The notes beneath the pieces were generated by a model. The model was not told the origin of the DNA. It made no database searches and saw nothing but the letters and a program-made list of their open reading frames with translations. DNA of 64,000 nt from Tabrizicola caldifontis (GTDB lineage Bacteria; Pseudomonadota; Alphaproteobacteria; Rhodobacterales; Rhodobacteraceae): positions 248,001 through 312,000 of the forward strand of contig NZ_SIJH01000001.1 of the NCBI RefSeq assembly GCF_004762095.1, given 5' to 3'. Below, piece after piece: positions 1 through 64,000 of this stretch. Each line of letters begins with the position of its first letter. The first letter of the stretch is position 1. Made by a program: the position numbers and the translations under genes.

Positions 1-112
1 AGAGCCTTCTCCCCAGAATGAGCCCCTAGGCGACCAGATGCCGCCAATATTGTGCCGGGTTCAAGTACGAATCCGCAGCGCGGCGGCACCCTCGGGTCGA
101 ACTGTGTCAAAA

Positions 113-715
113 CTAGGGATAAAGGCGCTGAATTTTCCAGGCCCCGTCCACCCGGTCGCGCGACCAGCGGAAGCGGTCATGCAACCGGAAGGCCCCGTCG
201 GCCCAGAATTCGATCTCGACCGGCCTGATGCGGATGCCGCCCCAGAAGGGCGGGCGGGGTGGATTCGGCCCCTTGGTCAGCCCGACCTTCGCCGCCTCGG
301 CCATCAGCGCTTCGCGCGAGGACAGGGGTTGAGACTGCCGACTTGCCCAGGCGCCAAGGCGCGATTTCAGGCTGCGGCTTGCAAAATAGGCATCGGCCTG
401 GGGGCCTTCCTCGCGCTCGGTGAAGCCCCGGACCCTGATCTGGCGGCGCAGCGACTTCCAGTGCAGCACGAAGGCAGCCTTGCCCGAGGCTGCAATCTCC
501 TGCGCCTTCTTCGAGCCGTAGTTGGTGTAGAAGACGAAGGCATCCGCCTCGATCTCCTTCAACAGCACCATGCGGACATTCGGCATGCCATCGGCATCGA
601 CGGTGGCCAGCGCGATGGCGTTCGGATCGTTAGGTTCCTTCGGCTCGGCCTCGCTCAGCCAGTCGCGCGCCAGCTGGAACGGGTCATCGCCCGCGAAGAT
701 GCCGCTGCGGTCCAT
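113..715 (-). CDS. pdxH: Pyridoxamine 5'-phosphate oxidase
   Basis: 200 aa, the usual length for the family. PdxH oxidises pyridoxamine/pyridoxine 5'-phosphate to pyridoxal 5'-phosphate with FMN and O2, the last step of vitamin B6 synthesis and salvage, in the cytosol. The FMN-binding split-barrel motifs are visible: an NVRMVLLK strand near residue 46, FYTNYGSKK near 62, and the C-terminal RPVEIEFW segment ending in a tryptophan-rich RLYP tail. The ATG at 713-715 gives the standard N-terminus and faces fabI across about 96 bases, so the two promoters share that gap. It ends with TAG at 113-115. Bases 1-112 hold no gene I can support. Confidence 0.95.
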
Positions 716-811
716 GATGTCTCCTTGCCCCGGCGGAAGGACGCGCCTTGAAGGGCCGCGCCTCTTCGCCTACACGTCTTGGTCAACGAAAAGGTGGCCA
801 AGGGGACGGGA

Positions 812-1642
812 ATGTCAACCGGACTGATGCAGGGCAAGCGCGGGCTGATCATGGGGCTTGCGAACGACAAGTCCATAGCCTGGGGCATCGCCCAGGCCGT
901 CGCGGCCCAGGGGGCAGACCTGGCTTTTTCCTATCAGGGCGAGGCCCTGAAGAAACGGGTCGAGCCGCTGGCGGCCTCGTTGGGCAAGCCGCTGCTTTAC
1001 GAATGCGATGTGGCCAGTGACGAAAGCATCGATGCCCTGTTCACCGCGCTCAAGGCCGAATGGGGGCAACTGGATTTCGTGGTCCACGCCATCGGCTTCG
1101 CCGACAAGAACGAGTTGCGCGGCCGCTATGTCGACACCTCGCGTGCCGGCTTTCTGCTGGCGATGGACATTTCGGTCTATTCCTTCACCGCAGTCTGCCA
1201 GCGGGCCAGCGCGATGATGGGGCCGGGCGGCAGCCTTCTGACGCTGACCTACTACGGTGCCGAAAAGGTCATGCCGCATTACAACGTGATGGGCGTGGCA
1301 AAGGCCGGACTCGAGGCTTCGGTCAAGTACCTGGCCGAGGATCTGGGCAAGGACGGCATCCGGGTGAATGCGATCAGCGCGGGGCCGATAAAGACGCTGG
1401 CCGCCAGCGGCATCGGCGACTTCCGCTACATCATGCGCTGGAACGAGCTGAACTCGCCCCTGCGGCGGAACGTGACGCAGGAAGAGGTCGGCAAGGCCGC
1501 GCTTTACCTTCTGTCGGACCTCGGCTCGGGCACGACTGGCGAGAACCTGCATGTCGATGCGGGCTATCATGTCGTCGGCATGAAGGCGATCGACGCGCCC
1601 GACATCGACATCGTGACCGGCAGGAAGGACGGCGGGCAGTGA
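812..1642 (+). CDS. fabI: Enoyl-[acyl-carrier-protein] reductase (NADH)
   Basis: 276 aa. FabI reduces trans-2-enoyl-ACP to acyl-ACP, the last step of each fatty acid elongation cycle, and is the triclosan target. The FabI form of the nucleotide-binding loop (LIMGLANDKSIAWGIA) is near residue 15, the catalytic Tyr-x6-Lys pair (YNVMGVAK) near 160-170, and an SAGPIKTLAA segment follows, as in FabI rather than classic short-chain dehydrogenases. I chose the ATG at 812, which begins MSTGLMQGKRG; the reading frame stays open to 779 but those codons add nothing typical. Divergent from pdxH. Its stop is overlapped by a possible small gene starting at 1639. Confidence 0.95.
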   Translation: MSTGLMQGKRGLIMGLANDKSIAWGIAQAVAAQGADLAFSYQGEALKKRVEPLAASLGKPLLYECDVASDESIDALFTALKAEWGQLDFVVHAIGFADKNELRGRYVDTSRAGFLLAMDISVYSFTAVCQRASAMMGPGGSLLTLTYYGAEKVMPHYNVMGVAKAGLEASVKYLAEDLGKDGIRVNAISAGPIKTLAASGIGDFRYIMRWNELNSPLRRNVTQEEVGKAALYLLSDLGSGTTGENLHVDAGYHVVGMKAIDAPDIDIVTGRKDGGQ

Positions 1643-1827
1643 CGCCTGTGGCCCTTCCCGCCTGTGCCGGAACGGTGCCCCTTGCACCGACCGCCCGCGC
1701 CATTGCCACCAGCCATATCTGCCTGCCCGCCTACGGGCGGGAGCTGCTTTCCAGCTGGAAACCCGCGATCCATCGCCGTTTCGGGGCCGGGCCGGCCCTG
1801 TCGGGCGTGAAGATCATCGCCACCTGA
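1639..1827 (+). CDS. Small hypothetical protein (62 aa), possibly coupled to fabI
   Basis: Candidate small gene. A GTG at 1639 overlaps the fabI stop as GTGA, the overlap style used elsewhere in this window (trpC/moaC, purM/purN). The 62-codon frame has mostly G or C in third positions, like the true genes around it, and ends nine bases before the gpt start. The product contains a PAYGRELLSSWKPAIHRRFG stretch and no recognised domain, signal peptide or membrane segment. It could be a real small protein of the fabI-gpt transcript or only the tail of an antiparallel-free frame; conservation in relatives would decide. No function is proposed. Confidence 0.35.
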   Translation: MTPVALPACAGTVPLAPTARAIATSHICLPAYGRELLSSWKPAIHRRFGAGPALSGVKIIAT

Positions 1828-1836
1828 GAGGTCGCC

Positions 1837-2361
1837 ATGTCCGCCGAACGTCTGCCATACGAAAAAGGGTTTCATGTCAGCTGGGACCAGATCCACCGCG
1901 ACGCGCGGGCGCTGGCCTGGCGGCTGGACGGCAAGGGCCCGGGCGAGGGCGGCACATGGCGTGCCATCGTCGGAATCACGCGGGGCGGGCTGGTGCCGGC
2001 GATGATCGTCAGCCGCGAACTGGATATCCGTGTCGTGGATACGATCAGCGTCAAGTCCTATCATTCCGGCGGCGGCAAGGCCGACCAACGGCGCGAGGCG
2101 CAGGTGATCAAGGCGCCGAACGCCGAGCTGATGGGCGACGGCAGCGGCATCCTGGTCATCGACGATCTGGTGGACAGCGGCAAGACGCTGGAACTGATCC
2201 GCAGCCTTTACCCCAAGGCGCATTTCGCGACCGTCTACGCCAAGCCGCATGGCAAGCCGCAGGTCGACAGCTACATCACCGAGGTCAGCCAGGACACCTG
2301 GATCTTCTTTCCCTGGGACATGGCGCTGCAATATGTCCAGCCCATGCGCGGGGCGGACTGA
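1837..2361 (+). CDS. gpt: Xanthine phosphoribosyltransferase
   Basis: 174 aa. Transfers the phosphoribosyl group of PRPP to xanthine (and guanine) to make XMP/GMP in purine salvage. The PRPP-binding motif [13 protein letters not shown] lies near residues 105-118, and the segment [14 protein letters not shown] near 45 is the PRPP/pyrophosphate loop of the Gpt subfamily. The C-terminal WIFFPWD is also typical of Gpt proteins. An AGAGGT-like ribosome site precedes the ATG at 1837. It follows fabI on the same strand and is probably co-transcribed with the aminotransferase that begins about 80 bases after it. Confidence 0.9.
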
Positions 2362-2440
2362 ACGCTTCCGGCCGTCTTCCTGTGCCCGTCGTCGGGCCCA
2401 CGGCCAACGGCCAGATGCGAAGCGCACGAGGAGTTTTGCC

Positions 2441-3634
2441 TTGACCCTGCCCCTGAACCCCGCCTTCGCCGCGACCGAACCGCCGCCCGTGATGGAGGCC
2501 CGGCGCTGGATCCAGGGCGTGACCTTCCCCGCCGACCGTCCGCTGATCAACGTCAGCCAAGCCGCGCCAGTGGACAGCCCGCCACTTGGCCTGCGCGAGG
2601 CGCTGGCCGATGCCGCACTGAACAACCCCGACGCCCATCTTTACGGCCCAGTCCTCGGCATGCCCGCGCTGCGCGGGGAGATCGCCCTCCAGTTCTCGGC
2701 CGCCTATGGCGGGGCCATCGCGCCGACCCAGGTCGCCATCACGCAAGGTTGCAACCAGGCCTTCTGCGCCGTCATGGCCACGCTGGCAGGCGCGGGGGAT
2801 GAGGTGATCCTGCCGACACCCTGGTATTTCAACCACAGGATGTGGCTGGACATGACCGGAGTGCGCACGGTGCCCCTGGATACCGGACCGACGCTGATCC
2901 CCGACGCCAAGGCCGCCGAGGCACTGATCACCGCCCGCACCCGCGCCATTGTCCTTGTCACGCCGAACAATCCCGGCGGTGTGGAATATCCGGCCGAAAC
3001 CGTCGCCGCCTTCCGCGACCTGGCCCGCGCGCACGGTCTTGCCTTGATCATCGACGAGACCTACCGCGACTTTGACAGCCGTCATTCCGTCGAACTGGGC
3101 GGGCGCCCGCATGACCTTTTCACCGATCCTGACTGGGCGGAAACGGTGATCCAGCTTTACAGCTTTTCCAAGGCCTATCGGCTGACCGGGCATCGCGTCG
3201 GCTCCATCGTCGCAGGGGCCGCGCGGCTGGCCGAGGTGGAGAAATTCCTCGATACCGTGGCCATCTGCCCGTCGCAACTGGGCCAGATCGGCGCGCTGTG
3301 GGGGATGCAGAACCTGACGCAATGGGTGGCAGGCGAACGCGACGAGATCCTTGCCCGCCGCCGCGCCATGGTCGATGGGTTCGGTGCGCTTGCGGGATGG
3401 AAACTGCTCGGCTGCGGCGCCTATTTCGCCTATGTCGAACACCCGTTCGACATGGCCAGCGACACGTTGTGCAAGCGGCTGGTAACAGAGGCCTCGCTTC
3501 TGATGTTGCCCGGCACGATGTTCCAGCCCGCGGGCTCGGAAGCCGGCAAGCGCCAGATCCGCATCGCCTTTGCCAATGTCGATGCACGGGGAATCGCGGA
3601 AATGTTCCGCAGGCTGGCCGCTTTCCGCCCCTGA
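2441..3634 (+). CDS. Class I/II PLP-dependent aminotransferase
   Basis: 397 aa from a TTG at 2441, chosen because a GAGGAG ribosome site (2428-2433) lies seven bases ahead; the frame is open further upstream but that part overlaps gpt. Fold type I aminotransferase: a GCNQAFCAV phosphate-loop region near residue 105, VTPNNPGG near 175, IIDETY near 205, and the PLP lysine in YSFSKAYRLTG near 240. This family transfers amino groups between aspartate- or aromatic-type amino acids and 2-oxo acids. The substrate cannot be read from sequence. Position upstream of the trp genes might hint at aromatic amino acid chemistry, but that is inference only. Confidence 0.85.
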   Translation: MTLPLNPAFAATEPPPVMEARRWIQGVTFPADRPLINVSQAAPVDSPPLGLREALADAALNNPDAHLYGPVLGMPALRGEIALQFSAAYGGAIAPTQVAITQGCNQAFCAVMATLAGAGDEVILPTPWYFNHRMWLDMTGVRTVPLDTGPTLIPDAKAAEALITARTRAIVLVTPNNPGGVEYPAETVAAFRDLARAHGLALIIDETYRDFDSRHSVELGGRPHDLFTDPDWAETVIQLYSFSKAYRLTGHRVGSIVAGAARLAEVEKFLDTVAICPSQLGQIGALWGMQNLTQWVAGERDEILARRRAMVDGFGALAGWKLLGCGAYFAYVEHPFDMASDTLCKRLVTEASLLMLPGTMFQPAGSEAGKRQIRIAFANVDARGIAEMFRRLAAFRP

Positions 3635-3700
3635 TCCGGTCTTGCCGGCCCCGGCGCCAGCCACTATTCACCCTTGCCAGATCAACCCGAAGGCGGACCC

Positions 3701-5572
3701 ATGGCCAAGACCCCGGACGACGACGTGAAGCGCCCGAAAAGCAAGGCGAAGGAAGCCGCAGTCTGGGTGATGATGGGGATGCTGATCCTGGGTCTTGGCG
3801 GCTTCGGCGTCACGAACTTCGGCGGCGGGGTGACCACGATCGGCAAGGTGGGTTCGACCGAGATCACCACCGATGCCTACGCCCGGGCCTTCCGGGCCCA
3901 GCAGAATGCGCTGTCGCAGCAGCTTGGCCGCCAGGTGACCGCGCAAGAGGCGCTGGCCTTCGGCCTTGATCGGCAGGTGCTTCAGGGCCTGGTCACCCGC
4001 GCTGCCCTGGACAACGAGGCTGCGCGGATCGGACTGTCGGTCGGGGATGAGACGGTGGCCTCCGAGATCCTGAAGATCGATGCCTTCAAGGGCATCTCCG
4101 GCGCGTTCGACCGCGAAGCCTATCGCTTCGTGCTTGACCGCAATCGCCAGACCGAGGCCGAATTCGAAGAAGCCCTGCGCGGCGACATCACCCGGGAACT
4201 GCTGCAGGGCATGGTCGCGGGCGGTTTTGTCGCGCCGAAGGCGCTGACCGATACGCTCTATGCCTGGATTGCCGAACGCCGCGGTTTTTCGATGCTGCGG
4301 CTGGGCGAGGCCGATCTTGTCACGCCCGTTCCCGACCCGACCGAGGAGGAGCTGCGCGCCTACTACGAGGGCAACATTGCCCGCTTCACCCGGCCCGAGG
4401 CGAAGCGCATCACCTATGCTGCCCTTCTGCCCGACGCCATCGCCAAGGACCAGCCGGTGGACGAAAAGGTGCTGCGCGATCTGTATCAGGCACGGATCGA
4501 CGAATTCGTGATCCCCGAACGCCGGATCGTCGAGCGGCTGGTCTATCCCGACCAGGCGGCTGCAGATGCTGCACGGGCCGAGCTGGACGCCGGCACCACG
4601 TTCGAGGCTTTGGTCGCTGCGCGCGGGCTGACGCTGGATGCAGTCGATCTGGGGGATGTGACCGCCAGAGACCTGGGCACGGCGGCAGGGCCCGTGTTCG
4701 CGGCGAACGAGGGAGAGGTCGTCGGCCCGCTGGACACCGACCTTGGACCTGCGCTCTTCCGGGTGGTCACGGTTCTGGCCGCGGAAGAGACCACCTTCGA
4801 CGAGGCGCGCGAGACACTGGCTGTCGAGATCCAGACCGATGCCGCGCGCCGGATGATCGCGGACAAGGTGGAACTGGTCGACGACCTGCTGGCCGGCGGC
4901 GCCACCCTCGAGGATGTTGCGAAGGAGGCGGGACTTGAACTTGGCACGGTGGACCATGTGCAGGGCCAGCAGGGCGAAGCCGTGATCGAAGGATATCCCG
5001 CCTTCCGCAACGCAGCGGATGCAGCGAAGGCCGACGACTTCCCCGAGGCGATCGTGCTGGAGGATGGCGGCCTTGTCACCCTGCGCCTTGACGAGGTGGT
5101 ACCCGCTGCCCCCATTCCGTTCGAAGAGGCGCGCGACGCCGTCGAGACCGCGTGGCGAGCCGATGCCCTGCGCAAGGCGCTGTCGGACCGGGCGATGGAG
5201 ATCAAGGCCGCCATCGAGGGTGGAGCCGGCATCGGCAGCTTCGGAATCGTCGATGTGACGCCGGAAATTGCGCGCGACGGTTTCATTGCGGACACGCCGC
5301 AGTCGCTTCTGCCAGCCGTATTCGAGATGGCCGAAGGCGATGTCCGCGTGATCGAGGATGGCGATTTCGTCGCCGTTGTCCGGCTGGACCGCATCCAGCC
5401 CGCCAAGACCGAAGGCCCGGAGGCCGAGGCCCTGAAGGCCGCGATCGACGCGCAGGCGGTTCAGGCGATCTCGACCGACGCCTTCACCGCCTATACCAAC
5501 GCGCTGACTGCCGAGGCCGGGATCACGCTGGACCAGTCTGCCATCAACGCCGTCCACGCGAGCCTGCCCTGA
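3701..5572 (+). CDS. Membrane-anchored PpiD/SurA-type periplasmic chaperone (peptidylprolyl isomerase family)
   Basis: 623 aa. One transmembrane segment near residues 24-44 (VWVMMGMLILGLGGF) leaves a large periplasmic part. An N-terminal SurA-like helical domain (about 45-200) is followed by a parvulin-like region (about 260-370) and a second helical/C-terminal region, the layout of PpiD. Such proteins hold and fold outer-membrane and secreted proteins near the Sec translocon. The parvulin core is divergent, as in many alphaproteobacterial homologues, so isomerase activity is uncertain. Start ATG at 3701 has an AGGCGGA site just upstream. Its stop overlaps the trpE start (TGATG), so trpE is translationally coupled to it. 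Confidence 0.88.
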   Translation: MAKTPDDDVKRPKSKAKEAAVWVMMGMLILGLGGFGVTNFGGGVTTIGKVGSTEITTDAYARAFRAQQNALSQQLGRQVTAQEALAFGLDRQVLQGLVTRAALDNEAARIGLSVGDETVASEILKIDAFKGISGAFDREAYRFVLDRNRQTEAEFEEALRGDITRELLQGMVAGGFVAPKALTDTLYAWIAERRGFSMLRLGEADLVTPVPDPTEEELRAYYEGNIARFTRPEAKRITYAALLPDAIAKDQPVDEKVLRDLYQARIDEFVIPERRIVERLVYPDQAAADAARAELDAGTTFEALVAARGLTLDAVDLGDVTARDLGTAAGPVFAANEGEVVGPLDTDLGPALFRVVTVLAAEETTFDEARETLAVEIQTDAARRMIADKVELVDDLLAGGATLEDVAKEAGLELGTVDHVQGQQGEAVIEGYPAFRNAADAAKADDFPEAIVLEDGGLVTLRLDEVVPAAPIPFEEARDAVETAWRADALRKALSDRAMEIKAAIEGGAGIGSFGIVDVTPEIARDGFIADTPQSLLPAVFEMAEGDVRVIEDGDFVAVVRLDRIQPAKTEGPEAEALKAAIDAQAVQAISTDAFTAYTNALTAEAGITLDQSAINAVHASLP

Positions 5573-7080
5573 TGCAGCTTTTGCCGTCCTTCGAGGCCTT
5601 CGAGGCCGCCTGGAACCGGGGCGAGAACCAGCTTGTCTGGGCACGCCTGGCGGCCGACCTGGATACGCCGGTCAGTCTGATGCTGAAGCTGGGCGACGCG
5701 CGGGCCGACACCTTCATGCTGGAATCGGTGACCGGGGGCGAAGTGCGGGGCCGCTATTCCATTGTCGGCATGAAGCCCGACCTGATCTGGCGCTGCCGCG
5801 GCACCGAAAGCGAGATCAACCGCGAGGCGCGCTTCGACCCGCAGGCCTTCAGGGCCCTTTCCGGCCACCCGCTGCAAACGCTGCGTGAACTTCTGGCCGA
5901 ATGCCGCATCGACATGCCCGAGGGGCTTCCCGCGGTATCGGCGGGGCTGTTCGGCTATCTCGGCTACGACATGATCCGACTGGTCGAACGGCTGCCGGGT
6001 GGAAACCCCGACCCGATCGGCGTGCCGGATGCGGTTCTCATGCGGCCTTCGGTCGTGGCGGTGCTGGATGGTGTAAAGGGCGATGTCACGCTGGTGGCGC
6101 CGGCCTGGGTCGGCTCGGGTCTCACGGCACGGGCAGCCTATGCGCAAGCGGCGGAACGTGTGATGGACGCGCTGCGCGATCTTGACCGCGCACCCTCTGC
6201 CCCGCGCGATCTGGGCGAGGTGGCAAGCGTGGGCGAGCCACGGTCGAATTTCACGCATGCCGGCTACAAGGCCGCGGTCGAGAAGGCGAAGGAATACATC
6301 CGCGCGGGCGACATCTTTCAGGTCGTGCCCTCGCAGCGCTGGGCGATGGATTTCCCCCTGCCGCCCTTCGCGCTTTACCGCTCGTTGCGGCGCACCAATC
6401 CGTCGCCTTTCATGTTCTTCTTCAATTTCGGCGGCTTCCAGGTTGTCGGGGCCAGCCCCGAAATCCTTGTTCGTCTGCGCGAAGGCGAGGTCACCGTCCG
6501 CCCCATCGCCGGCACCCGCAAGCGCGGCGCGACACCGGAAGAGGATCGCGCGCTGGAAGCCGACCTTCTGGCCGACCCGAAGGAACGGGCCGAACACCTG
6601 ATGCTGCTGGATCTGGGCCGCAACGATGTGGGCCGGGTCGCAAAGGTCGGCACCGTGCGGCCGACCGAAACCTTCGTCATCGAACGCTACAGCCACGTCA
6701 TGCACATCGTCTCGAACGTAGTGGGCGAACTGGCCGAAGGCGAGGATGCGCTTTCAGCGCTGCTTGCGGGGTTGCCGGCAGGCACCGTTTCCGGGGCACC
6801 CAAGGTCCGTGCCATGGAGATCATCGACGAGCTGGAGCCCGAAAAGCGCGGCATCTATGGCGGCGGTGTGGGCTATTTTGCCGCGAACGGAGAGATGGAT
6901 TTCTGCATCGCGCTGCGCACGGCAGTGGTCAAGGACAACACCCTGTACATCCAGGCCGGCGGCGGTGTGGTCTACGACAGCGACCCCGAGGCGGAATATC
7001 AGGAAACAGTCAACAAATCCAACGCTCTGCGCCGCGCGGCCGAGGATGCGGGCCTCTTCGTCCGCCGCAGCAACGGCTAA
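5572..7080 (+). CDS. trpE: Anthranilate synthase component I
   Basis: 502 aa. Converts chorismate to anthranilate with ammonia supplied by TrpG, the first committed step of tryptophan synthesis. The N-terminal region carries an LLES-like segment (LESV near residue 48), part of the tryptophan feedback site. The chorismate-binding core is clear: PSPFMFFF near 275, GASPEILV, PIAGTRKRG near 315, the LLDLGRNDVGRVA segment near 345, and GAPKVRAME near 405. ATG at 5572 overlaps the upstream chaperone stop. A 193-base gap separates it from trpG, which is unusual given the tight packing on either side. Confidence 0.97.
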   Translation: MQLLPSFEAFEAAWNRGENQLVWARLAADLDTPVSLMLKLGDARADTFMLESVTGGEVRGRYSIVGMKPDLIWRCRGTESEINREARFDPQAFRALSGHPLQTLRELLAECRIDMPEGLPAVSAGLFGYLGYDMIRLVERLPGGNPDPIGVPDAVLMRPSVVAVLDGVKGDVTLVAPAWVGSGLTARAAYAQAAERVMDALRDLDRAPSAPRDLGEVASVGEPRSNFTHAGYKAAVEKAKEYIRAGDIFQVVPSQRWAMDFPLPPFALYRSLRRTNPSPFMFFFNFGGFQVVGASPEILVRLREGEVTVRPIAGTRKRGATPEEDRALEADLLADPKERAEHLMLLDLGRNDVGRVAKVGTVRPTETFVIERYSHVMHIVSNVVGELAEGEDALSALLAGLPAGTVSGAPKVRAMEIIDELEPEKRGIYGGGVGYFAANGEMDFCIALRTAVVKDNTLYIQAGGGVVYDSDPEAEYQETVNKSNALRRAAEDAGLFVRRSNG

Positions 7081-7145
7081 CCTGCGGCGGCAGCGTCTGG
7101 ACCGGCGCGGCCTGCCGTCGGCCAACGAAAGGCATCGTAAGCGGG

Positions 7146-7164
7146 TCAACAGCCAACTTGTTGA
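7146..7164. promoter_or_regulatory. Inverted repeat in the trpE-trpG gap, possible operator
   Basis: TCAACA and TGTTGA form perfect six-base arms around a seven-base spacer, the size of a helix-turn-helix dimer site. The repeat lies in the 193-base gap 5' of trpG, the only sizeable break in the trp cluster. I found no convincing -35/-10 pair, no leader peptide with tandem Trp codons and no terminator in this gap. Confidence 0.3.
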
Positions 7165-7273
7165 TTTTGCAGCAGCCGCAGCCACCGGGGCACGGCCGCG
7201 CCGCATATCCCCCGGTTTACACCGCCCGAAGCATCGGCGATAACCACTGCAACCGCCCCTGGAACCCGCCGTC

Positions 7274-7861
7274 ATGCTGCTTCTGATCGACAACTACGAC
7301 AGCTTTACCTACAACCTTGTCCATTATCTGGGCGAGCTTGGCGCCGATGTGGTCGTGAAACGCAACGACGCGCTAGAGGTGCAGGATGTGATTGCCATGG
7401 CACCCGAGGTCATCGTCCTTTCGCCCGGCCCCTGCGATCCCGCCGCCGCCGGGATATGCCTACCCCTGACACGCGCTGCGGCCACTGCCGGCATTCCCCT
7501 GTTGGGCGTCTGTCTTGGCCACCAGACCATCGGCGAGGCCTTCGGCGGCAGGGTCGTGCGCTGCCACGAGATCGTGCACGGCAAGATGGGCACGATGCAC
7601 CATGCCGGAAAGGGTGTGTTCCGCGGACTTCCTTCGCCCTTCCAGGCAACGCGCTATCATTCGCTTGTGGTTGAGCGCGACACCCTTCCCACCGAGCTGG
7701 AAGTCACCGCCTGGCTGGAAGACGGAACAATCATGGGTCTGCGGCACAGGCAACACCTGATCGAGGGCGTCCAGTTCCACCCGGAATCCATCGCCAGCGA
7801 ACACGGCCACCAGCTTCTGCGGAACTTCCTTGACGAAGCCCGCGCAAGGGTTCCCGCATGA
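7274..7861 (+). CDS. trpG: Anthranilate synthase component II (glutamine amidotransferase)
   Basis: 195 aa. Hydrolyses glutamine and passes ammonia to TrpE; the same class also serves as PabA in folate synthesis. Class I amidotransferase signature: oxyanion-hole LSPGPCDP near residue 55, nucleophile Cys in [17 protein letters not shown] near 79, and the His/Glu pair in GVQFHPESI near 170. The N-terminus [19 protein letters not shown] is the family hallmark. The last bases overlap trpD as ATGA, so trpG-trpD-trpC read as one translational chain. Confidence 0.96.
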
Positions 7862-8871
7862 GCGACCGGCTGAAACCCCTGATCGGCATCGCAGCCGCCC
7901 GCCCGCTGACCCGCGCAGAAGCCGAGACCGCCTTCGAGGCCCTGTTCGAGGGGGAAGGCACGCCTGCGCAGATGGGTGGCTTCCTGATGGCGCTTCGCAC
8001 CCGCGGCGAGACTGTGGATGAATACGCCGCCGCAGCCAGCGTCATGCGCGCCAAGTGCAACCCGGTGAAGGCCCCCGAGGGTGCCATGGACATCGTGGGC
8101 ACGGGGGGAGACGGCAAGGGCACGCTCAACATCTCTACCGCCACGGCCTTCGTCGTCGCAGGTGCCGGCGTGACCGTGGCCAAGCACGGCAACCGCAATC
8201 TGTCGTCGAAATCCGGCGCGGCGGATGCGCTGACCGAACTGGGCCTGAATGTCATGATCGGGCCCGAGGTGGTGGAACGCTGCCTGGCCGAGGCCGGGAT
8301 CGGCTTCATGATGGCGCCAATGCACCACCCTGCGATCCGGCACGTCATGCCGGTGCGGGCCGAACTGGGAACGCGCACGATCTTCAACATCCTCGGCCCC
8401 CTGACCAACCCCGCCGGGGTCAGGCGTCAGCTGACCGGCGCCTTCTCGGATGCCCTGATCCGCCCGATGGCGGAAACGCTGCTGACGCTGGGTACCGAAA
8501 AGGCCTGGCTGGTCCACGGCGCAGACGGCACCGACGAAATCAGCATTTGCGGGGCGACCTCGGTTTCCGCGGTCGAGAACGGCGCCGTGCGCGACTTCAC
8601 CATCCACCCCGAGGATGCCGGCCTTTCCCCCCAACCGTTCGAGGCGATCCTCGGCGGCAGCCCGGCCGATAATGCCGCCGCCTTCCGCGCGCTTCTTGAC
8701 GGGGCTACGGGCGCCTACCGCGATGCAGTTCTGCTGAATGCCGCCGCCGCGCTGATGGTTGCCGATCGCGCGAATAGCCTGGCAGAGGGCGTTGCACTGG
8801 CCCGCGAATCGATCGATTCCGGCGCGGCGCGCGCCAAGGTCCAGGCGCTGGCCCGCCTGACCAATGCCTGA
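7858..8871 (+). CDS. trpD: Anthranilate phosphoribosyltransferase
   Basis: 337 aa. Joins anthranilate and PRPP to give phosphoribosyl-anthranilate. The PRPP-binding glycine-rich loop [14 protein letters not shown] is near residues 79-93, [19 protein letters not shown] near 105-125 carries the metal and anthranilate site residues, and [10 protein letters not shown] near 178 is characteristic. It starts with an ATG overlapping the trpG stop, and its own stop lies thirteen bases before the trpC start. Confidence 0.97.
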
Positions 8872-8884
8872 GCAGGGGGGCACC

Positions 8885-9697
8885 ATGACCACGATCCTCG
8901 ACCGCATCAAGGCCTACAAGCTGGAAGAGGTGGCCAGGGCCAAGGCCGCCACGCCGCTGGCCGATCTGGAAGCCGCCGCCCGCGCCGCCCCTGCCCCGCG
9001 CGGCTTTGCCCGCGCGCTGCACGAAGCCGCCTCCACCGGCTATGGCCTGATTGCCGAGATCAAGAAGGCCAGCCCCTCAAAAGGCCTGATCCGCGCCGAT
9101 TTCGACCCGCCGGCGCTGGCCCGCGCCTATGCGGCAGGTGGCGCCACCTGCCTTTCGGTCCTGACCGACGGGCCGAGCTTTCAAGGCGCAGATGACTATC
9201 TGGTGGCGGCGCATGACGCGGTAGACCTGCCCTGCCTGCGCAAGGATTTCCTTTATGATCCCTGGCAAGTGGTGCAGTCGCGCGCGCTGAAGGCAGACTG
9301 CATCCTTCTGATCATGGCCTCGCTTGACGATGTGCAGGCGGCCGAACTAGAGGCGGCAGCCTTCGACCTGGGGATGGATGTGCTGATCGAGGTGCATGAC
9401 CAGGCCGAGCTTGACCGCGCTGCCCGGCTGAAATCGCCGCTGATCGGCATCAACAACCGCAACCTGCACACATTCGAGGTGACGCTGGACACGACCCGAC
9501 AGCTTGCACGTCGTGTGCCCGAGGACCGCCTGATCGTCGCCGAAAGCGGGCTGTACACGCCCGACGACTTGGCAGACCTGGCGCAATACGGAGCGCGCTG
9601 CTTCCTGATCGGCGAAAGCCTGATGCGGCAGGCTGACGTGGCCGCCGCGACACGGGCGATCCTTTCGCGCCCCTTCACCGCACAGGGCGGGCTGTGA
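8885..9697 (+). CDS. trpC: Indole-3-glycerol phosphate synthase
   Basis: 270 aa. Closes carboxyphenylamino-deoxyribulose phosphate to indole-3-glycerol phosphate (TIM barrel). [12 protein letters not shown] near residue 60 holds the catalytic lysine, [12 protein letters not shown] near 118 the second one, and [12 protein letters not shown] plus VAESGL near 185-220 form the phosphate site. Start ATG at 8885 has an AGGGGGGC ribosome site; an earlier in-frame ATG at 8864 lies inside trpD and is less likely. It is a stand-alone TrpC with no TrpF fusion. Its stop overlaps the GTG start of moaC. Confidence 0.96.
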
Positions 9698-10173
9698 GCG
9701 GCCTTTCGCACTTCGACGACCGGGGCCAGGCCCACATGGTCGATGTCTCGGACAAGCCCGTGACCGACCGCGTGGCGGTGGCCGAAGGCCTGGTGCGCAT
9801 GACGGCCGAGACGCTGGCTCTGATCACCGAGGGCCGGGCGAAGAAAGGCGACGTCCTTTCGGTGGCACGACTTGCCGGGATCATGGCGGCGAAGAAGACC
9901 GCCGATCTGATCCCGCTCTGCCACCCGCTGCCGATCACCAGGGTCGCGCTGGAGCTGACCCCCGACCCTGCGCTTCCCGGTGTGCGGATCGAGGCCACGG
10001 TCAAGACCTCGGGCCAGACCGGGGTCGAGATGGAGGCGCTGACCGCCGTCTCCGTCGCGGCGCTGACCGTCTACGACATGGTGAAGGCAGTCGAAAAGGC
10101 CATGGTGATCGACGGGATCCGCTTGATCCTGAAAGATGGCGGAAAATCCAGACTTTACGAGGCGAAGCGATGA
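9694..10173 (+). CDS. moaC: Cyclic pyranopterin monophosphate synthase
   Basis: 159 aa, GTG start overlapping the trpC stop. MoaC converts the cyclic GTP product of MoaA to cyclic pyranopterin monophosphate in molybdenum cofactor synthesis. Signature blocks are present: [18 protein letters not shown] near residue 14, the [11 protein letters not shown] active-site loop near 72, and [21 protein letters not shown] near 110 with its conserved Asp/Lys residues following. MoaC and MoeA sit at the end of the trp chain in one overlapping transcript, as in many Rhodobacteraceae. Confidence 0.97.
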
Positions 10174-11336
10174 TTTCGGTCGAAGAAGCGCTTGCCCGCT
10201 GCCTGGCTTTGGTCGCGCCGCTTCCGCCGGAAAGCGTTGCCTTGGCGCAAGCTGCGGGCCGCTGGATGTGCGTGCCGGCGCTGGCAACCCGCGACCAGCC
10301 GCCCTTCGATGCCTCGGCGATGGATGGCTATGCCATTCAGGGCGCCCCCCTTGCAGGCGAAAGCTTCCGCGTGATCGGCGAGGCCGGGGCCGGCCATGCG
10401 TTTTCCGGCCAGATCTGCCCCGGCCAGGCGGTGCGCATCTTCACCGGCGCGCCGGTGCCGGAAGGTGCGACCCGCGTGGTGATCCAGGAAGACGTGATCC
10501 GCGACGGTGACCGGATCACCCTGAAGTGCAGCGCCGAGGACGGCACCAACATCCGCCCGCAGGGTCAGGACTTCCGCGCCGGCGACAGCCTTGGCCCGCG
10601 CCGCCTGCGCCCTGCCGATCTGGCGCTGCTTGCCGCGATGAACATTCCTGCCGTTCAGGCGACCCGCAGGCCCGTGGTTGCCCTGGTTGCGACCGGCGAC
10701 GAGCTGGTGATGCCTGGCGAGAACCCGCGCCCCGACCAGATCATCGCCTCGAATGGTTTTGCCCTGAAGGCGATGATCGAGGCCGAGGGCGGGGTGGCAA
10801 GGATGTTACCCATCGCGCGGGATGATGCCGCAGAGCTGCAAACCGTGCTGGACCTTGCGGCGGATGCCGATCTTATCGTGACCATCGGCGGTGCCTCGGT
10901 CGGCGACCACGATCTTGTCGGCCGCGTCGCGGGGCTGGAACACAGCTTCTGGAAGCTGGCCCTTCGCCCAGGCAAACCGCTGATGGCGGGCAGGCTGAAC
11001 GGGGTGCCGCTTCTCGGTCTGCCGGGCAATCCGGTTTCGGCCATCGTCTGCGGTCACCTGTTCCTGTTGCCGATGGTGCGGGCCATGCTAGGGCAGCCCG
11101 CGCCAGCGCCGCAGCCGCGGCAGGCCCGGCTGGCGGTGGACCTGCCCGCAAACGGACCCCGTGCACATTACATGCGCGCGAGGCTGACCCCTGGCGAGCC
11201 CCCCGGCATCACCCCCTTCGACCGGCAGGATTCTGCACTTCTTTCGATCCTCGGCCAGGCCGACGCGCTGCTGATCCGACCGGTGGATGCCCCGCCCTGT
11301 CGCGTCGGGGACACGGTGCCCTATCTGCCACTGTGA
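10170..11336 (+). CDS. moeA: Molybdopterin molybdenumtransferase
   Basis: 388 aa. Inserts molybdate into adenylated molybdopterin. Domain order fits the family: N-terminal MoeA domains with [13 protein letters not shown] near residue 47, the MoCF-biosynthesis core ([15 protein letters not shown] near 170; [11 protein letters not shown] near 235; GLPGNPVSA near 285), then a C-terminal beta domain. ATG overlaps moaC as ATGA. It is the last gene before lexA, which has its own promoter. The window also contains a possible user of the cofactor, the CoxL-like subunit at 19-21 kb. Confidence 0.96.
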
Positions 11337-11353
11337 CGCCCTGTGGATAAGCC

Positions 11354-11382
11354 TTGACACAAAAAGGGAACACGGGCAGAAC
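11354..11382 (+). promoter_or_regulatory. lexA promoter region with SOS (LexA) box
   Basis: GAAC at 11368-11371 and GAAC at 11379-11382 are separated by exactly seven bases, matching the direct-repeat LexA box GAAC/GTTC-N7 known from Rhodobacter and other alphaproteobacteria. A TTGACA -35-like hexamer is at 11354-11359, so LexA bound here would block its own promoter. The -10 is not clear. The box starts 47 bases upstream of the lexA GTG. Confidence 0.8.
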
Positions 11383-11414
11383 ATTATGCTAACTCATGAT
11401 GTGGGGGCGGGCAC

Positions 11415-12101
11415 GTGCTGACGCGCAAACAGTTGGAACTCCTCGACTTCATCAAGATGCGGATGGACCGGGACGGCGTGCCCCCCTCGTTCGACGAGAT
11501 GAAGGATGCGTTGGACCTGCGGTCGAAGTCGGGGATCCATCGCCTCATCACGGCGCTGGAGGAACGCGGCTTCATCCGCCGCCTTGCGCACCGAGCCCGC
11601 GCTCTGGAAATCGTCAAGTTGCCCGAGGCGATGGAAAAGCCAGGTTTCTCGCCAAAGCTCATCCGGGGCGACCGGACCGATCCGCCCAGAGGCGCAATGG
11701 CGGTTTCACCGGTTCACGCGCTTGAACTTCCCGTAATGGGCCGGATCGCCGCTGGCGTCCCGATCGAGGCGATTTCCGAGGTCTCGCATCATGTGGCCGT
11801 GCCCGGCTCGATGCTGTCGGGCAAAGGTCAACACTACGCGCTTGAAGTCAAAGGCGATTCCATGATCGAGGCCGGGATCAACGATGGCGACATCGTGGTG
11901 ATCCGCGAACAGTCCACTGCCGAGAATGGCGATATTGTCGTGGCTCTGGTCGAGGATCACGAGGCCACGCTGAAACGCTTCCGCCGCCGTGGCAACATGA
12001 TTGCACTGGAAGCCGCGAACCCTGCCTACGAGACGCGGGTGTTCCCCGAGCATCTGGTCAAGGTGCAGGGTCGGCTTGTTGGCCTGATCCGCAGCTACTG
12101 A
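11415..12101 (+). CDS. lexA: SOS response repressor LexA
   Basis: 228 aa from GTG 11415. N-terminal winged helix (1-70) with the [20 protein letters not shown] recognition region. The self-cleavage Ala-Gly is in MGRIAAGVP near residue 112, the nucleophile Ser in KGDSMIEAG near 150, and the general-base Lys in the HEATLKRF segment near 190. A linker of about 40 residues separates the domains, longer than in E. coli but normal in alphaproteobacteria. It has its own LexA box upstream, so it is autoregulated. Its last seven bases overlap the convergent comEC stop. Confidence 0.97.
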
Positions 12102-14224
12102 GGCGACAGGTTCGGCAGGGCCATTGCGCGCTGGGGCGGCGACCAGAGCCTGCGGGTGCCGCGTGCCGGCACCAGTCGAAGCCCTTCCTTCCCGGCCCAG
12201 ACGGCCAAGGCACCAGTCACCGAAAGAACCGTTGCGTCGATCAGCGGGCACCCTTGGGGCGGATCTGTGGCCTTCGCGGCCAGAACGACCAGCCCGGCCC
12301 CTGCGCAGGCTGGCGCCAGCCTGCTTTCTGCCGCCCCTCCCGACAGGATCACCCCTTTCACACCGCCCAGATCGAACCAGCGTTCGCCTTTGGGCCCGGT
12401 AAAGCCTGGCCGGGCCGCCGCCTGCGCCTGACTGACCAGATCGCCATCATTCTCCAGCCAGCTTTCAGCGGCAAACCCGCCGCCCGTCGCTGCCGACAAG
12501 GCCCGCCCACCGGGCCCGACCAGCCCCGCCAGCTTGCCGTCGGCCGAGATCAGCAGATCCGGCCGATCCGCCATGGCCCAAAGCACCAGGGCCACCAGAA
12601 TCGCTGCCGACCCTGCCCAGCGGATGGGCCCCCGCCAAAGGATCAGCCAGATCGCCCCCAGCGTGAATACTGGTAGCACCCAGGGCCCGGGTGCGGGAAC
12701 CGCCGTCACCGATCCCTCCAGCCCTGCGATCCAGTGAGCCACGATCAGAATCCAGCGCGCGCCCAGTTCCATCACATGCAGTGCGACGCCCGACAGTCCG
12801 AAGGGCGCGAGCAATGCGGCGACGGCACCGGCCGGCATCACCACCGCCCCCATGACCGGCACGGTCAGCAGGTTGGCCAAGAGGCCCAAGTCGGCGAACC
12901 GGTTGAAATGGGCTGCTGCGTAGGGCGCAGTCGCCAACCCGCCGATCAGCGAGGACAGGACCAGCGCAAAGACGGGCCGCACCCAGCCCGGCAGCGCTTC
13001 GCGATAGAGGCCGCGGTCGATCGCGGCAAATCCCGCGATCAGCGCCACAGTCGCTGCGAAGGACATCTGGAACCCCGGCTCAAGCAGGCTTTCCGGCTTC
13101 AGCAGCAGCAGGATCGCACCCGCCACGGCCACAGAACGCAGCGTCAGCGCGCGACGGTCCAGCAGGATCGCGCCCAGAAAGACGGAAATCATGATGAAGG
13201 CGCGCTCGGTCGCGACATTGGCCCCGGACAGCAGCAGGTAGAAGAAGGCCACCCCGAGGCTGGCCAGCGCAGCCGCCTTCTTCGAATTCAGCCGCAGCGC
13301 CACGAACGGCACCAAGGCCAGCCCGTAGCGGATCAGCGCAAAGACGAAGCCGGTGAGGAAGGCCATGTTCATCCCCGAGATCGCCAGCAGATGCGCCAGG
13401 GAAGAGTCGCGCAGCGCCCTGACCGTCTCTTCCGTGATGGCGGACCGGTCACCGGTCATCGCGCCGGCGGCAAAGGCGCCGGCCTGCCCGTCCATCCGCG
13501 CCAGCATGGCCTGCGTCAGATTGCGACGCAGCCGGTCGATCGGCAGCGCGCCGCCCTCTGGTTCCGCCAGCAGCAGGACGGGCGTGCGCGTGTAGCCCAC
13601 GGCACCAAGCTGGTCGAAATAGGCCATTCGCCGGAAATCGAAGGCGCCGGGTTCCACCGGGCCGTCGGGCGCGGCAAGGCTAGCCGTCAGGATGACTACC
13701 TGGCCGGGGGCCGGCTGCAACCAGGGCTGGTCCCCTTGCAGCGAAACACGGACCCGCGCGGGGGTCCGGGCGGGCGGCAGATCGCGCAGCACCACCCGGT
13801 CCAGCGTCAGGCGCAGCGCATCGGACTGCGACCGGTCGATGCCCACGATGCGCCCTTCGACAGGGCCGTGATAGCGGAATTCCAGCATTGGCGCGTCAAG
13901 GATGTGCGCGCGGATGCCTGCGGCAAGCCATCCCGCTGCCAGTGCCGCCACCGCCACCCCGACCGGCCGTGCAAGATCATGCACCAAGGCCAGTGCAGCC
14001 CCCCCGGCCAGCAGCATCGCGGCCAGCGCGTAGCTGCCCGCCACCGGCTCTTCGGTCAACGAGAACCAGGCGCCGATGCCGCAGCCTATCATCACCGGTA
14101 TCCAGGGAAACAGCGCCCCCGGTTCTGCCTGCAACCCCGCCAGCGCCGCATGGACCGCCCGCGCCGCCACCTTGTTTCCCGCCCCGCGATTGCCTAAACC
14201 CTGCCCCAAGCCTAAGCCCGCCAT
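12095..14224 (-). CDS. comEC: ComEC/Rec2 family DNA-uptake channel protein
   Basis: 709 aa polytopic inner-membrane protein. N-terminal membrane helices (about 40-110), a DUF4131-type soluble region (about 115-210) with [20 protein letters not shown], and the Competence domain (about 240-500) with the hallmark [14 protein letters not shown] near 275. ComEC carries single-stranded DNA through the inner membrane during transformation. The C-terminal part (about 540-709) should be the metallo-beta-lactamase-like nuclease domain, but I see no HxHxDH motif, so it looks degenerate, as may be common in alphaproteobacteria. It converges on lexA with a seven-base overlap and diverges from gltX with only 23 bases between starts. 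Confidence 0.88.
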
Positions 14225-14247
14225 GGTTTCCGAAAGGTTAACTTCAG

Positions 14248-15648
14248 ATGTCCACTCAGGTCGTCACCCGCTTCGCACCCTCACCTACCGGGTATCTGCA
14301 TATCGGCGGCGGGCGGACGGCGCTGTTCAACTGGCTTTACGCGCGGGGACGCGGGGGCAAGTTCCTGCTGCGGATCGAGGACACCGACCGCGAACGATCG
14401 ACACCCGAGGCGACGGCGGCGATCCTGCGGGGCCTGACATGGCTGGGGCTGGACTGGGACGGCGAGGTGGTCAGCCAGTTCGCCCGGCGCGACCGTCATG
14501 CAGAGGTTGCGCATCAGATGCTTGCAAGAGGAACGGCCTACAAGTGCTTTTCCACGCAGGAAGAAATCGCTGCCTTCCGCGCCGCGGAAGAGGCCGAGGG
14601 GCGTTATCCCGTTTTCCTGTCGCCCTGGCGCGACGCAGACCCCGCAACCCACCCAGACGCGCCCTATGTCATCCGCATGAAGGCGCCGAGGACCGGCGAA
14701 ACCGTGATCGACGACAAGGTGCAGGGCCGCGTCGTGATCCGCAATGAAACGCTGGACGACATGATCGTGCTGCGCAGTGACGGAACCCCCACCTACATGC
14801 TGGCGGTGGTGGTGGACGATCACGACATGGGCGTGACCCACGTCATCCGCGGCGACGACCACCTGAACAACGCGGCGCGCCAGCAGATGGTCTATGATGC
14901 GATGGGCTGGCAGGTGCCAGTCTGGGCGCATATCCCGCTGATCCATGGCCCGGACGGCAAGAAGCTGTCGAAGCGCCACGGGGCCACGGGGGTCGAGGAA
15001 TACCAGGCCATGGGCTATCCGGCGGCGGGGATGCGTAACTATCTGACCCGGCTGGGCTGGGCGCATGGCGATGCCGAGATATTCACCAGCGAGGAGGCGA
15101 TGAAGATGTTCGACCTCTCCGGCATCGGGCGGGCCCCGGCGCGGCTGGATTTCAAGAAGCTGGAAAATACCTGCGGCCATCACATGGCCATGGCAGACGA
15201 CGCCGCACTGCTGCAAGAACTGAAGGCCTTCCTTGCGGCGGCGGGGCGCGAACCCTTGACCGATGTGCAGGAAACGCGGATGAAGGCCGCCCTGCCCTTC
15301 CTGAAAAAGTCTGTGAAGACTTTCCCGGAACTGATGGAAAAGGCGCATTTTCTGCTGATTGACAGGCCCATAGCGCCCGAGGCGAAAGCTGCCGAGGCGC
15401 TGGATTCGGTATCCCGTGGTATACTGAAATCGTTGACGCCGCGCCTGCGAAATGCTAGCTGGACAAAGGACTCGCTGGAGCCGATCCTCAACGAGGTAGC
15501 CGCCGAAGCCGGCATCGGTTTCGGGAAACTGGCCGCACCTCTGAGGGCCGCGCTCGCGGGCAGGACTGTTACACCTTCGGTTTACGACATGATGCTGGTC
15601 ATCGGTCGCGATGAAACCGTTCGACGGCTGGAAGATGCGGCGGGCTGA
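14248..15648 (+). CDS. gltX: Glutamyl-tRNA synthetase
   Basis: 466 aa class Ib synthetase that charges tRNA-Glu (and, in organisms with GatCAB, tRNA-Gln with glutamate). The class I signature reads HIGG rather than HIGH near residue 17 ([11 protein letters not shown]), normal for GltX, and the second signature is KKLSKRHGA near 240. The anticodon-binding helical region fills the rest. GatB is also encoded in this window at 29.7 kb, consistent with indirect Gln/Asn-tRNA formation. It starts only 23 bases from the divergent comEC start, so at least one promoter must lie inside the neighbouring coding region. Confidence 0.96.
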
Positions 15649-15744
15649 CCCCCGCCCCCGGCCTTGAAGCCGCCCCGACCGGGGTGCAGGATAGCAAATG
15701 GCCGCGCCCCACCCGGGGTGCGACCGCCATGACCGGGGAGAACC

Positions 15745-17034
15745 ATGTCGGACAAAGTCGCCAAGCTTGAACTGGATGGAAAGACCTATGCGCTTCCCGT
15801 CCTGAAACCCACCATCGGCCCCGAAGTTGTAGACATCCGCAAGCTCTACACCGAGGCGGATGTCTTCACCTTCGACCCCGGGTTCACCTCGACCGCTTCC
15901 TGCGAAAGCGCGATCACCTACATCGACGGCGACAAGGGTGAACTGCTGTATCGCGGCTATCCGATCGAGCAGCTGGCCGAGAAATCGACCCATCTCGAGG
16001 TCTGCTATCTGCTGCTTTACGGCGAACTGCCGACCGCTTCCCAGTTGGCCGATTTCACCCAGCGCGTGACGCGGCACACGATGGTGCATGAACAGATGCA
16101 CTATTTCTTCCGCGGCTTCCGGCGCGACAGCCACCCGATGGCGACAATGGTCGGCGTGGTCGGCGCGATGTCGGCCTTCTATCACGACAGCCTCGACATC
16201 AATGATCCCTGGCAGCGCGAGGTTGCCGCGATCCGCATGATCGCCAAGCTGCCGACCATCGCCGCTATGGCCTACAAGTATTCGTTGGGCCAGCCCTTCG
16301 TCTATCCGAAGAACGCGCTCAGCTATGCAGGCAATTTCCTGCACATGTGCTTTGCCGTTCCGGCCGAGGAATATGTCGTCTCGCCGATCCTGGAAAAGGC
16401 GATGGACCGCATCATGATGCTGCATGCGGACCACGAACAGAACGCCTCGACCTCCACGGTGCGGCTGGCGGGCTCTTCGGGCGCCAACCCCTTCGCCTGC
16501 ATCGCCGCCGGCATCGCCTGCCTTTGGGGGCCGGCCCATGGCGGGGCGAACCAGGCCTGCCTGGAAATGCTGAAGGAAATCGGCACCGTCGACCGTATCC
16601 CGGAATACATCGCCAAGGCAAAGGACAAGAATTCCGGCTTCCGGCTAATGGGCTTCGGCCACCGGGTCTACAAGAATTTCGACCCGCGCGCCAAGGTGAT
16701 GAAGGAATCGGCCGACGAGGTGCTGGGCCTTCTCGGCATCGAGGACAACCCAACCCTTCAGGTCGCCAAGGAGCTGGAGCGCATCGCGCTTGAAGACGAT
16801 TATTTCGTCTCTAAGAAGCTTTATCCGAACGTCGATTTCTATTCGGGCATCATCCTCGAGGCGATGGGCTTCCCGACTTCGATGTTCACGCCGATCTTCG
16901 CGATTTCGCGCACCGTTGGCTGGATCAGCCAGTGGAAGGAGATGATCGCCGACAAGAACCAGAAGATCGGCCGTCCACGGCAGCTTTACATCGGTCCGCA
17001 GAAACGCGACTACGTCGACCTGCGCCACCGCTGA
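15745..17034 (+). CDS. gltA: Citrate synthase (type II, hexameric form)
   Basis: 429 aa. Condenses oxaloacetate and acetyl-CoA to citrate, entry step of the TCA cycle. The long N-terminal beta domain typical of Gram-negative NADH-sensitive enzymes is present ([13 protein letters not shown] near 70). Active-site blocks: [10 protein letters not shown] near residue 230, [12 protein letters not shown] near 260 with its His, [14 protein letters not shown] near 305 and DFYSGI near 365 with the catalytic Asp. The 96 bases ahead contain CCCCG-AC-CGGGG and a similar GC palindrome, which may end gltX transcription. A strong hairpin follows its stop. Confidence 0.97.
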
Positions 17035-17041
17035 CACCGGC

Positions 17042-17065
17042 GCCGGGCTCTGGGCAGAGCCCGGC
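17042..17065. terminator. Hairpin between convergent gltA and aguB
   Basis: A perfect 10-base-pair stem (arms 17042-17051 and 17056-17065, centred on GGGCTCTG/CAGAGCCC) with a four-base loop, located between two convergent stop codons. There is no T tract, so it may work in both directions as an attenuating or RNA-stabilising element rather than a classic terminator. Confidence 0.6.
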
Positions 17066-17088
17066 ACACGCCGCGCACGGAAAGCAGG

Positions 17089-17961
17089 TCAGCCGCGGCC
17101 GTCGAGTGTGGCGACCGGACCATAAAGATCCACCCGCCGGTCGCGGAAAAGGCCCCAGCTCGCCCGCAATGCGGCGATGGTGTCAAGATCGAAGCGGTGC
17201 AGCAGCACGGCCTCTGTCGTCCTGTCCGCCTTTGCCAGCAACTGCCCGGTGTGATCGGCGATGAAGCTGGACCCGTAGAAGGTAACCTCGCGCCCCTCGG
17301 GCGCGACTTCCGTGCCGATCCGGTTCGAGGCCACGACCGGCACGATGTTTGCCGCGGCATGCCCGCGCATTACCATTTCCCAGTGTGGCTGACTGTCATA
17401 GCCGGGCGCCTGGGGTTCCGACCCGATGGCGGTGGGATAAAGCAGCACCTCTGCCCCCAGCAGCGCCATGGCGCGCGCGCATTCCGGGAACCACTGGTCC
17501 CAGCAGATGCCGACACCGATCCGGCCGTAGGCCGTGTCCCAGGCGCGAAAGCCGGTATCACCAGGCGAGAAGTAGTATTTCTCTTCATAACCCGGGCCCT
17601 GTGGAATGTGGCTCTTGCGATAGATCCCAAGCATCCGTCCATCGGCATCGACCATGGCGACCGAGTTGAAGAAGGCAGGCCCCGCGCGTTCGAAGAAACT
17701 GACCGGGATGACCACACCCAGTTCACGCGCGAGGGACTGGAACTGCGCGATCAGCGGGTGCCCCTCGGCAGGTTGCGCGAGGTCGAAATAGCGGGCGTGC
17801 TGCTCGATGCAGAAATACGGCGCTGCGAAAAGTTCCTGGATCAGCACCACCTGCGCCCCCTGCCCTGCGGCCTGGCGCACCAGCGCCTCGGCACGGTCGG
17901 CATTGGCGGGCAGATCCCAGGTGCATGCGAATTGGGTTGCGGCAACGGTGAGATGTCTCAT
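17089..17961 (-). CDS. aguB: N-carbamoylputrescine amidase
   Basis: 290 aa nitrilase-superfamily enzyme that hydrolyses N-carbamoylputrescine to putrescine, CO2 and ammonia, the last step of the agmatine route. The Glu-Lys-Cys triad is visible: LIQELF near residue 42, YRKSHIPQGPGYEEKYYF near 120, and GVGICWDQWFPE near 150; the last two blocks distinguish AguB from other nitrilases. An ornithine decarboxylase lies about 4 kb away on the same strand, so two routes to putrescine are near each other. The agmatine deiminase partner (aguA) is not in the window. Confidence 0.93.
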   Translation of the reverse strand: MRHLTVAATQFACTWDLPANADRAEALVRQAAGQGAQVVLIQELFAAPYFCIEQHARYFDLAQPAEGHPLIAQFQSLARELGVVIPVSFFERAGPAFFNSVAMVDADGRMLGIYRKSHIPQGPGYEEKYYFSPGDTGFRAWDTAYGRIGVGICWDQWFPECARAMALLGAEVLLYPTAIGSEPQAPGYDSQPHWEMVMRGHAAANIVPVVASNRIGTEVAPEGREVTFYGSSFIADHTGQLLAKADRTTEAVLLHRFDLDTIAALRASWGLFRDRRVDLYGPVATLDGRG

Positions 17962-17997
17962 GGCTGGCCTCGGGCAGATTGCGGGTCGGGCAGAAGG

Positions 17998-19116
17998 TTA
18001 TACGCGCGGGCCGGACGACGAAAAGCCCTGTTCAGCCGACAGCGCGTTCGGCCAGCGCCCTGCCGCAGCCTTGACGGCCGTGGCGTGCAAGCGTTCCGAC
18101 CGGTCGTGCCCGACGACGCGGCGGCGGCGCCAGAGGAAGGCCTTGCCCCAGCTGCGCCAAGTGCCAACCATGGGGGCGTCGGGGTCGCAGGGGAAGCGCG
18201 CGCGCCAGCCTTCCGGCAGGGCCAGGCCCAGCGTCTCGGCCCGTTCCAGCATCCAGACAAGGGGAATGTTGGCCAAGGGCCGCGCCAGGCGGAACCCGCC
18301 GATCTGACCGCCGATGTCACCATGCGCCCCGCGGAACCACACCTGTTCCACGTTCCCTTCCCAGCCCGGCGGGCATTCCCACATCACGGGGGCAAAGGCC
18401 ATCCGTGTCTCGTCCAGCGCCAGCGCGTGAAAGCCGTGCCGGATCGAGGGGCCAAGCTGGTGACTGTGAAAGGCGTGACGGTCAGGCGTGAACATCCAGA
18501 AGAACGGCAGCCGCAGGCCAAGGGCTTTCACCGTGTCCCACACCCCGACCATCTCGATCGGGGCGCGATCATGGCAGAATCGCTGCGTGAAGGCACGGGC
18601 AGGCCCACTTTCGCCCCCGCGTTCGTAATGCCGCCAGGCCAGCGTGACTGCACGCTCAGTCGCATGTTCCCGCCGCAACAGCCCGACCCGGTCGATCATC
18701 CCGCCCAGGGATCGCACCGCATAGGCACCACGCGAAAAGCCGAACAGGAAGATCCGGTCGCCCTCGCGGTAGCCCGAGGCCAGCCAGCCATAAGCCCGGC
18801 GGATCTGCGGCGCAATTCCGCGTCCTTCCAGAATGGCCAGGCTTCGCAGCCATCCTTCCCATTGCATCCCCGGCTCGTAATAAAGCCGCCGGTTCGCGTG
18901 ATGGCCCATCTCGCGCAGCAGCTGGAAAAGTATCCCGCAATTGCCGCGGTGCCCCGGTTCCAGACTGGACATGGTGCCGTCAAGGATCACGACATGATCG
19001 ACCCGTCCCCGCACCCGTCCCGGTTCGGGCGCGGGAGCCGGTTCTGCCGTGACCTCGGGGGGCCGGCGGAAAAAGCTGCGCAGGCGCTCAAGCAGTCGCG
19101 TGGCGGGCCTCCTCAA
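17998..19116 (-). CDS. DUF2235 alpha/beta-hydrolase family protein (putative phospholipase)
   Basis: 372 aa. The DUF2235 family contains alpha/beta hydrolases, among them the Tle1 phospholipase effectors of type VI secretion. Seen here: an early strand HVVILDGTMSSLE near residue 42 and the nucleophile elbow GFSRGAYAVRSLGG near 140, followed by WDTVKALG and a PxxWFRGAHGDIGG segment near 275 that supplies the catalytic His. No secretion partners (VgrG, PAAR, Hcp) are nearby, and no signal peptide is seen, so a housekeeping lipid or polyhydroxyalkanoate role is as likely as an effector. The start codon used is a TTG at 19116 overlapping the CoxL-like gene by 29 bases; a downstream GTG is an alternative. 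Confidence 0.75.
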   Translation of the reverse strand: MRRPATRLLERLRSFFRRPPEVTAEPAPAPEPGRVRGRVDHVVILDGTMSSLEPGHRGNCGILFQLLREMGHHANRRLYYEPGMQWEGWLRSLAILEGRGIAPQIRRAYGWLASGYREGDRIFLFGFSRGAYAVRSLGGMIDRVGLLRREHATERAVTLAWRHYERGGESGPARAFTQRFCHDRAPIEMVGVWDTVKALGLRLPFFWMFTPDRHAFHSHQLGPSIRHGFHALALDETRMAFAPVMWECPPGWEGNVEQVWFRGAHGDIGGQIGGFRLARPLANIPLVWMLERAETLGLALPEGWRARFPCDPDAPMVGTWRSWGKAFLWRRRRVVGHDRSERLHATAVKAAAGRWPNALSAEQGFSSSGPRV

Positions 19117-21373
19117 TCCAGGTCCAGATCCTGCAGGGGGTGAAGGGCATATCGACCCGCGTCACGCCCAGCGGCGCCAGCGCATCGCGGACGGCGTTCG
19201 AGATCGCGCCAAGGGCCCCGACCGTACCGGCCTCGCCGCAGCCCTTCATGCCGAGGGGGTTGGTTCGGGTAGGCACGCCCCGTTCGGCGAAAGAGATGAA
19301 CGGCAGGTCCGTGGCGCGCGGCAGGGCGTAATCCATGAAGCTGGCGGTCAGCACCTGCCCGCCTTCATCCTGCACCAGCCATTCGGTTACCGCCTGGCCA
19401 AAGCCCTGCGCCACGCCCCCATGCACCTGCCCCTCGACCAGGTTCGGTGCCACCAGCACACCGAAGTCATCGACCACCGAATAGCGGTCCAGCCGCAGGG
19501 CGCCGGTTTCGGGGTCGATCTCGACCTCGGCCAGATGCACTCCGTTCGGGAAAGATCGCCCGTCCAGCACGATCTTTTCGCTGCGGTCGACCAGATCCAG
19601 CCGCCCCCGCGCCCGCGCCAGCGCCGCCGCCTCGGCCAGGGTCAGGCGGTGGTTGGTCCCCGGGGCACCAAAACGATGGTCGGCGAAGTTGACCGCCTCT
19701 ACCCCCCATTCTGCGGCCAGAAAGCTTTCGAAGGCGGAAATCATGCCCATGACCGTCGCCCGCGTCGCCGTGCCCTGCACAGTGACCGAGCGCGATCCGC
19801 CCGTGCCGCCACCCTTGGCAATGCGGTCGCTGTCACCTTCGACAATACGCACCATGTCCTGCGGGATGCCGGTCGCCTCGGCCACCATCCGGGAATAGAC
19901 GCTTTCATGCCCTTGGCCGTTCGACTGGGTGCCGACGAAAAGCGTCGCGCCCCCGTCTTCATCCAGCACCAGGCGCGCGATCTCGTCCGGGTCGCCAAGG
20001 ATCGCCTCGATATAGGCGGCCACGCCCATCCCGCGCAGCAGTCCTTTCGCCCGGCTGGAAGCCAGACGCTCGGCATAGCCCGCAGAGCGCCCAGCCACCG
20101 TTTCCAGCAGGCCGGCAAAATCTCCTGCATCGATGATTTCCCCTTCAATCGTGGTATGGGGAAAGTCGCGGATCACATTCTTCAGCCGCAGCTCGACCGG
20201 ATCAACGCCCAGAATCCTGGCGGCGTGGTCCAGCGCACGTTCGATGGTCAGGATCGCCTCGGGCCGACCCGCACCGCGGTAGGCGTCAATCGGCACGCTG
20301 TTCGTGTATACACCGGTTGCAAACAGGGCAGCCCTCGGCACCTTGTACACCCCGGTCAACACCTTGGCGAAAAGCTCTGTCTGGATCGCCTGGCCATACT
20401 GGCTGTTGTAGGCGCCAAGGTTCGTCACCAGATTGACCTTGTAGCCAGTGATCCGATGATCGGTATCGAACCCCAGATCGACCCGCGCCACAAGATCGCG
20501 CCCGGCATTGTCGGTCAGCATCCCTTCGGTCCGGGTCGAGACCCAGGCAACCGGGCGACCCAGGGCCCGGGCGGCCTCGGCAATGGCCACATATTCGGGA
20601 TAGGTCATCGCCTTCATTCCGAAGCCGCCGCCGACGTCGGGGTTCGTCACCCGGATGCGTTCGCGCGGCAGGCCCAGCATGCGGGAAAGCTCGTTGCGCT
20701 GCACCCACACGCCCTGGCCGTTGACGCAGAAATGCAGCCGTTCGCCGTCCCATTCGGCAAAGCACGCGCGGGGCTCCATGGGCGCGGCGGTGACGCGGTT
20801 GTGGATCACCTCCAGCGCGATGCGGTGGGCCGAGGCGGCCAATGCCGCGTCGGTCCCCGGCTGGTCGCCGAACAGAAAGTCGAAAGCGCGGTTTGCTGGT
20901 GCCTCGGGGTGGATTGACGGCTCTTTGCAGTCCAGTTGAAGTGCAGGTTCCAGGGAATTGATATCAATGGAAATCACCTCAAGCGCGTCACGCGCCTGAT
21001 CGGGCGTTTCGGCCACCACCACGGCCAGCGCCTCGCCAACGAAGCGCACCCGGCCGTGCGCCAGAACCGGGCGTTCCGGCCCGGCGCCTTTCCCCCCGTC
21101 ACGGGTGTCGATCCGCTCGCCCTTCATGCCCAGCTTCACGCCACGGGCCAGCAGATCATCCGCCGTCAGGACCAGATGAACACCGGGCATCGCCCTGGCC
21201 TCTGACACGTCCAGCGAGGCGATCTCGCCATGCGCATGGTCCGACCGCAGGAACACCGCCCAGAGCGCACCGGCAGGCACGATGTCAGAGACATAGCGGC
21301 CATTTCCTGTCAGAAACCGCAGATCCTCGCGCCGCTTCAGGGGCTGGGCGAGACCGAACTTGAGCTGTTCCAT
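19088..21373 (-). CDS. Xanthine dehydrogenase/CO dehydrogenase-family molybdopterin-binding (large) subunit
   Basis: 761 aa, full length for a CoxL/XdhB-type molybdenum hydroxylase subunit. N-terminal Ald_Xan_dh a/b-hammerhead domain (about 20-135), then two molybdopterin domains with GGGFGMKAMTYPEY near residue 250, the active-loop motif AYRGAGRPEA near 365 (the form II pattern, not the AYRCSFR of true CO dehydrogenase), and catalytic Glu in MKGCGEAGTVGALG near 720. Such subunits hydroxylate aldehydes, purines or N-heterocycles together with an iron-sulfur and a FAD subunit. Neither partner is adjacent: upstream is odc and downstream DUF2235. Substrate unknown. Confidence 0.85.
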   Translation of the reverse strand: MEQLKFGLAQPLKRREDLRFLTGNGRYVSDIVPAGALWAVFLRSDHAHGEIASLDVSEARAMPGVHLVLTADDLLARGVKLGMKGERIDTRDGGKGAGPERPVLAHGRVRFVGEALAVVVAETPDQARDALEVISIDINSLEPALQLDCKEPSIHPEAPANRAFDFLFGDQPGTDAALAASAHRIALEVIHNRVTAAPMEPRACFAEWDGERLHFCVNGQGVWVQRNELSRMLGLPRERIRVTNPDVGGGFGMKAMTYPEYVAIAEAARALGRPVAWVSTRTEGMLTDNAGRDLVARVDLGFDTDHRITGYKVNLVTNLGAYNSQYGQAIQTELFAKVLTGVYKVPRAALFATGVYTNSVPIDAYRGAGRPEAILTIERALDHAARILGVDPVELRLKNVIRDFPHTTIEGEIIDAGDFAGLLETVAGRSAGYAERLASSRAKGLLRGMGVAAYIEAILGDPDEIARLVLDEDGGATLFVGTQSNGQGHESVYSRMVAEATGIPQDMVRIVEGDSDRIAKGGGTGGSRSVTVQGTATRATVMGMISAFESFLAAEWGVEAVNFADHRFGAPGTNHRLTLAEAAALARARGRLDLVDRSEKIVLDGRSFPNGVHLAEVEIDPETGALRLDRYSVVDDFGVLVAPNLVEGQVHGGVAQGFGQAVTEWLVQDEGGQVLTASFMDYALPRATDLPFISFAERGVPTRTNPLGMKGCGEAGTVGALGAISNAVRDALAPLGVTRVDMPFTPCRIWTWIEEARHATA

Positions 21374-21456
21374 GGGCAGGCACCTCCGCCCACATGCTTG
21401 AACGCCCGACCGGATTTGTCCAGCCGGGCGCCCGATTTTCCTGCAATTTCCGTTGG

Positions 21457-22602
21457 TCAGACTTTCAGCGACAGGACAGTGGCCATCTGCACGTCACCGA
21501 ACCCGTTGAACCGGGTGTTGGTGACGGTGGAATAGGAACCCATCCCCTGCCAAATGATGAAGTCGCCTTCCGCCAGATCAGCTGGCAGCGGGATCTCACC
21601 GGGCAGCCGATCGACCGAATCGCAGGTCGGACCGAAGACGATGCGCGGAACCGGTTCGCCCTTGCGCTTGTCGCCTTCAGGCGACAGCACCTCGATCCGG
21701 TCGATCACGCCGATCATCGGCAGTTCGGTCAGCGAGCCATAGACACCGTCGTTCAGGAACACATGCGTCCCGTCGCGCAGCGCCTTGACGCGCGCGGCCA
21801 GCGCGTAGGCATCGCCACACAGCGCCCGGCCAGGTTCGCAGACCAGAAGCGGGCGGTCGGTGCCGAACGCTTCGGTCGTGACCCGGTCGATCAGCCGGAA
21901 GGTTTCCTCAAGCTGCGGCACGACAGCATTCAGCCTGTGGCTGGGAAAGCCGCCGCCGACATTCAGCCGGGCAATCGTCACGCCGGCCGCCCGCGCAATG
22001 TTGGCGCCTTCGCGAATGTAGGCCTCCCAGGCGTGGGGGTCGGTGCATTGCGTGCCGGGGTGGAAGGTCAGCGAGGGGATGAACCCCGCCGCCGCCACTT
22101 CTTTCAGCAGCTCCACCGCCAGTTCCACCGTGGCGCCGAACTTGGCCCCGAAGTTGTATGCCGCGCCCGCGACCGGCAACTTGTAGCGGACCGAGATTTC
22201 CGTGCCCTCGGTCGGGACCATCTCGATCAGCTTGGCCAGTTCTGATTTGGAATCAACGCTGTAGGACTTGACGCCACGTTCGACCGCATGGGCGATCTCG
22301 GCGCGCGAGCGCACCGGGTTGTTGTAATGGATCGCCGCGTCCGGGGCCAGGCGCCGGATCAGGTCGATCTCGAAGGGGCTGGCGCAGTCATAGCCGCGGA
22401 TGCCGGCGGCGGCCAGATTCTCGATCATCGCCTCGCCGGGGTTGGACTTGACCGCATAGGTCACCATTCCCGGAAAGCCGTCGATGAAGCGGCGCGCCGC
22501 GGCCTGCGCGGCCGACGGCGCGAAGAACAGCACCGGGTTTTCCGGCTGCTGGGTGCGCAGATACTCAGTGGGGTTGGTCCAGATCGTCTTGGAGAGTCCC
22601 AT
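21457..22602 (-). CDS. Ornithine decarboxylase (type III PLP fold; could also accept lysine)
   Basis: 381 aa alanine-racemase-fold decarboxylase of the eukaryotic-like ODC/DAP decarboxylase group that makes putrescine from ornithine. PLP lysine is K52 in MVTYAVKSNPGE; the glycine-rich loop LNVGGGFPS is near 190, CEPGRAL near 235, and the catalytic cysteine region PTCDSVDRLPGEIPLP near 315 marks ornithine/lysine decarboxylases rather than LysA. ATG at 22602 matches the known short N-terminus; the open frame upstream runs through the leader RNA and is not coding. It diverges from an Lrp-type regulator across a 214-base region with a structured 5' leader. Confidence 0.9.
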   Translation of the reverse strand: MGLSKTIWTNPTEYLRTQQPENPVLFFAPSAAQAAARRFIDGFPGMVTYAVKSNPGEAMIENLAAAGIRGYDCASPFEIDLIRRLAPDAAIHYNNPVRSRAEIAHAVERGVKSYSVDSKSELAKLIEMVPTEGTEISVRYKLPVAGAAYNFGAKFGATVELAVELLKEVAAAGFIPSLTFHPGTQCTDPHAWEAYIREGANIARAAGVTIARLNVGGGFPSHRLNAVVPQLEETFRLIDRVTTEAFGTDRPLLVCEPGRALCGDAYALAARVKALRDGTHVFLNDGVYGSLTELPMIGVIDRIEVLSPEGDKRKGEPVPRIVFGPTCDSVDRLPGEIPLPADLAEGDFIIWQGMGSYSTVTNTRFNGFGDVQMATVLSLKV

Positions 22603-22639
22603 CGGCGTATTTCCCTTTGCCAACAAGACGCTTCGCCCT

Positions 22640-22745
22640 TCCCATTGCAGCAGTGGGACCGGGCACCAGCGTGGTTTCAAGTGAACCAGGCCAGGTGCGT
22701 ATGAGCCGCCCTTTTCCTGCAATCGAGGATGCCGCATATGGGTTA
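22640..22745 (-). ncRNA. Structured 5' leader of odc, candidate speF-type RNA element
   Basis: The odc mRNA would carry a long untranslated leader. It contains nested pairing on the minus strand: outer arms GCACC/GGTGC (22663-22698) enclosing TGGTT/AACCA around a seven-base loop, and a second hairpin (CCCACTG/CAATGGG, one mismatch) at 22641-22657 close to the odc ribosome site. The speF motif is a conserved RNA described upstream of ornithine decarboxylase genes in alphaproteobacteria; location and structure fit it, but I cannot run a covariance search, so the family assignment is tentative and the limits approximate. Confidence 0.45.
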
Positions 22746-22783
22746 CAATCTCACCGAACAAAACTGTATAAATGCGGCGAAAC

Positions 22784-22800
22784 TTCGTTATAATGACGAA
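22784..22800. promoter_or_regulatory. Lrp-gene promoter -10 with overlapping inverted repeat
   Basis: TTCGT and ACGAA form perfect five-base arms with a seven-base spacer, and the spacer contains a consensus TATAAT (22789-22794) placed 22 bases before the regulator's ATG. An Lrp/AsnC dimer bound here would repress its own gene and could influence the divergent odc promoter. No good -35 was found. Confidence 0.45.
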
Positions 22801-22816
22801 AACGACGGCAGATTGA

Positions 22817-23248
22817 ATGGACGAACTCGATCGCAATATCATCGCACTGCTGGGGGCCGACGCGCGCATGTCGGTGGCCACACTCTCGCGCCGGCTGAAG
22901 GTCGCGCGATCGACCATCCAGGCCCGGCTGGAGCGGCTGGAGACCAGCGGGGTCATTGCAGGCTATACGCTGAAACTGGGGGAAGGCACGCGCGAGGAGC
23001 GGCTGCGAGCTTCTGTCCTCTTGACGATCGAGCCGCGCAGCCAGGCCGCCGTGCTGACCCGCCTCAAGTCCATCCCCGAGATCGAGCGGGTCTTCACCAC
23101 CAGCGGACGCTTCGACTTTCTCGTGCAGGTCGCCTGCCCCAACACCCAGGTACTGGATCAGGTCCTCGACCAGATCGGCGCAATGACCGGGGTCCGCGCA
23201 TCCGAAAGCCTGATCCACCTGTCCACCAAGATCGACCGTGCGGTGTGA
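22817..23248 (+). CDS. Lrp/AsnC family transcriptional regulator
   Basis: 143 aa, the standard length. N-terminal winged HTH (1-60: DELDRNIIALLGADARMSVATLSRRLKVARSTIQARLERLE in shorter pieces, recognition helix near 30-45) and a C-terminal RAM effector-binding domain (about 70-140). Lrp/AsnC proteins sense amino acids or related small molecules. Divergent arrangement with ornithine decarboxylase suggests control of polyamine synthesis or response to ornithine/lysine; that is inference from position. A TATAAT with an inverted repeat lies just upstream. Confidence 0.88.
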   Translation: MDELDRNIIALLGADARMSVATLSRRLKVARSTIQARLERLETSGVIAGYTLKLGEGTREERLRASVLLTIEPRSQAAVLTRLKSIPEIERVFTTSGRFDFLVQVACPNTQVLDQVLDQIGAMTGVRASESLIHLSTKIDRAV

Positions 23249-23261
23249 GCCGCCAGGAACC

Positions 23262-23605
23262 GGGGAGGCCCGGTATTTTCGTGCGGATAGCTTGTCACCT
23301 CGTCCGGCACGAACGCACCGAACAGCACTTGCCAATGCGAGTGCCGCTCGCTCCAGCCATTGATGGTATCAAGGCACATCGCAACCTTTCCGTCCTCGGC
23401 TTCAGCCAGGATCAGGGCGGGCCGCATCATCACCATGTCCATGTCGAGAAACAGGAACCGGTCCGCACCCGAAATTGCACCAGACCGGCCAGCTCTGCTT
23501 TCGTATCAAGGCATTGCGCATGGCGAGGGTAACAGCCAAGGCATGGGGAACGTAGCGCCCGGCACCGCCCCCTGCAATGACGTTCAGGGGCAGACGCCTC
23601 TTCAA
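23262..23605 (-). pseudogene. Relic of an unrecognised gene, possibly a glycosyltransferase
   Basis: Two minus-strand frames look like pieces of one decayed protein. The first (from 23605) reads YVPHALAVTLAMRNALIRK and then degrades; the second picks up near 23480 with RFLFLDMDMVMMRPALILAE, AMCLDTINGWSERHSHWQ and VLFGAFVPDE. The hydrophobic strand ending in DMDMV resembles the DxD metal site of nucleotide-sugar transferases. A frameshift near 23480 joins them. No start, ribosome site or intact domain is left, and the 3' end runs into antisense of the Lrp gene. Confidence 0.35.
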
Positions 23606-23606
23606 A

Positions 23607-23974
23607 TTACCGCAGCATCAGCCGCAATCCGTACCCGCCCGGTCCACCCGATTGACCGTGGCGACAATAGTTAGCCCCGCCTCGGGCGCATGGAAAAGCG
23701 TGGCGCCGGTTGGCCGGAATGGCCGTAAAGCGCGGCAAAGCGGCGGAAAGGGGCAGCCCGCGCGGCCGGGCAAGGCGCATGCCTGCCTCGCCGCACGTCA
23801 CCGGAAAGAAGACCGGCCGGAAGGGCGTGCGGGTGAGTCCGCCCACCGGCCCGAACGCCCCTGACCAGATCGCCCGCAGAAACACCAGCCCCTTGCGGGT
23901 CGTCGTCACCAGGCCGCCATCGCCCCGGAAACCGGCCATGGCCGGCAGTATGGCGACGAACGCCTTTCGATGGC
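23607..23974 (-). pseudogene. Relic of a beta-lactamase-family serine hydrolase (C-terminal part)
   Basis: C-terminal pieces of a class C beta-lactamase/serine hydrolase survive in three minus-strand frames. Frame one reads FRGDGGLVTTTRKGLVFLRA (the GGLVST-type block), then MRLARPRGLPL; frame two supplies YGHSG at 23713-23727, the usual YGHSG/T substrate loop; frame three supplies ATLFHAPEAGLTIVATVNRV at 23641-23703, the typical last strands; and the first frame ends with YGLRLMLR. At least two or three frameshifts are needed, and the N-terminal SxxK half is missing. It is fused in frame to the TetR relic upstream, implying a deletion. Confidence 0.6.
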
Positions 23975-24307
23975 GCAGAGGCGCCGGGCGCGTGACGGCA
24001 AATCGCATGCAGACAAGGCCCGCGCGGATCGCCCGGTCGCGCGGATCGCTGGCGCCTGCATCTGCATCGTCAAGGGTCGCCTGTAACCGCCGGAATCCTT
24101 CCGCCGCCAGCGCCGTCAAAAGCCCCCGAACATCGCCGAAGTGGTGCGCGGGGACCGCACGGTTGACGCCGGCCCGCTTGGCCACCGAGCACGGCGAGAA
24201 GCTTTCGAGGTCAGCTCTGCCCCACCGGCAGCCATAAGCGCAGCCCGCAGAGCACCGTGATGATATCCCGCGCGGCAAGCTTGGGAAGGTTCGGAGGTGG
24301 CAGTCAT
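23975..24307 (-). pseudogene. Relic of a TetR/AcrR-family regulator (N-terminal part, frameshifted)
   Basis: Starts as a normal TetR protein at 24307 (RAGYHHGALRAALMAAGGAEL), loses frame near 24203, and continues in the next frame with SVAKRAGVNRAVPAHHFGDV and RGLLTALAAEGFRRLQ, the recognition helix and following helix of the TetR DNA-binding domain. The ligand-binding half stops after MRFAVTRPA near 23975, where serine hydrolase sequence begins. So both a frameshift and a truncation are present, and no functional regulator is expected. Confidence 0.65.
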
Positions 24308-24386
24308 TCCGTGCTGGTAAAAGCCGTCTGCCGCCGCGTCACAGGAAGGCTGGCAGCAACAAGTGGCTGACGGGGAGGCCTCGGAA

Positions 24387-24407
24387 GGGGCATCCGGCAG
24401 ATGCCCC
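24387..24407. terminator. Strong hairpin upstream of valS
   Basis: Perfect eight-base-pair stem GGGGCATC/GATGCCCC with a five-base loop, followed by CTT. It lies about 105 bases before the valS start and probably closes transcription coming from the relic region or stabilises an RNA end. Bases 24408-24512 hold no other signal that I could identify with confidence. Confidence 0.5.
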
Positions 24408-24512
24408 CTTGACCTCAGCGGTCGGGTGCAGCCCCGCCCCGGTCAACCGCCCTTGTGTCTTTCCCTTCGGCGCGGGGCACGCTAGAACCCGCGCGGATCA
24501 GGGGGAACGCGC

Positions 24513-27500
24513 ATGCCGATGGAAAAGACCTTCAACGCCGCCGAGGCCGAAGCCCGTATCTCGAAACTCTGGCTCGATGCCGGCGCCTTCCGCGCGGGGG
24601 CCAATGCGAAACCCGGCGCGCCCGCGTTTTCCGTCATGATCCCGCCGCCGAACGTGACCGGCTCGTTGCACATGGGCCATGCGTTCAACAACACCCTGCA
24701 GGACATCCTGACCCGCTGGCACCGTATGCGCGGGTTCGACACGCTCTGGCAGCCGGGGACCGACCATGCCGGCATCGCAACCCAGATGGTCACCGAGCGC
24801 GAAATGGCCGCGAACGGCGAACCAACCCGCCGCGAGATGGGACGCGAGAAATTCGTTGCAAGGGTCTGGGAACAGAAGAAGAAATCTCGCGGGACCATCA
24901 TCGGTCAGTTGCAGCGTCTGGGCTGTTCCTGCGACTGGGATCGCGAAGCCTTCACCATGTCAGGCGCCCCCGGCGCGCCTGAGGGCGAGGAAGGCAACTT
25001 CCACGATGCCGTCATCAAGGTGTTCGTGGACATGTATCGCAAGGGCCTGATCTACCGCGGCAAGCGGCTGGTGAACTGGGATCCGCATTTCGAGACGGCG
25101 ATTTCCGATCTCGAGGTCGAGAACATCGAGGTGCCCGGCCACATGTGGCACTTCAAGTACCCGCTGGCCGGGGGCGAAACCTATGAATATGTCGAGAAGG
25201 ACGCCGAAGGCAACGTGACCTTCCGTGAGGTCCGGGATTACATTTCCATCGCGACCACCCGGCCGGAAACGATGCTTGGTGATGGCGCGGTTGCGGTTCA
25301 CCCATCGGATGAACGCTATGCGCCAATTATCGGTAAGTTCTGTGAAATTCCTGTCGGTCCGAAGGAACATCGCCGCCTGATCCCCATCATCGCCGACGAA
25401 TACCCCGACCCCACCTTCGGGTCAGGCGCCGTAAAGATCACCGGCGCGCACGATTTCAACGACTATGCCGTGGCAAGGCGCGCGGGCATCCCCTGCTACC
25501 GACTGATGGACACCCGCGCCCGGATGCGCGACGACGGCATGCCCTATGCCGAGGCGGCCGCCATCGCCATGGCCGTCGCCAGGGGCGAGACCACCCTGAC
25601 CGAAGCGGAAGTTGACACAATCAACCTTGTCCCCGACGACCTCCGCGGCCTTGACCGGTATGAGGCCCGCAAGCGCTTGGTCGAACAGATCACGGCCGAG
25701 GGCCTTGCCGTCACCGTGGTGAGGAAGAGCATCGACAAGGAAACCGGCGCCGAACACCTGGAGCGGGTGCCCTATGTGGAGTCCAAACCGATCATGCAGC
25801 CCTTCGGCGACCGCTCGAAGGTGGTGATCGAGCCCATGCTGACCGACCAGTGGTTTGTCGATACCGCGCAGATCGTCGGGCCCGCGCTGGATGCGGTGCG
25901 GACGGGCCGGACCAAGATCATCCCGCAAAGCGGCGAAAAGACCTATTACCACTGGCTGGAGAACATCGAGCCGTGGTGCATTTCGCGCCAGCTCTGGTGG
26001 GGTCACCAGATCCCGGTCTGGTACGGGCTCGACCTTGCCGCCCCGGATTTTGCCGACGACGAAGGCGACGGCGCGCTCGACCCGGTCGAGATGCTGCGCC
26101 TGCTGGGCGATGGCGGCTATGTCACGCGCGACGCACGCTTCCATTGCGCCGCCGACTTCGCCGGGGTCGCGGAACGCTTCCGCGACGACCTTGCCGCCCT
26201 GCCGGTGCCGCTGAATGCCGCCCGCGTCGTGGAAGTCGCCGACCGCGCCGCCGCGGTGGACATGCTGGCCGCCGCGCTTGCCGAATACGAGACGACGCAG
26301 GATCCGACCCGGCTGATCTATCCCGTGTGGCGCGACCCGGACGTGCTGGACACCTGGTTTTCTTCGGGCCTCTGGCCGATCGGCACGCTGGGCTGGCCGG
26401 AAGACACGCCGGAGCTGAAGAAATACTTCCCCACCTCGGTCCTGGTGACGGGCCAGGACATCCTGTTCTTCTGGGTCGCCCGGATGATGATGATGCAGCT
26501 TGCGGTGGTGAACGACATCCCGTTCCGCACCGTCTATCTGCATGGCCTTGTCCGCGACGCCAAGGGCAAGAAGATGTCGAAGTCGCTGGGCAACGTCATC
26601 GACCCGCTCGAGATCATCGACGAATACGGCGCCGACGCACTGCGGTTCGCCAATGCGGCGATGGCCAGCCTTGGGGGCGTGCTGAAGCTCGATACCCAGC
26701 GCATCGCCGGCTACCGCAACTTCGGCACCAAGCTCTGGAACGCCTGCCGCTTTGCCGAGATGAACGGGGTCTGGGAAGGCCACGAGACCGGCCCCGCTCC
26801 GCAACCGAAGGCCACCGCCAACCGCTGGATCATCGGCGAAACCGCCCGCACCCTGACCGAGGTGAACGAGGCGCTGGAAAACTTCCGCTTCGACCAGGCG
26901 GCGGACGCGCTTTACAAGTTCGTCTGGGGCAAGGTCTGCGACTGGTACGTCGAATTCGCGAAGCCGCTGTTCGACGGTCCTGATGCCGCCGAAACCCGTG
27001 CCACCATGGCCTGGGTGCTGGACCAGTCGATGATCCTGCTGCACCCCTTCATGCCCTTCATCACCGAAGAGCTCTGGGGCACCACCGGCAAACGGGAGAA
27101 ACTCCTTGTCCACACCGATTGGCCGGACCTTCCCGTAACCCTGATCGACCGCGACGCCGAACGCGAAATGACCTTCGTAACCACGCTGATCGACGACATC
27201 CGCTCGGCCCGGGCGCAGGTGCATGTGCCGGTGGGACTGAAGGCCGATCTCGTGGCCACTTCGCTGACCGACGAGGCGCGGGCCGCCTTCCAGCGGAACG
27301 AGGCGCTGATCAAGCGCCTCGCCCGTGTGGACAGCATCACAGAGGGCGCAGCGCCGAAGGGGTCGATCGCCGTGACGGCGGAAGGCGCGGCCTTCGCCAT
27401 TCCGCTGGAAGGCCTTATCGACATCACCGAAGAAAAATCCCGCCTGCAGAAGGCGCTGGACAAGCTGACAAAGGAAATCGCCGGGCTGAAGGGCAGGCTC

Positions 27501-27629
27501 GACAACCCGAACTTCGTCAAGTCCGCCCCCGAGGACGTGGTGATGGAGGCACAGGCGAACCTCGAGGCCCGGCAAGACGAAGCCCGGAAGATCACTGAAG
27601 CGCTGAAACGGCTCGCTGACCTGTCCTGA
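24513..27629 (+). CDS. valS: Valyl-tRNA synthetase
   Basis: 1038 aa, longer than the roughly 950 aa of E. coli ValS. Class I signature HMGH in [15 protein letters not shown] near residue 50 and [13 protein letters not shown] near 688. The IleS/ValS editing domain lies about 200-420 ([17 protein letters not shown] near 249). An extra stretch of roughly 65 residues sits between PVWYGLD (about 506) and [13 protein letters not shown] (about 609). The C-terminal coiled-coil arm ([20 protein letters not shown]) is present. An AGGGGGAACGC ribosome site supports the ATG at 24513. It is followed by two hairpins. Confidence 0.96.
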
Positions 27630-27664
27630 TCTTCCTCTCTGGAAAAATATCCTGCGGGGGGTGA

Positions 27665-27707
27665 GCCCCGGACTTGCTCCGGGGCAAAGGGGGCGCAAAG
27701 CCCCCTT
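27665..27707 (+). terminator. Tandem hairpins after valS
   Basis: Two stems in a row: GCCCCGGA/TCCGGGGC (27665-27672 with 27678-27685) and GGGGGC/GCCCCC (27689-27694 with 27700-27705) followed by TT. Together they look like an intrinsic terminator with weak T tract, separating valS from the DUF1992 gene. Confidence 0.7.
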
Positions 27708-27755
27708 GTCTGCAGCATCAGCCGGACGCATCTTCAGGTAGAAAGACGTGCAGTC

Positions 27756-28085
27756 ATGTCCTGGCTCTCTCGCCTGGCCGAACGCCAGATCCAGAAGGCC
27801 CGCTTGCAGGGCCAGCTTCGGAACCTCGAAGGCGAAGGCAAGCCGCTGCCCGACCGGCCGGGCGATGTCTACGTCTCGCCTGGCGACGCGGCGGGCTTCC
27901 GCATCATGGCACAGACCGGCGTCCTGCCCGAGGAGATCGTGCTGAAGAAGCACGTCGCCGCCCAGCGCGCACTGCTGGCAGGACTGACCGACGAAACAGC
28001 GCGCAAGGCTTCAATGGCAGAGCTTGCCCGGCTGGAGATGTTGCAAGCAATCGCGGAAGAGTCGCGACGGAAGTTCCTGCGCTGA
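27756..28085 (+). CDS. DUF1992 domain-containing protein
   Basis: 109 aa. Matches the DUF1992 family (also found as the DnaJ-homologue-subfamily-C-28 conserved domain): an N-terminal ERQIQKARLQGQLRNLEGEGKPL block, then VSPGDAAGFRIMAQTGVLPEEI and a helical tail rich in Arg/Glu. The GxGKPL and GxLPxE blocks are diagnostic. Function is not established; eukaryotic relatives act in Golgi or mitochondria. No signal peptide or membrane segment. It starts with ATG 27756 after the valS terminator and is followed 40 bases later by an aminotransferase on the same strand. Confidence 0.85.
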   Translation: MSWLSRLAERQIQKARLQGQLRNLEGEGKPLPDRPGDVYVSPGDAAGFRIMAQTGVLPEEIVLKKHVAAQRALLAGLTDETARKASMAELARLEMLQAIAEESRRKFLR

Positions 28086-28125
28086 GGCTTGCGCGCGGCA
28101 CCCGAGCCGTGTCAGCCTCTGCGCC

Positions 28126-29226
28126 ATGAACCGCTTTCTCACCCCCCATGCCGCCGCCCTGCCCTCTACCGTCCCCTTCACCGGTCCCGAGGCGCTGGAG
28201 CGGCGAAGCGGCATCTCCTTCCGCGCGCGGCTTGGGGCGAACGAGAGCCTCTTCGGCCCTTCGCCCCGGGCCGTCGCGGCAATGCAGGCAGCGGCGCGCG
28301 ACGCCTGGATGTATGGCGATCCTGAAAACCACGATCTGAAACAGGCTATTGCCGCGCATCACGGCATTACGCCCGCGCACGTTGCCGTCGGCCCCGGCAT
28401 CGACGGCCTGCTGGGCCTGATCTGCCGTCTTACGCTGGCCCCGGGCACTGCGGTCGTGACCAGCCTTGGCGCCTATCCCACCTTCAACTTCCATGTCGCT
28501 GGCTACGGCGGGGTGCTGACGCGCGTGCCCTACCGGGGCGATCATGAAGATCCAGATGCCCTGCTGACTGCCGCCCGGTCCACTGCGGCGCGGCTGATCT
28601 ATCTGGCCAACCCGGACAATCCGATGGGCAGCCACCACCCCGCCGCCGTGATCGAGGACATGGTGGCGAACCTGCCCGGACACAGCCTTCTGATCCTGGA
28701 CGAGGCCTATGCCGACCTCGCCCCGCCCGGCAGCGTGCCCGCCATCCCGGCAGATCATCCGCAGGTGATCCGGCTGCGCACGTTTTCAAAAGGTTATGGC
28801 TTGGCGGGCGCGCGGGTCGGCTATGCGATCACCAGTCCCGGCCTGGCTTTGGCCTTCGACAAGGTGCGCGACCATTTCGGGATAAGCCGGATCAGCCAGG
28901 CCGGCGCGCTTGCCGCGCTGGCCGACCAGGATTGGCTGCGCAGCGTTCAGGAAAGGACATTGGCCGCCCGCGCCCGCCTGTCGGCCATTGCCTGCGACAA
29001 CGGGCTTGTGCCCCTGCCCTCGGCCACCAATTTCGTCACCATCGACTGCGGCCGCGACGGCGACTTTGCCCGTCGGGTGCTGGCCGAGCTTGGGGCGCTT
29101 GGCGTCTTCATCCGAATGCCGGGCGTGGCCCCGCTTGACCGCTGCATCCGCATCAGCCTGGGCGACGAACCGGCGCTGGATATGCTTGCCGAAACCCTGC
29201 CCCTGGCCCTGAAGGCCGCGGGCTGA
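28126..29226 (+). CDS. HisC-like PLP-dependent aminotransferase
   Basis: 366 aa fold type I aminotransferase of the histidinol-phosphate aminotransferase group. ARLGANESLFGPSPRAVAAM near residue 36, YLANPDNPMGSHH near 165, LILDEAYADL near 190 and PLP lysine in RTFSKGYGLAGARVGYA near 220. Ends with the family's RISLGDEPALDML. Its context (DUF1992, DUF4177) gives no pathway, and true HisC usually lies in a his or aromatic operon, so it may be a paralogue acting on another amino acid. ATG at 28126; the open frame upstream overlaps DUF1992 and is ignored. Its stop abuts the stop of the convergent DUF4177 gene. Confidence 0.82.
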   Translation: MNRFLTPHAAALPSTVPFTGPEALERRSGISFRARLGANESLFGPSPRAVAAMQAAARDAWMYGDPENHDLKQAIAAHHGITPAHVAVGPGIDGLLGLICRLTLAPGTAVVTSLGAYPTFNFHVAGYGGVLTRVPYRGDHEDPDALLTAARSTAARLIYLANPDNPMGSHHPAAVIEDMVANLPGHSLLILDEAYADLAPPGSVPAIPADHPQVIRLRTFSKGYGLAGARVGYAITSPGLALAFDKVRDHFGISRISQAGALAALADQDWLRSVQERTLAARARLSAIACDNGLVPLPSATNFVTIDCGRDGDFARRVLAELGALGVFIRMPGVAPLDRCIRISLGDEPALDMLAETLPLALKAAG

Positions 29227-29613
29227 TCACTCGGCAGCCAGGCCGGATTTCGCAGGACCGACGGCCGGAGCAGCGCCAGGCAGCGGCGCCTCGGCCGGGC
29301 CCAGACGGGGCGGCGCGGCAGGCGGCTGCTCTGCGGTCAGGCGCAGCGGCGCAAGCGGGCCCGGCTCGGTTGCCAGACCGGCCGACACGCGCCGGAAGAC
29401 CAGCACATTCTGGAAGGTGGTCTTTGTCCCGGTCAGACCTACCCGCTCTTCGCAGGGCAGCGCGTCGGCGCGCACATAGTCCCACCCCTCTGCCCCCATC
29501 TCGTTCATCAGCCGGGTCAGCGCATGGGCAAAGCGTTCTTCGGTGCTTTTCAGCCCGCGCGCCTTTTCGCCCCGTTTCGGCGCCGGTATGACCTTGTACT
29601 CGTAACGTTGCAT
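29227..29613 (-). CDS. DUF4177 domain-containing protein
   Basis: 128 aa. The N-terminal 60 residues fit DUF4177: MQRYEYKVIPAPKRGEKARG at the start, a helix with LTRLMNEMGAEGWDYVRAD, then TFQNVLVFRR. The C-terminal 50 residues are a low-complexity Pro/Ala/Gly tail. No signal peptide or membrane segment. It lies 111 bases downstream of gatB on the same strand and ends exactly against the HisC-like gene. Function unknown. Confidence 0.8.
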   Translation of the reverse strand: MQRYEYKVIPAPKRGEKARGLKSTEERFAHALTRLMNEMGAEGWDYVRADALPCEERVGLTGTKTTFQNVLVFRRVSAGLATEPGPLAPLRLTAEQPPAAPPRLGPAEAPLPGAAPAVGPAKSGLAAE

Positions 29614-29724
29614 CGGCTTTCTCCCGCCTCTGTCGCGGAAGTGATACGGGATTGCTCCCCGTCCCGCAAACCGCGACGGCCATCTTTCCCGCCTGACCGC
29701 GCCCTGTGGGCAACAGCCCGCCGG

Positions 29725-31236
29725 TCAGAGCCCCAGCTTTGCCGACACCAGCGCATTGACCGTGGCCGGGTTCGCCTTGCCGCCACTAGCCTTGATCACC
29801 TGGCCCACGAACCAACCGGCAAGCTTGGGGTTCACCTTCGCCTTGGCCACCTGGTCAGGGTTGGCAGCGATGATTTCGTCTACCGCCTTCTCGATGGCAG
29901 CGGTGTCGGTGACCTGCTTCATCCCGCGCGCCTCGACGATCTCGGCCGGGTCGCCGCCTTCGGTATAGACTATCTCGAACAGATCCTTGGCAATCTTGCC
30001 GCTGATCGTGCCGGCGGCGATCAGGTCGATGATCCCGCCCAGCTGCGCGGCCGAGACCGGGCTTTCCGCGATCTCGTGGCCTTCCTTCTTCAGCCGGCCG
30101 AACAGCTCGTTGATGACCCAGTTCGCTGCCATCTTGCCGTCGCGGCCACGAGCCACCGCGTCGAAATAGTTCGCCGCGTCGAGTTCGGCCGTCAGCACGT
30201 TCGCGTCATAGTCGGTCAGGCCGTAATCCGCCATGAACCGCGCCTTCTTGGCGTCCGGCAGTTCCGGCATCCGCGCGGCGATGTCATCGACCCAGACCTG
30301 ATCCAGTTCCAGCGGCAGCAGGTCGGGGTCGGGGAAATAGCGGTAGTCATGCGCCTCTTCCTTCGACCGCATCGACCGGGTCTCGCCCTTGTCGGGGTCA
30401 TAGAGCCGGGTCTCCTGCACCACCGCGCCGCCGTCCTCAAGAATGGCAATCTGGCGACGCGCCTCGTACTCGATCGCCTGCTGGATGAAGCGCATCGAGT
30501 TCATGTTCTTGATCTCGCAGCGGGTGCCGAGATGACGGTGGTCGCCGGTTTCCTGATATTTTTCGTAGGCCCCCGGCCGGCAGACCGAGACGTTCACGTC
30601 CGCCCGCAGGTTGCCGTTCTGCATGTTGCCGTCACAGGTGCCGAGATATCGCAGGATCTGGCGCAGCTTGGTCACATAGGCCGCCGCCTCCTCGGGGCCG
30701 CGGATGTCGGGGCGGCTGACGATCTCCATCAGCGCGACGCCGGTCCGGTTGAAATCGACGAACGAAAGGTTCGGGTCCATGTCGTGAATCGACTTGCCCG
30801 CGTCCTGTTCCAGGTGGATGCGCTCGATCCGCACGCGGCGGGCGATGCCGGGGCCCATCTCGACGATCACCTCGCCCTCGCCCACGATCGGGTGGTAGAG
30901 CTGGCTGATCTGGTAGCCCTGCGGCAGATCGGGGTAGAAATAGTTCTTGCGGTCGAAGGCCGAGACCAGGTTGATCTTCGCCTTCAGCCCCAGCCCGGTG
31001 CGCACCGCCTGTTCGACGCAGAATTCGTTGATAACGGGCAGCATGCCCGGCATCGCCGCATCGACGAAGGAGACGTTGGAATTCGGCTCTGCCCCGAAGG
31101 CGGTGGAAGCGCCGGAAAACAGCTTGGCGTTCGAGGACACCTGGGCGTGGATTTCCATCCCGATCACCAGTTCCCAGTCGGCCTTGGCCCCGGCGATCAC
31201 CTTGGGCGCAGGCGCGGTATAGGTCAGGTCAAGCAT
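29725..31236 (-). CDS. gatB: Aspartyl/glutamyl-tRNA(Asn/Gln) amidotransferase subunit B
   Basis: 503 aa. GatB is the kinase-like subunit of GatCAB, which amidates Glu-tRNA-Gln and Asp-tRNA-Asn. The signature [12 protein letters not shown] is near residue 25, followed by [34 protein letters not shown]-like block ([18 protein letters not shown]) near 100; and [16 protein letters not shown] near 370 with the C-terminal YqeY/tail domain. GatA and GatC are not adjacent, so the complex is encoded at separate loci. Upstream on the same strand is a 402-aa unknown gene. Confidence 0.96.
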
Positions 31237-31319
31237 GGCGCATCCTCACGGCTATCGTCGCGCGCCGGTCTTAGGCCGCGCGCGGCTTCTGGGCAAGGGC
31301 GTTCGGGAAGGTAAGACCG

Positions 31320-32528
31320 TCAGCTGCGGGGCACGCGCGTGTAAAGGCCTTGGCCGCGCCGCGCAATGCGTGCCCCGCGTTTCAGCGCCGGCCCGAACAC
31401 CTCCCACAGGGCAAAGGCCAGGCTATCGGCCCGGTGTTCCCAGCGATTCAGATGCACCTCGTGAAGCCGGTTCCAGAAGATGTCGGACAGCGCCGTGCGG
31501 GCCTTGGTCAGCTGATAGTTGGCCGCGGGCCCGGCCAACCGGTAGTCGCGCACCAGTTCGGTCAGGATGTTGGCGGCGACATTCGCGCGGTGCTGGCACC
31601 CGGTCGCGGCCTGATAGTCCGCGAGGGCTTCGATGAAGAATTCAAGATCCAGCGACGGCAGAAGATCGCCCAGCCTGTCCAGCGCCGAAAGATGGAAGAT
31701 CGCATAGGCCGCCTTGCCGGTGACGCCGTGGGTGATGTGGGCTGCGCGGCGTGCCTCCTTCTCGAACATGGTCAGCGAGCCATGCCAGCCCGGCAGCATG
31801 TGGATCGCATGCGTGGCATGGGCGCGGGCGTCCTCTGGGTCAAGGTCGCACCAGTCCTCGAACCAGTCGCGGCAAAGTCCGACACCCGCCTCGATCCCGC
31901 CAATGAGCTGATAGCGGGTCGCTGCCAGCAGGGGCGACATCTGCTCGATCGGGTCGAAGTCATCCAGGATCTCCTCGGCCGCGGCATAGTGAGCGGCGCT
32001 TTCGGCCCAGAGATCCTGCGACATCTGCCCGCGACCGGCGGCATCGCGCTTGGCGGCGCCAATGTCGATAAGGGCCTGCGCCAGCAGATGAGCTGCGGCA
32101 TGGTCGCCCGGCGAAAGTTCGAATACCGCCTGGAAGCGGGCCAGTTCGTCACCGGCACGGGCAAAATCGTTCCGCGCCAGCGCCGCGGTCAGGGTTGACC
32201 TGACGCCTTCGCTGATCAGCGGCGCAACACGCTGCCCGCCCGAGGCCATGGTGCGGTCCTGATCGGCAAAGCGCAGCGCGTCTAGAAGATCATGCCATTC
32301 CCCTGCGTCCGCCATCGCAGCGTGGTCGTTGCGGACACATTGCCATTCGGTCGCTTCCGGGCCTTGTCCCATCACCTCGACATCAAGTCGGGCCAGAATC
32401 TCGACCGCGGTCATTCCGTCCGGCGCGAACCCGGCAGCCTTGCCGCGTGGCCGCAGCAGGTTGGCAGGATCCTGCTGATGCCGGCCGGACCGAGTTTTCA
32501 CGTGCAGAAGTGACGGTGTAATCAGCAT
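31320..32528 (-). CDS. Conserved hypothetical protein (TPR-like helical)
   Basis: 402 aa from ATG 32528, which lies opposite a lytic transglycosylase lipoprotein gene across 66 bases; the frame is open further but covers that promoter gap. Helix-rich throughout, with alternating hydrophobic residues and Ala-rich pairs of helices (about 125-300), suggesting a tetratricopeptide-like or alpha-solenoid fold. No signal peptide, catalytic motif or membrane segment was seen. Segments such as HMLPGWHGSLTMFEKEARRA near 240 are distinctive but not familiar to me. Product unknown; same-strand neighbour of gatB, 83 bases apart. Confidence 0.7.
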   Translation of the reverse strand: MLITPSLLHVKTRSGRHQQDPANLLRPRGKAAGFAPDGMTAVEILARLDVEVMGQGPEATEWQCVRNDHAAMADAGEWHDLLDALRFADQDRTMASGGQRVAPLISEGVRSTLTAALARNDFARAGDELARFQAVFELSPGDHAAAHLLAQALIDIGAAKRDAAGRGQMSQDLWAESAAHYAAAEEILDDFDPIEQMSPLLAATRYQLIGGIEAGVGLCRDWFEDWCDLDPEDARAHATHAIHMLPGWHGSLTMFEKEARRAAHITHGVTGKAAYAIFHLSALDRLGDLLPSLDLEFFIEALADYQAATGCQHRANVAANILTELVRDYRLAGPAANYQLTKARTALSDIFWNRLHEVHLNRWEHRADSLAFALWEVFGPALKRGARIARRGQGLYTRVPRS

Positions 32529-32594
32529 CGACTCGTTTCCGGGGCGACCCGGTGCGGTCGCATTTGTCGCAGGTTTGTCCCAGATCAGGGCGGA

Positions 32595-33236
32595 ATGATG
32601 AAATTGCAGTGGATTTCGGATGACATGGCAAAGGGTTGCGCGGGTCTTGCGCGGCTTGGGTGCCTGTTCTTGGGATCGGTTGCATTGGCAGGTTGCGTGG
32701 GCAGTCAACCCAGGGACGAAATGTCCTTCGTCGCCCCCCCGATGCAATGGGACCACCATCCCCAGGCCGAGGAATGGACCGAATCAACCCTGATTGCGCT
32801 TTCGACCAAGGATCCAGTCCTGTCCGAGCGCGTTCCGGCCGACATCGAAACCTGGTGCCCCGGTTATGCCGAAGCCCCGGTCGAAGAACGCCGTGCCTTC
32901 TGGGCCGGGCTGATTTCAGCGGTGGCGCGCTATGAAAGCACCTGGAACCCGAAAGCTTCCGGCGGTGGCGGGCGCTGGATCGGGCTGATGCAGATCTCAC
33001 CCCGGTCGGCCGCGAATTACGGCTGTGAGGCAACCTCGCCGGGTGAACTGAAGGACGGCGAAGCCAATCTGGAATGCGCGGTCGAGATCATGTCGACCCA
33101 GGTCGCAAAGGATGGCGTGGTCGCCGGCAACGGCTCGCACGGCATCGGGCGCGACTGGGCGCCGCTGCGCAGCGGCGAGAAGCGCGCCCAGATGGCGGCC
33201 TGGACACGCGAACAGCCCTACTGCAAGGCAGGCTGA
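32595..33236 (+). CDS. Lytic transglycosylase-like SLT-domain lipoprotein
   Basis: 213 aa. An N-terminal signal with lipobox ALAGC near residue 34 marks a lipoprotein. The soluble part has a soluble-lytic-transglycosylase (SLT) domain, about 105-210: the catalytic Glu in ARYESTWNPKA and the following GLMQISPRSAANYGC block, the usual ES...GLMQ pattern. It probably cleaves peptidoglycan glycan strands at the outer membrane. The ATG at 32595 gives the longest signal; 32625 is an alternative. Divergent from the 402-aa unknown gene. Confidence 0.87.
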   Translation: MMKLQWISDDMAKGCAGLARLGCLFLGSVALAGCVGSQPRDEMSFVAPPMQWDHHPQAEEWTESTLIALSTKDPVLSERVPADIETWCPGYAEAPVEERRAFWAGLISAVARYESTWNPKASGGGGRWIGLMQISPRSAANYGCEATSPGELKDGEANLECAVEIMSTQVAKDGVVAGNGSHGIGRDWAPLRSGEKRAQMAAWTREQPYCKAG

Positions 33237-33241
33237 GCGGC

Positions 33242-35806
33242 CTATCCGGCCGCCAGCATCCTTTCGACCATCTCCTGCAGGTCGCGGCTCAGGCCCGGGG
33301 CGGCGAGGATGCGGCCAAGTTCGGCCTTCGCAAGCCTCCGGCGCCTGGCATCATAGCGCGGCCAGGTCTCGAAAGCGGTGGACATGCGGGCCGCCGTCTG
33401 CGGATTAAGCGGATCCAGCCGGATCAGCCAGTCGGCCACCAGCCGGTAGCCCGCCCCCGACCGGTGGTGAAAGCCCGCGTGATTGGCCGAAAGGGCCCCG
33501 ATGACCGAACGGAAGCGGTTCGGGTTCTTCCAGTCGAAATCCGGCCTTTGGGTCAGCCGGTCGGTGACGGCGGCCGCTTCGTCCGGGTCGGCATGGGAGA
33601 TCTGCAGCGCAAACCACTTGTCCATCACGTTGTGGTCATGGCCCCAGCGGGCCGCAAACGCGCGCAGCTGTGGCTGCCCCTCGCCAATGTCCAGCAACGC
33701 GGACAAGGCGCCGACTTCCTCGGTCATGCTGCGCGCCTCATGGAAGGCATGGGTGGCAAGCCTGCCGCCGTCGCGCCGCGTGAGCAGGGCCAGCGCCGCC
33801 AGCCGCAATGCACGCCTCCCCGCCTGCGCCGCCGACGGGGTGAAGGGCAGCCCGTCATCCAGCCCTTCGTAAAGCCGCAGCAATCCCTCGCCCAGCCGGA
33901 CCGCCAGCGCCCCGGCCATCTCGCGCCGGGCGGCGTGGATCCGCATCGGATCGGGCACCCGACCCATGGCATGGATCGTATGCGCCATGTCGTCTTCGCC
34001 CGGCAGGCGCAGGCACAGCGCCCGGAAGGCAGGATCAAGGCTGTCGTCGAAAGTCACCGCCGCCAGGGCATCCAGCCAGGCCCGCGACACGGGCGCGCCC
34101 TTCAGCACCATCTCTGCCATGACCTCCTTGGCGAGGGCACGCCCCGCCTCCCACTTGTTGAAGGGGTCGGTGTCATGCGCCAGAAGGAAGGCTCGTTCCT
34201 CGGGCGGGGCCTTCCGGTCCAGGATCACCGGTGCCGAGAAGCCACGCAGGATTGACGGGATCGGCTTTGCCGACAGCCCCTCGAACCGGAAGGACTGCTT
34301 CGCCCGCGTCATTTCCAGCATGATCGTGGGAACGACCTCGTCACCGTTGGGGTTCAGCAGGCCCACGTTGATCGGAATGACCTTTGGATCCTTCTTCGGC
34401 TGGCCCGGCGTCGGCGGGTTGGTCTGCGTGAAAGTCAGGGTATAGACGCCGTCAGACCAATCTTCGGCCACCTTCAGATGCGGCGTTCCGGCCTGGGTGT
34501 ACCAGCGCTTGAACTGCGACAGATCACGCCCAGTTGCATCCTCGAACACCTTCAGCCAGTCCTCGACCGTTGCCGCCTGGCCGTCGTGGCGCTGGAAATA
34601 CAGGTCCATCGCCCGCCTGTAACCCTGATCCCCAACAAGGGTTTTCAGCATGCCGATCAGCTCGGCGCCCTTCTCGTAAACCGTGGCGGTATAGAAGTTG
34701 TTGATCTCGACAAAGCTTTCCGGCCGCACCGGATGGGCAAGCGGCCCTGCATCCTCGCGGAACTGCCGGGCGCGCAGGACCACGACATCCTCGATCCGCC
34801 GCACTGCGGCTGATCGCATGTCTCCGGAAAACTGATGGTCGCGAAAGACCGTCAGGCCCTCTTTCAGGCACAGCTGGAACCAGTCGCGGCAGGTGATGCG
34901 GTTGCCGGTCCAGTTGTGAAAATATTCATGCGCGATGATCGCCTCGATCCGGGCAAAGTCGTCATCGGTCGCGGTTTCCGGGCTGGCCAGAACGTAGCGG
35001 CTGTTGAAGATGTTCAGCCCCTTGTTTTCCATCGCGCCCATGTTGAAATCGTCCACGGCGACGATGTTGAACACGTCCAGGTCGTATTCGCGGCCATAGA
35101 CATCTTCGTCCCACTTCATGCTGCGGATCAGGCTGTCCATCGCAAAGGCGCACCGATCCTCGTCGCCTGGGCGGACCCAGATGTTCAGATCGACCGCCCT
35201 TCCCGAGGCCGTGGTGAACCGTTCCGAATGGGCACGCAGGTTGCCTGCGACCAATGCGAACAGATACGAGGGCTTGGGCCAAGGGTCATCCCATTCGGCC
35301 CACCCCTCTCCCATTCCCACCGGGTTGCCGTTCGACAACAGCACCGGAAGATCGGCCTCGATCCGCACCCGGAAACGGGCCATCACGTCCGGCCGGTCAG
35401 GGTAATAGGTGATCTTGCGGAAACCCTCGGCCTCGCACTGGGTGCAATACATGCCTTTCGACATGTAAAGCCCCTCCAGTGCCGTGTTCCCCTCGGGCGC
35501 GATCTCGACCTCGGTCTCCAGCGTGAAGGGCCCCTCGGGCAGATCGCTTGCAGCTATCGTCATGCCCGCGGCATCCAGTTTCGGTGCCAGCTTCCTCCCG
35601 TTCAGCGCACAGGAGATCAGCTTCAGCCCCTCGCCATCAAGTCGCAGGTCATGCCGGCCCGGTCGGTCCGGGTTCGGGCGAAAGCCGATCTTCGCGGTGA
35701 CCCGCGTCGCCGCCGGATCCAGACGGAAGGTCAGATCCACCTGATCGACGCAATGGGTAAAGGGCTGGTAATCGGAAAGATGAACGGCGTTCTGGCTGTC
35801 TGACAT
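33242..35806 (-). CDS. pepN: Aminopeptidase N (M1 family metallopeptidase)
   Basis: 854 aa, close to the 870 aa of E. coli PepN. Cleaves N-terminal residues from peptides in the cytosol. The exopeptidase motif GAMEN is near residue 256, and the zinc site HEYFHNW (His293, His297) is followed by the distal Glu in WFQLCLKEGLTVFRD. Domain order beta sheet, catalytic, beta, alpha C-terminal repeat fits the family. ATG at 35806 gives MSDSQNAVHLSDYQP, the common N-terminus; the upstream open codons are non-conserved. Divergent from the photolyase gene across 113 bases. Confidence 0.96.
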   Translation of the reverse strand: MSDSQNAVHLSDYQPFTHCVDQVDLTFRLDPAATRVTAKIGFRPNPDRPGRHDLRLDGEGLKLISCALNGRKLAPKLDAAGMTIAASDLPEGPFTLETEVEIAPEGNTALEGLYMSKGMYCTQCEAEGFRKITYYPDRPDVMARFRVRIEADLPVLLSNGNPVGMGEGWAEWDDPWPKPSYLFALVAGNLRAHSERFTTASGRAVDLNIWVRPGDEDRCAFAMDSLIRSMKWDEDVYGREYDLDVFNIVAVDDFNMGAMENKGLNIFNSRYVLASPETATDDDFARIEAIIAHEYFHNWTGNRITCRDWFQLCLKEGLTVFRDHQFSGDMRSAAVRRIEDVVVLRARQFREDAGPLAHPVRPESFVEINNFYTATVYEKGAELIGMLKTLVGDQGYRRAMDLYFQRHDGQAATVEDWLKVFEDATGRDLSQFKRWYTQAGTPHLKVAEDWSDGVYTLTFTQTNPPTPGQPKKDPKVIPINVGLLNPNGDEVVPTIMLEMTRAKQSFRFEGLSAKPIPSILRGFSAPVILDRKAPPEERAFLLAHDTDPFNKWEAGRALAKEVMAEMVLKGAPVSRAWLDALAAVTFDDSLDPAFRALCLRLPGEDDMAHTIHAMGRVPDPMRIHAARREMAGALAVRLGEGLLRLYEGLDDGLPFTPSAAQAGRRALRLAALALLTRRDGGRLATHAFHEARSMTEEVGALSALLDIGEGQPQLRAFAARWGHDHNVMDKWFALQISHADPDEAAAVTDRLTQRPDFDWKNPNRFRSVIGALSANHAGFHHRSGAGYRLVADWLIRLDPLNPQTAARMSTAFETWPRYDARRRRLAKAELGRILAAPGLSRDLQEMVERMLAAG

Positions 35807-35919
35807 GCGGGACTCCCTTGCCTGCCAAGCTAAGCCCTTGTGCGGCAAGCGCAAGGTCACGGATCGGAACAGTCTTTTGCGGCTTTACGAATCCCCTGAC
35901 GCGGCTACATCTATGTTCC

Positions 35920-37422
35920 ATGAATGTTCTAGTCTGGCTGAAACGCGACCTGCGCCTTGCCGACCACCCGGCGCTGACACTGGCGGCCGGGATCGGCCCG
36001 GTCCTGCCGGTCCATGTCGTCGAACCCTCGGTCTGGTCCGGGCCGGATGCCTCGGCACGGCAGTGGGCTTTTGTCGCAGAATGCCTCGAGGAGTTGGGGG
36101 CGGATCTCGCGGCCCTCGGCCTTCCCCTGGTCGTCCGCGTCGGTGAGGCGGTCGAGGTGCTCGCCCGCCTCTGCCGTCAGCACCGCATCGGCTGCATCAT
36201 CAGCCATGAAGAGACGGGCAACCTGGCGACCTACGCCTGCGACCGTGCCGTGGCTGCCTGGGCCAAGGGCAGCGGCATCCGCTGGACCGAACTGCCGCAA
36301 TCGGGCGTGGTTCGACGCCTTGCCAGCCGCGACGGTTGGGCCGCCGCGCGCGACGGCTTCATGGCCGCGCCGCTGCTTCCCGTCCCGGCCATGGCGGCCG
36401 TTCCCGGGGTTGAACCGGGGCAGATTCCCACCGCCCGCAGCCTGAAGCTGCCTGATGACCCCTGCCCCCACCGCCAGCTTGGCGGGCGGCAGCGCGGCCT
36501 CGACCTGCTTGACAGCTTCCTGACGCGGCGGGGCGAACCCTACCGCAGCGCCATGTCCTCGCCCCTTTCGGCCGAGCGCGCCTGCTCGCGCCTGTCGGCG
36601 CATCTGGCCTGGGGCACCCTTTCCGTGCGCGAGGTCGTGCAGGCCGCCGCTGCCCGGCAGGCGGGTCGCCCCGGTGGGCGTTGGGGGGGCGCGCTCGCCA
36701 GCTTCCAGTCCCGCCTCGCCTGGCGCGACCATTTCATCCAGAAGCTAGAGGATCAGCCATCGATCGAGACGCAGGATCTTCACCCCCTGGCCATCCCGCG
36801 CCCCCGCGACAGCGACCCAGTGCGCCTTGCGGCCTGGGCCACGGGCGAAACGGGCCTGCCCTTCCTCGATGCCTGCCTGCGCTACCTGCGCGCCACCGGC
36901 TGGCTGAACTTCCGCATGCGGGCGATGGTGACCTCGGTCGCCTCCTATCACCTCTGGCTCGACTGGCGCGTGACGGGGCAGCATCTTGCCCGACAGTTCA
37001 CCGACTACGAACCCGGCATCCACTGGCCGCAGGTTCAGATGCAGTCCGGCACCACCGGCATCAACATTCCCCGCATCTACAACCCCGTGAAACAGGGGAA
37101 GGATCAGGATCCGACCGGCGCCTTCATCCGCGCCTGGGTGCCGGAACTGGCCCCGGTACCGGATGTCTTCCTGCACGAACCCTGGAAATGGCCCGAGGCG
37201 AGGCGCCTGCTGTTCCGGCGCTACCCCGAGCCGATCATCGACATTGCCACCGCCGCCCGCACAGCGCGCGAGGCGATCTGGTCGGCACGCAAGACCCCCG
37301 CCTTTGCCGCGCAGGCGGCCCGGATCGTCCAGCGGCATGCCAGCCGCGCAGACCCGCGCTTCGTCAACGACCGGACCCCGCGGCGGCAATCGCATGCGGC
37401 GCAACTTACACTGGATCTGTGA
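35920..37422 (+). CDS. Deoxyribodipyrimidine photolyase/cryptochrome family flavoprotein
   Basis: 500 aa. N-terminal alpha/beta photolyase domain (1-165, VLVWLKRDLRLADHPAL at start) and C-terminal FAD-binding helical domain (about 200-480) with FLDACLRYLRATGWLNFRMR near 325, WLDWRVTGQHLARQFTDYEPG near 350 and the INIPRIYNPVKQGKDQDP block near 385. Photolyases split UV dimers with blue light; this sub-group also contains cryptochromes, and function cannot be separated by reading alone. DUF2256, a zinc-ribbon protein often found beside photolyases, lies downstream. No LexA box was found in its promoter gap (35807-35919). Confidence 0.88.
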   Translation: MNVLVWLKRDLRLADHPALTLAAGIGPVLPVHVVEPSVWSGPDASARQWAFVAECLEELGADLAALGLPLVVRVGEAVEVLARLCRQHRIGCIISHEETGNLATYACDRAVAAWAKGSGIRWTELPQSGVVRRLASRDGWAAARDGFMAAPLLPVPAMAAVPGVEPGQIPTARSLKLPDDPCPHRQLGGRQRGLDLLDSFLTRRGEPYRSAMSSPLSAERACSRLSAHLAWGTLSVREVVQAAAARQAGRPGGRWGGALASFQSRLAWRDHFIQKLEDQPSIETQDLHPLAIPRPRDSDPVRLAAWATGETGLPFLDACLRYLRATGWLNFRMRAMVTSVASYHLWLDWRVTGQHLARQFTDYEPGIHWPQVQMQSGTTGINIPRIYNPVKQGKDQDPTGAFIRAWVPELAPVPDVFLHEPWKWPEARRLLFRRYPEPIIDIATAARTAREAIWSARKTPAFAAQAARIVQRHASRADPRFVNDRTPRRQSHAAQLTLDL

Positions 37423-37749
37423 CCGGTTCCTGCGGCGGGCCGGGAAAGCGCCGCCCCTCCCGCCCTGACGGGGAGGGGATGGGGGTGCTGGACAGGCCGG
37501 ATCGCCTGGCCGGACGCCGCGCATAAGGGGGAGAATACCGTTCGATCCCGGCGCACAGAGACGAAGCGAAGAGGACGGGAACATGGGGGGCAAGACCGTG
37601 AAACCGTACGATGAGGTCAGGATCTGCGCCTGGTTGGCGGGCCCATGCCGGGCAACGCAGATCCCTTGCCTCAGGCGGGCTGCCAGGTGGCGTTCGCGCA
37701 GCCCTGCGCCCAAGACAGGACACCGGGCCAGGAACGGAAAGGGGATACC
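37423..37749. other. Non-coding gap with GC hairpin between photolyase and DUF2256 genes
   Basis: A perfect eight-base-pair stem CCCCTCCC/GGGAGGGG (37454-37461 with 37471-37478, nine-base loop) resembles the GC-rich intergenic hairpins common in such genomes and may end photolyase transcription. Short open frames (for example ATG 37583) have no recognisable product. Otherwise I see nothing here. Confidence 0.5.
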
Positions 37750-37914
37750 ATGCCGCGCGGGGTGAAAAAGGCCGACCTGCCGCAAAAGACCTGCGCAACC
37801 TGCGGCAAGCCCTTCACCTGGCGCAAGAAATGGGAAAAGGCTTGGGAAGAGGTCCGCTATTGCTCTGACAGATGCCGGGCCGGCAAAGCCGCCGCGAAGC
37901 TTCCTCGGCCCTGA
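37750..37914 (+). CDS. DUF2256 zinc-ribbon small protein
   Basis: 54 aa. A single treble-clef-like domain: [16 protein letters not shown] then YCSDRCR, four cysteines spaced for one zinc. This is the DUF2256 family, which recurs beside photolyase/cryptochrome genes in bacteria; its role is not established. ATG at 37750 has an AAAGGGGATACC site. Its 3' 58 bases overlap the convergent end of glcB, so the two stops pass each other. It is short, but the cysteine pattern makes it convincing. Confidence 0.82.
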
Positions 37915-40055
37915 CCGGCCTTCACCTTCAGACGCCAGGCATGCAGCAGGGGCTCGGTGTAGCCGGAAGGCTGCTCTCGCCCCTTGAACACCAGATCGCA
38001 AGCCGCTTGGAAGGCGGCCCCGTCGAACCCCGGCGCCATGGGGCGATAGGCCGGGTCGCCAGCGTTCTGTCGGTCCACCACGGCGGCCATCTTGCGCATC
38101 GCTTCCATCACCTCCTGGCCCGTCACCACCCCGTGATGCAGCCAGTTGGCAATGTGCTGGGCCGAAATCCGGCAGGTTGCACGATCCTCCATCAGGCCGA
38201 CGTCGTTGATGTCGGGCACCTTGGAACAACCGATCCCCTGGTCGATCCAGCGCACCACATAGCCCAGAATGCCCTGCGCGTTGTTTTCGACCTCACGGCG
38301 AACCTGATCCGGCGTCCACGCCCGGAAGCTGGCCAGGGGAATGTCGAGGATGCCATCGACATGGGCCCGCCGGCCGCCTTTGGCCAGCCGCGCCTGCACC
38401 GCCAGAACATCGACCTTGTGATAGTGCAGCGCGTGCAGCGTCGCCGCCGTGGGCGATGGCACCCAGGCCGTGCTGGCCCCCGCGCGGGGATGGGCGATCT
38501 TCTCGTCCAGCATTGCCGCCATCATGTCGGGCATTGCCCACATGCCCTTGCCGATCTGGGCGCGCCCCGACAGCCCGCATTCCAGCCCGATATCGACGTT
38601 CAGATTTTCGTAGGCGGTGATCCAGGCCTTCCGCTTGATGAAATCCTTCCGGCTGAAGGGCCCGGCCTCCATGCTGGTATGGATCTCGTCCCCCGTCCGG
38701 TCGAGGAAGCCCGTGTTGATGAAGGCGACCCGTGCCTTCGCTGCCCGGATGCATTCCTTGAGGTTGACCGAGGTCCGCCGCTCCTCGTCCATGATCCCGA
38801 GCTTCACCGTGTTGCGGGGCAGGCCGAGGATGTCCTCGACCCGCGCCATCACCGCGTCGGCGAAGGCCACTTCCTCGGGGCCGTGCATCTTGGGCTTCAC
38901 CACATAGACCGACCCCGTGACCGAATTGCGCATCCCTTCGGCCTTCTGCAGATCGTGCATCGCGATCGCTACCGTAACCATCGCGTCCAGAAGCCCCTCG
39001 GGCACTTCTGACCCGTCGGGCAAGAGGATCGCCGGGTTGGTCATCAGGTGGCCCACGTTCCTTACCCACATCAGCGCCCGCCCCTTCAGCGTGAAGGGGC
39101 TGCCATTGGGGTCCAGATATTCGCGGTCAGGGTGCAATCGGCGCTCGACCCTGCGGCCCGCCTTTTCGAAGGTTTCGGACAGGGTGCCGCGCATCAGCCC
39201 CAGCCAGTTGCGATAGGCCACCACCTTGTCCTCGGCATCGACGCAGGCGACGGAATCCTCGCAGTCCATGATCGCGGTCAGCGCGCTTTCCAGCTGGACA
39301 TCGGCCAGAAGCGCCTGGTCGCGGCTGCCGATGGGATGAGCACGGTCGAACACCAGTTCGACATGCAGCCCGTGGTTGCGCAGAAGGACGGCATCAGGCG
39401 CCTTCGGATTGCCGCGGTAGCCGGCGAATTTTTCGGGGCTGACCAGCGGCAGGTCATCCACCAGAAGCTGGCCGTCCTTCACGAAATAGCGGCGCACATC
39501 CGCGTGGCTTGCCCCGGCGATCGGGAAGGCCTCGTCAAGGAACACCCGCGCCCGCGCCACGACCCGGGCGCCGCGGCCGCGGTCATACCCCCCGGTGGGC
39601 GGCGGGCTGCCCATCGCGTCGGTGCCGTAAAGGCAGTCATACAGGCTGCCCCAGCGCGCGTTGGCCGCGTTCAGGGCATAGCGGGCATTGGTGATCGGCA
39701 CCACCAGCTGCGGGCCGGGGATCCGTGCGATCTCGGGATCGACGTTCGTCGTTTCGATGGTGAAATCGGGGCCTTCCGGCAAGAGATAGCCGATTTCGGA
39801 CAGAAAGGCCTTGTAGGCGGCATGGTCATGCGGCTGGCCACGACGCGCCACGTGCCAGGCGTCGATGAGTGCCTGCAGCTCGTCGCGCTTGGCCAGCAGA
39901 GCACGGTTGCGCGGAGCGAAATCGCGCAACAGTTCCGCGAATCCTTCCCAGAAGACCGATGGGGCAATTCCGGTGCCGGGCAGAGCCTCGTCCGTGATGA
40001 AACGGTCAAGCGTCGCATCGACCTGAAGCCCGAAGCGTTCCCTGCGGTCTGGCAT
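37857..40055 (-). CDS. glcB: Malate synthase G
   Basis: 732 aa, the length of the G isoform. Condenses glyoxylate with acetyl-CoA to malate, needed for growth on acetate, glycolate or other C2 sources. Typical segments: [30 protein letters not shown] (in shorter blocks) near 115-150, the [16 protein letters not shown] block near 155, [15 protein letters not shown] near 270 with the metal site, and GTRAT-like [18 protein letters not shown] near 645. Isocitrate lyase is not nearby, consistent with a glycolate-type or dispersed glyoxylate route. A hairpin that covers its ribosome site lies just upstream. Confidence 0.95.
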
Positions 40056-40056
40056 C

Positions 40057-40087
40057 CACTATCCTCCGATGATCGCGGGAAGGATAG
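40057..40087 (-). promoter_or_regulatory. Hairpin that can sequester the glcB ribosome binding site
   Basis: On the glcB mRNA, CTATCCTTC (40079-40087) can pair over nine positions, one a G-U, with GGAGGATAG (40059-40067), leaving an eleven-base loop. The second arm contains the Shine-Dalgarno GGAGG, three bases from the end of which TGG and the ATG follow. When paired it would block glcB translation. Seen in the sequence; any regulatory meaning is inference. Confidence 0.5.
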
Positions 40088-40276
40088 GACAAGGCCGGCC
40101 GCAACGGCAAGGAACGGCGAGATGCCGACTTTCCACATTCGGGGGAAGAAGTTTCGGGCAATGCAGAAAAGACTGACGGCTTGACAGATTGCCGGATCGA
40201 ATGCCCGCCAAAGCCGGCGCCGCATGGCCGGCCGCGTTCCACAGCGTGCCCCGCCCCTCAAGCCGTTGTGGGCAGG

Positions 40277-40528
40277 CTAGCCGATATCCAGCGAAATCGC
40301 ATGGATGCGACTGTTCAGGTCGCCCAGTGCCCTCTGAACCGCACGATGCCGGTTGACCCGGCTCATCGCCGCCAGGGCAGGCGCACGGATCACGATGCGG
40401 AAGTGGCTTTCGCCCGAACCGTCGTCGCCGGCATGGCCCGCGTGACGATGGCTTTCGTTCACGATTTCCAGCACCGAGGGGCTGAAGGCCGCCATCAGCC
40501 GCCTTTCGATCTCGTCCTTCACCGCCAT
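40277..40528 (-). CDS. BolA family protein
   Basis: 83 aa from ATG 40528, which has GGGGGG ten bases ahead. BolA-like proteins bind [2Fe-2S] clusters with monothiol glutaredoxins and affect morphology and iron handling. Seen here: N-terminal EIERRLMAAFSPSVLEIVNESHRHAGH, with SHFRIVIRAP and an HRAVQRALGDL helix. The HxGH region and the terminal His suit the BolA1 group. It faces the J-domain gene (start 40604) across 75 bases; this bolA/dnaJ-like pair next to cobS is a familiar Rhodobacteraceae order. Confidence 0.9.
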   Translation of the reverse strand: MAVKDEIERRLMAAFSPSVLEIVNESHRHAGHAGDDGSGESHFRIVIRAPALAAMSRVNRHRAVQRALGDLNSRIHAISLDIG

Positions 40529-40603
40529 GTCAGCGTCACCCCCCTTCAATCCGCCGGTAAAATCCCTAAACTCGTGGCCCCGAGTCGGAAAGGCCCCCTT
40601 CGC

Positions 40604-41236
40604 ATGACCAACCGCCCGCCCTTCGATTTCGATATCCGCGTCTCGGCGGACAAGAAGCGCAAGAAGGCGGGCCGTCGCGGCATGTCTGGTGCCTTCGACA
40701 CGGTCGACCGTCCCTGCGATTATCCGGGCTGCAAGGAGAAGGGTGCATACAGGGCCCCCAAGTCACCCGAGCTGCTGGACGAATATTTCTGGTTCTGCAA
40801 GGACCACATCCGCGAATACAATCTGAAATGGAACTTCTTCCAGGGAACCACGGACGAGGAATTCCAGAAGTTCCTTGACAAGAACCGCGTCTGGGAGCGG
40901 GAGACCAAGCCCTTCAGCCGTCTTGGCGACGGCAATGCCTGGGCGCGGCTGGGGGTGGACGACCCCATGGCGCTTCTGGGCGAGAAGGCGACACAGAACC
41001 CCGGTCGGGTCGCGCCGACAGCAACGCGCAAGCTGCCACCGACGGAACGGAAGGCAATCGAGATCCTCGATGCGCGCGACACGATGACGAAGACCGAAAT
41101 CCGCAAGGTGTACAAGGGGTTGATCAAGATCCTGCACCCCGACATGAATGGCGGCGACCGCAGCCACGAGGAACAGTTGCAGGAAGTCGTCTGGGCATGG
41201 GAACAGCTTAAGGACAGCCGGTATTTCCGGGATTGA
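40604..41236 (+). CDS. J-domain (DnaJ-like) protein with C-terminal J domain
   Basis: 210 aa. The J domain is at the C-terminus (about 145-210), with the invariant HPD in KILHPDMNGGD; it should stimulate a DnaK-type ATPase. The N-terminal part has CDYPGCKEKGAYRAPKSPE then FCKDHIREYN, a cysteine/histidine set able to bind one zinc, and no G/F linker. This is not canonical DnaJ. ATG at 40604; the open frame upstream is antisense to bolA. It is followed by cobS, about 100 bases on. Confidence 0.85.
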   Translation: MTNRPPFDFDIRVSADKKRKKAGRRGMSGAFDTVDRPCDYPGCKEKGAYRAPKSPELLDEYFWFCKDHIREYNLKWNFFQGTTDEEFQKFLDKNRVWERETKPFSRLGDGNAWARLGVDDPMALLGEKATQNPGRVAPTATRKLPPTERKAIEILDARDTMTKTEIRKVYKGLIKILHPDMNGGDRSHEEQLQEVVWAWEQLKDSRYFRD

Positions 41237-41338
41237 CGTCGGGCGGCTCCTGCCTTCCCCTTGAACCCCCTCGCGATATGTTCCAAGGATGACGGGCCAC
41301 GCGCAATGGGGCGCGGGCGGCTACCAGGGACGCAGGCG

Positions 41339-42313
41339 ATGCTGGATCAGGCGATGAAACCGACCGAGGAGATTTCGGTCCGCGAGATGTTCGGGATCGA
41401 CACCGACATGCGCGTCAAGGGATTTGCCGAGCGAACCGACCGCGTGCCCGAAATCGACCCGACCTACAAGTTCCATCCCGATACCACGCTCGCGATCCTT
41501 GCGGGCTTTGCCTATAACCGCCGGGTGATGATCCAGGGCTATCACGGCACCGGGAAATCGACCCACATCGAGCAGGTGGCCGCGCGGCTGAACTGGCCCT
41601 GTGTGCGGGTGAACCTCGACAGCCACATCAGCCGGATCGACCTGATCGGCAAGGATGCGATCAAGCTGCGCGACGGCAAGCAGGTGACCGAGTTCCACGA
41701 GGGGATCCTGCCCTGGGCGCTGCGTAACCCGGTGGCCATCGTCTTCGACGAATACGACGCGGGGCGCGCGGACGTGATGTTCGTCATTCAGCGCGTGCTG
41801 GAACATGACGGTAAGCTCACGCTTCTGGACCAGAACGAGATCATCACGCCGAACCCCTATTTCCGTCTGTTCGCGACCGCGAACACCGTGGGGCTTGGCG
41901 ACACGACCGGGCTTTACCACGGCGTCCAACAGATCAACCAGGCGCAGATGGACAGATGGTCACTGGTCGCAACACTGAACTATCTGTCTCACGACGCAGA
42001 GGCTGCGATCATCCTGGCCAAGAACCCGCATTACAACACCGAAAAGGGCCGCAAGACGATCAGCCAGATGGTGACGGTCGCGGACCTGACGCGGACGGCC
42101 TTTATGAACGGCGACCTGTCCACGGTGATGAGCCCCCGGACGGTGCTGAACTGGGCGCAGAACGCCGAGATCTTCCGCAACGTGGGCTATGCCTTCCGCC
42201 TGACCTTCCTGAACAAGTGCGACGAGCTGGAACGGCAGACGGTGGCCGAGTTCTACCAGCGCTGCTTCAACGAGGAACTGCCGGAAAGCGCCGCCAGCAT
42301 GGCGATGCGGTAA
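41339..42313 (+). CDS. cobS: Aerobic cobaltochelatase subunit CobS
   Basis: 324 aa AAA+ ATPase. With CobT and CobN it inserts cobalt into hydrogenobyrinate a,c-diamide in aerobic cobalamin synthesis. Walker [10 protein letters not shown] near residue 68 and Walker [10 protein letters not shown] near 135 are clear, with the segments [21 protein letters not shown] and [18 protein letters not shown]-like ([14 protein letters not shown]) typical of CobS. The ATG at 41339 gives the known N-terminus (KISVRE-like [11 protein letters not shown]). A hairpin follows its stop and then an opposed FMN reductase. Confidence 0.97.
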
Positions 42314-42329
42314 CACCCCGAATGGAAGC

Positions 42330-42352
42330 GGCCAGAGCCGGAGGCTCTGGCC
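42330..42352. terminator. Hairpin between cobS and the opposed FMN reductase gene
   Basis: A perfect ten-base-pair stem GGCCAGAGCC/GGCTCTGGCC with a three-base loop, between convergent stop codons. No T tract. The same GGCTCTG core occurs in the hairpin after gltA and in a shorter palindrome before cobT (43113-43127). Confidence 0.55.
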
Positions 42353-42378
42353 GTGCGGAGTCCCGTTTCGGGATGGGA

Positions 42379-42984
42379 TCAGGCCGCCTTGGCGGGTTCT
42401 GCCCTTGCGGCCATCGTGGCGCGCGCCCACCAGACCACATCATCCAGCATCGCCTTGGCGGCCGGGGCGATCGTGGCCTCGATGTCGGCCAGGTTGCCCG
42501 AACCGCCGAAGCCCGAATGCACCTTGAAGAAGTCGCTGCCACCGATGCGGACGTTGTTGCGGGTGGGAACCATCTGCAACTCCACCCCGATGTTCTGCAG
42601 GTGGCCCAGCGCGTTCGCCGCGCCCATCGAACCATAGCCGATCGCGCCGAAGGGCTTGCGCGCCCATTCCACATAGGCCTGATCGAGCGCGTTCTTCAGC
42701 GCCCCGGTGATCGAGCGGTTGTATTCGGCGACGACGAAGATGTAGCCGTCGAACTCGCCGATCTTCTTCTGCCATTTCTGTGCAACAGGGTTCTGGCTGG
42801 GTGCCCATGCGTTCGAGGCGACCTCGTCGAAGAAGGGCAGCGGATAGTCGCGCAGATCGACGACTTCGACCTCCATGTCGCCGCGCGCCTCGGCCTGGGC
42901 CTTGATCCAGGCGGTGGGCACATCGGCGAAACGGGTCGGGCGGGTGGACGAGACGATGATCGCGATCTTGGGCTTGTTGGCCAT
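42379..42984 (-). CDS. NAD(P)H-dependent FMN reductase (flavodoxin-like)
   Basis: 201 aa flavodoxin-like protein of the NADPH-dependent FMN reductase family. IIVSSTRPTRFADVPTAWI at the N-terminus binds FMN phosphate, PFFDEVASNAW and the block AEYNRSITGALKNALDQAY near 100 and AIGYGSMGAANALGHLQNI near 128 are family hallmarks. It supplies reduced flavin or reduces quinones. It lies between cobS and cobT on the opposite strand; cobalt(II) to cobalt(I) corrinoid reduction needs flavin chemistry, so a link with cobalamin synthesis is possible but unproved. Confidence 0.87.
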   Translation of the reverse strand: MANKPKIAIIVSSTRPTRFADVPTAWIKAQAEARGDMEVEVVDLRDYPLPFFDEVASNAWAPSQNPVAQKWQKKIGEFDGYIFVVAEYNRSITGALKNALDQAYVEWARKPFGAIGYGSMGAANALGHLQNIGVELQMVPTRNNVRIGGSDFFKVHSGFGGSGNLADIEATIAPAAKAMLDDVVWWARATMAARAEPAKAA

Positions 42985-43152
42985 TGCTCAGCTTCCTTGC
43001 AAGGTTGAATGCGGTACCTCGTTATCTGGCGACCGGACCAGCCATGCCAACTCCGCAGCGCCGCGCCGCTTTTGTGCAAGGGCGCACGATGACGGCGCCA
43101 GGGGGCGAACTGGGCTCTGGCAGAGCCGCGCGGGACGCACTAGTCTGCGCCC

Positions 43153-45024
43153 ATGACCAACCGCAGCGACAACCCCGCCGATCCGTTCAAGAAGGCCCTG
43201 GCCGAAGCCACCCGCACCATGGCGGATGACCCGGAGATGACGGTCACCTATTCGGTCGACCCGTCCGGCATGAATGCCGAAGGCGTGCGCCTGCCGCAGG
43301 TCAGCCGCCGGATGACCCGGGAAGAGGTGCTGCTGGCGCGGGGCACGGCAGATTCGTTCGCGCTGCGGCGGAAGTATCACGACGATGCGGTGGCAGCCCG
43401 CTACGCGCCGGTCGGCCCCATGGCGCGCGACATCTTCGAGGCGATGGAGAACGCCCGCTGCGAGGCCGTGGGGGCCCGCGACATGCCGGGAACCGCCGGC
43501 AACATCGACGCCAAGATCCAGCATGAGGCCGACCGCAAGGGCTATGGCCAGGTGACGCAGGCCAGCGAAGTACCGCTGCCGGTGGCCGCAGGCTATCTGG
43601 TGCGGCAGATGGCAACGGGGCGGGCCTTGCCGAAATCGGCCGAGCATGCCGCCGATCTGTGGCGCGGCTTCGTCGAGGAACAGGCGGGCGAGACGCTGGC
43701 CAACCTTGACGATGTGCTTGGCGATCAGGCGGCCTTCGCAAGACTTGCGCGGAAGGTGATCGCCGACCTCGGCTATGGCGACCAGTTGGGCGACGACCCG
43801 GACGCGCCGGAAGAAGAGGCCGGTGACGATCAGGCGGAAGAGGATCAGAACGCCCCCGACACCGCAGGCGAGGAACAGGAAGAGTCGGAGGAGGCCGAGG
43901 CCTCGCCGGAACGGAGCCAGGAGGAACAGCAGGACCAATCCCAGGCGCAGGTCACGATGGAGGACAGCGCCGACATGGAACAGGGCGACGAGGCGGAACT
44001 GCCAGAGGGCGAGGCGCCGCTGGAGCCCCCTCCCCCCGCCCCTCATTCGGATGCCGACCCGAACTATACCGTGTTTACCACGGATTTCGATGAGGAAATC
44101 CGTGCAGAAGAGCTGGCGGAGCCCGCAGAACTGGAACGTCTGCGCGCCTATCTGGACCAGCAACTGGAACCCCTGAAGGGCGCGGTCAGCCGTCTGGCCA
44201 ACAAGTTGCAGCGTCGGCTTCAGGCCCAGCAGAGCCGCAGCTGGGAGTTCGACAAGGAGGAAGGCATCCTCGACGCAGGACGCCTTGCGCGTGTGGTGGC
44301 GAACCCGACCACACCCCTGTCATTCAAATGGGAAAAGGACACCGAATTCCGCGATACGGTGGTGACGCTGCTGCTGGACAACTCTGGCTCAATGCGCGGA
44401 CGCCCGATCTCGATCGCCGCGATCTGCGCCGACGTGCTGGCGCGGACATTGGAACGCTGCGACGTGAAGGTGGAAATCCTGGGCTTCACGACCCGCGCCT
44501 GGAAGGGCGGGCAAAGCCGCGAACGCTGGCTGGCGCAGGGGCGCCCGCAGATGCCGGGGCGCCTGAACGACCTGCGCCACATCATCTACAAGTCGGCCGA
44601 TGCCCCCTTGCGGCGGGTGCGGCCCAATCTCGGCCTGATGATGAAGGAAGGGTTGCTGAAAGAGAACATCGACGGCGAGGCGCTGGAATGGGCGCACCGC
44701 CGAATGCTGATGCGGCCCGAGGCGCGCAAGATCCTCATGGTCATTTCTGACGGGGCGCCGGTTGACGATTCGACCCTTTCGGTCAACCCTGCGAACTATC
44801 TGGAAAAGCACCTGCGCGACGTGATCGCCATGGTGGAACGCCGCCGTGCGGTGGAACTTATCGCCATCGGCATCGGCCATGACGTGACCCGCTATTATCA
44901 GCGCGCGGTCACGATCACCGATGTCGAACAGCTCGCTGGCGCAATGACGGAACAGCTTGCCTCGCTGTTCGAGGTCGATCCGAAAAAGCGCGCCCGGGCG
45001 CTGGGGCTGCGGCGGGCCGGATAG
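43153..45024 (+). CDS. cobT: Aerobic cobaltochelatase subunit CobT
   Basis: 623 aa. The partner of CobS in the cobaltochelatase complex. N-terminal CobT domain (1-210), a very acidic central stretch (about 215-305, rich in Glu/Asp/Gln), and a C-terminal von Willebrand A domain (about 400-600) with the MIDAS motif [14 protein letters not shown] near 410. Layout and length match CobT of Pseudomonas denitrificans and Rhodobacter. Start ATG 43153 follows a GGCTCTG palindrome at 43113-43127. It shows that this lineage makes vitamin B12 by the aerobic route. Confidence 0.97.
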
Positions 45025-45095
45025 GGCGCGGCCTGCCGCAGCCGGGGGTCAGGCCAGGGCCTGGGCACCAGGATGTTGGCGAAGGGAAAAGGGTC

Positions 45096-46895
45096 ATGTT
45101 TCAAAGCTTTGAAAGCCATTCTTCGCCTGATCAGGGCCCACCTCGTCTGGCCTTGTTGCGGGCAAGGCTGGCAGAGATGGGGCTTCAGGGCTTCATCGTG
45201 CCGCGCGCGGATGCGCATCAGGGCGAGTATGTCGCACCAAGGGACGAACGGCTTCAATGGCTGACCGGCTTCACCGGGTCGGCCGGGTTCTGCATCGTGC
45301 TGCCCGACCGGGCCGGCCTTTTCATCGACGGACGCTATCGCACCCAGGTCAAGGCTCAGGTGGACCTTGCGGCCTTCACGCCGGTACACTGGCCAGAAGT
45401 TCAGCCCGGAGACTGGATCAGGAACAACCTGACCGCGGGCCTGGTTGGGTTCGACCCTTGGCTACACACGGCTGATGAGGTCGAAAAGCTTGAGAAGGCA
45501 CTGAAGGATTCCGGTGCAGGAATTTGCCCTACAAGGACGAATCCGGTTGACCAGATCTGGCTGGACCAGCCTGCGGCGCCTTTGGGCAGGGTCTTTGTCC
45601 AGCCGGAGGCACTGGCCGGAGAAAGCCACGGCGTCAAGCGCCGGCGCCTGGCCGAGGCGCTGCGGCAAGCTGGGCAGCGCACGGCAGTGCTGACGCTGCC
45701 GGATTCGATCTGCTGGCTGCTGAACATCCGGGGGGCGGATGTGCCAAGGAATCCTGTCGTACACGGCTTTCTCCTGTTGCATGACGACGCTCGGGCAGAG
45801 CTGTTCTCGACCCCCGCGAAATTCGACGCTGCCGTGCGGGCGCATCTGGGGCCAGAGGTGACGCTGCATCCGCCGGAAGACTTCTCGTTCGCGCTGCGCG
45901 GGATGACCGGTCCGGTTCGGGTGGACAAGGGTTCGGCACCGCTTGCGGTGGCGAACATCCTGCGGGAAGCGGGGGTCGAGGTGCAGTGGGGCGATGACCC
46001 CTGCAGGCTGCCGAAGGCGCGAAAGAACGCTGCCGAAATCGCCGCAACACGCGAGGCGCACCTGCGCGACGGCGCAGCAATGGTCGAATTCCTGTTCTGG
46101 CTGGACCGCGAGGCGCCGAAGGGAGGGCTGACGGAAATCGACGTGGTACAGGCCCTTGAAGGGTTCCGCCGCGCCACCAATGCCCTGCACGACATCAGCT
46201 TCGACACCATCTGCGGCGCGGGGCCGAACGGGGCGATCATCCATTACAGGGTGACCGAGCAGACCAACCGCCCCGTCAGGGCGGGCGAGCTTCTGCTGGT
46301 CGATTCGGGCGGGCAGTATGCGGATGGCACGACCGACATTACCCGCACCATCGCCATCGGCGACCCCGGCTACGAGGCGCGGGAATGTTATACGCGTGTC
46401 CTTCAGGGCCTTGTTGCGATCAGCCGTCTACGCTTTCCGAAGGGACTTGCCGGGCGCGACATCGACGCGCTCGCCCGCTACCCCCTTTGGCTGGCGGGCC
46501 AGGATTACGACCATGGCACCGGCCATGGCGTGGGCGCCTTCCTCTCGGTGCACGAAGGACCGCAGCGGATCTCGCGCCTGTCCGAGGTGCCACTGGAGCC
46601 CGGCATGATCCTGTCGAACGAGCCTGGCTATTACCGCGAGGGCGACTTCGGCATCCGGCTGGAAAACCTGATCGTGGTCGAGGAGGCCCCCGCCATGGGC
46701 GACAACCGGCCGCATCTCGGCTTCGAGACCCTGACGTGGGTGCCCTTCGACCGCCGGCTGATCCTGGCCGAACGGCTGGCCCCGGGGGAACGCGACTGGC
46801 TGGATTCCTATCACGCAGGGGTGCTGAAAAGGCTTGGCAGCAGGGTCGGCGCGGATACGCTTGCGTGGCTGAGGCGGGCTTGTGCGCCGATCTGA
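45096..46895 (+). CDS. pepP: Xaa-Pro aminopeptidase (M24 family)
   Basis: 599 aa, the longer cytosolic aminopeptidase P form. It releases the N-terminal residue next to proline. N-terminal creatinase domains (1-310), then the pita-bread catalytic domain (about 315-530). Metal ligands are visible: LLLVDSGGQYADGTTDITRT (two Asp) near 405, HGTGHGVGAFLSVHEGPQRI (His) near 470, LSNEPGYYREG (Glu) near 505 and FGIRLENL (Glu) near 520. A C-terminal domain follows. Located after cobT, 71 bases on. Confidence 0.92.
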   Translation: MFQSFESHSSPDQGPPRLALLRARLAEMGLQGFIVPRADAHQGEYVAPRDERLQWLTGFTGSAGFCIVLPDRAGLFIDGRYRTQVKAQVDLAAFTPVHWPEVQPGDWIRNNLTAGLVGFDPWLHTADEVEKLEKALKDSGAGICPTRTNPVDQIWLDQPAAPLGRVFVQPEALAGESHGVKRRRLAEALRQAGQRTAVLTLPDSICWLLNIRGADVPRNPVVHGFLLLHDDARAELFSTPAKFDAAVRAHLGPEVTLHPPEDFSFALRGMTGPVRVDKGSAPLAVANILREAGVEVQWGDDPCRLPKARKNAAEIAATREAHLRDGAAMVEFLFWLDREAPKGGLTEIDVVQALEGFRRATNALHDISFDTICGAGPNGAIIHYRVTEQTNRPVRAGELLLVDSGGQYADGTTDITRTIAIGDPGYEARECYTRVLQGLVAISRLRFPKGLAGRDIDALARYPLWLAGQDYDHGTGHGVGAFLSVHEGPQRISRLSEVPLEPGMILSNEPGYYREGDFGIRLENLIVVEEAPAMGDNRPHLGFETLTWVPFDRRLILAERLAPGERDWLDSYHAGVLKRLGSRVGADTLAWLRRACAPI

Positions 46896-46906
46896 AAGGG
46901 GGGCCA

Positions 46907-47248
46907 ATGGCCAGCCACATCACCGTATCGCCGATTTTCGGCCCGGTCACTGTCGAGGCGGCCGGGGTCGTCATCGGCACCAGCCACCGTGCACTTGAGC
47001 TGCGCGAAGGCAGCGCCCCACCGGTGATCTATGTGCCCAGGCAGGACATCGACATGGCGCGACTGACCAAGACCCGGCACCGGACGACTTGCCCCTGGAA
47101 AGGTGAGGCCAGCTATTACTCGGTCGTTCTTCCCGCAACCCTGCTGGAGAACGCGGTCTGGTCCTACGAGACCCCACTGCCCGGCATGGCCGCGATCGCA
47201 GGATACCTCGCCTTCTATCCCGACAAGATCACCGTGAGGCGCTGCTAG
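46907..47248 (+). CDS. DUF427 domain-containing protein
   Basis: 113 aa single-domain DUF427 protein. Conserved features: VIYVPRQDIDMARL, TCPWKGEASYYSV near 60, and AGYLAFYPDKITV at the end. The family is often annotated as a NAD-dependent or nucleic-acid-related protein, but no function is established. ATG at 46907 has AAAGGGGGGCCA just ahead, twelve bases after the pepP stop, so it is probably co-transcribed. The end overlaps the convergent sufE gene by 20 bases. Confidence 0.85.
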   Translation: MASHITVSPIFGPVTVEAAGVVIGTSHRALELREGSAPPVIYVPRQDIDMARLTKTRHRTTCPWKGEASYYSVVLPATLLENAVWSYETPLPGMAAIAGYLAFYPDKITVRRC

Positions 47249-47642
47249 CTGTTTCACGAATGCGCTGCACCATGGCGCGCAGTCCGTTCGAACGCTGGCT
47301 CGACAGATGTTCGTTCAACCCCAGCCGGGCCAGTTCGGCCGTGGCATCAACCTTGGCGACTTCCTCGACAGGCAACCCGGCATAAAGCGCATGCAGCACA
47401 GCGATCAGGCCGCGGACGATCATGGCATCGCTATCGCCCTGGAAATCGAAGCGTCCATTCTCGATGATCGGTCGCAGCCAGACCTGACTTGCGCAGCCCT
47501 GAACCTTCAGCGCCGGCACCTTGAAGCTGTCATCCATCGGCGGCATCGCCTTGCCAAGCTCGATGACATGGCGGTAACGGTCCTCCCAGTCATCGAGGAA
47601 CTCGAAGGTCTCGGCAATCTCTTCAAATGCTTCGGTCGCCAT
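47229..47642 (-). CDS. sufE: SufE family cysteine desulfuration protein
   Basis: 137 aa. SufE takes the persulfide from SufS and passes it to the SufBCD scaffold in Fe-S cluster assembly. N-terminal TFEFLDDWEDRYRHVIELG and the acceptor cysteine in VQGCASQVWL near residue 50 are diagnostic. The Suf operon itself is not in this window, so this is a lone SufE, as in several Rhodobacteraceae. ATG at 47642; the upstream codons are non-conserved. Confidence 0.92.
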   Translation of the reverse strand: MATEAFEEIAETFEFLDDWEDRYRHVIELGKAMPPMDDSFKVPALKVQGCASQVWLRPIIENGRFDFQGDSDAMIVRGLIAVLHALYAGLPVEEVAKVDATAELARLGLNEHLSSQRSNGLRAMVQRIRETASSASR

Positions 47643-47762
47643 GGTCCGCTCCGGCTGATGGCAGTCAGGTAAGGCGCGGGTCGGCAAAGGTCCAGCCCAA
47701 GATGCGCTTTTCAAACGCGGTGCCATGGGCTACCCAAGTGGCAACCGATCAGGAAGACTGCC

Positions 47763-48221
47763 ATGCCATTGTCCCGCCGCCTGTTTGCCCTTTCGATGGT
47801 TGCCGCGCTTGCCGGCTGTGGCGGGTTCCGCGACAGCCGCCTGAATCCTCGGAACTGGTTCGGGCGATCCAAGCCGCGAGAGACGATCGTTCTGCCCACC
47901 GAAAACAGGGAAACACGCCCGCTGGTCGATGTCGTGCTGTCGATGTCGGTCGAGCCAATCCCCGGCGGGGCCATAGTCAGGGCCCGGGGACAGACGCCTA
48001 CACAGGGCTGGTGGCAGGCAGAGCTGGTGCCAATGCCGATCGACGACAACGAGGTGCTGGTCTATGAATTCCGGCTGCAGCCGCCAGTGACCAAGACCGA
48101 TGTGAATACGCCGCAGTCCCGGCAGGTTGATGTGGCCATCTACATTTCCGACATTCGCCTGGAGCGCGTGCGCGAGATCGTGGTGCAGGGCGCAACCAAC
48201 GCAAGGTCTGCGCGGCGCTAG
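47763..48221 (+). CDS. Conserved hypothetical lipoprotein
   Basis: 152 aa. Signal peptide with lipobox: LSRRLFALSMVAALAGCGGF, Cys near residue 19. The mature part has no catalytic motif; it contains a beta-rich middle with PLVDVVLSMSVEPIPGGAIVRARG and WWQAELVPM, and ends QVDVAIYISDIRLERVREIVVQG. Such small lipoproteins next to sufE/rnd are seen in Rhodobacteraceae but I know no function. It starts 120 bases upstream-divergent from sufE and runs toward rnd. The 48222-48308 gap is without a clear terminator. Confidence 0.75.
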   Translation: MPLSRRLFALSMVAALAGCGGFRDSRLNPRNWFGRSKPRETIVLPTENRETRPLVDVVLSMSVEPIPGGAIVRARGQTPTQGWWQAELVPMPIDDNEVLVYEFRLQPPVTKTDVNTPQSRQVDVAIYISDIRLERVREIVVQGATNARSARR

Positions 48222-48308
48222 CGCGAACAGCTGGTCGGGCAGCTTCGTCTTTTCCTTGCCAAGGCCACAGCCGGGCACGGCCCCAAGAAATGATTGCGTT
48301 GCGCAGGG

Positions 48309-49463
48309 TCAGAGACGGACGACCCGGACTTCGTTCCCCTTGGCCGACAGCGCAATCTCGCCCCGGCAAAGCCGGATCGCGTCTTCACCGAAGGCCTCAC
48401 GTCGCCAGCCGGACAGCGCGGGCACATCCCGCCCCCCCGCGGCGATCTGGTCCAGTTCCGACGATGAGGCGATGAGGCGCGGCGCAACGCCCAGACTTTC
48501 CGACTTGGCCTTCAGAAGAACGCGCAGCAGATCTGCGAGCGCCGGATTGACCTGCATCTGCTCTCGGCCGGGGTCGATGCGGGGCATGTCCTCGGGCCGC
48601 ATCTCAAGCCCTTCCTTCACGGCGGCAATGATGCCCTCGGCAATCTCAGGCTTGCGACCTTCCCGAAGCAGCAGACGCGAGCGCCCGAGTTCCTCGATCG
48701 TCGTCGGCCGGGTCGAGGCAAGTTCCAGAAGCGCATCGTCCTTCATCACGCGCGAACGAGGGATGTTCTGAGTTTGCGCATAGGTCTCTCGGAAGCGGGC
48801 CAGCGCCTTGACCACGGCCAGGAAGCGCCCGCTGGTGGTGCGGGTCTTGATGCGCATCCAAGCCTCTTCCGGATCGATCGTATAGGTCGCCGGATCGGTC
48901 AGGATCGCAAGCTCTTCGGCCACCCAGTCGGCACGGCCGTTCTTCGCAAGCTGCGCGGCAAGCCATTCATAGATCACCCGCAGGTGGGTGACATCGGCCA
49001 GGGCATAGTCCTTCTGCGCCTCGGACAGCGGACGGCGCGACCAGTCGGTGAAGCGCGAGGTCTTGTCCAGGTTGGCCTTGGCGATCTTCTTCACCAGCGT
49101 CTCGTAGCCGACCTGTTCGCCAAAGCCGCAGACCATGGCGGCGATCTGGGTGTCGAACAGGGGCTTGGGGAATACCTTTCCCTCGACGAAGAAGATTTCC
49201 AGATCCTGACGGGCGGCATGGAAGACCTTGACCGTGCCTTCGTGACGGAAAAGGTCGTAGAGGGGCTCCAGCGACATCTCGGGCCCCTCGATGGGATCGA
49301 CAAGCACGGCCTCGCCCTGGCCGGGCAGCGCCATCTGGATAAGGCAGAGCTTCGACCAGTAGGTGCGTTCGCGCAGGAACTCGGTATCTATGGTGACGTA
49401 AGGCGCTGCCTTGGCCGCCTCGCAATAGGCGGCGAGGTCGTCGGTCGTGGTGATGGTGCGCAT
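48309..49463 (-). CDS. rnd: Ribonuclease D
   Basis: 384 aa 3'-5' exoribonuclease for tRNA 3'-end maturation. DEDDy catalytic residues are visible: ExoI block YVTIDTEFLRERTYW (Asp, Glu) near residue 20, ExoII FHAARQDLEIFF near 80, and ExoIII DYALADVTHLRVIYEWL (Tyr, Asp) near 150. An HRDC domain follows (about 210-300) with MRIKTRTTSGRFLAVVKALARFRE. Length matches the family. ATG at 49463 is 138 bases from the start of the divergent YbaN-like gene. Confidence 0.95.
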   Translation of the reverse strand: MRTITTTDDLAAYCEAAKAAPYVTIDTEFLRERTYWSKLCLIQMALPGQGEAVLVDPIEGPEMSLEPLYDLFRHEGTVKVFHAARQDLEIFFVEGKVFPKPLFDTQIAAMVCGFGEQVGYETLVKKIAKANLDKTSRFTDWSRRPLSEAQKDYALADVTHLRVIYEWLAAQLAKNGRADWVAEELAILTDPATYTIDPEEAWMRIKTRTTSGRFLAVVKALARFRETYAQTQNIPRSRVMKDDALLELASTRPTTIEELGRSRLLLREGRKPEIAEGIIAAVKEGLEMRPEDMPRIDPGREQMQVNPALADLLRVLLKAKSESLGVAPRLIASSSELDQIAAGGRDVPALSGWRREAFGEDAIRLCRGEIALSAKGNEVRVVRL

Positions 49464-49601
49464 GGGCCGTCTTTCGTCGCGGGGTTATCCCGCAGGGTTT
49501 CGCGCCGCTATAGGGGGCAATGACCGAAAAGGAAAGGGGTCTGGGGCTTGAGCCTCGCACCGGACCGTGCGTTGATACCGCCACGCAGCTGGCAGGTGGA
49601 C

Positions 49602-49964
49602 ATGCAGCTGTTCCGGGTTCTTCTGGGCGGGGTCTTCATGGTCCTGGGTCTGGTGGGGTTGCCGCTGCCCGTCGTGCCGACAACCCCGTTCGTGCTGCTG
49701 GCGGCAGGTTGCTTCACCAGATCCTCGCCCAGGCTGCACGGCTGGCTGGCAGCGCATCCGGTCTTCGGCCCACCGCTGCGGAACTGGGAGGAAAACGGCG
49801 CCATCTCGCGTCCGGCAAAGCGGCTTGCCGTGGTCAGCATTGCGGCAGTCCTGGCAGCATCGGTGCTGCTTTGGCTTTCCTGGCCGTGGCTGCTGGCGCA
49901 GGGCGCCCTGATCGCGGTCGGCTGCGGCTTTGTGCTGACGCGGCCGGACGGCCCGTCAGGCTAG
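49602..49964 (+). CDS. YbaN/DUF454 family inner-membrane protein
   Basis: 120 aa from ATG 49602, which has AGGTGG just ahead; the frame is open back to 49548 and a longer form is possible. Three or four membrane segments with the DUF454 signature: LGLVGLPLPVVPTTPFVLLAAGCFTRSSPRLHGWL near residues 15-50, GPPLRNWEENGAI and then two C-terminal helices. Function is unknown in the family. Its end overlaps the convergent purN by nine bases. Confidence 0.85.
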   Translation: MQLFRVLLGGVFMVLGLVGLPLPVVPTTPFVLLAAGCFTRSSPRLHGWLAAHPVFGPPLRNWEENGAISRPAKRLAVVSIAAVLAASVLLWLSWPWLLAQGALIAVGCGFVLTRPDGPSG

Positions 49965-50543
49965 TGTCACCGGGCTGCGGTCGCCCAAGGCAAACCGGCG
50001 AAGGACCGCTGGATAAAGCCGGTGCTCCATGGCGAGGACGCGGGCGGCAAGGGTTTCCTCGGTGTCGCCCGGCAGGACCGCCACGCGCGCCTGCCCCAGG
50101 ATAGGGCCTGCGTCAAGCTCGGCCGTGACTTCGTGGACTGTGCATCCGGCCTCGGCATCCCCCGCGGCGAGGGCACGGGCATGGGTGTGCAGGCCGGGGT
50201 ATTTCGGCAGAAGCGAGGGATGGATGTTCAGCATCCGGCCTTCGTAGCGGCGGATGAAGCCGGGGGTCAGGATTCGCATGAACCCCGCAAGGCACAGGAT
50301 GTCGGGATGCGCGGCGTCGATGTGGCGCGCCAGGGCTTCTTCAAACGCCTCGCGGCTGGGAAAGGCGCGGTGATCCACGGCAACAGTGGGGATGCCCAGC
50401 GCCTTGGCCCTGGCCAGCCCCGCGGCCGCCGGATCGTTCGAGGCGACCAGGACGGGGCGGGCGGGATGGTCGCCCACCATGTCCCGGACCAGCGCCAGCA
50501 TGTTGGAGCCACCCCCGGAAATCAGGATGGCAACGCGTTTCAC
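49956..50543 (-). CDS. purN: Phosphoribosylglycinamide formyltransferase
   Basis: 195 aa. Transfers formyl from 10-formyltetrahydrofolate to GAR in purine synthesis. [12 protein letters not shown] near residue 8, [16 protein letters not shown] near 85, the catalytic His in [16 protein letters not shown] near 108 and [17 protein letters not shown] near 135 are all present. A GTG at 50543 overlaps the purM stop (GTGA), so purM and purN are translationally coupled, as in most bacteria. Confidence 0.96.
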
Positions 50544-51586
50544 AGAAGCCTTCCGCGGTAGATGACCCCCTGCCCTTCGACGATGCGACCAAGGGCGGTG
50601 ACGGTTTCGCCCGCATCGGCAAGCTGGGCGGCAAGTGGTTCCGCACGATCCGCGGCCACGACCAGCATCATCCCGATGCCGCAGTTGAAGGTTTTCAGAA
50701 GTTCGGCTTCCGCCATGTTCGCGGTGGTGGCCAACCAGCGGAAGACTGGCGGCAGGGTCCAGGACGACAGGTCGATCTCGCAGGCCAGCCCTTCCGGCAG
50801 CACGCGTGGCGGATTCTCGGTCAGGCCGCCGCCGGTGATGTGCGCCAGTCCATGCACCCCACCTGCACGGATCGCGGCCAGCGCCTGCCTGACGTATAGC
50901 CGCGTCGGCGTCAGCAGAGCCTGCCCCAGGCTGCCGTCCGAAAAGGGCGAGGGTGCGTCCCATCCAAGGCCGGACAGCTCCACCACCTTGCGGACAAAGC
51001 TGTAGCCGTTGGAATGCACCCCGTTCGAGGCGAGGCCCAGGATCACATCACCCGCCTGCACGCCCGAGGGCAGTTCGCCGCCACGCTCCATCGCGCCGAC
51101 GGCAAAGCCCGCCAGGTCGAAATCACCCCGGTGATACATGCCCGGCATTTCCGCCGTCTCGCCCCCGATCAGGGCGCAGCCGCTGTCGGCGCACCCCTTG
51201 GCGATGCCTGCAATGATGCGGGCGGCCTGATCGACCTCCAGTTTGCCGGTCGCGAAATAATCCAGGAAGAACAGCGGCTCGGCCCCCTGGCAGACCAGGT
51301 CGTTCACGCACATCGCGACCAGGTCGATGCCGATCGTATCCATATGGCCGGTGTCGATGGCGATGCGCAGCTTTGTGCCAACGCCGTCGGTCGCGGCAAC
51401 TAGGACCGGATCATGGTAGCCCGCCGCCTTCAGGTCGAAAAGGGCCCCGAACCCGCCAAGCCCGCCCATCACGCCGGGACGGTTGGTGGCCCTGGCGGCC
51501 GGCTTGATCCGCTCGACCAGCGCGTTTCCGGCGTCGATGTCCACACCCGCGTCGGCATAGGTCAGCCCGTTCTGCCCCTTGGTCAT
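50540..51586 (-). CDS. purM: Phosphoribosylformylglycinamidine cyclo-ligase (AIR synthase)
   Basis: 348 aa. Closes FGAM to 5-aminoimidazole ribonucleotide with ATP. N-terminal [21 protein letters not shown], then [12 protein letters not shown] near 65, [18 protein letters not shown] near 95 and [11 protein letters not shown] near 140; LITGGGL-like [16 protein letters not shown] near 240. ATG at 51586 fits the family; the frame is open upstream but that part lies in the promoter gap before the tRNA. It is the first gene of purMN on this strand. Confidence 0.96.
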
Positions 51587-51701
51587 CTGCCAGCCCCCAT
51601 CACCGGATTCGCCCCTGCGGCCCGCATAGACGATTGGCCCGGCCCGCGCAACGCGCGCCGCTTGACCGTGTGCCCGCATCTGACTAGGCAGGACATGCTA
51701 C

Positions 51702-51777
51702 GGGCCTGTAGCTCAACGGTCAGAGCAGGGCGCTCATAACGCCTTGGTTGGGGGTTCGAATCCCTCCGGGCCTACCA
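51702..51777 (+). tRNA. tRNA-Ile (anticodon CAT, lysidine-type)
   Basis: A full cloverleaf folds by eye: acceptor GGGCCTG with CGGGCCT (G-U at positions 1-72 and 6-67), D arm from TAGCTCA, anticodon stem GGGCG/CGCCT around CTCATAA (anticodon CAT), T arm GGGGG/CCCTC around TTCGAAT, discriminator A, encoded CCA. The anticodon arm and following TTGGT resemble the minor tRNA-Ile2 (ileX), whose C34 is changed to lysidine by TilS, rather than elongator or initiator Met. The Ile assignment rests on similarity; a tRNA scan would confirm it. Confidence 0.9.
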
Positions 51778-51794
51778 TTCACCCGCGGGGGGCG

Positions 51795-53168
51795 ATGAAG
51801 GTCGGCGACATTTCTTTCTGGTATGCCGATATCGGCCTGCCCTATCGCCGCGCGTCCCTTTCCGGCGATACCACGGCCGACGTGGCGATCATCGGGGCAG
51901 GATATACCGGCCTGTGGACGGCCTACTATCTGAAGAAAATTCAGCCGGCGCTGGACGTGCTGGTGATCGAGAAGGAATTCGCGGGCTTCGGCGCCTCGGG
52001 CCGAAATGGCGGCTGGCTAACCGGGGGCTTTGCCTGGAACCACCGGCGCTATCTGGAAGGATCCAGCGAACACCAGGTCCGCGCCATGGTCGAGGCTATG
52101 AACGGCACCGTGGACGAAGTGATCCGCGTGGCCGAGGCCGAGGGCATCGACGCCGACATCCACCGCACCGACGAGCTTATGGTGGCGACAAAGCCCGCGC
52201 AGGTCGCCCGGATGCAGGCCGAGGTCGCGCATCGCCGGCACTGGGGAGAAGAGGACAGGGTCTTCCAGATGAACGCCCGCGACCTTGCCGCGCGCATTCG
52301 TATCCCTGGCGCGCTGGGGGCCATGGTGGTGACGAACGTGGCGCGCATCCAGCCTGCGAAACTGGTGCGCGGCCTTGCCGACGCAGTAGAGCGTCTCGGG
52401 GTCCGGTTGGTCGAGGGGACGGCCGTCACCTCTTACGAAACAGGCCTTGTGACGACCGATCGGGGCATGGTGCGGGCCCCGCTGATCCTCCGCTGCACCG
52501 AAGGCTTCACGGCAGGCCTGCCGGGTCACAAACGCGAATGGCTGCCGATGAACTCGGCCCAGATCGCGACGGAACCGCTACCGGTCGAGCTCTGGGACCG
52601 GATAGGATGGCAAGGGCACGAGATCGTGGGCGATTTCGCCAACGCCTACTGCTATTGCCAGCGTACGCGCGAGGGGCGCATCACTGTGGGAGCACGCGGG
52701 GTGCCCTACCGGTTCGGATCCAGTCTCGACACCAACGGCGCGCCAGACCCCGAAACGATCCGCCGGCTGGTCGCGATCTTGCGCCGGCATTTCCCCGATG
52801 CAGGCGAAGCAAGGATCGACCATGCATGGTGCGGCGTCCTGGGTGTGCCGCGCGACTGGTGCGCAACGGTGGGTCTTGACCCGGCGACCGGCCTTGGCTG
52901 GGCGGGTGGCTATGTCGGGGTGGGCGTCTCGACCTCGAACCTTGCCGGACGCACGCTGGCGGATCTGGTGCTGGGGCGCGACACCGATCTTGTGCACCTT
53001 CCCTGGGTGAACCGCCGCGTCAGGGACTGGGAGCCGGAACCCTTCCGCTGGCTTGGCGTGCACGGCATGTATGCCCTGCTGAACGCCGCTGACAGGCGCG
53101 AGGACCGGGCCGGCGCGGGGCCGTCGAAGCTGGCAACCCTGGGCAACTGGCTGACCGGGCGCGGGTAG
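51795..53168 (+). CDS. FAD-dependent oxidoreductase (DAO family, PuuB-like)
   Basis: 457 aa. The N-terminal dinucleotide-binding motif VAIIGAGYTGLWTAYYLKK near residue 27, then GFGASGRNGGWLTGGFAW near 75 and the C-terminal GWAGGYVGVGVSTSNLAGRTLADL near 375 identify a D-amino-acid-oxidase-fold flavoprotein of the gamma-glutamylputrescine/glycine oxidase group. The amine substrate is unknown. Polyamine-making genes elsewhere in the window make a putrescine link attractive, but not proved. Start ATG 51795 lies just after the tRNA; the open frame upstream runs through the tRNA and is not coding. Confidence 0.85.
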   Translation: MKVGDISFWYADIGLPYRRASLSGDTTADVAIIGAGYTGLWTAYYLKKIQPALDVLVIEKEFAGFGASGRNGGWLTGGFAWNHRRYLEGSSEHQVRAMVEAMNGTVDEVIRVAEAEGIDADIHRTDELMVATKPAQVARMQAEVAHRRHWGEEDRVFQMNARDLAARIRIPGALGAMVVTNVARIQPAKLVRGLADAVERLGVRLVEGTAVTSYETGLVTTDRGMVRAPLILRCTEGFTAGLPGHKREWLPMNSAQIATEPLPVELWDRIGWQGHEIVGDFANAYCYCQRTREGRITVGARGVPYRFGSSLDTNGAPDPETIRRLVAILRRHFPDAGEARIDHAWCGVLGVPRDWCATVGLDPATGLGWAGGYVGVGVSTSNLAGRTLADLVLGRDTDLVHLPWVNRRVRDWEPEPFRWLGVHGMYALLNAADRREDRAGAGPSKLATLGNWLTGRG

Positions 53169-53238
53169 ATCACGAAGGGTTGATGTTGCCCGACACTTTG
53201 GCGCATGACAGAAAGGCCCCATGGCACGGGAGGACACG

Positions 53239-54558
53239 ATGCCGATGCACCGCCGTCAGGTTCTTGGCCTTGCGCTTGCCGCGCCAGCCCTGCTGCGCGT
53301 TCCGCCCGCCCTTGCGGCCGACAGGGCAGATGTCTCGCGCAAGGTTCTGCTGACCTGGCACAAGCTTGTTCTGGAACTGGTCCGCCATACCGCTACCTAT
53401 GTGCCCCCGGTGGCGGCCCGCGCCTTCGCATATGTCGGCATCACCGCGCACGAGGCGCTGTCATCCGGCAACCCTGCCCTGCGCAGTCTTGCCGGCCAGC
53501 TCAGCGATCTTTCCCCCTTGCCCGCACGCGCAAGCGGCGTCCATGACGAAGCTTGCGTCTTGCATGGCGCGCTTCAGGCGGTCGTAGGCGAACTGTTCGC
53601 CAACACAGGTCCGACCGGCCTGCGCGCCATGCAGGCGATGGGCCGCAAGATGGGAGAGACCGCAAGCACGGGGATCGACGGCGCGGTGGTGGCGCGCAGT
53701 GTCGCGCACGGGGAAGCCATTGCTGAGCGGATCCTTGCATGGGCTGCCGCCGACGGCGGCGCGGTGATCGAGAACATGGGCTTTCCCATGAATTACACCC
53801 CCGGCACCCGCCCGCAGGACTGGGTGCCTACGAACCTGATCCGTCTGCAACAGGCGCCTCTTCTGCCCGGGTGGTCGAATTGCCGGCCTTTTGCCCTGCC
53901 ATACTCGGACGCCTGCGATGCGCCGCCGCACCCCGATTACGACGAAGCGCCGGGATCCGCCTTCCACGACGCCGCGCTGGAGGTCTACGAGACCAGCCGC
54001 AACCTGACCCAGGACCAGAAACTGATCGCGCGGTTCTGGTCGGACGACCCGATGCTGACACCGACACCGGCCGGACACTGGATCTCGATCGTGCTGCAGA
54101 TCGCGGACCGCGACAGCCTGCCGGCAGAAGCGATCTCGGCCACGCTGGCAAAGCTGGGCGTGGCGCAGGCGGATGCGTTCATCTCGTGCTGGTCGACGAA
54201 ATTCAGGTACAACCTGCTGCGGCCGGTAACCTACATCAATCGCCACATCGACCCTTCCTGGGAACCCTTTCTCATCACCCCGCCGTTCCCGGAATACACG
54301 TCGGGCCATTCGACGCAGTCGGGGGCGGCAATGACCGTGCTGACCTCGGTTCTTGGCGAAGGGTTCGCCTTCGACGACGCGACGCACGAGGACGATGGCC
54401 TGCCGGTCCGCAGCTTCCCGTCCTTTGCCGCGGCGGCAGAAGAGGCTGCGATGTCCCGGCTTTACGGCGGCATCCATTTCCGCTTCGGCAACGAACGCGG
54501 CCTGGATCAGGGCCGCGCCGTGGGGGCCTATGCCGCCGCTCTGAAGACCGAGTCCTGA
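53239..54558 (+). CDS. Exported vanadium-dependent haloperoxidase-family protein (PAP2 fold)
   Basis: 439 aa. MPMHRRQVLGLALAAPALLRV with a cleavage site before DRADVSR is a Tat-like signal (twin Arg), so the protein acts in the periplasm. The PAP2/vanadate site is conserved: Lys and Arg in TKFRYNLLRPVTY near residue 327, TSGHS in PEYTSGHSTQSGA near 355, and Arg/His in SRLYGGIHFRFGNERG near 413. Such enzymes oxidise halides with H2O2 or act as phosphatases. An ATG at 53221 is a six-codon longer alternative. The stop overlaps the next gene's ATG as ATGA. The partner is a CRTAC1/ASPIC protein. Confidence 0.88.
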   Translation: MPMHRRQVLGLALAAPALLRVPPALAADRADVSRKVLLTWHKLVLELVRHTATYVPPVAARAFAYVGITAHEALSSGNPALRSLAGQLSDLSPLPARASGVHDEACVLHGALQAVVGELFANTGPTGLRAMQAMGRKMGETASTGIDGAVVARSVAHGEAIAERILAWAAADGGAVIENMGFPMNYTPGTRPQDWVPTNLIRLQQAPLLPGWSNCRPFALPYSDACDAPPHPDYDEAPGSAFHDAALEVYETSRNLTQDQKLIARFWSDDPMLTPTPAGHWISIVLQIADRDSLPAEAISATLAKLGVAQADAFISCWSTKFRYNLLRPVTYINRHIDPSWEPFLITPPFPEYTSGHSTQSGAAMTVLTSVLGEGFAFDDATHEDDGLPVRSFPSFAAAAEEAAMSRLYGGIHFRFGNERGLDQGRAVGAYAAALKTES

Positions 54559-56117
54559 TGCGCACCACGATTGCCCTGCTGGTCCTTGCCGGCCCTGCCC
54601 TGGCCGAGCCATCCGTTCCCGTCTTCGCCGACGAGACCGCAACAGCGGGCCTGACCACGATTTACCAGGGCGATTGGGAATACATGGTGGGCGGTGGTGT
54701 GGCCACCTTCGACTGCTCTGGTGACGGCTTTCCCGAAGTCTTTCTTTCCGGTGGCGCGGGGCCTTCGGGCCTTTATTGGAACCGCAGCCTGCAGGGCGGT
54801 CCGTTGACTTTCGAAAAGACGGACAGCATCGCGCTGGATGCCGTGCTGGGCGCCTATCCGCTGGACATCGACAGCGACGGGATGATGGACCTGGTGGTGC
54901 TGCGGCACGGGTCGAACCGGCTGATGCGGGGGCTCGGCGAGTGCCGGTTCGAGGATGCGACCGAGACCTGGGGCTTTGATGGCGGCGATGCCTGGTCCAC
55001 CGCCTTTGCCGCGATCTGGGAAAAGGGCCAGGACTGGCCGACCATCGCCATCGGCAACTACGTCGATCGTTACGAAGAGGCGTTTCCCTGGGGATCCTGC
55101 ACCGACAACTGGCTGCATCGCCCTGACGGCACCCGTTTTGCCCCGCCGATTGCGCTGACCCCATCCTTCTGCGCGCTGTCCATGATCTTCACCGACTGGA
55201 ACCGCTCGGGCCAGTGGGCGCTGCGGGTTTCGAACGACCGCGAATATTACAAGGGCGGGCAGGAACAGCTGTGGCACCTCGACCCGGGCCAGCCGCCGCG
55301 CCTTTATACCGAGGCCGAGGGCTGGAAGCGTCTGCGCATCTGGGGAATGGGGATCGCCACGGCGGATGTGAACCTGGACGGCTACCCAGACTACTACCTG
55401 ACCTCGATGGCCGACAACAAGTTGCAGTTCCTGAAGGATCCGGCCTCGGGCAAACCCGATTATGCCGATCTGGCCTTCCGTTCTGGCGTCACGGCCCATC
55501 GGCCCTATACCGGGGGCGACCTGCGCCCCTCGACAGCCTGGCATCCGCAGTTCGCCGACGTGAACAACGACGGGCGGCTGGACATTTTCGTGGCCAAGGG
55601 CAACGTCGCGAAGATGCCGGATTTTGCCGAGCGCGACCCGAACAACCTGCTGCTTTCCGCCGGGGACGGCACCTTCGTCGAAGCCGGGGACCGTGCAGGC
55701 ATCGCCAGCATGTCCGTTGCGCGCGGGGCACAGGTCGTGGACCTGAACCTCGACGGCCTTCTGGACCTGGTGGTGGTCAACCGGTGGACCCCGGCCGAAG
55801 TCTGGCGTCAGACCGGCGAACCCGGCGGCAACTGGGTGCAGGTCAGGCTGGAACAGGCCGGACCCAATCGCAACGCCATCGGATCGGTGGTGGAAATCCG
55901 TCGTGGCGCTGCGGTCGAGCGCCACGAGATCGCCGCGGGGGGCGGGCACGTCTCGGGCTCTGTCGGCTGGCTGCATTTCGGTCTTGGCGCGGCAGAGCGG
56001 GCGGAATTGCGGGTCATCTGGCCCGACGGGACGGCGGGCGACTGGCATTCGCTTCCTGCCGGCACCTTCCACATCCTGGGCCCCGATACAGGGGCCAGAC
56101 CTTGGACGCCGGGTTGA
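54558..56117 (+). CDS. Exported CRTAC1/FG-GAP and ASPIC/UnbV repeat protein
   Basis: 519 aa, ATG overlapping the haloperoxidase stop. Sec signal peptide at 1-18 (TIALLVLAGPALA). Repeated DxDxDG-type calcium loops: FDCSGDGFPEV near 45, IDSDGMMDLVV near 105, DVNLDGYPDYY near 275, DVNNDGRLDIFV near 330 and DLNLDGLLDLVV near 395, i.e. an FG-GAP/VCBS beta propeller. The C-terminal ASPIC/UnbV domain (about 420-510) has [14 protein letters not shown] and GGGHVSGSVGWLHFGLG. No enzyme motif; probably a secreted binding or cell-surface partner of the haloperoxidase. The pairing is known from other bacteria, but no shared function has been shown as far as I know. Confidence 0.88.
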   Translation: MRTTIALLVLAGPALAEPSVPVFADETATAGLTTIYQGDWEYMVGGGVATFDCSGDGFPEVFLSGGAGPSGLYWNRSLQGGPLTFEKTDSIALDAVLGAYPLDIDSDGMMDLVVLRHGSNRLMRGLGECRFEDATETWGFDGGDAWSTAFAAIWEKGQDWPTIAIGNYVDRYEEAFPWGSCTDNWLHRPDGTRFAPPIALTPSFCALSMIFTDWNRSGQWALRVSNDREYYKGGQEQLWHLDPGQPPRLYTEAEGWKRLRIWGMGIATADVNLDGYPDYYLTSMADNKLQFLKDPASGKPDYADLAFRSGVTAHRPYTGGDLRPSTAWHPQFADVNNDGRLDIFVAKGNVAKMPDFAERDPNNLLLSAGDGTFVEAGDRAGIASMSVARGAQVVDLNLDGLLDLVVVNRWTPAEVWRQTGEPGGNWVQVRLEQAGPNRNAIGSVVEIRRGAAVERHEIAAGGGHVSGSVGWLHFGLGAAERAELRVIWPDGTAGDWHSLPAGTFHILGPDTGARPWTPG

Positions 56118-56586
56118 CGCGAATCAGGGCGAACATCACGCGCGGCCTGCGCGGCACCCTTGCAGATTGAACTCATGCCACCCCTGCAACCCTGAATATT
56201 CGGGGCGCATGCTGCTTGCCGCCGCCACAACAGGGCTTTCGGCGGAGGCTGTTGATTTCAGGCAACAATGCCGGAGCCGATCCGAGACGCAATAGCGAAG
56301 CCGCCCGGTATGGGCAGACAGGCCAGTCGAACGAATTATTCATATGATACAGAATGTTACCAGATATCGAAAAAACTCTGCTCTCTGACGCTGCCGAAAT
56401 CCGGCCGCCCTGATGCAATGCGATGCGCCAATTGGAGTGCCAAGGCCATGTTTCCTGCGGACCGGCCGGGTCTGTATCCTGATTGCCAATTGCAGACGTC
56501 CCCACTGGGCACTGCCCTTGGTTCGTCGGGACGATGCTCTCGCTACAAGTGCCGGACAGGACATAAAGCAGACCGGACCACACAAG
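56118..56586. other. Non-coding gap upstream of the Ser/Thr kinase gene
   Basis: 469 bases without a supported gene. An AT-rich patch around 56330-56390 stands out from the GC-rich surroundings and contains TATGAT (56343-56348), a possible -10, but no good -35. CCAATTGG and GCAATTGC hexamer-like palindromes occur at about 56432 and 56484. Open frames through it have no conserved features. Confidence 0.4.
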
Positions 56587-57705
56587 ATGCAAGGCCCGAC
56601 ACGGATCGACCCCAGCCTGGACCCGGACGGATATCACGCCGGCCCGGAAGTCTTTGCTGACGATCTGAAACCGGGCACAAGGCTTCTGGATGGTCAATAC
56701 ACAATTCTGGGCTTCCTGAACTCTGGCGGTTTCGGAATCACCTATCTTGCCAAGGATTCGCTTGATCGCACCGTCGTCATCAAGGAGTGCTTCCCCAACA
56801 CGCTCTGCCGAAGGTCCGGCGGAATCGTCCGCGCCCGCTCGCGCAAGCATTCGGGGGATTTCCGCGGCTTCGTCCAGGGCTTCATCGACGAGGCCCGCAG
56901 CCTTGCCCGCCTGGTGCATCCGAACATTGTCGGCGTGCATCAGGTGTTCGAGGACAATGACACGGCCTACATGGCAATCGATTTCATCAACGGCAAGGAT
57001 CTGCACGACATCCTGGAATCGACCGACCAGGCCTTCACGCCGGAAGAAACCGTGGCGATGTTGAAGAAGTTACTCAGTGCGGTCGATTTCATTCACCAGG
57101 CGGGGATCCTGCATCGCGACATCTCGCCCGACAACATCCTGATCGACCAGACCGGAAACCCGGTGCTGATCGACTTTGGCGCGGCCAGCGAACAGGTCAT
57201 GCGGGCCACGCGGGTGCTGACAGGACGACGCGTCGTGAAGGACGGCTATTCGCCGCAGGAATTCTACCTGTCGGGCGCGCAGCAAAGCCCGGCAAGCGAC
57301 CTTTATGCGCTGGGTGCCACCTTCTACCATGTGATCAGTGGCAAGGCAGCGCCCGAAAGCCAGCGGCGTCTGGCGATGGTGGCGGAAGGTTCGTCCGACC
57401 CCTGCCAGCCGCTTTCGGGCCGCTTCCCTGGCTATCCTGCCGGCTTTCTGGAATCGATCGACAAGGCAATGCGCGTGATGCCGCGCTACCGGCTTCAAAG
57501 CGCCCAGGAATGGCTGGACATGATAGAACAGGGTGAAAAGGGCCTGTTTACCCACGCACCCGAACCGTTGGCGCGGCCAGACACCGCGCACATCGCAGCC
57601 GCGCGCCGTCCCGGCTTTCTTGAAGCGAACAAGGGCTATCTTCTTGGCGCGGGGATCGCCCTTGCCCTGATGGCGCTGGTCGCGGCATGGAAGCTGCTGA
57701 CCTGA
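56587..57705 (+). CDS. Membrane-anchored Ser/Thr protein kinase (Hanks type)
   Basis: 372 aa. Complete kinase domain (about 37-310): P-loop GGFGITYLAKD near 47-57, ATP lysine K66 in VVIKE, catalytic loop HRDISPDNIL at 176 with Asp178, metal-binding IDFGAAS at D196, and SPQEFYLSGAQQSPASDLYALG as the activation/APE region. A single transmembrane helix at the extreme C-terminus (about 350-370) makes it tail-anchored with almost no extracellular sensor. It follows the CRTAC1 gene with a 469-base gap and converges on nnrD. Substrate unknown; a link to haloperoxidase control would be inference. Confidence 0.88.
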   Translation: MQGPTRIDPSLDPDGYHAGPEVFADDLKPGTRLLDGQYTILGFLNSGGFGITYLAKDSLDRTVVIKECFPNTLCRRSGGIVRARSRKHSGDFRGFVQGFIDEARSLARLVHPNIVGVHQVFEDNDTAYMAIDFINGKDLHDILESTDQAFTPEETVAMLKKLLSAVDFIHQAGILHRDISPDNILIDQTGNPVLIDFGAASEQVMRATRVLTGRRVVKDGYSPQEFYLSGAQQSPASDLYALGATFYHVISGKAAPESQRRLAMVAEGSSDPCQPLSGRFPGYPAGFLESIDKAMRVMPRYRLQSAQEWLDMIEQGEKGLFTHAPEPLARPDTAHIAAARRPGFLEANKGYLLGAGIALALMALVAAWKLLT

Positions 57706-57735
57706 TCGAAACGGTCTGTGGGCCAGAGCGCTGAT

Positions 57736-59815
<2,080 letters not shown>

Positions 59816-59869
59816 ACCGGCCCCCCAAGGGCCTGAACCATCAACCACTCAATCGTGAAAGGCAGTCAG

Positions 59870-61279
59870 ATGAGCGCCGTTGCCAAGGCTCTGAAACTGA
59901 TGAAGGACGAGGAGGTCGAATACGTCGACATCCGCTTCACCGACCCTAAGGGCAAGCTCCAGCATGTGACGCTGGTCGCGGACCTGGTGGACGAGGATTT
60001 CTTCGAGGAAGGCTTCATGTTCGACGGCTCGTCGATCGCGGGCTGGAAGTCGATCGACCAGTCCGACATGAAGCTGATCCCGGATGCGGCCTCGGTCTAT
60101 ATCGACCCGTTCTACGCCGAAAAGACCATGGCCGTGCACTGCAACGTGGTCGAGCCCGACACCGGCGAGGCCTACAGCCGCTGTCCACGCCAGACCGCGC
60201 TGAAGGCGGAAGCCTACCTGAAATCCTCGGGCATCGGTGACGCGGCCTATTTCGGCCCCGAGGCCGAATTCTTCATCTTCGACGACGTGCGCTATTCGGT
60301 GACGCCGCGCAAGGTGGCCTACGAGATCGACGCCGAGGCCGCCGCTTGGAACACCGACACCGTGACCGAAGGCGGCAACTACGGCCACCGCGCGGGCCAC
60401 AAGGGTGGCTATTTCCCGGTCAATCCGATCGACGAGGCCCAGGACATCCGCGGCGAAATGCTTTCGACCATGAAGCGGATGGGCATGAAGGTGGACAAGC
60501 ACCACCACGAGGTCGCGACCTGCCAGCACGAACTGGGCATGATCTTCGGCGGGCTGGTGGAGCAGGCCGACAACATCCAGAAGTACAAGTACGTCATTCA
60601 CAACGTGGCCCACGCCTACGGCAAGACCGTGACCTTCATGCCGAAGCCGATGAAGGGCGACAACGGCTCGGGGATGCACGTCAACATGTCGATCTGGAAG
60701 GGCGGCAAGCCCTTGTTCGCGGGCGACAAGTATGCCGACCTTTCCCAGGAGGCCCTGTGGTTCATCGGCGGCATCCTGAAGCATGCCAAGGCCCTGAACG
60801 CGCTGACCAACCCCTCGACCAACAGCTACAAGCGGCTGATCCCCGGGTTCGAAGCGCCGGTGCTGCGTGCCTATTCGGCCCGCAATCGGTCGGGTTGTGT
60901 CCGTATTCCGTGGACCGAAAGCCCGAAGGCCAAGCGTGTGGAAGCCCGCTTCCCCGATCCGTCGGCGAACCCCTATCTGGCATTCTCGGCCCTGTTGATG
61001 GCGGGTCTGGACGGCATCAAGAACAAGATCGACCCGGGTCCGGCATCGGATAAGGATCTTTATGACTTGCCGCCGGAAGAACTGGCCGAAATCCCGACCG
61101 TCTGCGGTTCGCTGCGCGAGGCACTGGAGTCGCTGGAAGCCGATCATGACTTCCTGCTGGTGGGCGATGTGTTCACCAAGGACCAGCTGGAAGCCTACAT
61201 GGCGCTGAAATGGGAAGAGGTTTACGCCTACGAGCATACGCCCCACCCGGTCGAATACCAGATGTACTACTCCTGCTAA
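59870..61279 (+). CDS. glnA: Glutamine synthetase type I
   Basis: 469 aa, the GS-I-beta length. Joins ammonia and glutamate with [19 protein letters not shown] near residue 20, [13 protein letters not shown] near 47, [15 protein letters not shown] near 128, [13 protein letters not shown] near 170 and the [17 protein letters not shown] block near 310 are all present. Adenylylation Tyr398 is in [10 protein letters not shown], so activity is probably regulated by GlnE. ATG at 59870; an ATG five codons upstream is unlikely. A TTCG-loop terminator follows. Confidence 0.97.
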
Positions 61280-61302
61280 GTCCTTCGGACACAGGGGCAA
61301 AG

Positions 61303-61326
61303 GGGCGCCTTCGGGCGCCCTTTCTT
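61303..61326 (+). terminator. Intrinsic terminator of glnBA
   Basis: GGGCGCC/GGCGCCC stem (61303-61309 with 61314-61320), TTCG loop, then TTTCTT. A classic intrinsic terminator 24 bases after the glnA stop. The remainder of 61327-61498 holds nothing that I could identify. Confidence 0.9.
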
Positions 61327-61498
61327 CATTCAGGCATGCGGACGCTGGCCACCCTGCTACATGGGTCCGACGACACCGTCCGACCCATCGTCCAGATGGT
61401 GCGGCAGGCACGAGATTGGGAATCCGCGCGGTCGGAATGACCTAAGGCACCAGACCTTCGCCGGATCCGGCCAGAGGACCGCAAGACCCCGAGGCCAG

Positions 61499-62374
61499 TC
61501 AGGCAAGCACCGAGCGAACGAAGGAAACAAGTTCGCCGCGCACCGGATCGGTCTCGAACAGGTTGCCACCGTGGCCGGCACCGGGGACAAGCCTGTAGTC
61601 GATGCGCGCATCCGGGTCGGCGGCAATCCAGGCCTCGCGCAAGCGCTTCGATTGCAGGTCGGCGACCAGAGGATCTGCGTCGCCGTGCCGGATGAACAGC
61701 GGTGGCAGCGGCTCGCGCAGGCGGTCGAGCCGCCCGATCGGCCCCGCCGCGCGCGCCTTGGGGCGGTTTTCGCCCACGGCATATCCCAGAAGCTGGCTTT
61801 CCGGGCTGTCGGCTGCATCGGCGGAGCCCATGGCGGGCGTTCGGCCCAAGGTGGCCATGTCACGATCCATGGTCGAAAAATCCATCGGCCCGTAAAGACT
61901 GACCACCCCTTTCGGCGGCAATCCCACCTCGACCAGGCTCAGCGCCGTCGAGACTGCCAGGAACGCCCCCGCCGACTGGCCCAGCAGCACCATTCGGGAC
62001 GGCGCAATCCCCAGTTGGTCCCCATGACGCTGCAAGTGGACAACGGCGGCGAGGCAGTCATCGCCCTGGGCAGGCCAGCGAGCGGTGCCGGAAAGGCGAT
62101 AATTGACACGCACCACAGCGATTCCGGAATCCAGATACTCGGGCCAGACGGGCAGATCGGCCTTGTCGCCCGTGCGGAAGGCCCCGCCGTGGATCATCAC
62201 CAGCACGGGGACAGGCGCCGTTCCACGCGGCCGGGTGATGTCCATGACCTGGCTGGGGTCGGGGCCATAGACAACCTCGGCTGCCCGTTCCGGCCGCCAG
62301 CGCCACAGGGCCAGGCCACCGGCCGCCGCTGCGGCACCACCGACCAGAAGGGTTCTGCGGATCAGTCCGGGCAT
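61499..62374 (-). CDS. Alpha/beta hydrolase (esterase/lipase family), membrane-anchored
   Basis: 291 aa. N-terminal hydrophobic segment LLVGGAAAAAGGLALWRW after IRR suggests an uncleaved anchor or Tat-like signal. Hormone-sensitive-lipase-type fold: oxyanion HGGAF near residue 61, nucleophile elbow GQSAGAFLA near 135, acid region FIRHGDADPLV near 230, and His in GAGHGGNLF near 268. Substrate unknown; carboxylesterase-like. ATG at 62374; the upstream codons overlap the DUF3445 gene. The two stop/starts are eleven bases apart on the same strand. Confidence 0.85.
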   Translation of the reverse strand: MPGLIRRTLLVGGAAAAAGGLALWRWRPERAAEVVYGPDPSQVMDITRPRGTAPVPVLVMIHGGAFRTGDKADLPVWPEYLDSGIAVVRVNYRLSGTARWPAQGDDCLAAVVHLQRHGDQLGIAPSRMVLLGQSAGAFLAVSTALSLVEVGLPPKGVVSLYGPMDFSTMDRDMATLGRTPAMGSADAADSPESQLLGYAVGENRPKARAAGPIGRLDRLREPLPPLFIRHGDADPLVADLQSKRLREAWIAADPDARIDYRLVPGAGHGGNLFETDPVRGELVSFVRSVLA

Positions 62375-62384
62375 TGCCTGTCCT

Positions 62385-63182
62385 TCAGTGCAGCGCCGCG
62401 CGCAACGCCGCGTAGTCCTCGGCGCTGATCTGACGTGCATCGACGACAATCGTGTGTATGGCGAACAGTACCGCCCGGGTCTGCGGCAGGCGCAGAAGCG
62501 TCTGACGTTCGCAGCGGACATAGGATTGCCCGGTGGGCTGCCGTCGCCAGTCGCCTTCCACTCGCGGGTGGTGCAACATGAAATCGTCGTAGGTGAAGAA
62601 GTTCATCCGCCAGAGCGGCTGCTCTGGCCGGATTGCGCTGAGCAGGCGATGAACGCGGGCGGCAAGCTGGGCATCATAGATCTTCACCGGGCCGTGGATG
62701 CCGGTCATGGGACGGCCGATCTTCTGCGCCAGCGTCCAGCTTGCGGGGAAACACAGGATCGCCCCCGTCAGGCTGTATTCGTCGCCCTGCGCCTCCATCA
62801 AGCAAAGATCCTGCTGGACCAGACGCCCAAGTGTCAGCAGCGGTTCAGTCGCATCCAGGGCGACCGTCTCGCCATCGGGGCGGGTAACGCTGTGGTCGGT
62901 CACGGAAAAGCCCGGTTCACCGCGCAGCCAGTCAAGCACGGTGACGTAAAGCTCGTCCGCGGCCGGACGTGCTTCGGGCAGCAGGGCGTGGACGACCTGG
63001 GGCTGCGCCGCGATCAGACGGTCACGCAGCGCCATCTGGGCGGCATAGGCCTCGTCAACACGCAACCAGTCGCGACCCTGCACCGGCTGGATGCCAGGCA
63101 GGCGCCGCGTCACCGGGTCGGCCCATGGGTGTAGCGGAAGCCGGTCCTGAAGGATCGGCGCGTCTTGCATCGGATTGACCAT
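62385..63182 (-). CDS. DUF3445 protein, heme-dependent oxidative N-demethylase family
   Basis: 265 aa. Matches the DUF3445/HDOD-type haem-dependent oxidative N-demethylase subunit: IQPVQGRDWLRVDEAYAAQM near 30, SLTGAILCFPASWTLAQKIGRPM near 135, IHGPVK and the block WRMNFFTYDD near 195, then YVRCERQTLLRLPQTRAVLFAIHTI near 220. The family oxidises dimethylamine-like N-methyl compounds in some bacteria. No partner subunits are adjacent. The start may be 63182 or 63170 (second Met). It diverges from the dddP-like gene across 124 bases. Confidence 0.78.
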   Translation of the reverse strand: MVNPMQDAPILQDRLPLHPWADPVTRRLPGIQPVQGRDWLRVDEAYAAQMALRDRLIAAQPQVVHALLPEARPAADELYVTVLDWLRGEPGFSVTDHSVTRPDGETVALDATEPLLTLGRLVQQDLCLMEAQGDEYSLTGAILCFPASWTLAQKIGRPMTGIHGPVKIYDAQLAARVHRLLSAIRPEQPLWRMNFFTYDDFMLHHPRVEGDWRRQPTGQSYVRCERQTLLRLPQTRAVLFAIHTIVVDARQISAEDYAALRAALH

Positions 63183-63306
63183 GGCTGTCTTTGACCACGC
63201 CGCACGCGCGGCTGCAACCAACACGTTTGCGACCAGGGGCGTCGCTGCTGGCCAAGGCCGGATTCGACCAAGGCGGCATGCTTGCCCGAACAGGGAGAAG
63301 GCCCGC

Positions 63307-64000
63307 ATGACCGACTATCACCGCGACCGCCGGAAGATTGACCCCTCGCGCGGGCCGCGGCTGGGGGACGGGACGCCCAACGACAACGACCGGGTGGAGA
63401 TCGGGCCGACGCAACTGGCCTTCCGGGAATGGGAGGCAGCAGGGCTGCGCCTTCCCGATCTGGGGCGGATGCGGCACGACCGCTGGCAAAGGCTGGTCGC
63501 GGGGATCGTGGCGCGGGATTACGGGGGCCTGCTGATGTTCGACCCGCTGAACATCCGCTATGCGACCGACACGACGAACATGCAGCTCTGGAACACCCAC
63601 AACCCGTTCCGCGCCTGCCTGATCTGCGCCGACGGCCACATGGTGATGTGGGAATACAAGAACTCGCCCTTCCTCGTGACCTTCAACCCCTTGGTGAAGG
63701 AGATTCGCTCTGGCGCGACCTTCTTCTACAACTCGACCGGCGACCGGGGGATGGAGGCGGCAAAGGGCTTTGCCGCGCAGGTCGATGAGGTGATGCGGGA
63801 ACACGCGGGCACCAACCGGCGGCTCGCGGTGGACAAGATCATGGTCCACGGCCTGCGCGCGCTGGAGGCCGCGGGCTTCTCCGTCGAGGAAGGCGAGGAG
63901 GTGACGGAACGGGTCCGCGCGGTCAAGACGCCGGACGAGATCCTGGCCATGCGCTGCGCCCATCACGCCTGCGAGGCCGCGGTCGCCGAGATGGAGGCCT
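63307..64000 (+). CDS. dddP: DddP-like M24-fold DMSP lyase, 5' part (truncated by window end)
   Basis: At least 231 codons, still open at 64000. The start ATG 63307 has AGGGAGAAG nine bases ahead. The N-terminal part reads like DddP of marine Rhodobacteraceae: KIDPSRGPRLGD, TPNDNDRVEIGPTQLAF, WEAAGLRLPDLGRMR, then MFDPLNIRYATDTTNMQLW, NPFRACLICADGHMVMWEYK and LAVDKIMVHGLRALEAAG. DddP cleaves dimethylsulfoniopropionate to dimethyl sulfide and acrylate with an iron-containing creatinase fold. The metal ligands that prove activity lie in the C-terminal domain beyond the window, so a non-DMSP M24 paralogue remains possible. Confidence 0.8.
   Translation, partial: MTDYHRDRRKIDPSRGPRLGDGTPNDNDRVEIGPTQLAFREWEAAGLRLPDLGRMRHDRWQRLVAGIVARDYGGLLMFDPLNIRYATDTTNMQLWNTHNPFRACLICADGHMVMWEYKNSPFLVTFNPLVKEIRSGATFFYNSTGDRGMEAAKGFAAQVDEVMREHAGTNRRLAVDKIMVHGLRALEAAGFSVEEGEEVTERVRAVKTPDEILAMRCAHHACEAAVAEMEA

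Follow-up and report, generated by a model that had tools for sequence, protein, structure and literature searches.

A putative vanadium-dependent peroxidase obligately linked to a CRTAC1/ASPIC propeller in Tabrizicola caldifontis and its relatives

Introduction

MauG and MbnH oxidise their protein partners in an H2O2-dependent manner. As in MauG with methylamine dehydrogenase and MbnH with MbnP, the locus described here would encode an H2O2-using peroxidase beside an exported partner with conserved aromatic residues, and those of its relatives that lack a vanadium haloperoxidase (VHPO) carry a MauG/MbnH-like enzyme. Unlike in the MauG and MbnH pairs, the peroxidase is here an unrelated vanadium/PAP2 protein, and modification of the partner is a prediction.

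For the enzyme itself the comparison is with Zg-VIPO1 of Zobellia galactanivorans (PDB 4cit, 4usz), to which it is homologous along its whole length (40% identity across 367 aligned residues) and which has the same fold (Z 51.5) and identical vanadate-site motifs; in the window protein, however, a Ser stands in the place of the Asp in the CWDEK of Zg-VIPO1, and the enzyme is obligately paired with an ASPIC protein. That partner resembles CRTAC1 (9etn) in propeller and ASPIC domain across most of its length, at about 20% identity, but unlike CRTAC1 it is bacterial, linked to a peroxidase and marked by an invariant W40 and Y231 together with four invariant cysteines. CRTAC1-family genes also flank hydrazine-synthase homologues, and the gamma subunit of hydrazine synthase is CCP/MauG-like (PMC12758564). 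That neighbourhood likewise sets a CRTAC1-type FG-GAP gene beside genes for CCP/MauG-like haem proteins, but it belongs to another enzyme complex and is without a haloperoxidase (PMC12758564).

The putative vanadium-dependent peroxidase

The window, by which we mean the whole stretch of 64,000 nucleotides that was analysed (Tabrizicola caldifontis, NZ_SIJH01000001.1, positions 248,001 to 312,000), holds the gene of the enzyme with the following features.

53239-54558, + strand: VHPO-type (PAP2) protein of 439 aa with a twin-Arg signal; PAP2 above the Pfam cut-off
53239-53337 (extent approximate), + strand: Tat-like signal region MPMHRRQVLGLALAAPALLRVPPALAADR, read in the sequence
54199-54225, + strand: vanadate-binding motif K-x6-R-P (K321, R328, P329), invariant in a 51-sequence alignment
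54295-54312, + strand: vanadate/catalytic motif Y-T-S-G-H-S (S355, G356 and H357 invariant; 51-sequence alignment and 94 orthologues)
54454-54477, + strand: S-R-x3-G-I-H motif (R407; H413 the equivalent of the axial vanadate ligand, by alignment)

The longest open frame runs from 53221 to 54558, and the start at 53239 (MPMHRRQVLG...) agrees with the orthologues. A reading of this DNA from its letters alone (hereafter the sequence-only reading) had described a haloperoxidase gene with the full set of PAP2/vanadate residues and a twin-Arg signal, and both are present: the motifs K-x6-RP, SGH and SR-x3-GxH are complete in the window VHPO and in 94 of 94 orthologues, and a twin-Arg motif (HRRQVLG) stands ahead of a hydrophobic stretch, as in a putative Tat substrate. 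The RR pair occurs in 63 of the 94 orthologues and is missing from many of those in Rhizobiales, so the export route is no family-wide feature.

Acid phosphatases of the PAP2 type have the motif HxxxD, with an Asp four residues after the axial His. The PAP2 domain of the window protein, together with the PhoB-like regulator found 5' of the gene in a few Phyllobacteriaceae loci, could speak for a periplasmic phosphatase rather than a peroxidase, a reading that we regard as very improbable. The residue at H413+4 is Gly in the window VHPO and Ala, Gly or Ser, never Asp, in 94/94 orthologues, and the Zobellia iodoperoxidase likewise lacks the Asp in the alignment. The AF2 model (pLDDT 90.7) has 4cit, the Zobellia iodoperoxidase, as its closest solved structure (VIA Z 51.5, rmsd 2.3, 397 aligned residues), while acid phosphatases reach only Z ~16, and phmmer matches the sequence to 4cit at E 1.9e-69. 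A phosphatase-only active site is thus disfavoured, and motifs and predicted fold put the window enzyme, a putative vanadium-dependent peroxidase, in the iodoperoxidase branch of bacteria. As a separate observation, two giant exported-type proteins of 2911 and 3433 aa (L114:2632-11364 and L139:593-10891) hold an internal haloperoxidase-like PAP2 domain surrounded by Ig, cadherin and LVIVD domains.

The CRTAC1/ASPIC propeller

54558-56117, + strand: CRTAC1/ASPIC protein of 519 aa with Sec signal, FG-GAP beta-propeller and C-terminal UnbV_ASPIC (Pfam)
55875-56063, + strand: UnbV_ASPIC domain, residues 440-502 (Pfam)

The second protein begins with a Sec-type signal, MRTTIALLVLAGPALA, and has FG-GAP_3 and UnbV_ASPIC both above the Pfam cut-offs. 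Five DxDxDG-like loops (DCSGDG, DIDSDG, DVNLDG, DVNNDG and DLNLDG), putative calcium-binding sites, and a degenerate one (DWNRSG) can be seen in the sequence, which bears out the earlier description of an exported protein with five such loops and an ASPIC domain. The AF2 model (pLDDT 90.6) places mouse CRTAC1 (9etn) as the closest solved structure, at VIA Z 37.2 over 449 residues, with the ADAM22-bound LGI1 propeller and the fungal aldos-2-ulose dehydratase among those that follow; Foldseek also lists a Psathyrella lectin. The succession of FG-GAP repeats and UnbV_ASPIC, the signal sequence and the likeness to 9etn place the protein in the CRTAC1/ASPIC family. The propeller signal sequences, as read, show neither a lipobox nor an anchor.

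Coupling and linkage of the two genes

54556-54560, + strand: TGATG, in which the VHPO stop and the ASPIC start share one base (sequence)

The two genes do overlap, as had been noted, though by the single base of TGATG and not by the four-base ATGA first described; among 92 relatives the latter (gap -4) is the commonest arrangement, with 28 cases, there are 19 cases at -1, and the gap is at most 8 nt in 72. An ASPIC gene adjoins the VHPO gene in 80 of the 80 best homologous loci of the genome collection, and in a family sample of one genome per genus every VHPO orthologue on a sufficiently long contig is paired with ASPIC. Haloperoxidases below about 40% identity, in contrast, are without an adjacent ASPIC gene in 19/19 genomes, most of which have no ASPIC gene at all. 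Random association of the two families is thereby excluded (80/80 linked versus 0/19). The pair is mostly an alphaproteobacterial feature in the class sample; G748, a genome from a different class of the phylum, has the reversed order ASPIC-VHPO. SusC/SusD loci with ASPIC proteins of ~1100 aa and a VHPO (L111, L113) occur in Gemmatimonadota and in Bacteroidota, the latter sampled through plasmid records only: Gemmatirosa (Gemmatimonadota) has the order SusD-ASPIC-VHPO-ASPIC-SusC, in which the VHPO is flanked by two long ASPIC proteins with SusD and a TonB-type receptor nearby, and Hymenobacter (Bacteroidota) has SusC-SusD-ASPIC-x-VHPO-fucosidase-GH3 and a VHPO split in two frames. A record labelled Exiguobacterium profundum (MAG; L031) holds an alphaproteobacterial VHPO-ASPIC locus, and its label is probably wrong.

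The Rosetta-stone test yielded no fusion of VHPO with ASPIC; in Rhizobium and G474, the domains joined to VHPO in giant proteins are Ig, cadherin and LVIVD. A correlation of VHPO and ASPIC tree distances (r 0.77) is confounded by shared descent and was set aside as evidence, and a promoter and terminator scan gave results at chance level.

We consider it very probable that VHPO and propeller form a functional unit. The sequence-only reading had drawn the same conclusion from coupling and matching export; the conclusion stands on the linkage, the coupling, the joint movement described below and the export of both proteins, but the export is not matching, because the window VHPO is Tat-type and the ASPIC protein Sec-type, and many Rhizobiales VHPOs lack the RR. 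As had been presumed, no joint mechanism of a haloperoxidase with CRTAC1/ASPIC, nor a xylose-isomerase or FG-GAP/xylose link, was found in the open-access literature, and the two proteins would seem to make up a so far undescribed system of protein partners driven by H2O2.

A haem peroxidase beside propellers without VHPO

Propellers without a VHPO adjoin a ROK repressor gene and xylFHG (ROK-xylFHGBA loci) and have next to them, in convergent orientation, a gene for a MauG/MbnH-like di-haem peroxidase. A MauG-like orthologue lies within 8 kb in 56 of 79 VHPO-less ASPIC loci, and within 2.5 kb in 53; in 45, xylA too is found at a distance of up to 15 kb. By orthologue search across 149 genera, 62 have both propeller and MauG-like peroxidase, 11 the propeller only, one the peroxidase only and 75 neither (p 5e-29). 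At least four of the 11 propeller-only genomes (G064, G098, G099 and G125) have a long SusD-type ASPIC protein, as indicated by the length of the frame and by similarity that is weak or absent, and the peroxidase-less genomes G017, G057 and G120 have a MauG paralogue elsewhere in the genome. None of the 13 genomes with a VHPO-linked propeller in this sample carries a MauG-like orthologue, and none of 94 VHPO-ASPIC loci has a MauG-like peroxidase nearby. Classing the window pair itself as MauG/MbnH-type was rejected, the enzyme being PAP2-type rather than di-haem, and the window's genome has no match to CCP_MauG at E 1e-12. In a side observation (L091-L108, L172, L173 and the 149-genome sample), a ROK-CRTAC1 gene pair divergent from xylFHGBA, with the MauG-like peroxidase gene convergent, recurs in many Rhodobacteraceae genera; this set is apparently a conserved, undescribed accessory of the xylose locus.

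These loci bear on the proposal, made in the sequence-only reading, that the propeller tethers the haloperoxidase or serves as its calcium-dependent chaperone. Obligate linkage, gene coupling and the calcium loops would suit such a dedicated helper, but the same propeller, with 103 core residues conserved between VHPO-paired and VHPO-less forms, occurs without VHPO in most genera, where it can stand beside the MauG-like peroxidase, and its signal sequences reveal neither lipobox nor anchor, which makes the proposal quite improbable. The window VHPO is moreover Tat-type, and the Tat route carries proteins that are already folded. Fournier and colleagues reportedly produced the Zobellia iodoperoxidase recombinantly in 2014 without any partner of this kind.

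The xylose-locus context

Neighbour clustering with confirmed family names revealed xylB-xylA-VHPO-ASPIC operons in 15 loci, with a xylA-VHPO gap of -16 to +15 nt. Among the 80 loci, xylA, xylB or xylF lies within 6 kb of the pair in 26 and a sugar ABC or ROK gene in 10 more; the others comprise 15 of the window's clade with FAD oxidase and kinase, 15 Rhizobiaceae loci with LysE/DoxX and 14 with none of these. In five relatives the pair has xylA on one side and an L-glyceraldehyde-3-phosphate reductase gene on the other, and in G748 it closes the run xylA-xylF-xylGH-ASPIC-VHPO. Mapped onto the tree of VHPO, the xyl context requires 12 changes, at least five of them forced by well-supported branches, and therefore the pair has repeatedly joined or left xyl loci. 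The window's genome has an otherwise collinear xyl locus on a different contig, in which the pair is absent and no remnants of it were found; with this locus intact but pair-less, both genes must have moved as one unit.

Two propeller residues that follow the peroxidase

54675-54677, + strand: codon of propeller W40, kept in 150/150 propellers with a peroxidase and 1/6 without
55248-55250, + strand: codon of propeller Y231, kept in 150/150 with a peroxidase and 1/6 without

Six propellers come from genomes with neither VHPO nor MauG-like peroxidase. Among 100 columns conserved in both groups, W40, Y231 and N362 are those most often lost in these six. W40 and Y231 occur together in 150/150 peroxidase-associated propellers versus 0/6 peroxidase-less ones, a pattern that comes from only two independent losses; moreover G042, which belongs to these six, has diverged overall and retains 68/103 core residues. 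Propellers with a MauG-like gene elsewhere in the genome retain both residues, and several VHPO-specific residues (M43, E229) lie near them in sequence. In a propeller tree built without the W40/Y231 columns, the VHPO-paired propellers form one clade (SH-aLRT 98-100), sister to the peroxidase-less ones, and both lie inside a MauG-associated background. Since the two are sister clades, loss of the haem enzyme appears to have come before the arrival of the vanadium enzyme.

Proposed role and the main alternative

The data thus contain obligate linkage, mutual exclusion of two peroxidases, a xylose-locus context and the co-loss of W40/Y231 with the peroxidase. The reading that we prefer is that peroxidase and propeller form a periplasmic unit, with a vanadium enzyme that replaced a haem enzyme and perhaps oxidises the propeller; taken whole, we give it an even chance. 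That the vanadium enzyme took the place of the MauG-like di-haem peroxidase is rather probable, whereas the propeller as the oxidised target of the peroxidase, an idea borrowed from the MauG and MbnH systems, is a possibility with the balance somewhat against it. More tentatively still, the VHPO may be a protein-modifying successor to the MauG-like peroxidase that uses H2O2 and halide to oxidise or cross-link W40/Y231 of the propeller, which would thereby mature into a protein that handles sugars, perhaps as a catalyst. Stepwise, a periplasmic peroxidase would use H2O2 (with halide for the vanadium enzyme), the propeller would by analogy with MauG and MbnH be oxidised by its peroxidase at or near W40/Y231 and thereby matured, and the mature propeller would help to acquire or oxidise pentoses or oligosaccharides. 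Counted against this explanation are the small number of independent losses behind the W40/Y231 pattern, the divergence of G042, the MauG paralogues of G017, G057 and G120, the MauG-like gene, which is convergent and not co-transcribed with ASPIC, and the position of the pair outside xyl loci in the window's clade and in Rhizobiaceae.

In the chief competing explanation both proteins act on a substrate outside themselves: the propeller would bind a glycan (xylan/lignin-carbohydrate) and an oxidant from the peroxidase, hypohalous acid or other, would attack it and so feed the xylose pathway. The xyl-locus context of the pair, a GH43 gene in the Roseinatronobacter locus, the SusC/SusD sets of Gemmatirosa and Hymenobacter (the latter with fucosidase-GH3) and a propeller fold close to aldos-2-ulose dehydratase and fungal lectins all agree with it. 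Alone, however, it leaves the co-loss of W40/Y231 unexplained, unless these two residues make contacts; both proteins, moreover, appear to be periplasmic, with no outer-membrane export found, and hypohalous acid diffusing freely in the periplasm would be toxic. We regard this alternative as rather unlikely.

Bacterial CRTAC1/ASPIC proteins are widespread, and the present results connect them with this VHPO branch, with xylose loci and with a MauG-like peroxidase. They name two propeller residues whose presence follows the peroxidase, by which the role of a family that spans bacteria to man (human CRTAC1) becomes directly testable, and they suggest that in nature vanadium chemistry has taken over from haem chemistry within one job.

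Neighbours of the pair in the Tabrizicola clade

51795-53168, + strand: FAD-dependent oxidoreductase (DAO), upstream neighbour of VHPO (Pfam, neighbour clustering)
56587-57705, + strand: Ser/Thr-type kinase with a C-terminal membrane segment (Pkinase domain by Pfam; hydrophobic segment seen in the sequence)

The FAD oxidoreductase gene lies a few dozen bases 5' of VHPO in about 14 loci and is conserved only in the window's clade; its product, which has no signal sequence, could be an H2O2 source in that clade, and as a general source it was rejected because it is clade-specific. Together with the enzyme family, such an oxidase would fit a pair that disposes of H2O2 or generates halogen species that kill microbes or destroy signals, with the propeller a passive accessory. 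That role is improbable: it leaves the obligate pairing, the MauG-like exchange and the xyl context unexplained, and the oxidase, besides having no signal sequence, is confined to one clade.

The kinase gene, with its ATG at 56587, follows 469 bases past the ASPIC stop and encodes a C-terminal hydrophobic segment, in agreement with the earlier description. It was rejected as a component of the system, since its adjacency is limited to the Tabrizicola clade and it is therefore unlikely to be part of it. Further along the window, an ORF of 520 aa without Pfam or NCBIfam match (59849-61411, - strand) has opposite it an ORF of 474 aa (59855-61279). In four Phyllobacteriaceae loci (L034, L037, L057 and L077), genes for a PhoB-like response regulator and an ABC ATPase lie directly 5' of VHPO-ASPIC, an arrangement that may point to phosphate control.
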